A stretch of DNA of 64,000 bases from positions 248,001-312,000 of the forward strand of contig NZ_CP049074.1 of NCBI RefSeq assembly GCF_013343295.1, given 5' to 3'. Below, in pieces: positions 1 through 64,000 of this stretch. Numbering within the stretch: the first letter of the stretch is position 1; each line of letters starts with the position of its first letter. The stretch is from Metallosphaera tengchongensis (GTDB taxonomy: Archaea; Thermoproteota; Thermoprotei_A; Sulfolobales; Sulfolobaceae). A program made the translations under genes and the position numbers. Under the pieces are notes generated by a model. That model did not search any database, was not told the DNA's origin, and saw only the letters and a list, made by a program, of their open reading frames with translations.

Positions 1-575
1 AGCTCTCAGAGGCTGGAGCAGTGTCTGCAATATATGCTGGGGCATACAAGTCGTGGTTACCTTATCTTTACGCAATAGTAGGTGTTACGGTAGTGCTATT
101 TCCTACCTTCACAGTCGGTAGGCTCATTGAGTTACTCCCTATCCAATACGTGTTAATTGTAGGTGGGTTTATCCTAGCGTATTTCGGATATAGACTAATA
201 AGGAGCGCAAGGAGATCCTTCAAAGGATTCAGAAAACATACCGAGGAAAGAGAGGGAATTGGAGTGGTATTGGTCATTTCTATGACAGAAGCTTTTGAGG
301 ATTCGTTAGTTGCATTAGCTCTAATTCCTCAAAGTTACTACTCAACCCTCTTAGGGACCGGAATAGCCGTTGTTCTTGTATTAGCCCTCACTGCACTCTT
401 AAAGAACAAGATCGCTAAGATAAGATTACCACATTTGAAGTTTGTCTTATCTTCCCTTCTCTTTTCCCTAGCTTCTTTATGGATCCTCGAGGTAGTCCTT
501 AACGTCTCTGAAATCCTTATCGTCCCTCTCTTTTTGATCTTCGTAGGGGTGAATTATTGTATAATTAAACTCTAA
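1..575 (+). CDS. Multi-pass membrane protein, 5' end outside window
   Basis: The reading frame is open from base 3 and runs through the first possible start (GTG at 21) without a stop, so the gene most likely begins before the window. The visible part has about five or six hydrophobic segments. Acidic residues sit in membrane-like context twice (S-E-A-G-A at the very start and T-E-A-F-E-D-S about residue 90), which suggests a two-fold repeated transporter-like fold of the kind seen in COG4280 or Ftr1-like membrane proteins. That family link is a guess from memory of the pattern; substrate unknown. An unrelated transporter gene follows after 137 bases. Confidence 0.6.
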   Translation, partial: LSEAGAVSAIYAGAYKSWLPYLYAIVGVTVVLFPTFTVGRLIELLPIQYVLIVGGFILAYFGYRLIRSARRSFKGFRKHTEEREGIGVVLVISMTEAFEDSLVALALIPQSYYSTLLGTGIAVVLVLALTALLKNKIAKIRLPHLKFVLSSLLFSLASLWILEVVLNVSEILIVPLFLIFVGVNYCIIKL

Positions 576-712
576 TAGATTGAGTGCTAGCTTCAATTCA
601 GTATTCCCATATCTTCAACATTTAGGATGGCTTCAATAACGGGCAAATCCAAGTTTTGAAACATAAAACCGTAGCCCAAGGCTTTAAACTATTCGCCATT
701 AATAAAGGTAAA

Positions 713-1534
713 ATGAAAATTAACAAGGGGTTCAATTACCTCACTCTGGCGTCTGTGCTCTGGGGAACTATTGGGATAGCGGTCCAATTTTCCTACAAGG
801 CCGGAGGAAACTCCATTGGAATGGTAGGCTTTAGGACACTGTTCTCGTTAATCGTAACCATATTCCTGCTCGATAGGAGGATGCTTTTCAGGAGAGAATC
901 CATAATTATGGGCCTCGTCTCTGGGTTATTTTATGAGACTTACACTTTCGCTATCACAATTGATGGTGCTCCGCTCTCTTCTTTTCTTCTTTATACTGCG
1001 CCTATTTTCGTGGCAGTAATCTCGTTTGGCTTAGTCAAGGAGAGAATAACCTCGAGAAAAGTCGCCGCGATATTCATTGTTATTTTTGCATTATATTTAG
1101 AATACCTAGGCACACCAACTTTCTACCAAGTTTTTTGGGGGTTAATGTCTGGCTTAACTTATGGGATGCTAATTTCGTTCTCAAAATACCTTCAGACTAA
1201 AGATTATAGGGAAATCGATATTCTTGGAGTGCAATCTTTTTGGTCGTCGATCTTAGTATTTCCGCTTCTTTTATTAAATAGAGATACCATTTCTCTACCC
1301 TCCCTTTTGGGGGGAGTTTACCTCGCAGTGTTAGGTACGATAATTCCGTACTATTTCTTCTACAAGGGAATTAAGTATGCAGATTCAACTATAGCAACCG
1401 TTATAACGGCCTTGGAGCCAGTGGTGACTACCATCTTATCCTTACCGTTACTGGGTGAAGGATTAACGGGATATCAGTTGATTGGCTCAGTCTTGATACT
1501 TCTCTGTGCTATTTGGCTCTCCATCTCTGTCTAG
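713..1534 (+). CDS. EamA/DMT-family transporter
   Basis: This is a ten-segment membrane protein of the drug/metabolite transporter superfamily, with two EamA halves (about residues 5-130 and 140-270) and the usual G-Y-Q-x-x-G-x-x-L-I pattern before the last segment. It probably exports a small metabolite; the substrate cannot be read. A longer frame begins with TTG at 656, but ATG 713 is preferred: a TATA-like element (tttaaac, about 682-688) lies roughly 28 bases before it, as expected for a leaderless Sulfolobales mRNA, and the extra 19 residues look unlike an EamA N-terminus. It stands alone, with a repeat-bearing gap downstream. Confidence 0.85.
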   Translation: MKINKGFNYLTLASVLWGTIGIAVQFSYKAGGNSIGMVGFRTLFSLIVTIFLLDRRMLFRRESIIMGLVSGLFYETYTFAITIDGAPLSSFLLYTAPIFVAVISFGLVKERITSRKVAAIFIVIFALYLEYLGTPTFYQVFWGLMSGLTYGMLISFSKYLQTKDYREIDILGVQSFWSSILVFPLLLLNRDTISLPSLLGGVYLAVLGTIIPYYFFYKGIKYADSTIATVITALEPVVTTILSLPLLGEGLTGYQLIGSVLILLCAIWLSISV

Positions 1535-1603
1535 GAATTCAGATAAGAGGTAAACGGTGTGTAGCCTTAGTTAGCAGTTTCCGTGGGCCCGTTGAGTTTA
1601 TAT

Positions 1604-1811
1604 GATTTCATGACTATGTACGATAAGACCTAAGTGTAGAGACCTGTCCCAGATGTGGGCCTATATTTCGACTTAGGGTAAGGTCATGAGACTAGAGTTG
1701 TTCAGATTCCCCTACCTAGTGGGTTGGGGTTAGCCCACTGAGAGGTGAGAGGAGATCCTCTCGACTCTCGTGAAGCTCAAGGGTCGAGGGTTGATATCAA
1801 ATCATGAAATC
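1604..1811. repeat. MITE-like segment with 10-bp terminal inverted repeats
   Basis: The gap 1535-1877 holds no gene. Perfect inverted repeats GATTTCATGA (1604-1613) and TCATGAAATC (1802-1811) bound 208 bases. Inside are a short translated scrap with a C-P-R-C-G zinc-knuckle motif (around 1641-1662, plus strand, stop-bounded) and two successive hairpins, 1718-1739 and 1747-1762. This looks like the shrunken remnant of a transposable element, but no target-site duplication is evident and the arms are short. Confidence 0.35.
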
Positions 1812-1877
1812 TGATAAAATCCAAACCCCTTAGATAGAAGTTCTAAGTACTCCAGAGATGGCATTATTCTTTAGACC

Positions 1878-2837
1878 TTAAATATTCAGTATGCTTTTTA
1901 AAACGCCGAAAGCCGCTAAAGAGGATATTACCGCGATAAAGGGAGAAGTCAGCCAACCCCTAGCCACTTGCTTCAACTGATTTTTTACGTCTGGACCATA
2001 ACTCCTGAAACTCAGCCCGAGTATACCTCCCATCACGGTCTGTGTAATAGATATTGGAACTCCCAGTAGTGTAAAAACCTCTGATATTATGTCGCTCCCC
2101 AAAAGAGCCGACGTGGCGCTCAAGTAACCCATCCTTGTAAGTCTAAAACCAACAACAATGGATGCCTTTCTGGAACTAAAATATATTCCCAGTGCAGCTG
2201 AAAACGCGTAAAGAGGGAGAGTAACGTATGCAGGTTCTGCCAACAAGCCTTCAGAAACAATGATACCTATCGCATTAGCCCCAGTTACGAAAGAAGTAAA
2301 AACTGCTGATGAAATTATTAATGCTTTATATATTTTCATTTCCTTGATAATTTTCTTCTGCCTCGTAGCTAACTTTGCTAGCCCAAAATAGAGAAGGATG
2401 GAACAAAGTATGGCAAGTAAGGGGGAAACAAGCCAGGAAGTGAAAGTGAACCAAAACTTCGTCCAATCGAACTCAAGTCCCTTAGAAAGGAGCACTATCA
2501 CAGCAAGAGAGGGATAGATCATTTGACTTAGGGAGGACGGAATGCCAGTCTTATTCAGGTAATAAAATGAAATTACAGACGCAACAAAGACAAAAAGTAC
2601 GGCTGCGTCAAGATATGGTGAAGGTCCATTAACTGTTCCATAAATTGAACTCTCCATTGATATGGATCCTATTGCAACCCCAAAGAATATGCTAAGTGAG
2701 CTTACTAGATATGAGTACCTTCTCCTCAGGGAATTCGTTGATATCAGTATACCCAAAGAAGTTGCGGAGTTGTTCCCACCAACCACAAAAGAGGATAAAA
2801 ACCCAATAACAAAAAGCAATAAAGTTAAGAAATCCAT
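1878..2837 (-). CDS. pit: PiT-family inorganic phosphate permease
   Basis: Sodium- or proton-coupled phosphate importer of the cytoplasmic membrane. The two inverted halves carry the PiT signatures G-G-N-N-S-A-T-S-L-G near residue 20 and V-T-G-A-N-A-I-G near residue 185, with about ten hydrophobic segments. ATG 2837 is preferred over TTG 2840; it overlaps the stop of the upstream ribbon-helix-helix gene (TGATG), so the two are probably co-translated. The PhoU-like DUF47 partner usual for archaeal PiT proteins is encoded 1.6 kb away at 4460-5119. Confidence 0.88.
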   Translation of the reverse strand: MDFLTLLLFVIGFLSSFVVGGNNSATSLGILISTNSLRRRYSYLVSSLSIFFGVAIGSISMESSIYGTVNGPSPYLDAAVLFVFVASVISFYYLNKTGIPSSLSQMIYPSLAVIVLLSKGLEFDWTKFWFTFTSWLVSPLLAILCSILLYFGLAKLATRQKKIIKEMKIYKALIISSAVFTSFVTGANAIGIIVSEGLLAEPAYVTLPLYAFSAALGIYFSSRKASIVVGFRLTRMGYLSATSALLGSDIISEVFTLLGVPISITQTVMGGILGLSFRSYGPDVKNQLKQVARGWLTSPFIAVISSLAAFGVLKSILNI

Positions 2838-3088
2838 CAAGGACTTTTAGAGTTCTGCGATTTAATAACTTTTATGTAATACTGTATAACATGCCTTAAG
2901 TAATCGCTCCTGTTCTGTACACTTCTTCGCCTAGCGTCTTCGTCCACCTTTTCCAATAGATCGGAAGATATCTTGAATGTAACAGTTTTACTACTGTCCA
3001 CGCCATCCACATATATTACTCCTGTGTTAGTAGTTTCATCGAATACAACGTCGACCTTGTTCTTTGCCTGAGGGCGATCGATTGTCAT
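2837..3088 (-). CDS. Ribbon-helix-helix (CopG-like) regulator
   Basis: A small protein (83 aa from ATG 3088) with a C-terminal ribbon-helix-helix pattern: a strand K-T-V-T-F-K-I, then helix S-S-D-L-L-E-K-V-D-E-D-A, then R-S-x-Y-L-R-H-V-I-x-Y-Y. The N-terminal half (I-Y-V-D-G-V-D) may be a ligand or dimer module. ATG 3088 is chosen over TTG/ATG starts nine codons upstream because GAGGTT stands six bases before it. It is the first gene of a two-gene unit with the PiT permease, so it may regulate phosphate uptake; that is inference from position. A TATA-like ggtttatg lies about 3123-3132. Confidence 0.72.
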   Translation of the reverse strand: MTIDRPQAKNKVDVVFDETTNTGVIYVDGVDSSKTVTFKISSDLLEKVDEDARRRSVQNRSDYLRHVIQYYIKVIKSQNSKSP

Positions 3089-3115
3089 AATTAGAACCTC
3101 GATTAATGTAATCAT

Positions 3116-3504
3116 ATCAGCACATAAACCTTTTTCCCGGGAAGAGATTAGAATAGTTTAAATACTAATATGTCATGATTTCTAAAGACTATATATTTCT
3201 GCGCCCTTAAAGACTAAAAAGTTACAAAACAATTAAGATATTTTAGAGAATCTATGTAAATAAATAAACATGATTCATCATTAATTTCATAAAGTTTCCG
3301 TGAAATCTTGCGCCGTCTAAACTTCATGGATAAAAAGAGGTTCTGATCCCAATTCAGTATGTTATCTAAAATGTTGGATGTGTAGACATACTAATAGAAG
3401 GCACCAATGGTCAGCGAACCGTTGGGAACTCATTGATGCATAGTATGAGCACTGTCGATGATCGGTCCTCGATAAAGCTTGTATAAGTTTTGGAAAGCTT
3501 CCCA
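3116..3504. other. Intergenic gap, promoter only
   Basis: AT-rich DNA of about 390 bases between a minus-strand regulator and the stop of the next minus-strand gene. It contains the regulator's promoter-like TATA elements (near 3123-3132 and 3151-3162). No open frame with a credible start, tRNA or clear long repeat was found; two AAGCTT sites flank the end of the next gene. Confidence 0.5.
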
Positions 3505-3786
3505 TTACTTATAGAACAATGAAACCATACCGGCTGGATGATAATCATCAAATAAACACATTACAAAGGAGTTCGGTCTTACCCTAGATATTACACCTTT
3601 CATTTTTTCGCAAAAATTTTCGCTCTGATTGGACACTACAACAAGTCCCTCTACCGATCTTGGTAAAGCGACATTGAGTGTTGATTCTAGATTTGTAATC
3701 ATTTTTATAGGTATAATAATTTTCTTATTAAAACCGTGCTCCGCAAGAATTCTACCTACATATGGTTGAACTTGATATTGAGCCAA
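3505..3786 (-). CDS. Hypothetical protein (93 aa)
   Basis: Not recognised. The frame starts with TTG 3786, eight bases after a GAGGG ribosome-site-like sequence, and a TATA-like gtttaaaag lies near 3820-3829. The protein reads as alternating strands and helices (K-K-I-I-I-P-I-K-M near residue 23, G-L-V-V-V-S-N near residue 47) with two cysteines and no membrane segment or signal peptide. It is divergent from a ribbon-helix-helix gene at 3944, sharing a 157-base intergenic region, so the two may be co-regulated. Confidence 0.5.
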   Translation of the reverse strand: MAQYQVQPYVGRILAEHGFNKKIIIPIKMITNLESTLNVALPRSVEGLVVVSNQSENFCEKMKGVISRVRPNSFVMCLFDDYHPAGMVSLFYK

Positions 3787-3914
3787 TGTCCATTCCCTCT
3801 TTAGGTAATACGAAAGCGCACTTTTAAACTTTTGTTATAATTCTGAATATAATCCTAGAACATTAAGGTTTCATTTTCTATCGTTTGGACTTTAGTTTGT
3901 ATATATAAAGTCTG

Positions 3915-3931
3915 ATGACACCAACTGTCAT
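3915..3931. promoter_or_regulatory. Candidate operator: ATGACA-N5-TGTCAT
   Basis: A perfect 6-bp inverted repeat with a 5-base spacer lies between the TATA box (tatatataaa, about 3899-3909) and ATG 3944, covering the expected transcription start. Because the downstream gene encodes a ribbon-helix-helix protein, autoregulation through this site is plausible. Confidence 0.5.
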
Positions 3932-3943
3932 AGAAAGGTTTAA

Positions 3944-4459
3944 ATGTTTTCAAGAAAACATGAAATCATGTCTGATGACAACAACCAAGAAAATAAAACC
4001 GTAACTATTAGGGGCATAGATTCCAAGTTATATGAGAGAATAGTTAAACTGGCACATGACACAGGTAAGACCGTAGGAGAACTTACGAATCAAGCCATGA
4101 GTCAGTTCTTAAGTGCTGTGGCTGAAGCTGAAATGATCACCTATAACGTCAAGGACAGTATAAAGAATACCGGAAAGGCCTTTATAGATGGGTTTAATGA
4201 GTCAAAAAAGAACGTTCTTGTAATCTCAAACATAGGAGAACTTACAGTCTATAAGTCTGAAATCATTTCCTCTAACAAGATTATATCATTCAGAAACATT
4301 GGTAAGCTTTCCTTACCAGATTTGGATCAGGAAACGTTAGACAAGTATATCGATTCTTTAGTCTACATCGATGAATTAGTTATACCCCCTTCCATCAATA
4401 AAATATTGTTGATGCAGAAAGCAAAATTCATAAAGAAGATCTCATCTCCACCGCAGTGA
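3944..4459 (+). CDS. Ribbon-helix-helix domain protein with extra C-terminal domain
   Basis: Residues about 17-55 form a ribbon-helix-helix pattern (K-T-V-T-I-R-G-I, then a helix with Y-E-R-I-V-K-L-A, then V-G-E-L-T-N-Q-A). A second part, about residues 85-165, repeats short strands (I-G-E-L-T-V-Y, I-G-K-L-S-L-P, I-D-E-L-V-I-P) and resembles a small beta-repeat or ligand-binding module. It is probably a DNA-binding regulator. ATG 3944 has AAAGGT before it; ATG 3968 is an alternative. The stop abuts the stop of the convergent DUF47 gene with no gap. Position between phosphate genes suggests, but does not prove, a role there. Confidence 0.65.
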   Translation: MFSRKHEIMSDDNNQENKTVTIRGIDSKLYERIVKLAHDTGKTVGELTNQAMSQFLSAVAEAEMITYNVKDSIKNTGKAFIDGFNESKKNVLVISNIGELTVYKSEIISSNKIISFRNIGKLSLPDLDQETLDKYIDSLVYIDELVIPPSINKILLMQKAKFIKKISSPPQ

Positions 4460-5119
4460 TTAGGCCTTTAGCGTCGCGTAAAGAGTTTCTATACTTAACG
4501 TAGCTTCTTCCATATAATCAAGAATATCGTCCATGAATATTATGACGTCCTTAAACTGCAGGATACTAATTACATCTGCGACCTTTTCAGAGTCGTATAA
4601 TCTCTGAATGAGTACATCTTTGATATCATCTCCGTTCCTTTCAAGAAGCTGTATTTCTTTTCCGACCCTAATCGATTCTTTCATATCGACTTTCATGTAG
4701 GAAATCATCGTAGAGAGTTTCTCCCCTGCCTCAATGATGGTACTCATGTAAGTCAGAAGTCCTTCACTCAGGGTCTTTAAAAGATCCTCATTGGGTCTCC
4801 TGGATGAAATCGCCCTCCCTGAATCTTTTATAGCTTTGATAGTGTTGTACAAAGCTTGGGTTAACATCATCATTGATTCCTTGAAGTCGGGCAAGAATGC
4901 CTCGCCGTAAAGCATTGAAACTATCTCTTCCCTGGTCATTGCAACCCTTTCATAAATGGACTTTATTTTAATCGACTCTGAAGTTAACCCGTCCCTATCT
5001 CCCCTTATAACTTTCTTGACCAGTTCGTTTAACCTGAGTATAGCGTCGCCGATCCCCTTTGACATCTCCATAGTTTTATTGAAAATAATCTCCTCCTTAT
5101 TGATACTTAGCTTTATCAT
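4460..5119 (-). CDS. DUF47/PhoU-like protein
   Basis: An all-helical protein of about 219 residues with the DUF47 (PhoU-like) layout: long amphipathic helices, acidic E/D-rich repeats (E-L-V-K-K, E-A-G-E-K-L, N-G-D-D-I-K-D-V) and a final D-V-I-I-F-M-D-D-I-L-D motif. Family members accompany PiT permeases and modulate phosphate transport in the cytoplasm. ATG 5119 is chosen over GTG 5122; a TATA-like tttttaaat lies 26 bases upstream, so the mRNA is probably leaderless and separate from citrate synthase, whose stop is 33 bases upstream. Confidence 0.8.
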   Translation of the reverse strand: MIKLSINKEEIIFNKTMEMSKGIGDAILRLNELVKKVIRGDRDGLTSESIKIKSIYERVAMTREEIVSMLYGEAFLPDFKESMMMLTQALYNTIKAIKDSGRAISSRRPNEDLLKTLSEGLLTYMSTIIEAGEKLSTMISYMKVDMKESIRVGKEIQLLERNGDDIKDVLIQRLYDSEKVADVISILQFKDVIIFMDDILDYMEEATLSIETLYATLKA

Positions 5120-5152
5120 CACTCTTATAGGTATCTTAGCCGCATTTAAAAA

Positions 5153-6268
5153 TTATTGCCTTTCATCTATAGGAATGTATTTTTTTCCTAGATCTCCAAC
5201 GTAAATAGCCTTAGGTCTAATTAACTTGTTGTCCAGCAAGTATTCGTCAACGTGAGCTGTCCATCCAACAACCCTAGCTGAAGCGAATATGGTAGGAAAG
5301 AGATCAGTGTCAAAACCCAGGGAAAAAAACACTAAACCTGAGTAGAAATCTACATTGGGATAAATACCTCTCTTTCCTAGAATTTTAATTCCTATTTCTT
5401 CAATTTTCTCTGCAACCTTATAAAGTCTCTCAGTAGGTTTTCCTTCTGTAACTTCCCTGGCATAGTCCTTGAGAATTTTGGCCCTTGGATCCATGGTCTT
5501 ATATATTCTGTGACCAAAACCCATCAATCTGTGCCCGGTACTTAGTTTATTCAAAACGTACTTCTCGACCTGGTCTGGACTTTCAACTTCCATGAACTGC
5601 TTGAGTGCCTCAGAGTTAGCCCCACCGTGGAGTGGACCCTTTAGAGCTGAAATACCAGCCACGACAGAAGAATATATGTCAGACAGAGTAGACGCAACGA
5701 CTAGACACGCCATGGTAGAGGCGTTCATTTCGTGGTCCATGTGAAGCATGAGAGCAACGTCCATGGTTTTAGAGAAATTGAGGTCAGGTTTTTCACCGTT
5801 TATCATATACAGGAAGTTTTCAGCGTGGGATAAGGAAGGGTCTGGTTCTATAAACTTTTGGTCACGCCTAGTCCTTTGAATCAAAGATATTATAGTTGGA
5901 ATTTTTGCGGTGATCTTTATAGCCTTAGTGACAAGTCCCTCCTCCCTTCTATCTTCTAGACCCATCATGCTCACTGCAGTCCTAAGAATGTCCATGGGGT
6001 TCGCAGTCTTAGCCACTTTAGACACAAAAGTGGATATTTCCTCAGATACATTTCTCTCTTCAGCTAAGTGAGATTTTAGATCCGCCAGTTCACGTTGCGT
6101 AGGTAGCTTTCCATACCAGATTAGGTAGGATACCTCTTCAAAGTTCGAAAAACTGGCCAAGTCGTATATTGAGTAGCCTCTATAGTAAAGTCTACCGAGA
6201 TCACCGTCAATATAGGTTATTGAAGTCTCTTTTATCGCTATGTCCTCAAGACCTTTTCGAAGTTCCAA
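5153..6268 (-). CDS. gltA: Citrate synthase
   Basis: Condenses acetyl-CoA with oxaloacetate in the cytoplasm, feeding the TCA cycle. Length (371 aa) is typical of archaeal type I enzymes. The catalytic set is present: His214 in G-P-L-H-G-G-A, His253 in G-F-G-H-R-I-Y-K, and Asp307 in N-V-D-F-Y-S-G, with the CoA-binding R-A-K segment between. Methylcitrate synthase activity is possible, since the families are close. The start overlaps the end of the upstream DUF763 gene by 23 bases, suggesting one transcript. sucCD, another TCA step, lies 57 kb away in the same window. Confidence 0.93.
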   Translation of the reverse strand: MELRKGLEDIAIKETSITYIDGDLGRLYYRGYSIYDLASFSNFEEVSYLIWYGKLPTQRELADLKSHLAEERNVSEEISTFVSKVAKTANPMDILRTAVSMMGLEDRREEGLVTKAIKITAKIPTIISLIQRTRRDQKFIEPDPSLSHAENFLYMINGEKPDLNFSKTMDVALMLHMDHEMNASTMACLVVASTLSDIYSSVVAGISALKGPLHGGANSEALKQFMEVESPDQVEKYVLNKLSTGHRLMGFGHRIYKTMDPRAKILKDYAREVTEGKPTERLYKVAEKIEEIGIKILGKRGIYPNVDFYSGLVFFSLGFDTDLFPTIFASARVVGWTAHVDEYLLDNKLIRPKAIYVGDLGKKYIPIDERQ

Positions 6269-7388
6269 GTTTTAACTCCCTGAGCTTATTTAGTGCTAGA
6301 CTCTTATCTTTTTTATCTAACTTAGTTTGGCTTACTATATCCTCAAGTGTCTGTATTACCTCGAAAGCTACGTCTCGTCTCACAGGATAGGGGACACCGT
6401 CCTTACCGCCTATGGCAAAGGCGTACTTAAAGGGATCGTAGGGATAGTTCACTGGATCCCTGTAGGATGGCGGTTCGCTGTATATCAGATCCGATATTAA
6501 ACTCAAGGCTCTTACTGTTGACGGACCCAAGCCGAGGAGGAGAGCGTCTTGAAGATTGGTTGGAGAGAACTCTCTTACATGGTTTAGGATCTTCATTACC
6601 TTATTCACGTCAACCGGTTTCATGTAGATCATCCTCGCTTCCCTCGATATTGCCCCTAAGGTCCCTAGCCCAAGCCAGGACTCTATGGAATTTCCTCTTA
6701 TATAAGACATCAATTGTAGATATTGTCTACTAATCCTCCTCGGGTCCTCCCCCAGAAGATCAATTATTACCTCCTTGGCTTCATGGGACTCATGGACGTT
6801 AAGTACTACTCCGTTGTAAGCCCCGGCTATTCCTTCCCTAAGCTCATCCACCGGGTTTGCTACGGATATCCAGTGATACCTCCTGGCGAACTTCGTCTCC
6901 AGATTCATCCCTTGTTGGATTACTCCCCATCTGCCTTTTTCGTCCAGGATTAGGGAATGATGATATAGTTCATACCCATCCTGAAGAAGGGTAGAGTCGA
7001 CTTTCGCGACCAACCTGCTAGTTCTTTCTAGTTTCTCCACATCCACGTCAAATCTGCCAGGTAACTTGCGCAGCTCTAAGGGTACGTTAAGCGAGTTTCT
7101 CCCCTTTCCGCCTAGAATGGCTAATCCATCGTCTTGAGGTCTAGTTACCTCTTTGAGTATTCCCAACGTTACCGTAGTTGAGCCAGAGGAGTCCCAGTCC
7201 ATACCTATTACGTTATTAAATCCTTGGAACCAAAGAGGATTTGAAAGACGTTCAACTACTTTTCCCGGTCCCCACTCCAAGAGCATAACGTCCATAATTG
7301 CCCTAGAAAGTCTTCTCATTATTGGGATTAGCCAGTTTGGAACTCTACCGTAATGGAGGGGGAGGTCGCTTACTCCAGTTATCTCCAT
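6246..7388 (-). CDS. DUF763 family protein
   Basis: A 380-residue protein matching the DUF763 family: N-terminal D-L-P-L-H-Y-G-R-V-P-x-W-L, then M-D-W-D-S-S-G-S-T-T, an E-L-Y-H-H segment near residue 140, and a helix-hairpin-helix-like L-L-L-G-L-G-P-S-T-V-R-A near residue 287. The family is widespread in archaea and thermophilic bacteria; a nucleic-acid role is suspected from the helix-hairpin-helix, but no activity is established to my knowledge. It is divergent from a phosphoesterase gene at 7421 with a 32-base shared promoter region. Confidence 0.85.
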   Translation of the reverse strand: MEITGVSDLPLHYGRVPNWLIPIMRRLSRAIMDVMLLEWGPGKVVERLSNPLWFQGFNNVIGMDWDSSGSTTVTLGILKEVTRPQDDGLAILGGKGRNSLNVPLELRKLPGRFDVDVEKLERTSRLVAKVDSTLLQDGYELYHHSLILDEKGRWGVIQQGMNLETKFARRYHWISVANPVDELREGIAGAYNGVVLNVHESHEAKEVIIDLLGEDPRRISRQYLQLMSYIRGNSIESWLGLGTLGAISREARMIYMKPVDVNKVMKILNHVREFSPTNLQDALLLGLGPSTVRALSLISDLIYSEPPSYRDPVNYPYDPFKYAFAIGGKDGVPYPVRRDVAFEVIQTLEDIVSQTKLDKKDKSLALNKLRELKLGTSKRS

Positions 7389-7420
7389 GAAATATTTAGT
7401 AGCTAAGTGAATTAAAAACC

Positions 7421-8077
7421 ATGATATTCGGGGCTGTCTCCGATATACATTCTCCTAGGTTCCTAAACCAATTCTTCAACTCGCTCAGGTACTCCACTAA
7501 TTTTCCCCTAATAGTTCTAGCAGGAGACCTCGTGGATAGGGGAAAGGTGCTCCACTTCGACCCTGTCTATAGGGCTCTAAAGACAAGTAAAGTTGTGGCT
7601 GTGTTCGGGAATGAGGACTTTAGAGAGGTCAGGGACGAATTTAGACGCCTATACCCTAACGTAATTTGGCTAGAGGACAGTTCTATAACGCTGGAATTAG
7701 ACGTTGTAAAAATATACCTTGTTGGGAGCGAAGGTATAATCAGTAAACCAACGAGATGGCAGAGGGAGATTGGGATCAACGAAGAGTTTTATCTTAAAAG
7801 AAAGGAGAGGGTTGAAAAACTGCTCTGTGACAAAAAGGGGGATATAACAATTCTTATAACCCATTACTCCTCTACATTTGAGACTCTTTACGGAGAGAAG
7901 AGGTGGGCATACCTAGAGTTGGGGTACCCACTCATTGAGGAGCTAGAGTGTAAGCCGAATATAGCTATTCACGGTCATGCGCACAAATCTCTTTTACATA
8001 AGGCTAGGATAGGGGAAACTGAGGTGTATAACGTTGCACTTCCAGCAACCCACGAGATAACTAAAATAAAAATTTAA
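7421..8077 (+). CDS. Calcineurin-like metallophosphoesterase
   Basis: A 218-aa protein with the two-metal phosphoesterase motifs in order: D8-I-H10, G-D36-L-V-D, G-N64-E-D, T-H-Y near residue 146 and H-G-H-A-H near residue 190. The usual GNH is GNE here, as in some YfcE-like phosphodiesterases, which may mean a diesterase preference. Its substrate (nucleotide, cyclic nucleotide or other phosphoester) cannot be read. Cytoplasmic, no signal peptide. It shares a short promoter region with DUF763. Confidence 0.85.
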   Translation: MIFGAVSDIHSPRFLNQFFNSLRYSTNFPLIVLAGDLVDRGKVLHFDPVYRALKTSKVVAVFGNEDFREVRDEFRRLYPNVIWLEDSSITLELDVVKIYLVGSEGIISKPTRWQREIGINEEFYLKRKERVEKLLCDKKGDITILITHYSSTFETLYGEKRWAYLELGYPLIEELECKPNIAIHGHAHKSLLHKARIGETEVYNVALPATHEITKIKI

Positions 8078-8089
8078 CGGAAAAAGTTG

Positions 8090-8737
8090 TTAAACTCTTT
8101 GGTCTTGGGGTAGTTCCTCGTACTTCTTGAACATGAGATACCAAGCTTTAGCGTTGGGCAACTTCATCCTCATTTCAGCTTCCATCAACGTGGTTGGGGC
8201 GCCCACAACAACTTCCTTTCCTGGCTCCCAGTTTGCAGGTGTTGAGACCTTTGCTTTATACGTAACTATCAGGGCCTTAGTGATTCTAATGAGCTCTTGC
8301 ATGTTTCTTCCAGCTTCAATTGGGTATAATGCCATGAACCTTATGGTACCCTGCGGGTCCACTATGAAGACTCCTCTCACTGTCAGGCCTGAGTTCTCCT
8401 CTATCAAATCAAGGAGTCTAGCGACCTTCTTGTCAGGATCTGCAATCACAGGGAAGGGGATCTTTATTCCATATCTCTGCTCGATATCCGACAGCCAAGC
8501 TATATGGGAGTAAATGCTGTCTACACTGAGTCCCACCAGTTGGACACCAAGCTTCTCAAATTCCTGGTAATTCCTGGCAAACTCCACGAATTCTGTTGTG
8601 CAAACTGGGGTGAAATCTGCTGGATGAGCGAATAGGAATAACCACTTCCCTTTACCAAATATATCTTTATAAAAATCTATGGGACCTGCGGTTGTCATGA
8701 CTTGGATATCCGGAAACTTCTGATATGTTTTGACCAT
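8090..8737 (-). CDS. 1-Cys peroxiredoxin (Prx6/Bcp2-like)
   Basis: Reduces hydrogen peroxide and organic hydroperoxides. The protein (215 aa) has the peroxidatic Cys46 in D-F-T-P-V-C-T-T-E-F and no second cysteine, so it is a 1-Cys enzyme needing an external thiol. The C-terminal extension with A-N-W-E-P-G-K-E is typical of Prx6-type archaeal enzymes of 215 residues. It is converging with the phosphoesterase 13 bases away. tnpB debris lies directly upstream. Confidence 0.92.
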   Translation of the reverse strand: MVKTYQKFPDIQVMTTAGPIDFYKDIFGKGKWLFLFAHPADFTPVCTTEFVEFARNYQEFEKLGVQLVGLSVDSIYSHIAWLSDIEQRYGIKIPFPVIADPDKKVARLLDLIEENSGLTVRGVFIVDPQGTIRFMALYPIEAGRNMQELIRITKALIVTYKAKVSTPANWEPGKEVVVGAPTTLMEAEMRMKLPNAKAWYLMFKKYEELPQDQRV

Positions 8738-8786
8738 GTTATCACTAATCTAGTTAACCTAGCCTCAGTTAAATTAGTTGCTTAAG

Positions 8787-8823
8787 CTGACCCCCTCCAC
8801 GCCCTAAATGGCGAGGGTTTCAC
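8787..8823 (+). repeat. Hairpin repeat, tnpB right-end type
   Basis: Copy of the dispersed hairpin repeat: CTGACCCCCTCC, then the hairpin around taaat, then GCGAGGG. It lies just past the 3' end of the tnpB remnant, and its right flank matches the one at 31789, so it is the right end of that element. Confidence 0.75.
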
Positions 8824-8847
8824 CTAGGTCTTGGGTGTTACTCCCCT

Positions 8848-9530
8848 TTACGGAGTTACTCCGTTTGACGTTACGAGGAAGGAGAGAGGTCTTTTCAGTG
8901 TGTTTGCGACTTTCTTTATCCCCAGTTTCATTATGTTGAGGGCACCGTTAACGTCACTGTGGAGTCTATGACCTAAAGGGCAGTTGATGACTCCTCTAGG
9001 CCTCCTCTCAACGGGAATGTTGTGGAAAGCGCAGGGCCTAGAGGTGTTATACTCAACAACTAGGGACACCTTTATGTCATACTTGTGGAGCTTGGACGTG
9101 ATTGCCTCAATTAACTTAGGATAAGACTAGATGTTTGAAGCGAACATGTTACCCTTGTCCTGAGAGATGGAGTAAGGGTAACCGAGGTAGACTGTTGAGA
9201 CCCCTAACTGCCAGAGTGACTTAGATGAGTGGGAGGATAAAGTCCTGTAGTGGTGGAGAAGTATACGGTATAGTCTCTTAAAGACCCTCTCCCTTTCTCT
9301 CAACGCTTCCTCCCTTGCGTCAAACTCTTGTACCTTCTCAGCCTCAGCCTTTAACCTATCTATCCCTGCTATTGTCTTCTGAAAATAGAAATATCCCACC
9401 TAGAAGATAGAGGATCCGTACATCTTGGCTTGGACAGTCGTTAGCTCTTGTCAACCCTTCTGGGTACAGGCCCAAACCTGCTGCAAGACCCCACAGTGTA
9501 TTGCGTTCCTAAACTTTGCCATACCCCTTA
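8848..9530 (-). pseudogene. tnpB: IS605-type tnpB remnant, 5'-truncated
   Basis: Two stop-separated pieces align with the C-terminal half of TnpB. 9127-9405 encodes a helical coiled region (F-Q-K-T-I-A-G-I-D-R-L-K) and a Y-L-G-Y-P-Y-S-I-S-Q-D-K-G segment; 8848-9120 encodes the zinc-finger/RuvC-III end (R-P-C-A-F-H, then S-D-V-N-G-A-L-N-I-M-K). An in-frame TAG near 9128 splits them. The N-terminal half is missing. Upstream of 9405 is a different coding-like fragment in another frame (9408-9507, reading L-W-G-L-A-A-G-L-G-L-Y-P-E-G), possibly from a second tnpB type. The same element is more complete at 31866-33168. Confidence 0.8.
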
Positions 9531-9607
9531 GTCTAAGCACGTATTTAATCTCAGTACCAAATTATATAAACTCTAGGAATAAATAAAACTGCTGGGAAAG
9601 ACTTAAA

Positions 9608-10582
9608 TTAATTCTTTGTGGTTCTCCTTTCGTATTTGACTATTCCTTCCTTTTTAACGACTTCTAAGACCTCCTTAGCGACCCAGTTCAAAGCAGGTCC
9701 TGTAACACCCAGACGTCTCAATAACCTGTATATGAATGGAATTCTCAACGACGCTCCAGCAGCTAACGGATGACCTCCACCTCCTAGGCGCACTGCAAAC
9801 CTCCTGATGTCAATGCTGTTACTTCTAAATGATATGGATTTACCGTTAGCTGAGGCGAAGATTTGAGCTCCAGTTCTCGTCATTAAAAATTGGGATGCGT
9901 AACTAATATCTGGGGGACCATTCCACCTTATGGCTACTACTATTTTAGTTCCTTCCAGATCTAGAACTTTAACGTACTTCCAGATTCTTTGGTACCCTTT
10001 CAGCTCTTCCTCCATACGGGTCTGCAGAATTGTATCAAACTCTTCGTTCCAAAGTATCCCATTGAAGAAGGTTTCCATAAGTTTCCTTTTCCACTCGTAA
10101 CTCCTGTCATTTTCCACAACCCTCCTAAGTTTCTCCCCTAATGGGTCGTTGTGGAGCCAGATGTCCACAGAACAATCAGCCGAAGCAAGGGACCTCGAGA
10201 CTTCGTCCTCAGGATTCATGTTCTTGTTGACGACCCCCGCACCGCAGGTGCTAACGTCATGAAAGACTTGTACACCCGCTTCCTGTAATTTGGTCTTCCA
10301 ATCGTCTTTCCAGACGTGATGATCAAACCACTGGATCTCTGCTCCTTCTCCCCTGAGCTTCCTTATGGAATCTAAAATGTACTGGAAGGTCGAGTCGTTT
10401 ATTCCAAGGTCTGCGATCATGACTCTGTTTACACCCCTGAGCTCTAATCTAGCCAAGACCTCGTGTAGTTTTGTTGGTTCAGTGAACCATATATTTCTAG
10501 GTAGAGAATTGACTGCCCTGGCGTATACAGAGGCTGAGGCTGTTCCATCAAAGTCGTTATGTACAATAGCGTAGTAATCCAT
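9608..10582 (-). CDS. DHH/DHHA1 phosphoesterase
   Basis: Shows the DHH motifs: H-N-D10-F-D12-G, A-D-L-G near residue 57, W-F-D-H-H near residue 86, and D-C-S-V-D, plus the DHHA1 signature G-G-G-G-H-P-L-A-A-G near residue 270. Such archaeal proteins act on single-stranded nucleic acid or short oligonucleotides (RecJ/GAN- or nanoRNase-like) with manganese. Length 324 aa is usual for the crenarchaeal versions. It follows the nicotinamidase gene on the same strand with 25 bases between, so a shared transcript is possible. Confidence 0.88.
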   Translation of the reverse strand: MDYYAIVHNDFDGTASASVYARAVNSLPRNIWFTEPTKLHEVLARLELRGVNRVMIADLGINDSTFQYILDSIRKLRGEGAEIQWFDHHVWKDDWKTKLQEAGVQVFHDVSTCGAGVVNKNMNPEDEVSRSLASADCSVDIWLHNDPLGEKLRRVVENDRSYEWKRKLMETFFNGILWNEEFDTILQTRMEEELKGYQRIWKYVKVLDLEGTKIVVAIRWNGPPDISYASQFLMTRTGAQIFASANGKSISFRSNSIDIRRFAVRLGGGGHPLAAGASLRIPFIYRLLRRLGVTGPALNWVAKEVLEVVKKEGIVKYERRTTKN

Positions 10583-10607
10583 GCTATCATAATCAATAAG
10601 TAAGGAT

Positions 10608-11207
10608 CTACTTAAAAATGATGCCTGAGCTCTCTGTAATTTTCCCCTTATACAGGAAATCCACTTGCCTCAGGGTGGAGTAATAGTCAAACTCACTGAG
10701 GGCTGATATTCCATCCATGGGCATGACAACGTTATACCACCTTAGCGCCGCGCTACCAGCTGTGTGAAGAACACATATGTTCGCCACTGTACCAACGATA
10801 ACAAGAGAGTCTATTCCCTTAACGTTTAGAAAGTATTCTAGGGACGTCCCAAAGAAAGCGTCATATCTCAGTTTCCTCACAACATAGTCGTCTATCTCGG
10901 GCTTGAGCTCTTCCACTATATCAGCCCCCCAAGTCCCAGCGACTGCATGTTCTCCCCAGATCTTGAACTCGGGATCGTCCTTCATATGCCAGTCCTGGGT
11001 GTAAACAACCTTTGCCCCGGATTCCCTCGCTTTGGAGATCAGACTCTTAATTTGATTGATAGTGGACTCAGCACCGGGAACGTAAAGTTTGCCCTCCTTT
11101 CTCACGAAATCATTTTGCATGTCCACAATTACTACAGCCGTTTTACGTGGATCCAACCGCACTTCCTTTGCTACAGGGATTTCAGGAACCTGAACTTCCC
11201 TTTTCAT
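10608..11207 (-). CDS. Nicotinamidase / isochorismatase-family hydrolase
   Basis: Probable nicotinamidase, converting nicotinamide to nicotinate in NAD salvage. The catalytic triad is visible: Asp29 (V-D-M-Q-N-D-F), Lys112 (R-K-L-R-Y-D-A-F) and Cys145 (A-N-I-C-V-L-H-T-A). The metal-site pattern Q-D72-W-H74 plus His87 is the nicotinamidase form rather than plain isochorismatase. Length 199 aa. Cytoplasmic. First gene of a possible pair with the DHH phosphoesterase. Confidence 0.88.
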   Translation of the reverse strand: MKREVQVPEIPVAKEVRLDPRKTAVVIVDMQNDFVRKEGKLYVPGAESTINQIKSLISKARESGAKVVYTQDWHMKDDPEFKIWGEHAVAGTWGADIVEELKPEIDDYVVRKLRYDAFFGTSLEYFLNVKGIDSLVIVGTVANICVLHTAGSAALRWYNVVMPMDGISALSEFDYYSTLRQVDFLYKGKITESSGIIFK

Positions 11208-11428
11208 TAATCTGACTAATGGAGCGGTTATTTATAAACGTATTAGAGGTAGTTCGTAGCTAATGTTGAACTTTAGCAGAGAATAGGAGCTCAGAACTTA
11301 AAAACACATAGTTTAGGAAATCTAATGTCACGTTTAGTTATGAGACGTTTCCACACCGTGAATTTGCATCCTGAATATATGAGCTGAAAAACTCTTCTTG
11401 TAATCTGAATTTAAAAACATCCATGAAA

Positions 11429-12652
11429 TTATACTTCGTATCTCAAAGCTACGGCTGGCTCTATTCTAGAAGCCCTATACGCTGGTATTATACCAGCTAA
11501 CAAACTGAAGATCACCGTGATGAGCACGACTTCAAGCATAAATGTAGGTTCAAAGACAGGCGTAATGTGAGTACTGGAAATTATCCCAGCTCCTCTAGGT
11601 CCAGCAGCATTTCCTCCACTACCTCCAGCCGATAACGACGTTAGTAAGTAACCCATACCCACCCCCGCACCTACACCGGCTATTCCTCCTAATAGGCCCA
11701 TGAGCACTGCCTCTCCGATGAAAATGACCATAATGCCTCTCCTAGTGTAACCTATTGCCCTTAGAACGCCTATTTCCCTGGTTCTTTCAACAACAGTGGT
11801 GAACATAGTGCTCAATATTCCCACGAAAGCCACAATAAAGGAAGAGGCGCCCGCAATAAAGAGCAAACTGCTAACGGCAGAGAGGGAGTTATTGATCAGG
11901 TTTATAAACTGTTCTACTGAGGTCACAGAGACTGATCTACCAAACTCGTTCTGTATTTCTGTGACAACCTTATTAACATCCGACACGCTATCTGCCTGAA
12001 CTATTAGTCCACTATACTTATCTCCATAATATTGTTGCCCTATTATATCTTGTACTATTAGTGCCCTATCAATATCGGCGAACGCGCTGCTAAACTCGTT
12101 AAAGTTCCCCATAACAAGGAAAGTTTTGGACATTTTCCCGTCAGGTGTATTCATCACAACCGTTATAGTCTGCCCAGAACTGTAGGTAGGTTGGCCAGGG
12201 TACTGGGGATGAGCTATATAGTACCCAACAACTGTTCCGTAAGTGGAAGTTAATGGAGGGTAAGTCCCTGTCTGTAGAGTTAGACCTGGAAATGCAAGGG
12301 AAGCTTCTTGAGTGTCTATAGAAAGGATTTCAGTGGGCTCTGGCCCACTTGGGGTTTGGATGGTTCCTGAAATGAGGTAGTATGGAACCACCGACTTCAC
12401 GCCAGGTAGATGGGAGATCTGTTGCACAGTATAGCTTGTAATGACGTTAGTGCCTGGATTAACGAAAATGTCAGTGGGAGAAAGGCTAGAGAACAACTGG
12501 TGGGTCAACACAGCTGAGAAACCTAAGGTCAAACCTGTCAGACCGACGACTATTGCAGGTCCTATAAGAATCCCGAGGATAGTAAGCGAGGTTCTGAGTC
12601 TCTTGCTGGTTAGGGCGTTAAATGAAAGTCTAATGGAGTCTGATATCCTCAC
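11429..12652 (-). CDS. MacB/FtsX-type ABC transporter permease
   Basis: A 407-aa permease with four membrane segments: one near residues 18-50, a large extracytoplasmic MacB-like core (about 55-260), then three segments ending with the FtsX signature near I-P-A-Y-R-A-S-R-I-E-P-A-V-A-L-R. V-E-R-T-R-E-I-G-V-L-R-A-I-G is the family's coupling region for the ATPase. A glycine-rich loop sits near residue 345. The start overlaps the 3' end of the upstream exported-protein gene by four bases, so the two are translationally coupled. The matching ATPase is divergent at 15479. Confidence 0.9.
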   Translation of the reverse strand: MRISDSIRLSFNALTSKRLRTSLTILGILIGPAIVVGLTGLTLGFSAVLTHQLFSSLSPTDIFVNPGTNVITSYTVQQISHLPGVKSVVPYYLISGTIQTPSGPEPTEILSIDTQEASLAFPGLTLQTGTYPPLTSTYGTVVGYYIAHPQYPGQPTYSSGQTITVVMNTPDGKMSKTFLVMGNFNEFSSAFADIDRALIVQDIIGQQYYGDKYSGLIVQADSVSDVNKVVTEIQNEFGRSVSVTSVEQFINLINNSLSAVSSLLFIAGASSFIVAFVGILSTMFTTVVERTREIGVLRAIGYTRRGIMVIFIGEAVLMGLLGGIAGVGAGVGMGYLLTSLSAGGSGGNAAGPRGAGIISSTHITPVFEPTFMLEVVLITVIFSLLAGIIPAYRASRIEPAVALRYEV

Positions 12653-15264
12653 TTTCTACCCCTCCGCAAGACGAGGAATATCGCAATGACTATCACGATA
12701 ATAATCACTAAAAAGATGATAAGTTCGGGCAATATGGACGCCCTATGGACTCTAAACTGATGAAAGTTATGAAATGTCGAGTTGGTATTGAAAGTAGGGG
12801 AGAAGTTAAGGCTGTAGGTCAAGTTATGACTCTGATATATCGCGTCCTCGTAAGAGATTATGATCCTTAAGTGAAGTGGGTGTCCTGTACCATTCCCATT
12901 AAAGAAAAGGGGAAGGGTTAAGGAGAACGGAGTTGGGCTGTTGGGAGGAACGCTACCAATATAGGTTGAATTACCATTAACGTAGACTGTAACGAAGTTT
13001 GCGCTCGTGCTCCCGAAATTGTTAAGCACACCGTTTACAGTCAATGAACCATTTGAGAAGGAGACTGTGGGCTGTTGAAGCTGAAGTACAACTGATCCTG
13101 TTGCTATTAGGGAGAAGTTATATCCCTGAGTTACAACACCTCCTGGAACCACATACTGAAGCTGTACAGATATGGGCAGTGGCGTTGTAGATGTAACTGA
13201 TGGCAATACCTGAAGGGTAAAGCTGGTAGTTTTACCTGGATCCACAGTTCCTAGGTTTAGAGTAGTCTGAGATATGGAGTATAACGTTGGGTTGCCGAAA
13301 ACCTTAACGGAGACGTCAGTAAGAGGTACCTGAGAGAGGTCAGTCAACTTCAAGGTCAGGTTGTTCACCTGTCCGTAATACACTATCCCAGGCTCAAGGG
13401 ACACAGAGACTAGGTTCTGTGAAGAGACTACGTTTATGGGAATAACGTAATTTGACACCTTGGTGACCCCGCCGTAGTTATAGGAGACAGTTAGGACTGC
13501 AGGGTAAGTTCCTACTCCAACTCCTTGGGCTGATAACAGGAACGTGAAGGTCGAAGACTCGCCAGAGCCGAGGTACGTCAGGGTCTCGTTCGAGAATCCA
13601 ACTAGATTAAGTCCGGATGTCTTCAGGTTTACTGAGACTGAGCTCAAGGGTGCTCCCAAGTTTTCAATTGTTATGGGGAGGATGGACTCTGTACCCTGAT
13701 AAACCGTACTGTTGGCAAATGATACTGATATTTGATTTTCAGGATAAATGTAGACAGGAAGGGAGCCTTCAACTCTGGATATCCCGTAACTGGACGCATA
13801 GGTAAGTACGTAATTCAAAGTGTGGTAACCGGGGCTGACGTTCTGCCCTAAGTTCATCACTAGTGTGAGGGTTGTTGCCCCATAAGCCTGAACTTCAGGG
13901 ATAAGATACGAGTCGTAAGTGGAGTTAATCCCTTGAGGGAAGATGAGAGTTGCATTGACTTCGCTTATCGCGTAAGGTAGAGGATTTGATAAGGTCAGGG
14001 TTAGCGGAATACCCGTAAGTCCTGGCATCGGAACTATCTGATTTCCCTGCTCTCCCCACACTGGGGTGGAAAGCGAAGGAGATAGGTTGTAATAGTTAAC
14101 AGTTACGTACGTAGTCACGAGAGCTTGCTGGCTTTGGCCAAAAACCTGATAGTTAACTGTAAACGTCACGGGGTAGACTCCAGGAATTTCGTTCTGAGGA
14201 ACGGAAAAGGTGTAGTTGAACGTCTGGAACCCTTGAAAAGTAGCAGGTGTGAAATTGGACTTCACTAAGCTAAACTGTGATTGTGGCGTCACTGATTGGA
14301 TAAGGTAATCATAGGGAGAGTTAAGTTCTAACATAATGGAGAAAGTGGATGACGGAGTAGTGCTTGTGCTCGTTGCACTAAACTTCACTGGCATTTTAGG
14401 ATATAACGAGAGAGTTAGAGGAACTCTATTCAACGTTACGTTAGCGTTCCCGGATGTTAAGTTCTGATTTGTTGCAAAGTACCTGTAGCCTAGGTAATTC
14501 ATGAAGGTAATAGTATAGTTAAGGGTGTATGTCCCGGAAACAGCTCCCTGAGTTACGTTCATCATTTGGGTGTCATACTGAGTCGACTGGGGCTGAATCG
14601 AAGGAAAGGCAAACGTAACGTAATCCTGACCCATCTGGTTGTACAAACCTTTAGGTAGGGTAACGTTTATCATTACATTACTGACCACATGTTGAGATGG
14701 ATTAGATACCTCAAGTGTAACTGGGACTAGTCCCTCTCCTTGGGTCAACACTTCAACGTTGTTGGGGGTACCTCCCTGTATGGCCACAGGGGTTGGAAAG
14801 TTCACGGCACTTACAGGCACCTCCAGGGTGAAGGATCTTGAACCTATCACTTGAGAATCTGCTATTGTGTAAGCGAAGCATACTGTTACCTTGACTGTAT
14901 AGTATCCTGGGGACGTGGTGTTACTTACTGTAAGGTAGAACGTCGAAACGTAGTTCCCATTGGCCTGTGAAACTCCAGCCTGGTTGCTTGAAACTGCAGT
15001 AAATGGAGGGACGTAGAAGGTTGTGCCTGGAGGGGGAGGGAAAGAAATAGTTGCACTCAGTGGAGTTGCATCATATGCGACTAGCTCCACGTAGAAGGGA
15101 AAATCAGTATAGCCCGGATGGACATTTATTGGATTACTCGGACTCCCCCACCCATAACCTATCAAATAAACGGTTGGGGTGGCTGGAGATCCTTCGAATG
15201 ACGGAACAAGACCAACGAAACTCAACGTTAGCAATGTAACGAGAAGTAGTTGATATATTTTCAT
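12649..15264 (-). CDS. Large exported, membrane-anchored beta-repeat protein
   Basis: From ATG 15264 the product is 871 aa: an N-terminal signal sequence (K-I-Y-Q-L-L-L-V-T-L-L-T-L), then repeated Ig-like/NEW3-like beta domains rich in Ser, Thr, Asn and N-glycosylation sites (N-x-S/T), and a C-terminal membrane helix (L-I-I-F-L-V-I-I-I-V-I-V) followed by R-R-G-R-K. The frame stays open upstream to 15489, but that stretch contains a repeat and no domain, and a TATA-like tttaaagatata lies about 26 bases before 15264, so the shorter form is preferred. Coupled to the permease, it probably works outside the cell in export, adhesion or surface-layer assembly. Confidence 0.8.
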   Translation of the reverse strand: MKIYQLLLVTLLTLSFVGLVPSFEGSPATPTVYLIGYGWGSPSNPINVHPGYTDFPFYVELVAYDATPLSATISFPPPPGTTFYVPPFTAVSSNQAGVSQANGNYVSTFYLTVSNTTSPGYYTVKVTVCFAYTIADSQVIGSRSFTLEVPVSAVNFPTPVAIQGGTPNNVEVLTQGEGLVPVTLEVSNPSQHVVSNVMINVTLPKGLYNQMGQDYVTFAFPSIQPQSTQYDTQMMNVTQGAVSGTYTLNYTITFMNYLGYRYFATNQNLTSGNANVTLNRVPLTLSLYPKMPVKFSATSTSTTPSSTFSIMLELNSPYDYLIQSVTPQSQFSLVKSNFTPATFQGFQTFNYTFSVPQNEIPGVYPVTFTVNYQVFGQSQQALVTTYVTVNYYNLSPSLSTPVWGEQGNQIVPMPGLTGIPLTLTLSNPLPYAISEVNATLIFPQGINSTYDSYLIPEVQAYGATTLTLVMNLGQNVSPGYHTLNYVLTYASSYGISRVEGSLPVYIYPENQISVSFANSTVYQGTESILPITIENLGAPLSSVSVNLKTSGLNLVGFSNETLTYLGSGESSTFTFLLSAQGVGVGTYPAVLTVSYNYGGVTKVSNYVIPINVVSSQNLVSVSLEPGIVYYGQVNNLTLKLTDLSQVPLTDVSVKVFGNPTLYSISQTTLNLGTVDPGKTTSFTLQVLPSVTSTTPLPISVQLQYVVPGGVVTQGYNFSLIATGSVVLQLQQPTVSFSNGSLTVNGVLNNFGSTSANFVTVYVNGNSTYIGSVPPNSPTPFSLTLPLFFNGNGTGHPLHLRIIISYEDAIYQSHNLTYSLNFSPTFNTNSTFHNFHQFRVHRASILPELIIFLVIIIVIVIAIFLVLRRGRK

Positions 15265-15313
15265 AAGGTCATAAACAAGATATATCTTTAAAAAACTATT
15301 CCAAAGATTTAGT

Positions 15314-15355
15314 CTGACCTCTTTCCCTCCCTGAAAGGTTTGTCGTTCTTTTATC
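15314..15355 (+). repeat. Solo hairpin repeat (copy A)
   Basis: CTGACCTC, a degenerate hairpin, then GGTTTGTCGTTCTTTTATC. It carries right-end outer sequence and left-end outer sequence of the tnpB elements with no gene between. It lies in the divergent region between the exported protein and its ATPase. Confidence 0.7.
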
Positions 15356-15478
15356 GAGCGATCTAAACAAGATCGGTGACTGAGATAAGTAATAAAAGAC
15401 CTATCCAAAGGATGCGTCTCTTGTCCGTAAGGGATTATTCTGAATATATTTTTAAAATAAGCCTGACCTTTATCACGT

Positions 15479-16153
15479 ATGGAAGTCATAAAGTTAGAGA
15501 ACGTCAGTAAGATCTATGGCAATAAGGTTAAGGTCACAGCGTTGAATAACATAAATTTAAGCATTGAGGAAAGCGAGTTTGTGGCCATAGTTGGACCTTC
15601 AGGGAGCGGGAAAACTACTCTCCTCACAATAATGGGCACGTTGGCTAAACCAACTACGGGCAAGGTTTATATATACGGTCAGGAAGTGACGTCACTTAAT
15701 GACGATGCGCTTTCTAAGATTAGAAATAGCTACATAGGTTTTGTGTTCCAAAATTACAACCTCATAGACAGGATGAGTGCAATTGAGAACGTAGAGCTAC
15801 CTCTAATAGCTAGGAACGTTCCGAGGAAGGAAAGGAGGGAAAAAGCCATGGACATACTGAATTCCTTAGGTTTAGGAGATCTGGCTTACAAAAAGCCAAC
15901 CGAACTGTCTGGGGGTCAACAGCAGAGAGTTTCTATAGCTAGAGCTTTAGTTCAAAACCCTAAAATAATACTGGCTGACGAACCTACAGCTAACCTGGAC
16001 TCTAAGAGCGGAGAGACTGTAATGAAGACCTTCCTCCAAGCCAATAGGGACTTCAAAACTACAGTTGTAATTATAACCCATGACCAGGACGTCGCCACTT
16101 ACGCCAAAAGAAAGGTCCACATAAAAGATGGGACTATTGAAAAAATTGAATGA
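15479..16153 (+). CDS. ABC transporter ATPase (MacB/LolD type)
   Basis: A 224-aa ATPase with Walker A G-P-S-G-S-G-K-T-T (about 39-47), Q-loop F-Q-N-Y-N-L, signature L-S-G-G-Q-Q-Q-R-V, Walker B I-I-L-A-D-E-P-T and the switch H-D. The LolD/MacB subfamily is indicated by N-L-I-D-R-M-S-A-I-E-N-V-E-L-P. It should power the permease at 11429. A TATA-like ttttaaaata lies about 26 bases before ATG 15479, giving a leaderless mRNA. Confidence 0.93.
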   Translation: MEVIKLENVSKIYGNKVKVTALNNINLSIEESEFVAIVGPSGSGKTTLLTIMGTLAKPTTGKVYIYGQEVTSLNDDALSKIRNSYIGFVFQNYNLIDRMSAIENVELPLIARNVPRKERREKAMDILNSLGLGDLAYKKPTELSGGQQQRVSIARALVQNPKIILADEPTANLDSKSGETVMKTFLQANRDFKTTVVIITHDQDVATYAKRKVHIKDGTIEKIE

Positions 16154-16235
16154 ACTTCATTATCGTGTCACGAGCCAAGTCGAAGCTAGACATCCGAAGG
16201 TAGCTTAAAATCCTCGCTCTCTAACTGTCTTTGCC

Positions 16236-17036
16236 TTGGACAAGTACTATACGGCCCTGGTTATTGGAGGCGTTACCTTTGGGACTGCAGCCATTTTCAT
16301 AAAGTTCTCTAACATGACCCCTGGAATGATAGCGTTTTCGAGGTTTCTTGTTGCAGGTATCATACTTTCCAGGGGAAGAGTAAACTTTCGTAACATAGTC
16401 AAGAATTTGAAGGTTGGCTTTCTACTTGCAGTGCACATGATATTGTTTATTTTGAGCGTTTACAACACCACCATAATAGACTCCACTGTGTTGGTGTCTA
16501 CTTCCCCAATCTTTTCCTTGGCTCTATCCCCTTTAGTAGGTATACCCACTACAAGGAAGGAAATAGTTACCGGGCTCATTGCCTTTCTCGGTGTTATTAT
16601 CATGAATTTCCCGCTGAATGAGGGTAGATTGTACGGAAATCTTCTCGCTGTGCTCTCGGCGTTAGCCATATCCTTGTATACCATAATCCTCTCCAAAAAC
16701 CAAGAGGATGACCCATTGCTCTTAACGTCTTACGTCTATCTCTCTTCGACCATATTCAGTTTCCCGTTTCTTTTGATACAGGGAGTAGGGAAAATAGATC
16801 TAGTCTCCGTTTTATCCCTTCTGGGTCTCATCATTTTCCCTACTCTCATAGGACACACTTCGGTTATCTACGCCTCTGGACATGTGAAACCCTCCCACAT
16901 AGAGGTTATTGGACTCCTAGAGCCAGTGGTCGCCACAGTGCTCTCCTTCTTCTTGTTCAAACAGGTTCCGACGTCCTTTGAGCTTTTAGGGTCTGGTCTT
17001 GTTATTATATCCATTGCGTTATTGGTGAACAGATGA
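16236..17036 (+). CDS. EamA/DMT-family transporter
   Basis: A 266-aa ten-segment DMT permease with two EamA halves; the second ends with I-E-V-I-G-L-L-E-P-V-V-A-T-V-L-S, a strong family mark. The start is TTG 16236, roughly 28 bases after TATA-like gcttaaaat, so leaderless translation is likely. Substrate unknown. A tiny frame overlaps its stop (ATGA). Confidence 0.85.
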   Translation: MDKYYTALVIGGVTFGTAAIFIKFSNMTPGMIAFSRFLVAGIILSRGRVNFRNIVKNLKVGFLLAVHMILFILSVYNTTIIDSTVLVSTSPIFSLALSPLVGIPTTRKEIVTGLIAFLGVIIMNFPLNEGRLYGNLLAVLSALAISLYTIILSKNQEDDPLLLTSYVYLSSTIFSFPFLLIQGVGKIDLVSVLSLLGLIIFPTLIGHTSVIYASGHVKPSHIEVIGLLEPVVATVLSFFLFKQVPTSFELLGSGLVIISIALLVNR

Positions 17037-17119
17037 AGCCTGAGGATTTCCTTCACATGGAGATCATCAAGAGGGAGTATGGGTTTTCAAGGAAACCTTT
17101 AAGAGAGGTTAAGGGATAA
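17033..17119 (+). CDS. Possible small protein (28 aa) coupled to EamA gene
   Basis: ATG 17033 overlaps the TGA of the transporter (ATGA), the arrangement used for coupled genes here. The predicted product is charged and soluble (M-K-P-E-D-F-L-H-M-E-I-I-K-R-E-Y). No family recognised. The overlap is the only support beyond codon pattern; it could be chance. Confidence 0.3.
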   Translation: MKPEDFLHMEIIKREYGFSRKPLREVKG

Positions 17120-17127
17120 TATATCCT

Positions 17128-17337
17128 GTGGTCTTACATAAGCCTCTTCCTAAATCTGGAGAGATTGGGTTAGAGTGTGAGAGGCGCTTATCAATCTCAT
17201 GTAAGAAGGTGATGGAGTTGATACCCTCAAGTTTCCTCTCACTTCGTAAAACTTTCTTGACTGTGTTAAAAAACATTGATGAAACGTGGCTAATGTGGAT
17301 TTCAAGAAGGATTAAGTGTTTGTTCCAGGTGAGCTAA
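17128..17337 (+). CDS. Doubtful small ORF (69 aa) before TPR gene
   Basis: A GTG-started frame fills the gap between the 28-aa frame and the TPR gene and ends exactly where the TPR start begins (TAA then TTG). Its product has three cysteines and no recognisable motif. It may be a real short gene in the run, or merely the leader of the TPR gene, which has GGTGAG just before its start. Confidence 0.25.
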   Translation: MVLHKPLPKSGEIGLECERRLSISCKKVMELIPSSFLSLRKTFLTVLKNIDETWLMWISRRIKCLFQVS

Positions 17338-18081
17338 TTGGACCTCTCTGAACTTCTCTCTTCAGGAAATCTGAACCTAGCCCTCTTAAAGTTGAGGGAG
17401 GCAATTGAGTCGAACCCTTCTAAAGAGAACTACGAGCTATTGGGAAGAATACTGCTTGAGCTTGGCAGAGATGATGAGGCTTTAGATGCATTTCTTAAGG
17501 CTGAGGACTACATAACTGCAGCTAAGATCCTCTCGTTGAAAGATCCAAGGAGCGCTCTTACACTACTGGAGAAGGTCTCGGTAAACGAGTCTAAGCTAAT
17601 GAGGGCCATGATATTTATGAGGATGGAAAAATACGATGAGGCTCTTAAGGAACTTGGTTCCATGGATTCAATAAATGAGAACCCTCTTTTTTTCAAGGTC
17701 AAGGGAATAGCCGAGTTTTACACTGACAGGATCTATGAAGCCATGAGGGATCTAAGCAGAGGTATACTCCTCTACCCATTGGATGCAGATCTTTACTACT
17801 ACAGAGCGTTAGTGAGAATAAGACTAGGTGATGAAGATAACGCTGAGAAGGACCTAGATATAGCCATAAACCTTAACCCCTATTATGCCGAGGCCTACCT
17901 CAATAAGGGTCTAATAGCGGAGAGGAGAGGAGACATCAACAAAGCCATATCCATGTACAGTAAGAGTATCTCCATTAGACCTAACTATAAGGAAGCGTAT
18001 ATAAGAAGATCTGGGGCCTACTCAAAAATAGGGAGAGACGAAGAGGCCAAAAGCGACCTTGAGAAGTCAAGCCAACTCTAG
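17338..18081 (+). CDS. TPR-repeat protein
   Basis: A 247-aa soluble protein built almost wholly of tetratricopeptide repeats. Clear units with the W/L-G-Y-A-F-A-P spacing are seen near residues 25-50 (L-G-R-I-L-L-E-L-G-R-D-D-E-A-L-D-A-F) and 140-240 (Y-Y-Y-R-A-L-V-R-I-R-L-G-D, A-Y-L-N-K-G-L-I-A-E-R-R-G-D). Such proteins are scaffolds; partner unknown. TTG 17338 is four bases after GGTGAG. The stop runs straight into a solo hairpin repeat. Confidence 0.85.
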   Translation: MDLSELLSSGNLNLALLKLREAIESNPSKENYELLGRILLELGRDDEALDAFLKAEDYITAAKILSLKDPRSALTLLEKVSVNESKLMRAMIFMRMEKYDEALKELGSMDSINENPLFFKVKGIAEFYTDRIYEAMRDLSRGILLYPLDADLYYYRALVRIRLGDEDNAEKDLDIAINLNPYYAEAYLNKGLIAERRGDINKAISMYSKSISIRPNYKEAYIRRSGAYSKIGRDEEAKSDLEKSSQL

Positions 18082-18128
18082 CTGAACTCCTACTTGCCGT
18101 AAAGCGTGAGGTTTGTCGTTCTTTTATC
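18082..18128 (+). repeat. Solo hairpin repeat (copy B)
   Basis: CTGAACTCC, hairpin, then GAGGTTTGTCGTTCTTTTATC, starting at the base after the TPR stop and ending 16 bases before the convergent pilin gene's stop. It may act as a bidirectional terminator here. Confidence 0.7.
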
Positions 18129-18143
18129 ATCGTCTTAATCATC

Positions 18144-18560
18144 TTAGGATACCACAGCGTAAGTGTAAAACACTGGTTCTAACTGAGAGGAGGTCTTTAT
18201 GGCTACTTGTATATCCGTGTTGCTAGGTAAATAACCAACATTTAGATAGATATGAAGAGTTTGTATGGAACCTCCGGGCAATGAGAAAACTGTAGTGTTA
18301 ACCACGTTGGCTCCTATACTTACACTCTCGATAAGTATCGTAGTTGTGCCCTGGTTCTGTAGGGTTAAGTTAAGTATATACTTACCGCCCTGAGAAACTA
18401 TTGAAGGCTCTCCTCTCACAGCAATAATGTTTTGGGCACCGTAGTTCCTGAACAGGGAAAAGCCTATCAGAGAAACTGATAGCGTAAGAGCTACCGCTAC
18501 CAAAACAAGGACAAGGACCACTATGGCATCAGACATACCTTTTCTGAGAGTCCGAGACAT
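18144..18560 (-). CDS. Type IV pilin-like protein (class III signal peptide)
   Basis: A 138-aa secreted pilin-like subunit. The N-terminus has a short basic leader (S-R-T-L-R-K-G) followed by M-S-D-A-I-V-V-L-V-L-V-L-V-A-V-A-L, matching the PibD/archaellin-type cleavage site after Lys-Gly and the hydrophobic assembly helix. The rest is a beta-rich domain with N-glycosylation sites (N-L-T, N-T-T). It could belong to an adhesive pilus or be a lone pseudopilin; no assembly ATPase is in the window. ATG 18560 follows a TATA-like element near 18585. Confidence 0.8.
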   Translation of the reverse strand: MSRTLRKGMSDAIVVLVLVLVAVALTLSVSLIGFSLFRNYGAQNIIAVRGEPSIVSQGGKYILNLTLQNQGTTTILIESVSIGANVVNTTVFSLPGGSIQTLHIYLNVGYLPSNTDIQVAIKTSSQLEPVFYTYAVVS

Positions 18561-18705
18561 ATAAATATGCGGGGTAATATTCTATATAAATATTTCTATC
18601 CTATCCGTCGGTCTTTCACCGCGTAAATCCAACGAAAAGTTTAGTATTGATATGATCCAACTTAAAAGAAACAATAGTACCTACTTTTTGGTGACTCCTA
18701 ACTAG

Positions 18706-18760
18706 GTTTGTACCTAGGGCTGTTTACTCCTATGCTCTCGCTACCAAGTATGGTACAAAC
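18706..18760. repeat. Inverted repeat GTTTGTACC...GGTACAAAC
   Basis: A perfect 9-bp inverted repeat with a 37-base spacer. The same word, one base shorter (GTTGTACC...GGTACAAC), flanks the start of the ATPase gene at 21492, and the following bases CTAG and ACTC are shared too, so one DNA-binding protein may read both. Confidence 0.45.
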
Positions 18761-18761
18761 A

Positions 18762-18797
18762 GACCGATATACTGACCAATATACCGGTCAATTTACC
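18762..18797. repeat. Three 12-bp iteron-like tandem repeats
   Basis: Units GACCGATATACT, GACCAATATACC and GGTCAATTTACC follow without gaps, directly after the inverted repeat. They fall within a 27-codon frame (18750-18833, plus strand) reading D-R-Y-T-D-Q-Y-T-G-Q-F-T; whether that is translated is doubtful. Confidence 0.5.
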
Positions 18798-19351
18798 CTT
18801 AACTACACTAAATATTTTAAATCGAAGAAATAGATGCATGACAAGAATATTATCCTTATAAAATCTTAAGATAATTGGTATAGCCCAACTGACACATCTT
18901 TAGGGGGAATACCAATTGATCGTAATATCCTGTTGGTACCACTACTATTGTATAATGCTCTATCAATAACAATTTCAGTTTTAATTTATTAGTAGTTTTC
19001 TCTTTAACCTTCTTATAATTTCTAAGATATAATATGCGATTATAGTTAAAAATAATGTTGTGTTTTAAACTAGAATACAGTAGAATTCGATTCAGTTCGT
19101 CTAGACCATGTCTGGTTTTGGACTGAATTAATAAAGAATTAAAAACGTCTCTCAGATCCTACCCCTTAAAGCTTTCAGGAATCTTTGACTTTCCTTTGGT
19201 ATTGAAGCTTCTGAAGAGAAACTACACGTCTTAGCTTCTTACCCCTTCTCTGCCTTTAAAGGCTAGACTTGTGCTTATTTTATCCTATCCAGTTGAAACT
19301 TCTACAAAGAGTTAGTGCAATGAACTCCTGAAGGTCTTTTTGAACCTATCG

Positions 19352-19528
19352 TTACCTTGAGTGAATAGGCTTTAACCACTTCTTATAGAGTCTTTTTATT
19401 AAATTAGGGTAGCTCAGACGGACATTAAGGTTAGGTAATACGACTTTACTCAACGTGACTTGGGGCTTAAACCCCATGGTTTCTCTCGGAGACATCCCTG
19501 AGTGACTGTAGACGTTGACCCCTTTGTT
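19352..19528 (-). pseudogene. Decayed coding fragment of unknown origin
   Basis: A stop-bounded 58-codon stretch with protein-like composition (G-M-S-P-R-E-T-M-G-F-K-P-Q-V-T-L, then N-L-I-K-R-L-Y-K-K-W-L-K-P). Further coding-like pieces in other frames follow to about 19270, as expected for a frameshifted transposase or other dead gene. The only ATG gives 48 codons. Family not identified. Confidence 0.3.
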
Positions 19529-20136
19529 TCAAGGGAGAACAAGTATTCTATTGATTCTGTTTTTATCTCAAGAAATCCTCATGAAAAAGAGCTGTATCGT
19601 TCATCACATCTCCACGTGGAATACCAAAGTCGAGTAATACTTTCAATTTAGCTCCAGATATAAAACTCCCCCATTTCCTCTGGACTCTACGTCTCTTACT
19701 TTCTATATATAGAGATATAATAATACAGAGTATAGTTAACTCCCAGTTAACTAGACAGTTTAACGCAAATTGGGGGAGACCCTTTGAAACTCAGGGTTAT
19801 GAGAATTTGAGGGAAGTCCCTAAAAAATAGAGGTTGGAGAGAGTTCCTATGGACGCGCTATAAAGCAGTACGTACAAAAGAATTAATGAATAAAACTATG
19901 AAAGGACTGGATGTTTTAATTATTGAAATAAAAAGACCGGATTAATTGATTTAATCGTCAGTACGGATGAATTAACATCGTAGTTTTCTGGAGAGAAGAG
20001 TCCAGACAGCCAGCTGAGGGATGGGGAGAACATCTTATTTCACGATTTATTCCAAAAGAGATACAGTTTTATTCTGACACTGCAACAATTTACTCGTATG
20101 GAATCTGAATCTCCTAGAGAACATTCGGTGAGCTCT

Positions 20137-21492
20137 TTACTTCCCCTCTAGAACCGCCTGGGCTATATTGCTCAAGTCGTAGACCACATCGGCTTCGCAG
20201 TTTTTAAAGGACTTTGCGAAAACTCCATAGTACTCCTGTTTTTCGCCACTTTTGTTCAAATTACCCATAACCTTCCTCATTTTTGTAAGTAAGGGTTTGC
20301 AGTCCACTTCCTCTGACCACTTGACTTCTCCCAAAAATATCGCGTCCTTCCCCTCCGCTATTACATCCACTTCTTCCCCTTTATGTAAGTACTTGCCAAC
20401 GTACTCATATTCCAAAGGTAGCACGATCGATCTCTCCCTCACCAGTTCCCTTATTAATTTCTCGAACTTGAAGGAGAAGTACCTATCTAGATCGATTCTC
20501 CTCATTACTTCCTCAACCCTATCCATTTCAAGGTCGTTTAAGTTCTCATAAACAAATTCAAACCAGAAATCGAAGAAGTTGTCCTTAAATTCGTACCACC
20601 CTCTCTTCATCCCATATGGTGTGACCCTTTCAACGATCTCGTTTTCCTCCAACCTATCAAGGTAAGCCGTTAGGTTCCCCTTATCGATTCCTGTAACCTC
20701 AGATATTTTGGAGATTGTGTTGTACCCTTGGGAGAGCGCTTTCAATATGCTTAGGTAGACCCTTTGCTCCCTAAACTCCTCTCTCAATAAGTAGAGAGGT
20801 TCATCGTAAAGTACGCTTCCTTTCTTCAGTATTTTGTCCCTTACGTTGTCCTCAACGGTTTTGCTTGCATCCAACTGAAGAATGTAGAAGGGTATTCCGT
20901 CCACTATACTCCAAATCTTTACAAGATCCTCTATTTTCTTTCCAGGGAAAAACTCGGGGATGTGTGAAAATGAGAGTCTAGTGAGTTTCCAACTCCCAGT
21001 CCTTCTGCCGTAAAGCGGCGACTTCTTGGATAAGACTTCGTTTTCCATCATCCCCACGCTTGACCCAGTAATTAACAGGAAGATCTTGGTAGATGCTAGC
21101 TTCTCATCCCACGCCCTTTGGAGTAGGGAAACGACGCTTCTGTCCGCGTCCATTAAATACTGGAACTCATCTATGGCGAGGATAGGCCTCCTATAACCTA
21201 TTTCGTCACCAAAATAGATCAGCATTTCGTCAAGGGCTACATTGAGGGATTTGAAGTAGTTTTTCCCAGTATACCTAGCAAACGCTTCCTTAAGTCTGTT
21301 TAGGTTGTTCAGAATCCCGTCGGTGGTGGACATATGGTAAATATACTCCTTCCCCTTGATGAACTGTTTAATCAATTCAGTCTTTCCTATTCTCCTCCTA
21401 CCGTAAAGTATTATCAGCTGTGCCTTATCCTCTCTGTATTTCTCCTCTAAGAACTTCAGCTCCTTGCCTCTGTTGATAAATTGTTGTACCAT
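20137..21492 (-). CDS. Archaeal ATPase with DUF234 nuclease-like domain
   Basis: A 451-aa protein of the archaeal ATPase_2/DUF234 group. Residues 1-220 form a STAND-like AAA module with Walker A G-R-R-R-I-G-K-T-E, Walker B I-L-A-I-D-E-F-Q and sensor I-T-G-S-S. A winged helix follows (I-S-K-I-S-E-V-T-G-I, about 270-320). The C-terminal DUF234 region has E-V-D-V-I-A...L-G-E-V-K-W, a PD-(D/E)XK nuclease pattern. These genes are multicopy in Sulfolobales and often near mobile DNA; function unknown, defence or plasmid-related roles have been suspected. An inverted repeat spans its start. Confidence 0.85.
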   Translation of the reverse strand: MVQQFINRGKELKFLEEKYREDKAQLIILYGRRRIGKTELIKQFIKGKEYIYHMSTTDGILNNLNRLKEAFARYTGKNYFKSLNVALDEMLIYFGDEIGYRRPILAIDEFQYLMDADRSVVSLLQRAWDEKLASTKIFLLITGSSVGMMENEVLSKKSPLYGRRTGSWKLTRLSFSHIPEFFPGKKIEDLVKIWSIVDGIPFYILQLDASKTVEDNVRDKILKKGSVLYDEPLYLLREEFREQRVYLSILKALSQGYNTISKISEVTGIDKGNLTAYLDRLEENEIVERVTPYGMKRGWYEFKDNFFDFWFEFVYENLNDLEMDRVEEVMRRIDLDRYFSFKFEKLIRELVRERSIVLPLEYEYVGKYLHKGEEVDVIAEGKDAIFLGEVKWSEEVDCKPLLTKMRKVMGNLNKSGEKQEYYGVFAKSFKNCEADVVYDLSNIAQAVLEGK

Positions 21493-21515
21493 GAGTATAA
21501 TAATCTAGGTACAAC
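21483..21515. promoter_or_regulatory. Candidate operator GTTGTACC-N17-GGTACAAC
   Basis: A perfect 8-bp inverted repeat straddles the start codon of the ATPase gene; one arm encodes its second to fourth codons. A TATA-like tttaaaaag lies just upstream (about 21517-21526 on the minus strand), so the site would cover the transcription start. A near-copy occurs at 18706-18760. Confidence 0.45.
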
Positions 21516-21540
21516 TTTTTAAACGATTGTATATCGAGAG

Positions 21541-21597
21541 GAGTTCGCCTCTGCCTTTTCCCAGCTCAGCCCAGAGCTTAGAACAGGTAGGCGACTC
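21541..21597. other. Nested hairpin, possible small RNA or element end
   Basis: Within the 464-base gap before the ammonium transporter, outer arms GAGTTCGCCT (21541-21550) and AGGCGACTC (21589-21597) pair with one bulge, and inner arms AGCTC/GAGCT (21563-21567, 21574-21578) pair perfectly. The rest of the gap shows only AT-rich promoter DNA. Confidence 0.35.
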
Positions 21598-21974
21598 TTG
21601 ACATTAAATTCTTCTAAAAAGGAAGAACCCTTTGATGCCCATCCCTTCTAAACATCTATTTCCTTAAATGTTTCACTTCCAGCTATCTTTCACCTTGTTT
21701 ACTGATGCTTAACAGTAGGTCTTTTCATGTTTGAGGTCTTAATCCGGTTAGGACTAATAACCCACTATTCCATACACAGAAGTTGATTGTATCATCAACA
21801 GGTTCCGTTGCAATCTTACTTAATTGTGACAGATCAAAGTAAAAACTTGATAATTATCATGTTAAACCTTACAGGATCTATATATAAAGTTATCAAGATA
21901 AAAGACTATATCATTAAAAGAAAGAAATGTGATTCACAGTCAAATTTATATGATAAATGCCACCCTTAAATTTT

Positions 21975-23393
21975 ATGAGCATAGCGAACCTAAATACCTA
22001 CCCTCCAAATGCGGTACCCCAATGGCTTAGTTTAGGTTCTAACTCATGGATTCTAACTGCAACTACCCTAGTCATGATCCAATCGGTTCCCGCGTTGGCA
22101 ATGTTCTACGCCGGAATGACTAGAAGGAAGTTCTCCATGAATACTGTTATGATGGTTCTCTTCTCCTTTGCCTCCACGTTTCTGGTTTGGACTCTCTTGG
22201 GTTATTCTCTCAGTTTTTACTCCTCTTCATTGCGAGTAGACGGGATGTATCTTCTGGGGTTGCCTATCCCTATATGGAATCTTCCCATTTTTGGGGAGAC
22301 AGTTTACGGTCCTGCTCAGACTTCCCTCAACATTCCGTTCCTAACCTTCGTCATGTTTCAATTTGCCTTCGCCGCCATAACTCCTGGTCTAATAGTAGGT
22401 GCGGTAACGGAGAAGATGAACTTTAAGGCTTGGATGTTGTTCTCTCCTGCTTGGATTGTTCTAGTTTACGCGCCAGTCGCCTACTGGCTCTTCGCGGGTG
22501 GATGGTTAAATCAGCTGGGCGCAGTGGATTACTCTGGGGGTTACGTTATTCATATGACAGCTGGATATTCCGCTTTAGCCTTAGCCATGGTAGTAGGTCA
22601 AAGGTTACCGCAAGAGAGGAAGATAGAGGCGCACAACCTCCTCTTGACCGCAATAGGGTTCGGGTTAGACTGGATGGGTTGGAACGGATTTAACGGCGGA
22701 GACGCTGGAGGAGCAACTATTGACGCTGCCATAGCGGTTTTCAATACCAATCTGGCTGCTGCAGCAGCAGCCATAACCTGGCTAGCGCTTGACATGAAGG
22801 TATTTGGGAAGTCCACTTTCACGGGATTAGCCAATGGGGCCTTTACGGGGTTAGTAGCGATAACTCCAATGGCGGGGCTGGTTAACCCTAGCGAAGCTTT
22901 CATAACTGGAATCATTGCCGCTCCAATAGTCTGGATTGGACTTTACCGAATTCTTCCAAGGTTAGGGGTAGATGATTCTCTGGGAGTTTTCCCCGTTCAC
23001 GGAATTGGAGGAACTGTTGGTGGTTTACTTACTGGACTTATGATAGATCCAACTGTGTCGTCCTATTACCTTCCAGGTTATAGGGGAGCCCTATTTGGCG
23101 ATTGGCATCAGTTTCTGGTTCAGGCCTTAGCTGTTCTAGTGGTGGGCGTTTACTCTTTCCTTATAACTTTCGGATTAGGGAAGTTATTAGGGAAGATAAC
23201 CCCGTTGAGGCTGGGCGAGAAGGAGATGATGCAAGGGGATTATGCTATTCACGGAGAGACCGCGTACCCAGACGTAGTACAGATGGAACCAGATGTAGTA
23301 CAGATAAAGATAAGGGATTCAGGGAATGGAAAGGAAGTGAAGTCAAGTAAAAGCGGAGAAGAGAAAGAGGAGGAAAAGACTAAAGATATTTGA
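21975..23393 (+). CDS. amt: Ammonium transporter Amt
   Basis: Eleven-segment ammonium channel. Family marks are G-M-T-R-R-K-F-S-M-N-T near residue 45, the first pore histidine in G-G-Y-V-I-H-M-T-A-G, the D-W-M-G-W-N-G-F-N-G-G block, and the second pore histidine in F-P-V-H-G-I-G-G. A charged tail of about 60 residues (rich in Lys, Glu, Ser) follows the last segment. ATG 21957 is possible, but TATA-like tttatat (21945-21951) sits about 27 bases before ATG 21975, favouring a leaderless start there (472 aa). No PII-type glnK gene is adjacent, unlike most amt loci. Confidence 0.93.
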   Translation: MSIANLNTYPPNAVPQWLSLGSNSWILTATTLVMIQSVPALAMFYAGMTRRKFSMNTVMMVLFSFASTFLVWTLLGYSLSFYSSSLRVDGMYLLGLPIPIWNLPIFGETVYGPAQTSLNIPFLTFVMFQFAFAAITPGLIVGAVTEKMNFKAWMLFSPAWIVLVYAPVAYWLFAGGWLNQLGAVDYSGGYVIHMTAGYSALALAMVVGQRLPQERKIEAHNLLLTAIGFGLDWMGWNGFNGGDAGGATIDAAIAVFNTNLAAAAAAITWLALDMKVFGKSTFTGLANGAFTGLVAITPMAGLVNPSEAFITGIIAAPIVWIGLYRILPRLGVDDSLGVFPVHGIGGTVGGLLTGLMIDPTVSSYYLPGYRGALFGDWHQFLVQALAVLVVGVYSFLITFGLGKLLGKITPLRLGEKEMMQGDYAIHGETAYPDVVQMEPDVVQIKIRDSGNGKEVKSSKSGEEKEEEKTKDI

Positions 23394-23567
23394 GGTAACG
23401 AAGATCCCAATAAAGGACCTAGAGCTTCTAATTGTACGAGGATCAGGTTCAAGAGAACTTTAATGAGTTTTTCCCACCCAGCAAAATAGAACCAGCCCAG
23501 CTAAAGTGTAATTACCTTAGATTTCTTTATAGCATGGTCTAGCCTCAACCTTAATTTCTAACCTAAA

Positions 23568-24527
23568 TCAAAGCGGTAGTGAGCTAAACACCAAAGCTAA
23601 GTACATGAAAGCAAAGTAGCTCAAACATAGTACGACACCTTCCCCTACGGTAAGCTTACCATCATATATAACCATGACCCCAATTAAGCTAGACAGTATA
23701 GTGATCAAGAGATAGAGTCCATGAACCTCAACCATGTCCAGTCCCACTAACCCGAGCAATATCGTAGAGTTTTGGATCTTGCTACCAAAGTAGCTAACGA
23801 TAGCAGTTGAACCTCCACCCTTAGACCTTAGGGCTAACCTCATTGCTGATATTCCCTCCTCGAGCTCAGCTACCACTGGAGTTAAGACCATGGAGATCCA
23901 AGTTTTAGAGACCATGGCTATCAAGGCTAGGTTAGTGATTAGACTAAGAAATACGGGAGACAGCAAAACAACAACGGTTCCTCCGATCATTATCTCTATC
24001 AATGCCTTAACGCTTATCTTAGAAGTAACGTTTCCACCCTTGACTCTTTTGACTAAATAATACCCGTAGATCGAGAAGAGAAATAAAGATAAGATAGGAT
24101 TAATTTGACCAATAAGTATAGCAACTCCGAGTAACACTATGACTATGGACATTACTCCAAGCTCCTGCCTAAAGTCCCCTTTCATGGTTAAGGACGACCC
24201 CCATTTCAAACGATAGGCGACACCAACTAGTCCGAGTCCTAAGGTGAATAAAACCACGTTACCAGCAATTGATGACCCTAAGGCCACATCTCCATCGTGA
24301 TTCAGAACTGCCTCTAGAACTATTACAGTCTCAGGAAATGCTGTAAGGTTTCCTAGGATCACCCCTCCTGCTAGACCTTGCCCCACTACGTTCTCTAAGT
24401 TTTCAACTCCCTTAGAGATTATCTCCGCGGAGAACGCCATTAAAACCATTGTAAGGGAAAGTTCCAAAGCAAGTGCAGAGAGCTCCATTTTCAAGTAAAA
24501 TAGATTCGGCAAGGATATTAAGATCAT
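23568..24527 (-). CDS. Sodium/calcium exchanger-type membrane protein
   Basis: About 320 aa with ten hydrophobic segments and two alpha-repeat-like motifs: G-N-L-T-A-F-P-E-T...L-G-S-S-I-A-G-N (about 60-95) and P-V-V-A-E-L-E-E-G...Y-F-G-S-K-I-Q-N-S (about 215-250). This is the CaCA (cation/calcium exchanger) layout; the second repeat diverges from consensus, so the ion is uncertain. TTG 24539 would add four residues. It stands alone between amt and DUF202. Confidence 0.8.
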   Translation of the reverse strand: MILISLPNLFYLKMELSALALELSLTMVLMAFSAEIISKGVENLENVVGQGLAGGVILGNLTAFPETVIVLEAVLNHDGDVALGSSIAGNVVLFTLGLGLVGVAYRLKWGSSLTMKGDFRQELGVMSIVIVLLGVAILIGQINPILSLFLFSIYGYYLVKRVKGGNVTSKISVKALIEIMIGGTVVVLLSPVFLSLITNLALIAMVSKTWISMVLTPVVAELEEGISAMRLALRSKGGGSTAIVSYFGSKIQNSTILLGLVGLDMVEVHGLYLLITILSSLIGVMVIYDGKLTVGEGVVLCLSYFAFMYLALVFSSLPL

Positions 24528-24683
24528 AGAAGGAACCAAACGAGAAGGTATCTAAGCGTCGTGGGGATATTCAAAGGAATAGGAACAGAGGATAGTCAGT
24601 TCAAAATCTATATGAGGCGATGTTCCATAGAAAATTAACTAAACGGCAAAGTACACCGATGCACTGACTGATTTACTTAACTT

Positions 24684-25016
24684 TCATATGACGAGAAAGG
24701 CCAGACTCAAAGCTATGACCAAAACAACCACAGCGAAGACCGAATTCATAAAGTACCTAGGTCTATACGTCCCATCTCTCAAATCCCTTTCTGTCAGCAG
24801 GTACACCGCGAGACCGTAACCTATAACCAAACCACCAAGGGCTATCATAACCTCCCCGAACTCCAGGGAGTGACCTCCGCTTTTTACACCTTTCAGAACT
24901 TCCAGAAATATGGAGAACTTAGCTATGACGAAACCGAACCCTATTAAGGCTACGCCTGTCCTTATCCACGCTAAAAAAGTCCTCTCGTTGGCCATATGAT
25001 CTGAAGGAGATACCAT
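24684..25016 (-). CDS. DUF202 (YidH-like) membrane protein
   Basis: A 110-aa protein with the DUF202 N-terminus H-M-A-N-E-R-T-F-L-A-W-I-R-T-G-V-A and three membrane segments. Function unknown. It lies 29 bases after the hdrB2 stop on the same strand and may be the last gene of the sulfur operon's transcript, though a link with sulfur oxidation is unproven. Confidence 0.85.
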   Translation of the reverse strand: MVSPSDHMANERTFLAWIRTGVALIGFGFVIAKFSIFLEVLKGVKSGGHSLEFGEVMIALGGLVIGYGLAVYLLTERDLRDGTYRPRYFMNSVFAVVVLVIALSLAFLVI

Positions 25017-25045
25017 GATAAAAGAAAGGTTAAAGAGGTAAAAAA

Positions 25046-25962
25046 TTAGAGGTATCTTTTCAAAACTGACATGGGATTGGTCATGTTAGCTGTCAGTAGA
25101 GCCTCGTCTGGGCTGTGACCGAAGGCAAATGCCAGAAGTTGACTGAAGTAAACCAGAGGCATCCTTAGATCCTGCCCGTACTTTTCAGCGATCTTATTCA
25201 TGTTGGTCTCTATAGCGACGTGGCCAAGTGGACAGTCGGTAATTAGTAACTCTGCACCGTTTCTCTTGGCGTCCTTTAAGATCCTAGCCTCCAGGTGAAG
25301 AGATGTGTTGACGTCGGAGTATACATGTGGACCGCCGCAGCACATAGTCTTGCTTTCAAATGGCACTACTTCGGCCCCTAAAGCCTTCAGCAATTCGTCC
25401 ATGAACACCGGTCTCTCTGGGTCATCTTTCATCTTCATATACCCAGTAAGGGTATATGCCTTAGGCCTAGAGTAAAGGCATCCATAGTACGGAGCTACCT
25501 TGAGCCCAGTTAACGGCCTCTTAACCCTAGCCTTTACTCCTTCTGGTCCTACCGTATTGTACACGAACTCCACTGCATGGATCATTAGCAACTGCATGTC
25601 GTACTGTTTCTCTCCCATTTTCTCCAGATAGGAGTTTACCTTTTCCCTGAGCTTAGGGTATCTAGTCATGAAGTACTGAGTTCTGGAAAGCGAATAGTGA
25701 CAACCTGGACATGCTGACATTACAGCGTTTGCGCCCATCTGCCTGGCTAAGGACAGGTTTCTAGCTGGTAACAGTAACCCGGCCATGGTATTTACGTTCT
25801 TTACCTCTAGCGCACCACAGCAGTTGTAATCCTCTATCTTCTCGTAATTTATACCTAGATCCTTCGCCACTAGCTGAAGAGAGACATCGTAGGACTTACC
25901 CAACCCGTCCAAGGCACAACCCGGGTATAGGGCTACTTTTCCGTAAGGATTGGCTATCTCTG

Positions 25963-25966
<4 letters not shown>
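25046..25966 (-). CDS. hdrB2: sHdr subunit B2 (heterodisulfide reductase-like)
   Basis: A 306-aa protein with two complete CCG cysteine-rich domains (Y-P-G-C...N-C-C-G-A and A-C-P-G-C; later G-C-L-Y...M-C-C-G-G-P-H and D-C-P-L-G), the ligands for the unusual non-cubane 4Fe-4S clusters of HdrB. In the sHdr complex it is part of the cytoplasmic machine oxidising protein-bound sulfane sulfur. It overlaps hdrC2 by four bases and closes the dsrE3A-to-hdrB2 series. Confidence 0.92.
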
Positions 25967-26641
<675 letters not shown>

Positions 26642-26655
<14 letters not shown>

Positions 26656-27361
26656 ATTTTATCACCTTAATATATGGTTTTAGGCCCATTACTAGGGCCG
26701 TTGTGGTGAGGTGTGTAGGGATCAACCCAGCGGCCTTCTTGTCGACCGCCAAATGGGTGGTATAGTCTAAATACCTCACGTATGCGTAAACTAAAAAAAC
26801 GGAAGTTGGATAATAATTTCCTGAGGAAAGCCCAAATATTTCAAGTACCCTCTTAAGTTCATCTACGGAGGAGAGGAACTCAGTCTCGCTCTTTAGATTC
26901 AAGCCCTCCTTAAGGACATAATTAATAGAGCCTGTGTTCTTCTTGTTGTTCCATATCCATCTAGTCCATAACGGAAACTTTTCAGGGTAGAGATAATGCA
27001 TTATTTCCTTGGCCATGTCCTCTATGTCCTCGTCGTTGTAACCTATAGTTGCTAAGAACTTACTTAGCCTCTCATTGTAACTCATTTCTTCATCCTTCAA
27101 GTAACCCAATGCCGAGGAGAACTTGGAGACCCCAGCCTTCTTCAAAACCTCTTCGAAATGTCTCCTTGCGTAGAAAATGGAGTCAAATACCTTCTTCATC
27201 TCCTCCTCCGAGGTGACGTTGACCGACCTAAGGAAGTCGGTCTTCATCTTCATTGCTTCTAAGATTAAGTTAAGGGATTTCCTCGCGTCTCCAGACGCGG
27301 TGTTATTCACATCTACATTTAACATGGCGTTATATATTTCCCTCACGAAATCAACGTTCAA
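26642..27361 (-). CDS. Conserved sHdr-cluster protein of unknown function
   Basis: A 239-aa, mostly helical soluble protein lying exactly between hdrA and hdrC2, the place where bacterial and archaeal shdr clusters keep an unassigned gene (often called orf2 or hyp). No cysteines or cofactor motif are visible; [14 protein letters not shown] is a distinctive aromatic patch near residue 130. The constant position implies a structural or assembly role. TTG 27361 is the likely start. Confidence 0.8.
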
Positions 27362-27371
27362 AAAAACTGTA

Positions 27372-28469
27372 CTAATGATGGGCCACCTCGACCCGCTTCT
27401 TAGCGAAGTCCGACTCGTCCCATATGCCCTTGGTTACATATTCGTAAGCCTTCATCGCAGCAGCGTATCCCTCGGTAATGGAGTCAGATATGGTCTTGGG
27501 ACCTGTTATTGCGCCTGCAAGGAATATTCCCTTCTTGGTTGACTGTACAGGTAACCTATCCGGGTCTATTGGCTTAACGAAGCCATGTTCCTCAAACTCA
27601 AGCCCTAAGGCTTTAGCCACTTGTTTTGATCCCAAGCCTAGCTCCATTCCGTTGGCCAATATGACCATATCGTATGGGACCACTAGAGCCCTATTCAGGT
27701 TCATGGTGTCCTCACCCTTTATAATCACTGTGTCATTGGGACCTCTCATAAACTCGGAGATTCTGCCCCTGATATATCCTACTCTGTACTCAAGCTGAGA
27801 CTTCCAGTAAAGCTTGTCCTCCATTAGACCATAAGTCCTTATGTCCATGTAATATATGTGGACTACCGCATCTGGGACCCTTTCCTTTATTTCCATTGCC
27901 TGTTTGGTCGAAACTGCACAGCATACCCTTGAACAGTAGGTGTTCCCAACTGTTGCGTCTCTAGATCCTACACATAAGAGAATCGCAACTCTCTTGGGAG
28001 GAACGCCCTTAGTGGTAACCAGCTTGTTCTCAGAGAGCATCCTCTCTATGTCAGAGATCTGGTAAATATTTGGAATAATACCGTAACCGTACTCGTATTT
28101 TCTCCTTGAGTCAAAGTGTTCGAAACCTGACGCAGCAATTATTGCGTTAACTTTCTCATTAGTTATTTTACCGGACTTATCTTTAATGGAGACGGTAAAC
28201 CCTTTTCCCTCATCCTTAATTCCCTCGACTATGCTCTCCATGTAGGTCTTAACGCCTCCAGACTCCACTCCCTTTATCAGGGGGTCTAGAACTTCGGAGG
28301 CTGGCCTCAGCTCAGGGAAGAGCAAGCTGTACTTTAGTTTCTTTGGGGTACCACCAAGATAGGACTCTCTCTCCACTAAAACTACGTCAATACCCATGTT
28401 CCTTAATTCCTTTGTAGCTGAAAGGCCTGCTGGGCCTGATCCTATTACAAGGACTTTTTCTCCTGCCAA
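27372..28469 (-). CDS. hdrA: sHdr subunit A (FAD protein)
   Basis: A 365-aa HdrA-like flavoprotein of the short sHdr type: Rossmann G-S-G-P-A-G (10-15), Y-L-G-G-T-P, and I-I-A-A-S-G-F, with the cysteine group C-S-R-V-C-C near residue 185 and a C-terminal G-I-F-L-A-G-A FAD motif. It lacks the N-terminal extension and ferredoxin inserts of methanogen HdrA. In the sHdr complex it is the flavin centre, likely passing electrons to NAD or another acceptor. TTG start at 28469. Confidence 0.92.
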   Translation of the reverse strand: MAGEKVLVIGSGPAGLSATKELRNMGIDVVLVERESYLGGTPKKLKYSLLFPELRPASEVLDPLIKGVESGGVKTYMESIVEGIKDEGKGFTVSIKDKSGKITNEKVNAIIAASGFEHFDSRRKYEYGYGIIPNIYQISDIERMLSENKLVTTKGVPPKRVAILLCVGSRDATVGNTYCSRVCCAVSTKQAMEIKERVPDAVVHIYYMDIRTYGLMEDKLYWKSQLEYRVGYIRGRISEFMRGPNDTVIIKGEDTMNLNRALVVPYDMVILANGMELGLGSKQVAKALGLEFEEHGFVKPIDPDRLPVQSTKKGIFLAGAITGPKTISDSITEGYAAAMKAYEYVTKGIWDESDFAKKRVEVAHH

Positions 28470-28513
28470 TCTCCCACTCTCATATCATTTTTAATAAAAA
28501 TAATTAAAAAGGT

Positions 28514-29857
28514 TTACTTAGAAGTATTTGTCGTTTGTCCCTTCTCTTGCTTATACCACTTAACCCTTTCTGGCACAGATAGGTAGAAGTCTATTTTCCT
28601 GTGAGGCTTGTACAGGTACTCTGGTTCAGCCTTTCCTTCCCTCAAGTCTGCCAAGTACTGTATGAACTTCTCCTTATAGTCGTCTACATTCACTCCTATC
28701 TTCCTCATGAAGCCTTCAACATCCGTTGCGTGCCAGTGAACTTGAGCTATGGTGTAGGGATCTGCGCCCATAGCTATTGCTGCGAACTGAGCATCTGCTA
28801 GCACTGGTAGGTTATAGTTGAAGCCGTGGGCTTTACCTGCCCATTGGCTCTTGTCCAATGTAGTGACACACCCTGTATCAGAGGTCACGAATATGTCAGC
28901 CTTTCCTTCCTCAACTGCTGGTATCACCTTTTTGAACAACGCAAAGCTCCTAGAGAACTCCCTCTCAGTTAAGATGTGCCTGAAACCGAAGCCGCAGCAG
29001 TCCCACCAGGTGGAGTAGTCCACTAGCTTAGCGCCGAAGTTCTGCGCTGTCCCGCTAGGAGCAGCAGGTCTTCTCCCTTCGAAGACCTCAGGATCATAAA
29101 TCGTGTCCTCAGGAACCAACTTATAAACGTGGCAAGGCGTGTGTACTGCGGCCCTTATCCCGTTTAAGTTATACTTCTTCTGTTGGGCTGCCTTCTTACT
29201 CATGGTGTACAACCACTCAGAATAGTGAACGACTTCCTCAGGTATCACTATGTCCATATCCATTTTCCTCATGATGGGTCTTAACTTATCCCTTATCTCT
29301 TTGTGCAGAACTAGCATGTTCCTTATTTCCTTGTAATGACCGAAAGAGGTTCCGCAGTGAATTAAGGGGAAGTAATCTATCTCGTATGCCCTCCACATGT
29401 TCCTGACGTATACCCCAGCTAAGGCAACTGGGTTAGACGCACCAGAGGCATGATAGTTCCACCCTGTACAAGAGGTCTGGTGTGGCTCGTCCATATAGTC
29501 TATTTCCATTTTATTCATCATCCAGAACACTGAAGTTGGATAACCTGGAATGTGTCCACACTGGCCACAGCTCTTGTGCTGCCATAACTTAGTTGTGGGA
29601 ATAACCTTAGGAGTTCCGTTTAAGGTCTGCATCTTTATTGGATTGTTGTATGGCTTAATGTGATGAATTATTATCTCTCCTTTGTCCTCTAACTTGTATA
29701 ACTCCTCTTTCACGTGTTGTAGACCGTGCGGGGTGCTGTACCTGTAGATAATCCTCTGGTAAACCTCGTTCCAGTCCATGTTGTCTGCCATGGGGAAAGC
29801 TTCCTTCAATTCCTGTTCCATCTTCTTATCCACTTCTTGTGTACTCAAACCAAACAC
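28514..29857 (-). CDS. hdrB1: sHdr subunit B1
   Basis: A 447-aa HdrB-like subunit with an N-terminal extension of about 90 residues and cysteines at K-S-C-G-Q-C-G-H, T-S-C-T-G-W, H-T-P-C-H, D-C-C-G-F-G-F-R-H and D-T-G-C-V-T. The single CCG-type motif differs from HdrB2 and is characteristic of the longer HdrB1. The start is GTG 29857, or TTG 29848 if the AAGGTG there is used as the ribosome site. A 128-base gap to hdrC1 hints at an extra promoter. Confidence 0.9.
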   Translation of the reverse strand: MFGLSTQEVDKKMEQELKEAFPMADNMDWNEVYQRIIYRYSTPHGLQHVKEELYKLEDKGEIIIHHIKPYNNPIKMQTLNGTPKVIPTTKLWQHKSCGQCGHIPGYPTSVFWMMNKMEIDYMDEPHQTSCTGWNYHASGASNPVALAGVYVRNMWRAYEIDYFPLIHCGTSFGHYKEIRNMLVLHKEIRDKLRPIMRKMDMDIVIPEEVVHYSEWLYTMSKKAAQQKKYNLNGIRAAVHTPCHVYKLVPEDTIYDPEVFEGRRPAAPSGTAQNFGAKLVDYSTWWDCCGFGFRHILTEREFSRSFALFKKVIPAVEEGKADIFVTSDTGCVTTLDKSQWAGKAHGFNYNLPVLADAQFAAIAMGADPYTIAQVHWHATDVEGFMRKIGVNVDDYKEKFIQYLADLREGKAEPEYLYKPHRKIDFYLSVPERVKWYKQEKGQTTNTSK

Positions 29858-29985
29858 CTTCTAACATTATAATATTGAGGAGGGTTAAATACTTTACTTA
29901 TTAAACATTTTATGTAACAATGAAATTTTTCCCAAAACTTTAACAACTTTAAAGAAAAAGACGATAATAAAAAGAGTTTATAAAA

Positions 29986-30828
29986 TTACAGATCCAACCA
30001 GCTATCCGGTAGCTCGTTCTCGTCTAGCTCTCCCTTCTCCCACTTCTCCCTGATTTCCTCCAACTGGGATTTTCTGTCCTCATATATGTCCATTATCATA
30101 TCGTAAAGATCCTTGTCCACTCCCTTAAGCGATTCCATGACACCAGATTCTATCATTATTGTCATCATCTCGACAGCGGTCTGAAGGGATGGGTGCCATC
30201 CAATATCTGTCCTCTGCATCAAGTCCACTGGAATGGCCTTTCTATATACGTCCATGTTCTTAGACTCCTCCACCGCCTGAGGTCCCCAGTCTGGGAATGA
30301 ATCTGGTTGTATCATATCAGGGGTAACCTGATTGCCCATCGTTAGGACAGTGTATAGAACCCTCCTGTAGGGCGCTAGGATCTCCTTAGCTGACGGTAGG
30401 GCAAACTGAACCGAGTACTCCCTGAGTAACATTATTAGGCCAGCAATCTCGTTGTTGAATGGACACCTCATGGAGCAGGTGTAACACTGAACACATGCCC
30501 ACACTTTCTTGTTGGTGAATTCCCATATCTTGTCAACCTCATCCCTCATCATGTACTGTATCATTTCCCTTGGACCGAAATCGTAGAACTTAGCTGCAGG
30601 GCATCCGGATGTGCATACGCCACAGTTCAAGCATCCTCTTAGGTATTCGTCATATCTGAAGTCGGACTTCACAGCCTGCCAGAACTTCAGAGCTAACTCC
30701 CTGTCCGACGGTGATAAAGTGGAGAGAAGGTTCCTTTCCTCCTCTGGCATTGCACCTTGAACGTCGAACGCCATGTCTAGAAACCTTGGGTCGTCCGGTA
30801 ATTGGAGTATACTCTTAGCTTGTGCCAT
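29986..30828 (-). CDS. hdrC1: sHdr subunit C1 (ferredoxin-like)
   Basis: About 280 aa with two 4Fe-4S motifs, C-L-N-C-G-V-C-T-S-G-C-P and C-V-Q-C-Y-T-C-S-M-R-C-P, in a helical frame; the C-terminus is strongly acidic. It pairs with HdrB1. ATG 30828 is preferred (M-A-Q-A-K-S-I); TTG 30840 is an alternative. A TATA-like ttataag (30861-30867) suggests this gene starts its own transcript, separate from tusA-dsrE3A. Confidence 0.9.
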   Translation of the reverse strand: MAQAKSILQLPDDPRFLDMAFDVQGAMPEEERNLLSTLSPSDRELALKFWQAVKSDFRYDEYLRGCLNCGVCTSGCPAAKFYDFGPREMIQYMMRDEVDKIWEFTNKKVWACVQCYTCSMRCPFNNEIAGLIMLLREYSVQFALPSAKEILAPYRRVLYTVLTMGNQVTPDMIQPDSFPDWGPQAVEESKNMDVYRKAIPVDLMQRTDIGWHPSLQTAVEMMTIMIESGVMESLKGVDKDLYDMIMDIYEDRKSQLEEIREKWEKGELDENELPDSWLDL

Positions 30829-30898
30829 ACTATTCCACAAGTATAATGATAAAAGGAGACTTATAAGTTTTGTTAAAAAAAATCTAAAATAAAATAAG

Positions 30899-31141
30899 TT
30901 ACTTCGCTCTCTTCACTAGAATTCTAGTTACGCCGCCCTGTTGCTGAATATCTAAAATTTGATGCCCAGTCCTTCTAGCCCAAGCTTCAATATCAGGCTT
31001 GGCAGCGGGGTCAGTAGCCAACACTTCCAGAACTTCTCCAACGTTAATTTGCTTTATAGCCTTCGCCGTCTCCATCACAGGTCCCGGGCAATACATACCC
31101 TTTACGTCAAGGGTCTTGGTTATTTTGGCCTCTTGTGACAT
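30899..31141 (-). CDS. tusA: TusA sulfur carrier
   Basis: An 80-aa TusA with the C-P-G-P sulfur-carrying motif (Cys18). It relays sulfane sulfur as a persulfide between DsrE3A and the sHdr system. A longer frame begins at 31213, but ATG 31141 follows GGTGA by five bases and gives the standard length. It starts 10 bases after the dsrE3A stop. Confidence 0.93.
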   Translation of the reverse strand: MSQEAKITKTLDVKGMYCPGPVMETAKAIKQINVGEVLEVLATDPAAKPDIEAWARRTGHQILDIQQQGGVTRILVKRAK

Positions 31142-31151
31142 ATTGGTCACC

Positions 31152-31568
31152 TTAAATGAATAGGGTTGTTCCACCCTCAGCCCTGTCCAAGAAAGTGGCG
31201 ACGCCCACGACATCGTCCACGAAGTCCGCTAAGTTCTCTTTCTTGAGACCGAAGAACTCCATGGTAGTGGAGCAAGCGTAGACCTTCACTTCTCCCACCT
31301 CTTTAGCTTCCTTCACCATTTGGTGCCACATGGGGAATTTCATATCCATCATCTTTTTTATCATCATCGGACCCATCTGCTCGTAATTCTTGTCTATCTG
31401 TGGAGGAGCCTGCATACCTTGCTTGCTTATAGCGTTCAGCCCCCAGAACGTAAAGAAGAGGTTAACCTCGTAACCCGATGCCGCAGCGCCTGAAGCTAAA
31501 ATTCCTACAGGCATTAGCTTATCTATTGTTCCCGAGAACACAATTATGGATAACTTTTTTCCTGCCAA
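31152..31568 (-). CDS. dsrE3A: DsrE3A-type sulfurtransferase
   Basis: A 138-aa DsrE-fold protein with the active Cys99 in Y-A-C-S-T-T-M-E-F-F-G. In archaeal and bacterial sulfur oxidisers it exchanges thiosulfonate or persulfide sulfur with TusA. TTG 31568 is four to five bases after GGTGA; a TATA-like gcttaaatattt lies near 31593-31604. First gene of the sulfur-oxidation series; upstream lies a dead tnpB element. Confidence 0.9.
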   Translation of the reverse strand: MAGKKLSIIVFSGTIDKLMPVGILASGAAASGYEVNLFFTFWGLNAISKQGMQAPPQIDKNYEQMGPMMIKKMMDMKFPMWHQMVKEAKEVGEVKVYACSTTMEFFGLKKENLADFVDDVVGVATFLDRAEGGTTLFI

Positions 31569-31788
31569 TCTTTCACCAAAATATCTTTTATATCAAAAAT
31601 ATTTAAGCTTTGTGGTGTTGTTTATATTTTGTAAAAACCAAGTTTAATATGTTCCACTTAATGGTATTTAAATAAAACAGATTTATCGTAAGAGCTCTTG
31701 GCGTATATCCATGGATGACGAAGTGGACAGTTGATGCATATCTCATCTGGTCTACTCACAAGGGAAAAGTCATCCTATTTTTAAGTAT

Positions 31789-31820
31789 CTGACTTCCTCC
31801 GCGCCATGGCAAGGGTTCTG
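31789..31820 (+). repeat. Hairpin repeat, tnpB right-end type
   Basis: CTGACTTCCTCCGCGCC, degenerate hairpin, AAGGGTT. Lies beyond the 3' end of the tnpB pseudogene; the 40 bases to its right match those beside the copy at 8787, confirming it as that element's right end. Confidence 0.7.
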
Positions 31821-31865
31821 CCGAGGTCTGGGGCGTTACCCCCCTTTAAGGGAGTTACTCCATTT

Positions 31866-33168
31866 GACGTTACGAGAAAGGAAGGAGGTTTTTCCATACG
31901 TTTACGGTTCTCTTTACCTCCAGTTTCATTATGTTTAAAGCACCATTAACGTCACTGTGAAGCTTGTCGCCTAAAGGACCGCTGACGACTCCCCTAGGTC
32001 TTCTGACAACTTCAACGTCGTGAAAAGCACAGAGTAGAGGTGTTGTACTCGACAACCAGAAATGCCTTTATACCATACTCGTAAAGCCTGGACACGACGG
32101 CGTCAATTAACTTACGATATGACCATATGTTCACACTTAACTTGTCACCCTTATCTTGAGAGATGAAGTAGGGGTAACTTAAGTAAACAGTTGAAACTCA
32201 TAATTGTTATAACGTCTTAGCGAGATTAGAGGACAAGGTTCTATAGTAGTAAAGGAGCCTGCGGTAAAGTTTCTTAAAGAGTAGCTCCCTTTCCCTTAAC
32301 ACTGACTCCCTTGCCTCAAACTCTTGTATCTTCACAGCCTCGCTCTTTAGTCTGTCTAGTTCTGCGACCTTTTTCTGAAAGTAGAAGTAGTCCGCCTTTA
32401 CGGTTGAACCACGGTAGAACAGAACGGTACCGTCGTCTACGGTAACAGTTGCTAACATGTTGATGCCTAAGTCAATTGAAGCTACCTTCTCGGCTTTAGG
32501 TGACGCTATCTGTATCTTGTCCCTCTCACCGTGGACGATGAGGGGTTCCTTTATTGGTCTTTTGCTCTTCTTTGCTGTAACCCTACCTACGTCGACAGAA
32601 ATGTAAGCGTAGGACTTGTCGTCTATGTGTATCTCTAGCCTACCTTAAGTACCAGACCACCTTAACCTACCGGTGAAGGGTATTTCCATCTTCCAGTCCT
32701 TGAGGATGAACATGTGTCTCTCCTCATCAACCTCGTAGCGGTCTTGCCTAACTACTAGGATTAACTCCCTCTTCCCGTCCTCTTTCCAATATCCCGGTGG
32801 TGGGGTATGACGAACAAATTGCGGTCTATCTTTATTCTTCAGTAATGAGAAAAAGGAATGCCACGCTTCATTGTTCTTCTACAATACAGCATGTGCATTA
32901 ACAGAATCCAATACCTCCTTGTACTTCTCGTAATACTTATCCCAAGTACCTTTTAGATCTACTCCCTTCTGTTGGAAGAACTGTTGCCTCCTCTCGCAGT
33001 TTACCTCGTTGTATAACCCCGCTGAAGCGTCTGCTAACTTCCTAAGTTTTTCTGTTGTGCTCCATTAGGGAGCAATCTGACAGTTACGATCCTGATACTC
33101 TCCTCCGGTATTGCTGGATAGATCGGCTCCCGCTCCTCATAGAGAAGTTGACCGGAAGGGAGTACCAT
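31866..33168 (-). pseudogene. tnpB: Nearly full-length dead tnpB (IS605 type)
   Basis: Conceptual translation from ATG 33168 gives a TnpB: R-I-V-T-V-R-L-L-P-N-G, a frameshift near 33070, then K-L-R-K-L-A-D-A-S-A-G-L-Y-N-E-V, the RuvC-I strand I-D-L-G-I-N near 32470, the coiled region 32207-32458, and the C-terminal S-D-V-N-G-A-L-N-I-M-K. In-frame stops occur near 32881, 32646 and 32205, and the zinc-finger cysteines are eroded. Clearly inactive. It splits the sulfur-oxidation island. A left-end hairpin lies at 33201. Confidence 0.9.
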
Positions 33169-33200
33169 AAGAAAAGGTAGGGAAAAAGAAGTTGAAAACA

Positions 33201-33240
33201 TTGCCCCACCTTAAAAGACGAGGTTTCCTTTTTCTTTTAT
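33201..33240 (+). repeat. Hairpin repeat, tnpB left-end type
   Basis: TTGCCCCACC, hairpin, GACGAGGTTTCCTTTTTCTTTTAT. It lies just outside the 5' end of the tnpB pseudogene and carries the GAGGTTT...TTCTTTTAT tail shared with the solo copies, which identifies that tail as left-end sequence. Confidence 0.65.
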
Positions 33241-33424
33241 AATTTTAAATGAAGAAATTAAAACTACGAATTATTTATGAACCTATACTTCCAGAGGTCA
33301 TGGTATCCCTCACGTCTCTGAAGGGGAAGAGGAACTATCGTAAAACAATAGATGGGTATCCACGATAACTATGTTTGATAAAAAATATAAGTAAGCTAAA
33401 TTAAATTAACATGAGGGATAGAGT

Positions 33425-33820
<396 letters not shown>

Positions 33821-33825
33821 TACTC

Positions 33826-35145
33826 ATGAAATATGACGCTATAGTAATAGGCGGTGGATCTGCTGGCTACGTAGCTGGATCTGTCCTTTCCAGGAACGGA
33901 AGGAAGGTCCTGGTAATTGAAAAGGATAGGTACGGCGGTGTTTGCGTAAGGTCTGGTTGCGTTCCAAGCATTTTTTTATATGACGTCTCTTTTTCCCTTG
34001 CTAGATTAAGGGAGATAGGAAACTATAAGGGACTCTCCCTAAACGTGGAACAGGGAGATATATTTTCCGTGAGAAATAATATAATAGATTATCTATCCGA
34101 AGCAGGGAAGAAGCTTATAGAAAATGCAGGGGGAGAAACCTATTTTGGAGAGGCTAAGTTAAGTAAGGATAAGGTGGAGGTTGACGGAAGGGAGCTCGAG
34201 TACGATAACCTTATCATAGCCTCCGGTTCTTCTCCCTCTCTACCTAGGATCAGCGGTGTCGAAAACGGGATAACAGAAGATCAGGCCGTTAATTTAAACT
34301 TTGTACCTAAAGAGATGGTAGTTGTAGGCGGAGGATTTGCTGGCGTAGAAATAGCTCAATTCTACGCGAGGCTAGGCTCGTCTGTAGTACTAATAACTAG
34401 AGGTAAAATGTTGGAAAACTTTAGTCAAGATGCAAGAGAGCTGGTAAGAGAGTCCTTAGACTGGGACGGAATAATTGTAAAGGAGAAATGTGAGCCTGTG
34501 TATCAAGACCGGGGGCTCCTAAAAACTACATGTGGCGAATTTAGGGGAGAAGTCATAGTGTACGCCACTGGAAGAAGACCTAATTTCCCTCTCGGTCTTA
34601 GTAATCTAGGTATTGAGTTTAACTGTAACGGTATAAAAGTTGACGATACTATGAGAACAACCAACCCAAAGGTGTGGGCCATAGGAGATGTTGTTGACAA
34701 GAGCAGAAAAGTGGCACATTCCGCAATGATGGAAGGGTACGTAGCTGCATTATCCATACTGGGAAAAAGCGTTAAGGCAGACTACTCCGCTGTTCCTCAA
34801 GTTATATACACCGACCCTCAAATAGGATCTGTCGGTTCCGAACAGAGAGCCGTTAAGAGCTCTTCCTTTCCTCTTAGAGCTTCTACTAGAGCCATAATTC
34901 ACGGTATGAAGGAAGGATACGTTAAGGTTGGCTTTGACGAGGATAACAGGGTATGCTTCGGTGAAGTCGTATCCCAATATGCGGAGGAAATGATAAATCT
35001 TTTATCTATCGCAATTAAGGCAAAGATGAAGGCCGAGGATCTAGCGCTTCTACCCCTTGTCCACCCTTCAACCTCAGAAGGGATTAGTAACGCAGCTAAA
35101 GCGTTATTTAACCTGGATGTGGATGTATTTAAAGATAAGCAATGA
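33826..35145 (+). CDS. lpdA: Dihydrolipoamide dehydrogenase-like flavoprotein
   Basis: A 439-aa class I pyridine-nucleotide disulfide oxidoreductase. It has FAD motif G-G-G-S-A-G, the redox disulfide Cys40-Cys45 (G-G-V-C-V-R-S-G-C-V-P), NAD motif V-G-G-G-F-A-G-V-E, A-I-G-D-V for FAD, and the C-terminal H-P-S-T-S-E active-site base pair. Its likely job here is to re-oxidise the dihydrolipoyl group of LbpA and pass electrons to NAD. Neighbouring sulfur and lipoate genes support this over a mercuric or trypanothione-type reductase. Confidence 0.87.
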   Translation: MKYDAIVIGGGSAGYVAGSVLSRNGRKVLVIEKDRYGGVCVRSGCVPSIFLYDVSFSLARLREIGNYKGLSLNVEQGDIFSVRNNIIDYLSEAGKKLIENAGGETYFGEAKLSKDKVEVDGRELEYDNLIIASGSSPSLPRISGVENGITEDQAVNLNFVPKEMVVVGGGFAGVEIAQFYARLGSSVVLITRGKMLENFSQDARELVRESLDWDGIIVKEKCEPVYQDRGLLKTTCGEFRGEVIVYATGRRPNFPLGLSNLGIEFNCNGIKVDDTMRTTNPKVWAIGDVVDKSRKVAHSAMMEGYVAALSILGKSVKADYSAVPQVIYTDPQIGSVGSEQRAVKSSSFPLRASTRAIIHGMKEGYVKVGFDEDNRVCFGEVVSQYAEEMINLLSIAIKAKMKAEDLALLPLVHPSTSEGISNAAKALFNLDVDVFKDKQ

Positions 35146-35483
35146 GTCTAAAGGAATACCTGGAGAGGAAAAATTTCCTTTATAAAAAGGAGGGACAGAT
35201 CGAGACAGTTTACATGGACGACTACTCGTTTTACATCGAGGGTAATGAGATACGCATTCCTATACCCCTTCCAACTGGCAAGGAAAAGCTGGACGACCTT
35301 GTGACAATGGGAACCCTTTACGCAAGGGCTTCCAGGTTGATTCAAGGAATTGGGGAGAAAGTATCGTATAAGCTAAGAGATACTACACTGGAAGTAATTG
35401 TGAACTTCCGTTCTAGGGAAGAGTTAGAACAAAAGTTAATAAAAGCAATGGAGGGTATTGAAAGCTTGAGGTATTTCATGTGA
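35142..35483 (+). CDS. Hypothetical protein in lpd operon (113 aa)
   Basis: Not recognised. A small soluble protein of alternating strands and helices, without cysteines or membrane segments. It overlaps lpdA by four bases (ATGA) and the following thioredoxin-fold gene by four (GTGA), so it is made together with them. It may be a partner subunit of the flavoprotein. Confidence 0.75.
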   Translation: MSLKEYLERKNFLYKKEGQIETVYMDDYSFYIEGNEIRIPIPLPTGKEKLDDLVTMGTLYARASRLIQGIGEKVSYKLRDTTLEVIVNFRSREELEQKLIKAMEGIESLRYFM

Positions 35484-36031
35484 GTTACGACTACATAATC
35501 AAACAGTACATAAAGATGATCAAGGATGTCAAAGTTAGGCATTGCAAGGCAACGGAGTTTCTGTCTCAACTTCAAGGGGCTTCAATTCAAATAGAGGAGG
35601 ACAACAATTGCAATAATCCTGAACTTCACGTGTACGCAGCAGGGAGAAAGTATTTTTCTTATTACGGAATACCTGCAGTAAACGAGTTATGGCCATTTCT
35701 CAATGCCTTGGTTAGGGCGTCCACTGGTGTAGTTCAGTTGGATCAACAGGAGTTGGAGATGGCTAAGAAAATCAGGGGAAACATCAAGCTTTTTGTCACC
35801 CAGGACTGTACGAAGTGTCCCATTGCTGCTGAACTTCTCTATCAGGTAGCACTGGTAAACCAGAACGTAACTTTAGAGGTCATAGACTCCGAGATGTATG
35901 ATAGCTTAGCCAAACAGTTTCACGTAATGAACGTTCCTAAGATAGTCCTTAACGAGAAAACCGAGATCCCTGGTGGCTTTCCTCCCAACATAGTTCTGAA
36001 GATGCTAATGAAATCTTCTAATCAGGAGTAA
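35480..36031 (+). CDS. Thioredoxin-fold protein with C-T-K-C motif
   Basis: A 183-aa protein whose C-terminal half is a glutaredoxin/PDO-like domain with Cys110-T-K-Cys113 in F-V-T-Q-D-C-T-K-C-P and the cis-proline segment M-N-V-P-K-I. The N-terminal half resembles a second thioredoxin fold that has lost its C-x-x-C (only H-C-K remains), recalling archaeal protein disulfide oxidoreductases with one dead half. It probably moves disulfides or persulfides between the DsrE, LpdA and LbpA proteins. Start GTG 35480. Confidence 0.75.
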   Translation: MSYDYIIKQYIKMIKDVKVRHCKATEFLSQLQGASIQIEEDNNCNNPELHVYAAGRKYFSYYGIPAVNELWPFLNALVRASTGVVQLDQQELEMAKKIRGNIKLFVTQDCTKCPIAAELLYQVALVNQNVTLEVIDSEMYDSLAKQFHVMNVPKIVLNEKTEIPGGFPPNIVLKMLMKSSNQE

Positions 36032-36341
36032 CAACTTTAACCCCTAATCTTTCAGCCTCTTTCTTCACTTTCTCGTCCGAAGCTATGAGTATCGCTTGCA
36101 AGTCGGATGCAACCATTATAGCTTCGGCTTCATGAATAGGTAAGCCTGAGAAAGTACCAGCCTTGTGGGAGTAGGCCCTTACCCAGACCCCACGGTCTAA
36201 CGCGTAATCTATGTCGATATGGTTCTGAAGGGCGTAAGATACACCATAGGAGGTGATTATCAACCTATATTCAGTAAACTTCTCAAGAATCTTCCCTAGT
36301 TTAGGAAATGAGCTTGGAGAGATAACGGCAAACATATTCAT
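36018..36341 (-). CDS. PIN-like domain protein, short
   Basis: A 107-aa protein whose C-terminal half reads L-P-I-H-E-A-E-A-I-M-V-A-S-D-L, then I-A-S-D-E-K-V-K-K-E-A-E-R-L-G, the pattern of small PIN-fold nucleases (conserved acidic residues, then D-D/D-E and A-x-x-L-G). The N-terminus is shorter than in most VapC proteins and no antitoxin gene is adjacent. It overlaps the convergent thioredoxin-fold gene by 14 bases. Could be an orphan RNase or structural relic. Confidence 0.55.
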   Translation of the reverse strand: MNMFAVISPSSFPKLGKILEKFTEYRLIITSYGVSYALQNHIDIDYALDRGVWVRAYSHKAGTFSGLPIHEAEAIMVASDLQAILIASDEKVKKEAERLGVKVVTPD

Positions 36342-36375
36342 TAAAATTATTTAACTTATGATATATAAGGAGTAG

Positions 36376-38628
<2,253 letters not shown>

Positions 38629-39413
38629 CAATTTCGTCTCCCTCCTTCGCATCAGTTTTCATAAACAGCCTTACCATAGGCTCTCCCTTAAATGATAGAA
38701 CGCTTTCCAGGAGAGGGGGTCCGTCAATCGGTTCGTTCCTCATAACTTTGAACGCAGGTCCGTAATCCCAGTTCTTGAGAAGACCTCTTCTGCTTTCAAT
38801 GAGGGTAACGCTCTTCTTTACCTTAGTGAAGTATCTTTTACCAAGTAAATTTATATTTCCTTTAACCTCTACCCCTATCAGTCCACCGTATCCCGCGTAG
38901 GGTAAACTGGCATTTAATATTCCTCCACAACACCCTAAACCTCTGATATCCCCAGCTTCTGTATATCTAGTAAGCTTTACGTCAAAGAATGACTCTGTCC
39001 TATTCACAACCACACCTGCTCCACTTTCCTGGTACCGAGTGACCTTAGGAAAGGATAAGGGCAGACCCTCCACGTGGGCATGCTTGAAATCACCACCAGT
39101 GTAAGGAGAGGAAATTAACCTTCCTAGCACGTCTCCCCTCTTTACTTGCTCACCGGGAGACAGGTAAGGCTCAACGTGAAGTATTTTGATGTACCTATTC
39201 TTGCTCTTCAGAATAACTTTATAATCGTAGTTTACAGTCGCAAAGACGTTTGGTCTCCCAACGTTGAACTTCTCCACAGATAAAATCTCACCAGACAAAA
39301 AGGATACAAATTCCTCAGAGCTAGGATAACCTACGTCTATAGCCTTTGCTTTAACATGAGATGAGAAGCCACTAGTGAAAAAACTTACTAACGTACCTGG
39401 CTCGAAGTTCATC

Positions 39414-40481
39414 CTACTTCAGGAACCTCTTGGCCAGAGGTAGTCTAGATGCCTTCAGGGCACTTACGGTTTGTTTTTCTGACGGATACCACGGAATATT
39501 CCTAAGCCTATCTCCCGGTCTCTCGTTCGAGTAAGGCCTATTGCAACCGGGGCAACCGCTGGTCAGGAAAGCTCCAGAGAGTTCATTTACCGTCAAGTCT
39601 CTCTGCAAGTTGATATCCAAGAGTTCCCCACTCTCATTGAAGACAAAGTCCTCCGCCCTCACCAGATCGTTCTCTATTAACCACCTAGACAACTGCATCC
39701 TTCTGTAGACGTGCACTGGAACAGGTTTTTTGTTCTCCATGGGAGTGGTCTCCTCTGGGTAAAAGGCGAAGAGACTGATCTTCGCCCCTCTGGAGTGGGC
39801 GTACAACATTAGATTGACTGCCTCCTGTTCGGTCTCTCCGAGACCTATTATTAGATGAATTCCAGCATTTTTCTTTCCGAACACTTCTACGGCCTCATCA
39901 ATAGCCTCTACATACCTATCCCATCTGTGCATACTTCTGACTGGTTTTCCCCTCACTGAGTCAAAGACCTCCTTACTGGCTGCGTCTATGGCCACATCTA
40001 TCATATTAGCCCCAGCCTCCTTCATCTTTCTCATATCGTCCTTTTTGGTATAAGTTGCAGTAACTAGCTCAGATATCTGAAGCTCGATTCCCTTCTCCCT
40101 TATTCTCCTTGTTATTTCTATAGCGTCCGGTGATGCCCTGGGATGAGCTAACTGACCTACGCATATCCTCTGTAGCCCATAGTCAGGATCTCCCTGCCTC
40201 TCCTTTATTCTTTCCAGAACCGTATCTAGAGGCCTCAATGGCCATTCTACTCTTATCAGAGTCTTACATTCGGGTCCTTGACTTACCTCCCTGGCTTGAC
40301 CACAGTATATACAGTTTGCCTTGCACCCATCAGGATAGTATTGGAGAAGGTTAATCGTAGTATTTAATGCTCCCTTGAGAAATTTTCCAGGAGAAAAACC
40401 TAGTACCATATCAGCCCCGAAACTGAGCCTGACCCAGTCAGGGCTACTTAGTGGTTTTGGATCATTTAGTCTTATAGTCAT
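39414..40481 (-). CDS. lipS2: Radical-SAM lipoyl synthase component (LipS2-like)
   Basis: A 355-aa radical-SAM enzyme of the biotin-synthase-related type: cluster motif Cys53-x3-Cys57-x2-Cys60, G-L-G-E-T-E-Q-E-A for SAM, and a late C-P-G-C pair that may bind an auxiliary cluster. In archaea and sHdr bacteria, paired LipS1/LipS2 enzymes insert the two sulfurs into octanoyl-protein to make lipoate. Overlap of four bases with its partner and nearness to the ligase gene support this. Which of the pair is LipS1 and which LipS2 is less certain than the joint function. Confidence 0.78.
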   Translation of the reverse strand: MTIRLNDPKPLSSPDWVRLSFGADMVLGFSPGKFLKGALNTTINLLQYYPDGCKANCIYCGQAREVSQGPECKTLIRVEWPLRPLDTVLERIKERQGDPDYGLQRICVGQLAHPRASPDAIEITRRIREKGIELQISELVTATYTKKDDMRKMKEAGANMIDVAIDAASKEVFDSVRGKPVRSMHRWDRYVEAIDEAVEVFGKKNAGIHLIIGLGETEQEAVNLMLYAHSRGAKISLFAFYPEETTPMENKKPVPVHVYRRMQLSRWLIENDLVRAEDFVFNESGELLDINLQRDLTVNELSGAFLTSGCPGCNRPYSNERPGDRLRNIPWYPSEKQTVSALKASRLPLAKRFLK

Positions 40482-41377
40482 ACGGACACCCGTAACAGAA
40501 AGTCATGGATTACGTTACCGCAACAGGCGTGGCTTAACACCACGTCTCTCCTCCCCTTAGCATACTCTATGGTTTCCTGGGAGGGGAAAGCCATCCCATC
40601 CACACCCTGATCCACCGCAAGCTTCTCCACAGCTAGGTAAGATCTACCTCTTGGTCTAGCGCATCCCAACATGACAGGCACGGAGAAGAGCTCCCTGGCT
40701 GTCATCAAGACTTTACCAAGTTCCTCCGGGGAGGGCTCTTTCCAGGACTTATATGCTGTACCGACCAGAGGCATTAGACCAACTATTATTACAGCATCTG
40801 GACTTACCTCCCTTAAGAGGTTCAAAGCGTGAATATCCCCCTCAACGCCCCTCTTACTTAAACCAACAATCACATGGGGTGCTACCTTTATACCCTCTTG
40901 TTTAAGGAACCTAAAGGAGTTAAGGTAATCCTCAACGGTAAACGGTTGACCTAGAACCTCCCTAATGGTCTCTTCATCACCGACCATATCCAGCAGACCT
41001 ATTTTTACACCACTATCCTTAAACCTCTTAGCTATTTCCCTACTCTTTACAACCCCAGTGTGGGCTATCACAGTTAGATTCTGATATCTCTTTAATACCT
41101 CAGTGTACTTCCAAACAGGGACCTCTCCTCTAGGCGTAGATCCACCGGAGAGGATGATCCCTTTCTGACCTGATTTACTAGCTCTTTCTAGGATCCTTTC
41201 AAATTTTTCCTTCGTGGACCCGTCCTCCATCCCCTCCAAAACCCTCGTCTCACAATGTTTACAATTGAAGGCACAAGAAGTCCCGGTGACCGATACCGCT
41301 TTCCAACCCTCATCGGAGCTAATGAAATCTGTTTCGTACTTTTTAAGGGATGGGGCGTAGAAGTAAATAGGTTTCAT
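40478..41377 (-). CDS. lipS1: Radical-SAM lipoyl synthase component (LipS1-like)
   Basis: A 299-aa radical-SAM protein of the COG1856-like group with cluster motif Cys35-x3-Cys39-x2-Cys42, L-S-G-G-S-T for SAM, and further cysteines (L-G-C-A-R-P-R-G-R-S-Y; H-A-C-C-G-N at the C-terminus) suitable for an auxiliary cluster that donates sulfur. Works with the adjacent LipS2-like enzyme on octanoylated LbpA. It overlaps the ligase by four bases upstream and LipS2 by four downstream. Confidence 0.78.
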   Translation of the reverse strand: MKPIYFYAPSLKKYETDFISSDEGWKAVSVTGTSCAFNCKHCETRVLEGMEDGSTKEKFERILERASKSGQKGIILSGGSTPRGEVPVWKYTEVLKRYQNLTVIAHTGVVKSREIAKRFKDSGVKIGLLDMVGDEETIREVLGQPFTVEDYLNSFRFLKQEGIKVAPHVIVGLSKRGVEGDIHALNLLREVSPDAVIIVGLMPLVGTAYKSWKEPSPEELGKVLMTARELFSVPVMLGCARPRGRSYLAVEKLAVDQGVDGMAFPSQETIEYAKGRRDVVLSHACCGNVIHDFLLRVSV

Positions 41378-42411
41378 TTGACTAACCCCTCCATAAATTG
41401 TATGAAGTTTTCCTTGTCAACTCCCACAATCTTAACGCTATTAAACCAGTCCGTTACCTCCCTTCTGAGATCCTCTACTCTACTCCATTTTAGCCTAGCC
41501 TCGAGGTCATAGATGCTCCTCCTTGGTTCCACAAAGAAGTCTCCAGTTATCAGCACAGACTCTATGAGCCCCTTTCCTGCCATCTTAACTTGCACTCTAA
41601 AAAGCCCACCGGGTAGCTTAATTTCCCCCTCTCTCACGTTATCTCCCTCTAGGGGCTTCCTAAGACCGAATATCCACTCCCTGGAACTGTATTTAAGCTC
41701 TAGTTCCTTTATGTAATTTAGCTCTCTCTCACTGTATGCCCCTTCCTTCAGATTTACCTTCAGGGACTCCTGGAATCCCTTTTTGGAAACCTCAATGACT
41801 TCCTCCATACTGACAGGTTGTTGGAGCTCCCTGTTAAGCCAGGTTATCCTTTCCCTGAAATCCTTAGATACTTTGTCCTTCATTTTCTCCGTGCTCAGTT
41901 TCAGGGTTTCCACCATGTCGTCCACATTGAAATCTACTAAAATTGTTCCAGTAACTGACATGTACTTCCCGACTGAGAACGCACCTATACCAGAGATCTT
42001 CTTTCCGTTAATCTCAACATCGTTCTTGGGTCTAAAGTTCGACTTTATACCAAGCCTAGAAAGAGCGTCTATAACTCCTTCCGCTGAACTCCTTATTGCG
42101 GACTCCACTGATCCCCCTAGCAAGGAGGACTCGGCGTAAATTTCCCACCCCAGTTGCCATGGGCCCATTATAATTGTCCCACCACCTGTGGGTCTTCGTC
42201 CAACGTCCCAGCCCTTCTCCTTTACCCTTTCCAAGTTTATCTCTTGTTCAGCCAGTTGATGATACCCCAAAAGCACGGCCGTGGGTTCAAAAATAACAAA
42301 TCTCAGAAGAGGAGATGAACCTTCAGCAACGGACTCCAATAGAGCCTCCTCCCCAGCTAAGATGCGATGCTGAGGACCTCGCTCCACGAGAAACCTAAAT
42401 TCCGGCATCAT
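41374..42411 (-). CDS. lplA: Lipoate-protein ligase, sLpl(AB) type
   Basis: A 345-aa ligase attaching octanoate or lipoate to the lysine of lipoyl domains. It has the LplA catalytic fold with R-R-P-T-G-G-G (about 72-78), K-N-D-V-E-I-N-G-K-K-I-S-G (about 128-140), and a C-terminal accessory domain (L-P-G-G-L-F-R-V-Q-V) often split off as LplB. This full-length form is the sulfur-oxidation-linked type. First gene of the lipoate operon; a strong TATA-like tatatataaag lies about 30 bases upstream (near 42431-42441). Confidence 0.87.
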   Translation of the reverse strand: MMPEFRFLVERGPQHRILAGEEALLESVAEGSSPLLRFVIFEPTAVLLGYHQLAEQEINLERVKEKGWDVGRRPTGGGTIIMGPWQLGWEIYAESSLLGGSVESAIRSSAEGVIDALSRLGIKSNFRPKNDVEINGKKISGIGAFSVGKYMSVTGTILVDFNVDDMVETLKLSTEKMKDKVSKDFRERITWLNRELQQPVSMEEVIEVSKKGFQESLKVNLKEGAYSERELNYIKELELKYSSREWIFGLRKPLEGDNVREGEIKLPGGLFRVQVKMAGKGLIESVLITGDFFVEPRRSIYDLEARLKWSRVEDLRREVTDWFNSVKIVGVDKENFIQFMEGLVK

Positions 42412-42569
42412 GTTAATACAACCTTTAACTATATATAAAGATTTTCTTCAAAAAACTTATTATAAGTATTTTATTACATTAAGATTATTTTGAATCTGAC
42501 TGGAAAGTAGGAAGGACTGAGGCTAAAAGTGTCAACAGAGCATAAAGTAGATCTCGAAAATGTTTAACA

Positions 42570-43124
42570 ATGTCCATAGACCAGCAGTTCTTTGACTACT
42601 TCATTACAATCACCCTACTCTCCATAAGTCACGGATTGGAACCTGACCACATCTCAGCAGCTAGGATGGTAAAAGGAAAAAGAAAGCTCGTTCAGCTCGC
42701 ATTATTCCATTCAGTCGGCTTCCTCGTCATATCAATTCCCCTATCTATTGTGCTTACATATTACGCTCTTTTGATCCCTTTCGCTCAATTTCTCGCTAAC
42801 CTAATTGGAATCATCTTTGGATCTATCCTTGTGATGTCTGCGGTTACAGGAAAGGAGATAGAGATAGAACCAAAAAGCGGAGGGCTCGTCCAGGGCATGT
42901 TCAATGTGACTCCTTCCAAGTTAATTACAATAGTTCTAGCAATTAAGACTGGTTCTGTTGTTTTAGGTTCAAGTTTGATTCTATGGTTCGGTTTCGTCAC
43001 CAGTATTTCAATTATTTCCATAGGAATGATTAATGCATATATCCCTGTAAGGTTTAACCGAACGATAAATCTAGTTGTCGGAGTAGTTACAATTGTATAC
43101 TTCTTATCATCTATGATTAGATGA
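42570..43124 (+). CDS. NicO/NiCoT-like metal transporter, short
   Basis: A 184-aa membrane protein with five or six segments. The first carries H-G-L-E-P-D-H-I-S-A-A, equivalent to the H-x4-D-H metal signature of nickel/cobalt permeases, and L-A-L-F-H-S-V-G-F follows. It is shorter than classical NiCoT proteins and resembles RcnA/NicO or UreH-like forms. Substrate may be nickel or another divalent metal. Its stop codon lies within a double hairpin. Confidence 0.7.
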   Translation: MSIDQQFFDYFITITLLSISHGLEPDHISAARMVKGKRKLVQLALFHSVGFLVISIPLSIVLTYYALLIPFAQFLANLIGIIFGSILVMSAVTGKEIEIEPKSGGLVQGMFNVTPSKLITIVLAIKTGSVVLGSSLILWFGFVTSISIISIGMINAYIPVRFNRTINLVVGVVTIVYFLSSMIR

Positions 43125-43145
43125 TTTTCATCTATAATTAGATGA
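43107..43145. repeat. Tandem pair of TCATCTA-N4-TAGATGA hairpins
   Basis: Two 18-base perfect inverted repeats, separated by TTT, overlap the stop codon of the transporter gene. They could be a terminator, an RNA-processing site or an operator; the sequence alone does not say. Confidence 0.55.
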
Positions 43146-43252
43146 TCTTGTGAGTTTTATCATGAACTCGAGTCGCAGGTCATAAACTCTGTCGTAACCT
43201 TTCATTACGCTTTGATTAAAGGTTTATAATTTTTAACTTCCTCCCTTAATCC

Positions 43253-43681
43253 ATGGAAAGTGAAGAAGAACTAATAAGATATATTTTAACTAATTTCAAG
43301 AAAATCGCGACAATAGGTTTCTCTAAAGACCCTGAGAAACCTTCCCATAGAGTACCCAAATTCCTGATCGAGCACGGCTACGTGGTATATCCAGTTAATC
43401 CCACCATGACAGAAGTTCTGGGAAGAAAGGTATATCCGTCCCTGGGTGCAGTGCCTGAGGATGTAGAGGTTGTCCAAGTTTTCAGACCTTCTAGGGACGT
43501 ACCAATGATAGTCAATGAGGTTCTAAAGAGGAAGAACGATAGAGGTGATGTTAAAGCTCTGTGGTTACAGGAAGGAATAAGGGACGATCAAGCAGCCGAA
43601 AAGGCTAGAGCTGAAGGTCTGATGGTAATTCAGGACAGATGTATGTACAAAGAATATGTGAGATTGTTTGATGGTAGTTAG
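43253..43681 (+). CDS. CoA-binding domain protein (YccU-like)
   Basis: A 142-aa Rossmann-fold CoA_binding_2 protein: K-I-A-T-I-G-F-S-K-D-P near the start, Y-P-V-N-P, V-Q-V-F-R-P, and a C-terminal D-R-C-M-Y-K-E-Y. These small proteins bind CoA and are related to the N-terminal part of succinyl-CoA synthetase alpha; their cellular role is unclear. ATG 43253 follows a TATA-like ggtttataa near 43220. Confidence 0.85.
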   Translation: MESEEELIRYILTNFKKIATIGFSKDPEKPSHRVPKFLIEHGYVVYPVNPTMTEVLGRKVYPSLGAVPEDVEVVQVFRPSRDVPMIVNEVLKRKNDRGDVKALWLQEGIRDDQAAEKARAEGLMVIQDRCMYKEYVRLFDGS

Positions 43682-43742
43682 TTTAGCTCTGAAGTCTAAA
43701 AAATAGAAAAAGTTTTTAACGAGGATACTATATAAATTACTC

Positions 43743-44078
43743 ATGATGGAAGTCTTTGATACTCTTAAGGACAAAAAGGAGAGCATTAGATGTTGCTACA
43801 AGATGAGCGATACGGATGTAGAGTGCCTCTTTAAGCTAATTGAGATTGGTGAACCCAAAACGTCAGTTGAGCTTGGAAATATGATGAACCTAAGTAAAAC
43901 CACGGTGGAAAATAGCATGAAGAAGCTAATTGAACTGGGATTAGTTATGAGGATAAAAGTGGATGGAAAAAAGATTGGAAGACCTAAGTTCCTGTACGTT
44001 GTCTCGGAAGACTTTAGGGATAGAGTGAAGTCTGACTTGAAGAGATGTGCGGAAAAGATACTATCAGCATCCTCCTAG
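43743..44078 (+). CDS. Winged-helix regulator with conserved Cys pair (paralogue 1)
   Basis: A 111-aa MarR/TrmB-like winged-helix protein: recognition region [19 protein letters not shown] and wing G-R-P-K-F-L-Y. Cys18 in C-Y-K-M-S-D-T-D and Cys102 in C-A-E-K match Cys25 and Cys110 of the paralogue at 44528, with nearly equal spacing. It may sense redox state or sulfane sulfur; that is inference. A TATA-like gtttttaac lies about 28 bases before the ATG (leaderless). It converges with the TusA-like gene. Confidence 0.78.
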
Positions 44079-44321
44079 TTCTTGGATTTTCTTTTCGTCC
44101 GCAGAGGAAGATTTCTCAAGAACAATGGTGAAAGTGCCATTGTTTGACGTGTGTTCTAGAACCTTGCAATCCATTAGTTTCACAGCTTCCATTATCATAT
44201 CATCACACTTAGGATCTCTAAATGTAACTTTCAGTTTACCTTGCTTCATTTTCATTAGTCTGGCAGCAACTTTCATAAAAGGTTCGGGGCATTCTAAATC
44301 TACAAGATTTAATTCTTCCAT
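44064..44321 (-). CDS. TusA-like sulfur carrier (second copy)
   Basis: An 85-aa TusA/SirA-fold protein with C11-P-E-P in place of CPGP, plus Cys39, Cys52 and a C-terminal Gly-Gly-Cys85. Extra cysteines distinguish it from the TusA at 30899 and suggest a regulatory or relay role. Its stop overlaps the end of the regulator at 43743, and it is divergent from the YHS-type gene at 44377 with a shared 55-base promoter. Confidence 0.83.
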
Positions 44322-44376
44322 AAAAGGATAGACTTACAAAAAGCTAAAAAAGGTTTTTTGGAATTATCAGCCTGTC

Positions 44377-44550
44377 ATGAAAGTAGTATGTCCTGTATGC
44401 AACAGACTATTTGAGGCAGAGTGTACACCATACCTTCAAAAATATGAAGAAACTGTATATTACTTTGATACAGAAATATGCCAGCTAACTTTTATGAGAG
44501 AGCCTGAAAGATTTAGATTTAAGTGTTCTAAGGCTTCTGGAAGCTCTTGA
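44377..44550 (+). CDS. YHS/TRASH-type small metal-binding protein (57 aa)
   Basis: ATG 44377 opens a 57-codon frame with V-C-P-V-C-N-R near the N-terminus, then [12 protein letters not shown] and M-R-E-P-E-R-F, which is the YHS/TRASH layout (C-x2-C, aromatic-F-x-S/T-x3-C, F-x-x-x-P-E-x-F). Such domains bind metals, often copper, or act as metallochaperones. Its end overlaps the convergent regulator gene by 23 bases. The conserved spacing makes a chance frame unlikely. Confidence 0.75.
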
Positions 44551-44914
44551 GCTCATTGGGAGTTAAGCCACCGAATAGTTTTGCGCAGTATTCGAAGTCT
44601 TTGGAAATCTTGTCCGTTAAGAACTCAGCATCAACTGCCTTATATATGTACCTTGGTCTTCCGCCTTTTGAGCCTTGATCCTTGAACCTCTCAACAAAGC
44701 CTATGGATATTAGCTTGTTAACCGATCTGTTGACCGACGCCTTGCTTAGCTTCAGTACTGCCGCTAGGTCATCCTCGGTCTTAGGTCCCAGGTTTATTAG
44801 AGCCTTAAGTATCTGAAAATCTGTGTCTGAGACGTCGTAGCAGAAAGTTAGAGCTTCTACTAGCCCTACTTCTCTTCCAGAAGGAAGTCTTGCTTTTAAT
44901 TTTTGTACTTCCAT
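44528..44914 (-). CDS. Winged-helix regulator with conserved Cys pair (paralogue 2)
   Basis: A 128-aa winged-helix protein ([18 protein letters not shown]; wing G-G-R-P-R-Y-I-Y) homologous to the regulator at 43743. It shares C25-Y-D-V-S-D-T-D and C110-A-K with it. The gene follows TATA-like tttatatata (about 44949-44958) and a perfect palindrome at 44922-44934, so autoregulation is likely. Confidence 0.8.
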
Positions 44915-44921
44915 TCTAACT

Positions 44922-44934
44922 CACATAATATGTG
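44922..44934. promoter_or_regulatory. Palindromic operator candidate CACATA-A-TATGTG
   Basis: A perfect 13-bp palindrome between the TATA box and the start of the winged-helix gene at 44914, covering the expected transcription start. A dimeric winged-helix protein, perhaps this one, would bind it and repress. Confidence 0.55.
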
Positions 44935-45061
44935 GTAAAAACGTATATATAAATCTTTGCTTATTTTAGAAAAAATGTATCTCCTTATAATTGTAAGTAA
45001 AATGGAAACAAGTATTACAAAGCGAGGAAAGCCTCGTACTTTACAGCCTCGAGGGAGTCAA

Positions 45062-45415
45062 TTAACCCCATAGACCTCTTTTCATATCTTCCATCTTGGT
45101 CGCAAGCGAAATTTGAAAGTACCTAAACACTTCAACAGTAAAGCTTACTGCTTCGTTATCAGGCATCTGGGAAATTTTAGATCTCAACTCGTTTATGAAT
45201 CTGGTCATATCGTTAAAGGTTGCCTTACTCATTTCATACTTAGAAAGGTCCAATATTCCCATGATTTCGTCCTTTGACTTAGCTCTCTTGACTGCATCAT
45301 ACATTTGTAATACAACGCCTCTTCCTTTACTACCAAAAAGAGCCTCTTCAGGGTTCCTCAACCATCTGGCGTAAGTTGCGGCTAGCTTTTTTGCTTGGTT
45401 TTCCGAGCTTTCCAT
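45062..45415 (-). CDS. Hypothetical helical protein (117 aa)
   Basis: Not recognised. A soluble, almost all-helical protein (Y-A-R-W-L-R-N-P-E-E-A, A-V-K-R-A-K-S-K-D-E-I, F-I-N-E-L-R-S-K-I) without cysteines. It is divergent from queC with 29 bases between starts, so they share a promoter region with TATA-like elements on both sides. Confidence 0.65.
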   Translation of the reverse strand: MESSENQAKKLAATYARWLRNPEEALFGSKGRGVVLQMYDAVKRAKSKDEIMGILDLSKYEMSKATFNDMTRFINELRSKISQMPDNEAVSFTVEVFRYFQISLATKMEDMKRGLWG

Positions 45416-45444
45416 ATAACTTATTTTAAATCAACTTGTTTTAA

Positions 45445-46047
45445 ATGACGATGAAGTCTTTGTTTCTAGTGTCAGGCGGTCTGGATTCCACAAGTGGGAT
45501 GTATAGATTTAAACACGTGGAGTACGATTGCCTGCACGTAAATTACGGTCAGAGAGCTTACATGGAACAAAGTAAGTTCGTGAAATTACACTGTAGAAGG
45601 CTAGGGAAGAGGCTTATAGAGGTTGACCTCAAAGAAATGGGTAAAATGTTTAGACGGAATGAAGTTTTCCAACTCCACGAACCCATCAGACATAGGAACG
45701 CTGTTCTATTGCCCTTAGCCATAGTTTACGCCTCTGAGAAGGGATACTCGTCAGTTTACGTCTTTACAGTTAGCGAGGAGTGTAAGTATGAGTCCAATAA
45801 ACCTCAGGTCTTGAATCTAATGAGAAGGTTAGCAGATACGTTAAATACTAGATTGGTATTTCCATTCCTTGGATTTTCTAAGGCCCTTGTGCTCAAAGTA
45901 GGGATTTCCCATGGAATGAATCCATTTGAAACTTACTCGTGCATTCTAGGTCATAAGACGCATTGTGGGAAATGCTCCCAATGCGAGGCGAGAAAACTTG
46001 CGTTTCAAGAGGCGAGAATTCCAGATAAAACACGCTATCTTTCATAG
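45445..46047 (+). CDS. queC: 7-cyano-7-deazaguanine synthase (QueC)
   Basis: Makes preQ0, the precursor of archaeosine in archaeal tRNA. The PP-loop S-G-G-L-D-S-T is at residues 10-16, N-Y-G-Q-R-A follows, and four zinc-binding cysteines appear in Y-S-C...H-C-G-K-C-S-Q-C-E-A-R-K. At 200 aa it is a little shorter than bacterial QueC. It may start at ATG 45445 or 45451. Confidence 0.9.
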   Translation: MTMKSLFLVSGGLDSTSGMYRFKHVEYDCLHVNYGQRAYMEQSKFVKLHCRRLGKRLIEVDLKEMGKMFRRNEVFQLHEPIRHRNAVLLPLAIVYASEKGYSSVYVFTVSEECKYESNKPQVLNLMRRLADTLNTRLVFPFLGFSKALVLKVGISHGMNPFETYSCILGHKTHCGKCSQCEARKLAFQEARIPDKTRYLS

Positions 46048-46533
46048 AATATAGTTTAATCTCTTTAGAGAGTTATACATCTCATTGAGGTTCTTAGTCT
46101 GCAGAAACGGGCTGTACCTGGAACAATCCTCCTTTCTTTTTACGCAGGCTACCTTTATCCTGGAGTCGAAGAAACGAACTGATAGCAGATCTAAAGGACT
46201 TGAACCGATTAGAATCAACTTCAGCGGATCAAGACTAAATTTTCTAAAAAGAATTTCCATAGGCTCCTTTGAGGGTTTGGTCTTGTTCTCGTTATATACG
46301 TAGCTTTCGTCTAATCCGATTTTAGCGATAACGTTCTCTGTGACTTCCTTAGGGTAGGGCGACAAAATAAATAGATCTCCTCTCCCCTTGAGCTTAGAGT
46401 AGAATTCAGGCCAGTCGTGATGGACTTCTATTGATAAAGGAACAGGAACGCTATCCCCCTTGTATATGGAGTAGAGCGCCTCCGAAGTGTAGACGTCCAA
46501 GATAACCCCATCAAGCCATACGGCGTACTGCAT
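46042..46533 (-). CDS. Degenerate HAD-like protein
   Basis: A 163-aa protein with HAD-phosphatase-like order: W-L-D-G-V-I-L-D near the N-terminus, F-I-L-S-P near residue 55, a Lys in K-P-S-K-E-P-M-E-I-L, and I-L-I-G-S-S-P-L-D-L-L. The nucleophile motif lacks the usual D-x-D order and the last motif lacks the paired acidic residues, so catalysis is doubtful. It converges with queC, overlapping by six bases. Confidence 0.6.
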   Translation of the reverse strand: MQYAVWLDGVILDVYTSEALYSIYKGDSVPVPLSIEVHHDWPEFYSKLKGRGDLFILSPYPKEVTENVIAKIGLDESYVYNENKTKPSKEPMEILFRKFSLDPLKLILIGSSPLDLLSVRFFDSRIKVACVKRKEDCSRYSPFLQTKNLNEMYNSLKRLNYIL

Positions 46534-46583
46534 GAGTTTTTTAATAAATTAAAATTTATAAGTATTGATTACCTTCAGCTCAT

Positions 46584-46997
46584 ATGGAAATTAAAGGTTT
46601 CTCCTTTCCGGAGGAATTATTATACGATTCTGAAAAACACGTCTGGGCAAAGGTTGAAGGGCAATACGTTACGTTAGGCATAACTGATCTCGGTCAATAT
46701 ATGACCGGAAAGATATTTCAAGTAACCGCAAAAAATGTGGGAGAAAAGATAGGGCCAAGAACTCCCGTCTTTACCTTAGAAAGCGCAAAATGGGTCGGAA
46801 AATTTAGATTTCCTATTAAGGGGGAGATAGTTGAGGTGAACCAAGAGGCCTTGGACAATCCAGGAAAAGTAAACGAGAAACCTTACGATACTTGGATAGT
46901 CAGGATAAAAGTGGAAGAAATGGAAAGAGAGGCGTTTAAACCATTGGAACAAGTTAGATCTGAGTTTGAAAGGGAGGCCAGTAGAGTTGCTAAGTGA
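46584..46997 (+). CDS. lbpA: Lipoate-binding protein LbpA (GcvH-like)
   Basis: A 137-aa lipoyl-domain protein related to glycine-cleavage H protein. It shares the [12 protein letters not shown] and P-x-x-G-x-I/V patterns, and the lipoyl lysine is Lys69 in L-E-S-A-K-W-V-G, where GcvH has E-S-V-K-A-A. No other glycine-cleavage genes are near; instead the shdr, lipS and lplA genes are, so it is the sulfur-oxidation LbpA that carries sulfur intermediates to sHdr. TATA-like aatttata (46553-46560) stands 27 bases before ATG 46584, giving a leaderless mRNA. Confidence 0.87.
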
Positions 46998-47307
46998 TAA
47001 GGAAATAGTGCTTCAGGTAGTTGACTACGTAGGAAAATGGGATGTGATGCTTGCTGGAATAAAAGGTAACGAGGTCTTAATAGTCTCAAAGAAGGAGTGT
47101 CCCACTGAAGTAACTATAGACGGCAACAGGCTAATGATAAGGAGATATGACCCCGAAAATTACGTTTCTCTCCTTTATGAAAACGACAACGTTTTCAGGG
47201 ACTACAAGATCTTTTATTTCGTTAAGGTTTATATGAGGAAAATACTAGATCTGTTAGCCTCATTGGAAGCTTATAGGCTCTCTATGGACTTTAAAACATC
47301 GGAATAA
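46966..47307 (+). CDS. Hypothetical protein after lbpA (113 aa)
   Basis: Not recognised. A soluble alpha/beta protein ([25 protein letters not shown]). The frame starts within the end of lbpA; TTG 46966 is the first start, TTG 46987 has GGAGG before it. Overlap with lbpA suggests co-translation and a role near lipoate-dependent sulfur transfer. Its 3' end overlaps the convergent membrane-protein gene by 37 bases. Confidence 0.6.
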
Positions 47308-47828
47308 TTTCTTAATATCTTATAATACAGAAATATAGAGAAGAAGCTATAGTACAGCGCAACAAGTTCAATCCCGTACGTTACACCCAGAACTACCAGT
47401 AGAAGTTCTCGGGTCAAGAAAAACGTTAAAGAAATACCTACTAATGAGATTACTGCCATTACTCTAACCTGAACTGAAAGTGAGAGTATTCTGGATATAA
47501 ACCTCTTTACGCTCTCATACTTTTGGATACTATCGTTTATATCAGTCAACTGTCCCTTCATTTCTCCAACTTTATCTCTGAGATAATTCAGGAGTTCTCG
47601 ATCACTGAGACCGCTTATTGCACCCAGTAGACTCTGTTGCACAACATCGTTCTCCGAGACGAAACCCACTATCTTTTTAAAAACGTGAAGAAGTAACAAA
47701 TCCTCGATCTTTCCTGAGTTCAGCTTTAACCTTCCAATCAAGCGCTCTAGCCCATAGTAGACTATGACGAGCTCTATTAGTATAATCACTGAAAACAGTT
47801 GCCCAACCTGCTGAAAAGTATATGCCAT
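47271..47828 (-). CDS. Membrane protein with cytoplasmic helical domain
   Basis: A 185-aa protein with one hydrophobic segment near residues 8-28, a helical coiled region (about 60-120), and two or three further segments at the C-terminus. No family recognised. Its start shares a base with the stop of the upstream winged-helix gene, so the two form an operon and it may be a membrane-bound partner of that regulator. Confidence 0.65.
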   Translation of the reverse strand: MAYTFQQVGQLFSVIILIELVIVYYGLERLIGRLKLNSGKIEDLLLLHVFKKIVGFVSENDVVQQSLLGAISGLSDRELLNYLRDKVGEMKGQLTDINDSIQKYESVKRFISRILSLSVQVRVMAVISLVGISLTFFLTRELLLVVLGVTYGIELVALYYSFFSIFLYYKILRNYSDVLKSIESL

Positions 47829-48112
47829 TATGAAAGCTCAGTCAATGTTGCATTTAAAAGTTCATCTAGTCTTAACTCGAGCCTCCTTATCTCTCTGAAG
47901 TTTTGCAGAACATGTCTCCCCTTTTCCGTAAGGGTATAAACTCCTTTTTCAAACTTTACTAGATCCTTTTCCATAAGGATATGTAAATATTTTTCTGTCA
48001 AATTTTCGCTTAAATTGGCATTCTTCATTACTGAAGACTTGCTTCCAGTACCGCTGTCTAGAACCTCCAAAATATCCGCCACTATCTCCATAGATGTCCT
48101 TTTCGTCCTCAT
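47828..48112 (-). CDS. Winged-helix DNA-binding protein (SSO10a-like)
   Basis: A 94-aa protein with R-T-S-M-E-I-V-A-D-I-L-E-V-L, K-S-S-V-M-K-N-A-N-L-S, then a wing ending in Y-T-L-T-E-K-G-R and a C-terminal coiled helix. This is the SSO10a layout of Sulfolobales dimeric winged-helix proteins. It probably regulates locally; first gene of a pair with the membrane protein. Confidence 0.8.
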   Translation of the reverse strand: MRTKRTSMEIVADILEVLDSGTGSKSSVMKNANLSENLTEKYLHILMEKDLVKFEKGVYTLTEKGRHVLQNFREIRRLELRLDELLNATLTELS

Positions 48113-48446
48113 ATGTGAAATATAACTTTACAGGTCTATTTAAATATTTCCAGTGCCGTGTTTATTCTGATGCTATTGAAGTCCTTTATTCAGAAAAATC
48201 CTTAGATATAAAATTATAGTTGATTCACATAAAGTTCTTGTTAATAACTCAGTCTGACACCTTCCGCGCCATAAAGGGCAAGGTTCTCTTTTTCGTTTAT
48301 AAACAGAAGAACGTGAGCAAGGCTTTAAGAAAGATAACTTCACTACACATTAAGTTGTATGCTGGGGAATTCCTTTCTACTCCCTTATGGATTTACTGAA
48401 CTTATTGGGGAGGGATAAATTGCGATCCCATTAGAAATAATTTTAT
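48113..48446. other. Intergenic gap with a solo repeat
   Basis: The 334 bases hold the winged-helix promoter (TATA-like atttaaata near 48141), the solo hairpin repeat at 48254-48300, and otherwise AT-rich DNA. No open frame worth reporting. Confidence 0.5.
48254..48300 (+). repeat. Solo hairpin repeat (copy E)
   Basis: CTGACACCTTCCGCGCC, hairpin around ataaa, GGCAAGGTT, then a T-rich tail ending TTTAT. Diverged, but with both right-end and left-end outer parts. Confidence 0.6.
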
Positions 48447-48872
48447 TTATATCTTCTTATTCTTCCTAAATCTTACTGGTTTCCTCTTCCTTGAGGATAG
48501 AATGTACCTGGCTGAGGCACCAGCTATTATGAGACCACCCAAAGTCAAAAGATTTAAAGGATTTACGGAGGATGTCAAGATCTCAATAATGATCTCTCTG
48601 GACACAAATGATATCATCGCGTCTATAACATAGATTACACTTCTTCCTTTACCCCTGAAGAAATCCAGTGCACTTAGATATACTTCCAGGAAAACAATGA
48701 TAAGGAGCACATTTTCTAAAATTATTGATGCTATAAGAAAAAGACCGCCTTGCAGAGATGAGATCATTTGTATAATTGTGCTTAAAATTGTAAAGCCTAG
48801 ACCTAGCAACAATAAAATTTGAACTATTATTGAAACTATTTTAAATATTATTGAGCTACTAATAAACTTCAT
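48447..48872 (-). CDS. Small membrane protein (141 aa)
   Basis: Four predicted membrane segments with a basic C-terminus (S-S-R-K-R-K-P-V-R-F-R-K-N). It resembles the generic phosphate-starvation-inducible PsiE or DUF-type small membrane proteins, but no firm family match. It lies just past the tRNA-Ala gene on the same strand. Confidence 0.6.
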   Translation of the reverse strand: MKFISSSIIFKIVSIIVQILLLLGLGFTILSTIIQMISSLQGGLFLIASIILENVLLIIVFLEVYLSALDFFRGKGRSVIYVIDAMISFVSREIIIEILTSSVNPLNLLTLGGLIIAGASARYILSSRKRKPVRFRKNKKI

Positions 48873-48957
48873 AACTGTTCATACGAGTTGTTTTCTAACT
48901 TTAATAAGCATCGTAAAACCTTATCTTGCCCGTTTGCGATCGATTCCGTAGGTGTAG

Positions 48958-49033
<76 letters not shown>

Positions 49034-49245
49034 CCAAAGAATTATTGGAGAAAACATTATAGCTTTATCGTTGGTAGAACCTCTATCCCTAGGAGAGACT
49101 TCCGGAAGATAAAACCAAAAGAATGTTGCGCGGAGAGAAATAAGAAACTGGACTCACATAATAAAAACTTTGTTAAGCCGATACTTGAATAGTGATAGGT
49201 CTCATGAGGATCCAGCTCTCGCTCGCCAAAAATCTCTCGATATAT

Positions 49246-49860
49246 TTACGTTGATTTGTCGGAGGATTTTTGAACTCCACGGGTTATCAGGCTCGCCAGG
49301 GTTTCGGCTTCTTTTTCACCCCTATACTTACCTATTAGCTCTATTACCTTTTGTATCTCTTCATTAGAAGATTCTCTGTCCACTAGGGTTACCAGTTTCC
49401 CAAGCACCTCCCTTGAGAGAACTTCAATGATCTCACTGAACTCTGGTATGGTGAACTCTGGAGACTGATCTAAGAGTTGAATGTAACCGAGAGAGATACT
49501 CTTCAACCCATTATCAATTAGCTTGCGCAACTCATCCAACTTCTGCATGTTCTCCGAAGATTGTTGATTTAGATTAAAGTTTTTCAATGATTCTAGGAAC
49601 TTTGAAATTCTAAACTTCTGTAACTCTAACGAAATCATTGCATTTCTTATGTTTTTATTTGCAATATATCTTACTTCATTACTATCTCTGACTGTAATGA
49701 TATACTGAGAAAAATATAACTCCTCCAGAGTTTTTACTATTGTGTCCCTGCTCATGAACGAGGAGAGATTAGCCAAAAGTTGATCTGCTGTAATCCCTGC
49801 ATAGCCTTCCTTTGCTATAGTCAATAGAACCGTTCTCTGCTTTTTGGAGAGGAATTCCAT
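49246..49860 (-). CDS. Helix-turn-helix protein with coiled C-terminus
   Basis: A 204-aa soluble protein. Residues 1-70 read as a winged helix (K-K-Q-R-T-V-L-L-T-I-A-K-E-G-Y, then M-S-R-D-T-I-V-K-T-L-E-E-L); the rest is long helices with regular Leu/Ile spacing, suggesting dimerisation. No family recognised. Possibly a regulator. It stands alone. Confidence 0.65.
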   Translation of the reverse strand: MEFLSKKQRTVLLTIAKEGYAGITADQLLANLSSFMSRDTIVKTLEELYFSQYIITVRDSNEVRYIANKNIRNAMISLELQKFRISKFLESLKNFNLNQQSSENMQKLDELRKLIDNGLKSISLGYIQLLDQSPEFTIPEFSEIIEVLSREVLGKLVTLVDRESSNEEIQKVIELIGKYRGEKEAETLASLITRGVQKSSDKST

Positions 49861-49952
49861 TAGGGACTTTATGTTTCATCTACAATAAATTACCTTCGCA
49901 GTCCTCATTAGCTCTCCAGAGCTAAACTTGGGCTAATTCCTCTGGAGTTACA

Positions 49953-50000
49953 CGACAAAGGGAGGACAAACCTCGCCCTTTAGGCGCGTGGGAGGCTCGG
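49953..50000 (-). repeat. Solo hairpin repeat (copy F)
   Basis: On the minus strand: CCGAGCCTCCCACGCG, hairpin CCTAAAGGG, CGAGGTTTGTCCTCCCTTTGTCG. The only copy on the minus strand; it lies just upstream of the phosphomevalonate kinase gene. Confidence 0.6.
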
Positions 50001-50057
50001 AAACTTCTATTATTCCAAATGTTATACCCACCTGAAGAACCTATGTGGTGAAGTTGG

Positions 50058-51011
50058 TTGAAGGTAAGTGCTCCAGGCAAAGTACTATGGATTGGTAGCT
50101 ACTCGGTCGTTTTTGGGGGAATTTCCCACGTTATTGCCATAGACAAAAGAGTAACGTGTGAATGTGCCAAAGCACAGGAAATGGAATTTGTTACCACTTT
50201 TGGTAAATTTAGTGAAGGTCAGAACGAGCTAATAGATAGCGTATTGGAAACCTTGAGAACATCTTACGATCTGCCTAAAATGAAAGTAGTTCTAACCAAC
50301 GACGACGCTTTTCAGATTGATGGGAAAAAAACTGGCTTGGGAAGTTCATCGGCTGCTACAGTAGCGCTAATGGGATGCGTCTTAGGTTTGATAAACAACT
50401 CTTTGGACAAAGATCTAGTGTATAGACTTTCACAGAAAGCCAACTATGTAAGACAGAGGGGTATAGGAAGTGGATTTGATATAGCAGCTGCGGTGTACGG
50501 GAGCGTGGTGTATAGAAGATACAGAGATATAAACAGGGTGGACTCCCAATTGGAGCCATTGAGACTGCCCCGTAGAGTGAAAATGTTGTTGGGTTTCACA
50601 GGTAGGAGTGCAAATACTGTTAATTTGGTAAAAAAATTCGAAGAAGCTAAGGATAACGCCGAATTCAAAGAGATAATCCATGAAATAGAACTAAATAATG
50701 ATATGGCAATAAGGTTGCTGAAGTTAGGTAAAATAGAGGCGGCGATTCCTCACGTAAGACTGTCAAGGAATTTGTTAAACCTGCTTTCGGAAGGTGTCGT
50801 GGGGGTGAAGTTGGAGACAGAGGAAGATAGAAGGATCATGGGTTTGGCAGAAAGGAATGGGGCTATAATATCCCTTATGCCTGGGGCTGGTGGCGGAGAT
50901 TTGATTTTATCCCTAGGATATGAACTAGAAAACGTTAAGAGGGCCTGGATGAAAGAGGGCATCAAAGTCATAGAGGTCAATGAAGATGAGGGGTTAAGAC
51001 TTGAAAACTGA
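50058..51011 (+). CDS. Phosphomevalonate kinase (GHMP family)
   Basis: Phosphorylates mevalonate-5-phosphate in isoprenoid lipid synthesis. GHMP motifs: [12 protein letters not shown] at the N-terminus, ATP loop G-L-G-S-S-S-A-A-T near residue 97, R-G-I-G-S-G-F-D, and C-terminal M-P-G-A-G-G-G-D. Sulfolobales use the classical pathway with this enzyme, unlike most archaea. TTG 50058 follows GGTGA. It overlaps the decarboxylase gene by 11 bases. Confidence 0.87.
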
Positions 51012-51975
51012 AGCCGAAGCCATAGCTCCTTCAAACATAGCAATCGTGAAATATTGGGGTAAGAGAAATAGGGAGTTGAACCTCCCGTTAAATCCTTCAC
51101 TCTCCATCTCACTGAATGAAGTCTGGGTAAGATCTAGGGTTATTTTCGATGAGAGCCTAAGGGATGATGAGGTCTGGATCAACAACCTGAAGCTAGAGCA
51201 TCGAGAGGTTAAAGACTATGCAGGAAGAGTACTGGAAGTCTTTAGATCTATGGTAGGGAGAAGAATTTTCGCTAAAGTAGAATCCATGACTAACTTCCCT
51301 AGTTCAGCTGGACTGGCCTCATCTGCTGCTGGAATAGCTTCCATTACGCTCGCTTCCAATGAGGCCTTGGGACTTAACCTCAATACTAAGGAACTGTCCA
51401 AGATAGCTAGGATAGGTTCAGGTAGTGCATGCAGAAGCTTGTTTGGTGGTTTCGTTAAGTGGAATGCGGGTGTGCTAGACAGCGGAGAAGACTCCTTCTG
51501 CGAGGAGATAGTTCCATCTAATCATTGGCCCGAGTTAGTGGATGTGATTGCCATTTTCTCTGAAGAGAAGAAGAAAGTCTCATCTAGGACAGGTATGGAG
51601 AGCTCTGCGCTCAGTTCTTCCCTTATGAAATGCAGGTTAGACTTCATACAGAGAACGTTCGAGGAGGTAGTGGACGCAATCAGGAAAAAAGACCAAGAGA
51701 GATTCTTTAACTTAACCATGAGGCATAGCAACAGCATGCATGCAGTGATACTGGACTCCTGGCCCCCGTTTTTCTACCTAAATGATAAATCTCTGCAAGT
51801 AATGAGGTGGGTCTATGAATATGGAAAGGCAGCATATACCTTCGATGCTGGACCTAATCCTCACATCTTAGTCCTTGAAAACAATGCGAGTGACGTTGTA
51901 AACTTTTTGCAGGACTTGGGGGCTAAAAAGGTGATAGTGTCGAAAATAAGCGACGGGCCTAGGGTTTTAAAGTAA
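51001..51975 (+). CDS. mvaD: Diphosphomevalonate decarboxylase
   Basis: Converts mevalonate diphosphate to isopentenyl diphosphate. Motifs: [14 protein letters not shown] near the start, [25 protein letters not shown], and C-terminal T-F-D-A-G-P-N. Length 324 aa is typical. Coupling to phosphomevalonate kinase puts two consecutive pathway steps in one operon. Confidence 0.93.
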
Positions 51976-51980
51976 GCACT

Positions 51981-53959
<1,979 letters not shown>

Positions 53960-53985
53960 CTATTTCTATTAGGATTAATATCATT

Positions 53986-54022
53986 CTGGCTTCCTCCCAG
54001 CCATAAATGGCGAGGGATCCCC
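53986..54022 (+). repeat. Hairpin repeat, right end of tnpB element
   Basis: CTGGCTTCCTCCCAGCC, hairpin around taaat, GGCGAGGG. It lies 24 bases beyond the tnpB stop and forms the element's right boundary, where the 3' part of a TnpB guide RNA would end. Confidence 0.7.
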
Positions 54023-54045
54023 TCATCGATTCGGAGCTACATCTC

Positions 54046-55167
<1,122 letters not shown>

Positions 55168-55193
55168 AAATACAGGTATGAAAAGGAGGTTTA

Positions 55194-55235
55194 TGTACCC
55201 TCATCCCCGCCCTGAAGGGCGAGGCTTTCCCTACT
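55194..55235 (+). repeat. Hairpin repeat, left end of tnpB element
   Basis: GTACCCTCATCCCC, near-perfect hairpin GCCCTGAAGGGC, GAGGCTTTCCCTA. It lies 27 bases outside the tnpB start and forms the left boundary. Hairpin sequence matches the right end in the same orientation. Confidence 0.75.
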
Positions 55236-55430
55236 TTGTAACTTATGAGCTAGAATTTATCCTTATGCCATTAAAGATAACTCATGGAGCTTCTTTCATT
55301 GATTAAGGACTGATTTCTTAGCTGAGACTCATCACAACATAAGACTAAATGGTTAGGGTTTATTAAAATTGGTAACATATAGATAATACTCCAAAAAATT
55401 TCTATCTAAGCAAAAATCAGTTTTAGTGTA

Positions 55431-56117
55431 ATGATTCGGCTTGCGGTAATAGGCGCAAAGGGAGGAGTTGGTAAGTCTACTTTGGTGTACGATATAGCGA
55501 GAGTGCTATCAAAGAATTATCCTGTAACTATCGTAGACGCCAGTACATCTAGGACAATAAGTAATATCAACGAAATCAGAGGGAGCTTACAGTTGGAGCA
55601 TGATTATTTAGTTGAGAGAGGTAACCTTAAGATTCTTTCATTAAATCAATATTTAACTCCATATGTCAATATAGGTAAATTTCAAGACATATACAATGAT
55701 ATTATATCAGACGAGGAGTTCATCCTTGTAGACTATGGAGTTCATATTTACGAAAGGGCCATATCAGATGAACTTTTCCTCTTCTACACTTTTACAAAGA
55801 AAATTAACGGAGTTGTTCCAACCAACTTCATTGCGGTCAGTAATTCTCAGAATTTTGTAATTAATTCTACTAGAAAACTGATTGAAGCTTATATTTCTCT
55901 ACTTATGGATCTAGATGAGAGTTGCGTAGGGAAGTTAACTCATTTTGTAATTAACATGGTAAGAGATGAGAGTAACCTCAAAGTAGACGTGAAGCCGCTT
56001 TTTGGAATAGTTGAAATTCCGTTCTACAGAGAACTGTCCTTCAATGGATTTTGGAACACCGAGGTTCCCAAAGAAATAGAAAATATAGCAAAGGACATAG
56101 AAAGCATGAGAAGATAG
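55431..56117 (+). CDS. ParA/MinD-like ATPase
   Basis: A 228-aa deviant-Walker ATPase: K-G-G-V-G-K-S-T at about 10-17 after A-V-I-G-A, and I-V-D-A-S for switch I. The second half is less conserved, but E-F-I-L-V-D-Y-G is the Walker B strand. Family members position DNA, plasmids or protein complexes. No ParB-like partner is seen; the glycosyltransferase follows after 263 bases. Gene is AT-rich relative to neighbours. Confidence 0.8.
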   Translation: MIRLAVIGAKGGVGKSTLVYDIARVLSKNYPVTIVDASTSRTISNINEIRGSLQLEHDYLVERGNLKILSLNQYLTPYVNIGKFQDIYNDIISDEEFILVDYGVHIYERAISDELFLFYTFTKKINGVVPTNFIAVSNSQNFVINSTRKLIEAYISLLMDLDESCVGKLTHFVINMVRDESNLKVDVKPLFGIVEIPFYRELSFNGFWNTEVPKEIENIAKDIESMRR

Positions 56118-56249
56118 TAATCCTAACCTGAGAGAATTGTCTTCAAGTGTAGGGACTAAAAAGATGAGAGAAACGACGCTAAGACTAATTGATAGAAGAA
56201 CTGCAAACCTGACAAGAAGGAGGACAGATATTGAATACCGTCAGAATCT

Positions 56250-56292
56250 CTGACCTCCTCTCCCCAAAGGGTGAGGTCCGCCGTTCTTTATC
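56250..56292 (+). repeat. Solo hairpin repeat (copy C)
   Basis: CTGACCTCCTC, hairpin CCCCAAAGGG, TGAGGTCCGCCGTTCTTTATC. Right-end and left-end outer parts around one hairpin; lies between the ParA-like gene and the glycosyltransferase. Confidence 0.7.
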
Positions 56293-56380
56293 ATAAATGA
56301 GGTATTATGGATAGGTCTAAATTATCTTGAATGAAAGGTTTATTTGCCGTTATATACCAGAGCGTCCTATATCTAGTTTC

Positions 56381-57709
56381 ATGAATATAGCAATAAATAG
56401 TCAAACTCCGCCAGTTCGCTTCAACTTAACTTATAGAGACATCCTGGAAAAGTATGGCGAAGTTCCTATTCCTCTTGATCTCAGGACGTTAAGTGAGCAA
56501 GATTACTACGTGTCGGTGGGCGGAGTATCCAGGATGATGATATCTTACATTAAGAACAGCAATATGAAGAAAGTGAGGTGGGTAGCTCTAGGCCCAGGTT
56601 ATCCTCCCCAAGCCATTTTAGACGATATAGAGGTGCATTTTGTAGATTTACCTCCACATGTTTTATCAAACTACACCAAGTTTAAAGAGGGTCTTTACAA
56701 CGAGGCTCATGACCTGCAGAGATATAACATCGTAGGACCTGAATACATTGCTTATACCACATATAATTGGATCTCCGCTACTAAACTTCTAGAATTTTAT
56801 GCAGATACAGATGTCTATTTCATTAACGACTTTCAACAATTACTAGTGGGAGGTATTATAGGGCCTTCAGCACCCACAGTTTTGTGGTATCACATTCCAT
56901 ATATTCCAGAAAAGTTAGGTACAAGGGTAAGAGAGTTTCTAATAAGATCCTTTGAGGGATTTGACTTAGTAATAGTCAGCACTAAAAGAGATTTAGAGGG
57001 GCTAGCTAGATCTGGAGTAAAAGTGAAAGTGAGACAAATATATCCTTTCATAGATCCTGACAATTATAAAACTGCTAATAAGAACGAAATAAATAAGGTT
57101 TCAGACAAGTTCGGAATAAAGGATGACGATAAGGTGATCCTTTTAGTAGGTAGGATGGATCCCATAAAGAGCCAAGATGTGGCCATAAAAGCTATAAAGA
57201 CAACCAATTTCAAACTCGTTATAGCTGGAAATGGGAGTTTCACTAGCAAATCGTTGGGACATGATAAAGCAAGCGTCTGGGCTAGGAAATTAAAGAATCT
57301 GGTTAAGGAACTCCATATCGAGGATAGGGTTATATTTACAGGCTACGTGTCTGATGAGGAACTTTCAGCGTTATATCAGAGGAGCGACGTAGTTACCTTG
57401 ACTTCTAGGACAGAAGGGTTCGGCCTAACTGTTTGTGAGGGGTGGAATTTTAAGAAACCCGTAGTTGTAAGTCTTGGAGCTGGCGTAAGCGAGCTCGTGA
57501 TAAATAACGTTAATGGATACACTTTTCCATCAGACGACCACGAAAAGATGTCGCTTGCACTAATTGATGCAGTTAAAAATGGAGAGAAGCTAGGTTCACT
57601 GGGTTACGAGACATTAAAACAATGCTCCGTTGGAACGGCTACGGAAAGAGTGAAGGCTGCGCTGGAAGAAGCTATGAAGGACTATCCCCAGAAAGGTGAT
57701 ATACATTGA
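56381..57709 (+). CDS. GT4-type glycosyltransferase
   Basis: A retaining GT-B glycosyltransferase: N-terminal G-G-V-S-R-M near residue 47, W-Y-H-I-P-Y, then [20 protein letters not shown], and the nucleotide-sugar motif [12 protein letters not shown]. It resembles trehalose or glucosylglycerate-type synthases in overall form, but acceptor and donor are unknown. A TTG start at 56327 is possible; ATG 56381 is preferred because tatata (56351-56356) lies 27 bases before it. It probably serves compatible-solute or glycan synthesis. Confidence 0.82.
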
Positions 57710-57776
57710 ACGAAAATTGAAAAATGAAATAACGTTAACGAAAGGTATTTTAGTTTACCATTCATATAATTTATTT

Positions 57777-58130
57777 ATGTTCGACGTTCTTATTGATGTA
57801 GTAAACGATCTAAACAACGATAACGTGACGAGAGCAAGCAAGAGACTTGTTAGTTTAGCAAAGGATAATGAAGATGAAGAACTGCTCAGGATAGTCTCAG
57901 AACTTGAAAAGTTGTTAATGGAATTGGATAAAGATGACACTCTAGTAAGGGATGATGAAGAAACTCAAAGAGACCTTTTGGCAATAAAGAAAGAAATGGA
58001 CGACTTGAGGAAACGAAAACTGAGAATCCTTTCAATCTACCTGTTGAAAAAACTAAGTGATAGGAACCTCATAATTCAGAACATGATAGTCAACAAGCCA
58101 CTTTCACGAAAACCCCAAACTTACATGTGA
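57777..58130 (+). CDS. Hypothetical acidic helical protein
   Basis: A 117-aa soluble protein with charged helices (E-L-E-K-L-L-M-E-L-D-K-D-D) and probable coiled coil. No family recognised. A frame from GTG 57696 overlaps the glycosyltransferase end; ATG 57777 is preferred for a TATA-like ttttagttt about 26 bases before it. Its end lies three bases from the convergent tRNA-Thr. Confidence 0.55.
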   Translation: MFDVLIDVVNDLNNDNVTRASKRLVSLAKDNEDEELLRIVSELEKLLMELDKDDTLVRDDEETQRDLLAIKKEMDDLRKRKLRILSIYLLKKLSDRNLIIQNMIVNKPLSRKPQTYM

Positions 58131-58132
58131 GG

Positions 58133-58222
<90 letters not shown>

Positions 58223-58290
58223 GTAATGTAAAAAAGGGAAGTTCAAAAGTTTAACCCTGAGGATATCTTAGGTTAACTCATCTGTATTTA

Positions 58291-58337
58291 CTGACCTCCT
58301 CCCCGCCCTAAAGGGCGAGGTTTGTTGTTCCTTTATC
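58291..58337 (+). repeat. Solo hairpin repeat (copy D)
   Basis: The cleanest copy: CTGACCTCCTCCCC, hairpin GCCCTAAAGGGC, GAGGTTTGTTGTTCCTTTATC. Lies between tRNA-Thr and a small gene; no coding sequence inside. Confidence 0.75.
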
Positions 58338-58445
58338 GCCTGCACCTAGACTACGTTTAATTTATATTATCCCTAAAAAGAATGAAAGAACCTGCCCCAT
58401 TAGTTTCAACCAACTCCCTATTAAATATAAATAACGTTTCCAAAT

Positions 58446-58637
58446 ATGGAAGAAAATTTAGATATACTGAGAAAGATAGTCAATGAGCTAATCTCCAGGT
58501 TACCCGATGACTGTAAAGAAATAGCGATGTCCCACTCCCAGCGCCTATTTAACGACATAAAGGACAAGGGACTAAAGGGGGCACTGAAGAGTTGGTATTA
58601 TATTGAGGACGAAGAAGAGATACTGGCCCTAGATTGA
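58446..58637 (+). CDS. Small acidic protein (63 aa)
   Basis: A soluble helical protein rich in Glu and Asp (M-E-E-N-L-D-I-L-R-K-I-V, ending Y-Y-I-E-D-E-E-E-I-L). TATA-like ttaaatata lies about 24 bases before ATG 58446 (leaderless). Its stop is two bases from the stop of ogt. No family recognised. Confidence 0.6.
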   Translation: MEENLDILRKIVNELISRLPDDCKEIAMSHSQRLFNDIKDKGLKGALKSWYYIEDEEEILALD

Positions 58638-58639
58638 GC

Positions 58640-59088
58640 TTATAGTTTTATCCCTTCCAGCTCAAGGAGCTTTCTTTTTATTAGAATTCCCCTGGAGTAT
58701 CCTCCTATGCCATTCTCGGCGACCACCCTGTGGCAGGGGATCAATAGCAGGATATCATTTTTGGATAAGGCCATGCCTATCGCTCTTGGGGAAGTTCCCA
58801 ATCTCTCAGCTATCATGCCGTAGGTTTTAATTTCACCCCAACGCAATTTTCTTATCTCCTTGAAAACTCTCGCTCTAAAGGGGTTCATTGGATATTTAAC
58901 AGGGATATCGTAAAATTCTACCCTATTTCCTCTGAAATAACTATCTAGTCTTTCAAAAAGGTCTTTGAATTCCTCATTTCTTATAAAATTTTTCTCTGTA
59001 CAATTACAAAAATCTAACATGGTTATTACATTATCCTCAGATGCGACAGTAATGGGACCAATAGGACTCTCATAGATCCCATAAACTA

Positions 59089-59092
<4 letters not shown>
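58640..59092 (-). CDS. ogt: Methylated-DNA-protein cysteine methyltransferase
   Basis: Repairs O6-alkylguanine by transferring the alkyl group to its own cysteine. Active Cys120 in I-P-C-H-R-V-V, the helix-turn-helix arginine in S-P-R-A-I-G-M-A, and Y-G-M-I-A are all present. Length 150 aa. It overlaps thrS by four bases (translational coupling). Confidence 0.95.
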
Positions 59093-60717
<1,625 letters not shown>

Positions 60718-60763
60718 TTCAACCTTTAATAGTCTATAAGGGTAAAAATCTTATACTTACTCC

Positions 60764-61717
60764 ATGAACAAACTACTGATCATAGCGAGCGGGGGAGGTC
60801 ATACAGGCTTTGCAAGAGCTGTTGCAGAATATCTGCCATTTAAGGCGGATTTTATCATACCTGAAAATGACAGCAACTCAAGGTTGTTACTTCAGCCTTT
60901 CGCTAACAGAATATACGAGGTTAGTAAGCCAAGGGAACCCCTAGGATCCAGCTTATCGCTTTTCTCAAAGGGATTAAGGGCTTTGTCCCAATCCCTTTCT
61001 ATCCCTAAGTACAAAGTCACTCTAGCAACCGGTTCAAATCACTCCTATATACCATCACTTGTTCAGTACTTAAAGGGTACCACACTGTACGTTATAGAGA
61101 GTCAAGATAGGATAGTCACCAAAGGGAGAACTACCTACTTACTTTCCAAGCTTTCAAGAGGCGTATTCCTACACTGGAAGGAACAGTCTGCTCTATATCG
61201 AAAAGGGATAGTCACCGGACCTATTCTGCAGAGGAGAAAATATGAACCTAAGAACGACGGTTATATTTTCGTTACTGCAGGGACGGAAGGTTTCAAATCC
61301 CTATTCGATAAAATTGTGACCCTAGGTTTAGATAATGTCGTGATCCAGACAGGGAAGATTGACCCTTCGATCTACAGAGGAAGGGCGAGGTTAGCTTTCA
61401 GTTTTGACCCAAATATAGAACAATTTATTGCCAGTTCTTCCCTCGTGATAACCCACCAGGGTAAGACAGCTATGGAGTCTGCAGTACTTTACGGTAAGCC
61501 GACAATTATAGTCTTCAACAAAGCCTTAACCCGTGCGGCAACGTATGAAGATGTGAGGATTTACTCGAAAATTATTGGTGCTACTTTTCTGGACGATCCA
61601 TCGACATGGAGTAATGATAGGGAAATTTTAGAGGCCATTAAAGAAGCTAGAAAACCCACATCCCATGAAATTGGAACTGAGAAGCTAGTCAAGGTGATCA
61701 TAAGTGCTATTGAATAA
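60764..61717 (+). CDS. agl24: Alg14-Alg13 fusion glycosyltransferase (Agl24-like)
   Basis: A 317-aa protein whose N-terminal half has the Alg14 glycine-rich motif I-A-S-G-G-G-H-T-G, with H-S-Y-I-P-S-L, and whose C-terminal half matches Alg13/GT28: F-V-T-A-G-T-E-G-F, I-Q-T-G, and I-T-H-Q-G-K-T-A-M-E-S-A. In eukaryotes Alg13 and Alg14 are separate and add the second GlcNAc in N-glycan synthesis; Sulfolobus Agl24 is a GlcNAc transferase of this kind. Probably cytoplasmic-face membrane-associated. It overlaps the downstream endonuclease gene by 14 bases. Confidence 0.8.
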   Translation: MNKLLIIASGGGHTGFARAVAEYLPFKADFIIPENDSNSRLLLQPFANRIYEVSKPREPLGSSLSLFSKGLRALSQSLSIPKYKVTLATGSNHSYIPSLVQYLKGTTLYVIESQDRIVTKGRTTYLLSKLSRGVFLHWKEQSALYRKGIVTGPILQRRKYEPKNDGYIFVTAGTEGFKSLFDKIVTLGLDNVVIQTGKIDPSIYRGRARLAFSFDPNIEQFIASSSLVITHQGKTAMESAVLYGKPTIIVFNKALTRAATYEDVRIYSKIIGATFLDDPSTWSNDREILEAIKEARKPTSHEIGTEKLVKVIISAIE

Positions 61718-62375
61718 AATAATATCTTTGGCATATGAACACAGGGACATACTCAAGGACACTGGATGGGTAATTTCAGAACCCTTCTCTTTCGCCTGGT
61801 GGGACGGATTTGACTCGGCCGATAAGATAGTGCTCTCAGCGTTTCTCGTACAGATGACCAAGTGGGAGTCAGTAAAAAAGGTCATAAATCTTCTAGAGCA
61901 GAAAGGATTAGCGAAGTTAGAGGTTATAGCTGACCTGGATGCAAGAACGTTGGAACCTTTCCTGAAATCTATAAACTTTTACAAGACTAAAACTCAAAGA
62001 ATTTTAAAATTTTCAAGATTTATTAAAGAAAATAATGGCTTAGAAAATCTCTTAAAAATAGAAAACAGGGCCTTGATTTTATCGCAAGAAGGTGTAGGAG
62101 AAGAGACTGCAGATTCCATCTTACTTTTTGCTGGACATCAACCCGTATTTCCTGCCACTGAATACTCGAGGAGGGTTATGAGTAGAGTTACCGGAGAGGA
62201 AATTAGGAAGAGAGAGGTTCCTAAAATAGTGGAAAACGGTATAGGAAGAGATGTTCTTAAGTTTAAGATTTTACATGCAAGTTTTGGTGGGATCGGAAAA
62301 GCTTTTTGTTTTCAAAATGAACCTAAGTGCAATAGATGCTTTCTTAAACATGTATGCAAATATAATTATAGATAG
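61704..62375 (+). CDS. Endonuclease III-like HhH protein, catalytic residues absent
   Basis: A 223-aa HhH-GPD protein with the helix-hairpin-helix [13 protein letters not shown] near 127-137 and a C-terminal 4Fe-4S site Cys202-x6-Cys209-x2-Cys212-x5-Cys218. The catalytic lysine position in G-V-G-x-K-T is Glu here, as in some archaeal relatives, and the catalytic Asp (expected near 152 in V-D-x-Y) is Thr in F-P-A-T-E-Y. It may bind damaged or mismatched DNA without cutting, or use other residues. Overlaps agl24 and abuts sucC. Confidence 0.78.
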
Positions 62376-62377
62376 CC

Positions 62378-63388
62378 ATGAAGTTATATGAATACGAAGG
62401 GAAACGTCTCTTTTCGATGGTTGGAATACCAGTTCCTAAAGGTAAGATAACAAAGGAACCGATTAGGGAACAAGGAAAGGTGGTGGTTAAAGCCCAATTG
62501 CTCGAAGGAGGAAGAGGAAAGAGGGGATTGGTTAAGGTAACCGAAGATTCATATAACACTATCCTGGAAATGTCCAAAAACGGAGTAAACATTTTCCTTA
62601 TAGAGGAGTTTATTCCTCACGCCCGAGAAATATATCTCTCGGTCATGATGGATCGGGAGACCGGAAGTCCAATGGTAATAGCCTCACCGTTTGGTGGAAT
62701 AAATATCGAGGAAAGCAAGGACGTTAAGACCTTTGTAATCCCGATAGACAGACCAGTTTTAAAGTATGATATAGAACTGATAGAGAAGTTCGTTGGATAT
62801 AGGGGTTTAGAGAACATAGTTAAAGGGTTGGTTAAGATGGTTTTAGAGTACGACGCCGAGTTAGCTGAGATTAATCCTCTGGCTATTACTGACAAGGGAC
62901 CTTTGGCTTTGGACTCTAAAGTTATACTCGACGATAACTCCCTATACAGACACGAAGACCTTCTAAAGGAACTACAGAGAGAGAAACCAGTTACGGAGTC
63001 ATATGTAGAACTGGATGGAGATATAGGAATAATAGGAAACGGTGCAGGGCTTACCATGGCCACAATGGACTTGGTCAAATTAAAGGGAGGGAATCCTGCT
63101 GATTTCCTAGATGTGGGAGGGGGAGCTAATACTCAGGAAATTGTGCATGCTGTAACTAGAGTTGGTAGCAACCCAAAGGTTAGAAGAATAATTATTAATA
63201 TTTTTGGAGGAATTACTAGATGCGACGAGGTAGCAAAGGGTATAGTTGAAGCGTACTCAAAGATCAATAAACCAATTTTCGTCAGGTTAACAGGAACCAA
63301 TGAGGAGGAAGGCAAAAAAATATTGGAGTCGCACGGGATCAAGGTATATGAGGATGCTCTATCTGCTATAGGTGATGCCCTACGTTAA
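62378..63388 (+). CDS. sucC: Succinyl-CoA synthetase beta subunit
   Basis: Couples succinyl-CoA cleavage to nucleotide triphosphate synthesis. ATP-grasp domain ([11 protein letters not shown] at the N-terminus, G-G-R-G-K-R-G-L), A-E-I-N-P-L-A near residue 167, and the C-terminal flavodoxin-like half with [11 protein letters not shown] and N-I-F-G-G-I-T-R-C. Length 336 aa is usual for archaea. It is followed by sucD. Two bases separate it from the endonuclease gene. Confidence 0.92.
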
Positions 63389-64000
63389 TCGATTCGAATT
63401 CTAAAATTTTAGTACAAGGAATTACAGGGAAGGAAGGGAGTTTCCACACTAAAATGATGCTAAACTACGGAACAAAGATCGTTGCTGGAGTTTCTCCAGG
63501 AAAGGGAGGCACGGAAGTCAGCGGAGTTCCGGTTTACGACACAGTTGCTGAAGCTGTAAAGGAGCACGAAATTGATGCCTCCATAATATTCGTACCTGCA
63601 AAATTCGCCAGCGAGGCAGTGTATGAGGCTGTTGACGGGGGAATAAAGCTTGTAGTGGTTATAACGGAACACATTCCTGTAGTTGACGTGGCCAAATTCG
63701 TTAGATATGCCAAAGCCAGGGGTACCAGGATTATTGGTCCAAACTGCCCCGGTCTCATAGTTCCAGGAGAAGCCTTACTGGGGATATTACCATCGAAGTA
63801 CTTCAAAAAAGGTAAGGTCGGAATAGTTTCTAGGTCAGGTACTCTCACCTACGAGGTTTCATACCTGCTAAATTCCTTCGGCCAGTCCACAGTAATTGGT
63901 GTGGGTGGAGATCCGATTCTTGGTACTCCACTAGATGAGGTGACGATGAAATTCGATGAAGATAGTGAAACTGAAGCAATGGTAATTATAGGGGAAATAG
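63375..64000 (+). CDS. sucD: Succinyl-CoA synthetase alpha subunit, cut by window edge
   Basis: The frame through 63412 encodes a typical Suc[22 protein letters not shown] near residue 120 and [13 protein letters not shown]. The active-site histidine lies beyond the window. The start is odd: in this frame a TGA stands at 63373-63375 and no ATG, GTG or TTG occurs before the conserved G-I-T-G-K-E-G. ATG 63375, overlapping sucC, is in another frame and ends at 63402; deleting one base would join it. A sequencing error, frameshift or unusual start is possible. Confidence 0.8.

Follow-up and report, generated by a model that had tools for sequence, protein, structure and literature searches.

R1 and R2, two winged-helix proteins encoded near the sHdr sulfur-oxidation genes of Metallosphaera tengchongensis, are members of Lrs14, an archaeal family already described, in which disulfides between paired cysteines are established or presumed. 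As disulfide proteins they are of a familiar kind; they are well conserved, and their position is suggestive. We regard it as an even call that they act, on or near the sHdr-lipoyl island, as Lrs14 dimers that bear disulfides and are probably tuned by redox state. Our literature search found no account of how sHdr is controlled in archaeal sulfur oxidisers; R1 and R2, which stay with sHdr in most Sulfolobaceae, are concrete candidates for thiol-bearing regulators of this pathway.

The window, a stretch of 64,000 nucleotides, is part of a 2.18-Mb Sulfolobaceae genome, with Metallosphaera javensis and M. yellowstonensis among its nearest relatives. It contains the genes for R1 (43743–44078, + strand), a TusA paralogue (44064–44321, − strand), a YHS-like protein (44377–44550, + strand) and R2 (44528–44914, − strand) in this order, with tail-to-tail overlaps of 15 bp between R1 and TusA and of 23 bp between the YHS-like gene and R2. 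The group is flanked on one side by a lipoyl-assembly operon (39414–42411, − strand) encoding two radical-SAM, LipS-like proteins (Radical_SAM, E 8e-16 and 1e-11) and an LplA-type ligase (LplA-B_cat, E 1e-42), and on the far side by a gene for a GcvH-like lipoate-binding protein (46584–46997, + strand; Pfam GCV_H, E 3e-27), which holds the same place in most relatives; a few other small genes lie between. The sHdr cluster (25046–31568, − strand), about 13–19 kb from the group, comprises HdrB1, HdrC1, orf239, HdrA, HdrB2, HdrC2, a single-Cys TusA and DsrE (Pfam CCG, Fer4, Pyr_redox_2, TusA and DsrE).

Family, fold and cysteines of R1 and R2

A first reading of this DNA, made from sequence only, had described two paralogous winged-helix proteins with matched cysteines, and this description holds: R1 (111 aa) and R2 (128 aa) share 41% identity over 94 aa (E 5e-23), R1 containing C18-Y-K-M-S-D-T-D and C102-A-E, 84 residues apart, and R2 containing C25-Y-D-V-S-D-T-D and C110-A-K, 85 residues apart. 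The corresponding codons are at 43791–43796 (Cys17-Cys18) and 44046–44048 (Cys102) on the + strand for R1, and at 44840–44842 (Cys25) and 44585–44587 (Cys110) on the − strand for R2. That reading had noted neither the other cysteines of R1, namely Cys17, which is vicinal to Cys18 and gives R1 two N-terminal cysteines, and Cys28 (43824–43826), nor the two tail-to-tail overlaps, nor the family. The latter is clear from the Lrs14 model NF040939 (cut-off 90 bits), exceeded by both R1 (120 bits, E 3e-35) and R2 (129 bits, E 5e-38); the Sta1 model NF053606 (cut-off 80 bits) is exceeded by R2 (130 bits, E 2e-38), with R1 slightly under (75.6 bits). Scores with HTH_5 (cut-off 22 bits) were marginal for R1 and R2 (20.0 and 23.1 bits) and far below those of the Lrs14 models, and assignment to the ArsR/SmtB family was rejected. 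Recent tandem duplication as the origin of the pair was also rejected, R1 and R2 falling on separate, well supported branches of the tree.

In the AlphaFold models (pLDDT about 91; 90.6 for R2), each protein has a single central winged helix, an N-terminal helix (H0) and a long C-terminal dimer helix (H4). The N-terminal cysteines are placed at the end of H0 and the second cysteine within the long C-terminal helix: Cys17/18 inside helix 12–18 and Cys102 inside helix 91–110 in R1, Cys25 inside helix 18–26 and Cys110 inside helix 96–124 in R2. A Foldseek search with the R2 model gave 3r0a, 6cmv and 2d1h as the closest folds, and the same three are the closest PDB structures by profile (2d1h with R1, E 1e-34). 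The aligned 2d1h chain (ST1889 of Sulfurisphaera tokodaii) has the same sequence as R1 of genome G030, whose gene lies within the same four-gene module; a text search for ST1889 in the literature gave unrelated papers only. We take ST1889 to be, almost certainly, the protein known as Sto12a, partly because no other Lrs14-type chain of S. tokodaii appears among the top profile matches. It is an orthologue of R1, its C15, C16 and C100 matching C17, C18 and C102, whereas in R2 the first cysteine of the vicinal pair is missing.

Disulfides in this group are known from work on relatives. The Sto12a paper (Shinkai 2007, cited in PMC12529230) names intrachain and interchain disulfide bonds in its title, and in the crystals of Sto12a and MM_1094 the cysteines of these helices make inter- and intrasubunit disulfides (PMC9426492). 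In OxsR of Haloferax volcanii, C24, which corresponds to C17 of MM_1094, forms an intersubunit disulfide, and the substitution C24A abolishes DNA binding (PMC9426492). The MM_1094 cysteine aligns with the first cysteine of R1 (Cys17), so that the OxsR C24 position would be occupied by a cysteine in R1 and by Phe in R2; this R1-specific vicinal cysteine is, by alignment, a new detail. OxsR (TrmB family, arCOG02242) resembles R1 and R2 in its single winged helix and in having a cysteine in the N-terminal helix, but differs in coming from a halophile, in responding to hypochlorite and in having one cysteine only. A crystallised disulfide protein without a known role (ST1889/Sto12a) is now placed beside a pathway that runs through persulfides.

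Conservation and age of the cysteine pair

The cysteines do not vary among orthologues, an outcome that would have counted against the first reading: R1 Cys17, Cys18 and Cys102 are kept in 31 of 31 Sulfolobaceae orthologues, and R2 Cys25 and Cys110 in 30 of 30. An alignment of 10 R1 and 10 R2 sequences has only ten invariant columns, two of which are the H0 and H4 cysteines, and the pattern is therefore not due to chance. The pair extends beyond Sulfolobaceae, both cysteines being present in 19 of 20 homologues sampled from other families of the order; no sHdr HdrB2 was detected in the genomes of these sampled homologues, and the surroundings of the homologues yielded no sHdr genes. A Sulfolobaceae paralogue clade without a link to sHdr (L004, L117, L119 and others) also carries both cysteines. 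Since the pair occurs in homologues without detectable HdrB2 and in the non-sHdr paralogue clade, it is, by these comparisons, ancestral and predates the link with the sulfur pathway. The earlier suggestion that the cysteines are tied to sulfur oxidation is not borne out, given about 19 genomes of other families that have the pair without detectable HdrB2, the non-sHdr clade, and the fact that the R1 orthologue is a crystallised member of a family with known disulfides. As the pair is a family trait, present also in genomes without sHdr, nearness to sulfur genes is no proof of sulfur sensing.

Among 112 family members, 89 have both cysteines, 22 have neither and 1 has a single cysteine; in the 22, hydrophobic or small residues replace them. 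Such joint presence or absence fits two residues in contact, but as statistical evidence the coupling is weak because the joint loss is a single event on the tree: the 22 members form one clade, which includes AbfR1 and AbfR2. AbfR1, AbfR2, Lrs14 and Smj12 have the same fold and family as R1 and R2, and the AbfR1/AbfR2 clade differs in lacking both cysteines. The H4 cysteine of AbfR1 was considered as an equivalent of R2 Cys110 and rejected, as it lies one alignment column apart.

Neighbouring genes and the R2 promoter

The TusA paralogue (85 aa) scores 56.7 bits with Pfam TusA (PF01206; cut-off 28.6 bits; E 2e-15), and the extra cysteines ascribed to it beforehand are indeed present. In addition to the family's CPxP cysteine (C11, in CPEP at residues 11–14), it has C39, C52 and C85, the last being its final residue (LGGC), whereas the sHdr-cluster TusA, also in the window, possesses no cysteine other than that of CPGP. 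All four are kept in every orthologue extracted from the linked loci and in S. acidocaldarius; a weaker match in G001 (43%) has three and lacks the terminal one. The overlap with R1 (44064–44078) encodes S-A-S-S-stop of R1 on the + strand and G-G-C-stop of TusA, hence the conserved terminal cysteine, on the − strand. This antisense overlap, a new detail, measures 15 or 18 bp in 21 of 21 genomes in which the two genes are adjacent (window included). Nor does the overlap account for the terminal cysteine, since the four cysteines are also kept where R1 is not adjacent (G018, G019, G022 and G023).

The second small protein (57 aa) had been called YHS-type. It resembles Pfam YHS (PF04945; 20.7 bits, E 4e-4) but stays below the gathering score of 30.3 bits, and we refer to it as YHS-like. 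Its five cysteines (CPVC, AEC, EIC and a C-terminal KC) are kept in the orthologues extracted. Close matches (E 1e-6) were found in 30 of 31 Sulfolobaceae genomes and in 0 of 172 other genomes of the class. Wherever the YHS-like gene and R2 are neighbours they are tail to tail, ranging from a 32-bp overlap to a 76-bp gap. Sequence searches gave no solved structural relatives for this protein or for the module TusA.

In most Sulfolobaceae the group adjoins the sHdr-lipoyl genes. Of 31 genomes, 23 have R2 and 21 have R1 no more than 17 kb from HdrB2. The complete order R1-TusA-YHS-R2 occurs in five genera, that of the window included. In two genera (g7 and g11), a further R2-type gene lies at the HdrB1 end of sHdr (L112, 9444–9830; L123, 8635–9012), so that R2-type genes flank sHdr on both sides. 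Elsewhere the genes are separated: in G005, R1 and R2 adjoin tail to tail but have neither TusA nor YHS beside them; only YHS stays with R2 in G004 and G021; and in S. acidocaldarius, G001 and G005, YHS and R2 are not linked. In G005, which is metagenome-derived, one stop codon each was counted inside the HdrB2 (C9) and YHS (C1) matches, which may reflect assembly error or decay. In S. acidocaldarius (G022), YHS remains in the island and R1 and R2 are elsewhere, far from sHdr; this genome was recognised by its gene at 1041 kb, the product of which is the 6cmv protein. Around four sHdr clusters that are more distant within the class, none of R1, R2, TusA and YHS was found. The four-gene unit is a tendency and not a fixed module, and its description as self-contained has to be given up, with TusA, YHS, R1 and R2 occurring apart in several genomes.

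Gene rank order in S. acidocaldarius identifies the orthologues of R1 and R2 as Saci_1242 and Saci_0133, the locus tags being taken from published listings and from what is known of the family. Transcripts of both have been reported to rise on nutrient depletion, and Saci_1242 has been reported as a biofilm activator (PMC10127717), suggesting that the role of these orthologues is wider than sulfur. A search for expression data on the presumed M. sedula locus tags found no paper.

The R2 promoter is conserved. Between the window and G009, the region upstream of R2 is 95% identical, compared with 53–78% for ten other island genes, one of whose upstream regions (PDO) is coding sequence. Two candidate operators were recognised. 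The perfect palindrome CACATAATATGTG (44922–44934), between the TATA box and the R2 start codon, is the sole perfect copy in the 2.18-Mb genome and is kept in most Metallosphaera relatives. The near-palindrome TTT(T/G)CT-N6-AGCAAA (44956–44973, − strand), just upstream of the R2 BRE/TATA, has one match in the window against 0.09 expected, and is kept as TTTGCTAAAATAAGCAAA or near it in relatives, including other genera, which also share the BRE/TATA. This conserved promoter with its once-in-genome palindrome is a new detail, and by comparison of sequences it fits specific, perhaps autogenous, control of R2. Neither palindrome was found at the sHdr promoters in searches of the window and genome, and a common R2/sHdr regulon using a shared operator was not supported. 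Because the R2 palindrome is nowhere near the sHdr promoters, direct control of sHdr by R2 is likewise not supported.

Possible roles of the cysteine pairs

As redox-tuned proteins, R1 and R2 would be homodimeric, Lrs14-type (arCOG02242-like) DNA-binding proteins, each carrying a cysteine where H0 ends and another within H4; homodimeric DNA binding is known for Lrs14-family relatives (PMC12529230). By analogy with Sto12a, MM_1094 and OxsR, we infer the intrachain pairs Cys18–Cys102 in R1 and Cys25–Cys110 in R2, which would probably act as a reversible clamp between H0 and H4, and an interchain pair Cys17–Cys17' in R1, by which the second H0 cysteine, at the OxsR Cys24 position, could link both subunits. 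Oxidation would lock the dimer and alter its grip on DNA. R2, and probably R1 too, may work locally on the sHdr-lipoyl island, either as repressors under their own control or as architectural proteins; redox control in M. tengchongensis and the target genes are what we infer from the relatives and the neighbourhood. The four-Cys TusA and the YHS-like protein would be sulfur-island neighbours with roles as sulfur or metal carriers, not obligate parts of one sensor. Counted against this reading are the distance of R1 and R2 from sHdr in S. acidocaldarius, the biofilm role of Saci_1242, and the possibility that Lrs14 proteins are general nucleoid proteins (PMC12529230); the disulfides of R1 and R2 could also be purely structural.

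It is possible, though on the doubtful side, that the disulfides are structural only: R1 and R2 would be abundant nucleoid-type proteins with constitutive bonds for heat stability and no sensing, and their nearness to sHdr would be synteny without function. AbfR1 of M. sedula offers a precedent, being a nucleoid protein that binds without sequence specificity and whose dimer is stabilised by a disulfide (PMC12529230), and the pair in genomes without sHdr agrees with it, as do the unlinked R1 and R2 of S. acidocaldarius and the effect of the R1 orthologue on biofilm. However, an entire paralogue clade, likewise from thermophiles, manages without the pair, DNA binding depends on a cysteine in the distant relative OxsR, and the promoter element, conserved and peculiar to R2, points to specific regulation. 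The redox-tuned reading has also to be set against sulfane-sulfur sensing, which the first reading had suggested, as in the bacterial, ArsR-family regulators SoxR, sHdrR and SqrR, which control sulfur oxidation through two bridging cysteines and for which the response to sulfane sulfur is demonstrated. Persulfide from TusA would pass to the H0 and H4 cysteines, and the sulfur-bridged form would release the sHdr-lipoyl promoters. The conserved linkage of R1 and R2 both to sHdr and to a TusA that carries additional cysteines, the R2-type gene at each end of sHdr in two genera, and the analogous cysteine pair of sHdrR relatives (50 and 116 in sHdrR), which makes an intraprotomer tetrasulfide (PMC12423496), speak for such a sensor. 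We nevertheless think it improbable, as R1 and R2 belong to a different family, the pair predates sHdr and persists without it, TusA is not adjacent to R1 or R2 in several genomes, sHdr shows no shared operator, and R1, R2 and YHS are not near the four more distant sHdr clusters. That R1 and R2 might be the archaeal counterpart of sHdrR, an ancestral clamp that would read sulfane sulfur from a dedicated TusA, itself equipped with an additional cysteine at its end, and switch the sHdr-lipoyl island, is a long shot.

YHS/TRASH-like proteins often bind metal, and the YHS-like gene lies against R2, with an overlap or a short gap, in all cases of adjacency, from which one could imagine R1 and R2 as metalloregulators binding copper, zinc or iron, with the YHS-like protein as metallochaperone. 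This appears very unlikely: the conserved thiols of R1 and R2 are confined to a single one in H4 and one (R2) or two (R1) in H0, and the alignment of 10 + 10 sequences shows no other conserved Cys or His site common to both, and YHS is unlinked from R2 in the three genomes named above.

Several other genes of the window may be mentioned. A 117-aa protein (45062–45415) with no family match adjoins the R2 or YHS gene in most relatives, including S. acidocaldarius, in which R2 is no longer at this place. A histone-deacetylase-family protein (37606–38652; Pfam E 2e-57) is found beside the sHdr-lipoyl genes across genera, and a 417-aa protein with internal repeats and a DUF1641 motif at its end (36385–37638) lies within the sulfur island. 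A short ORF between DsrE genes (31870–32055) resembles the C-terminal end of a TnpB-type protein, and a complete TnpB-like gene is present at 54046–55167.
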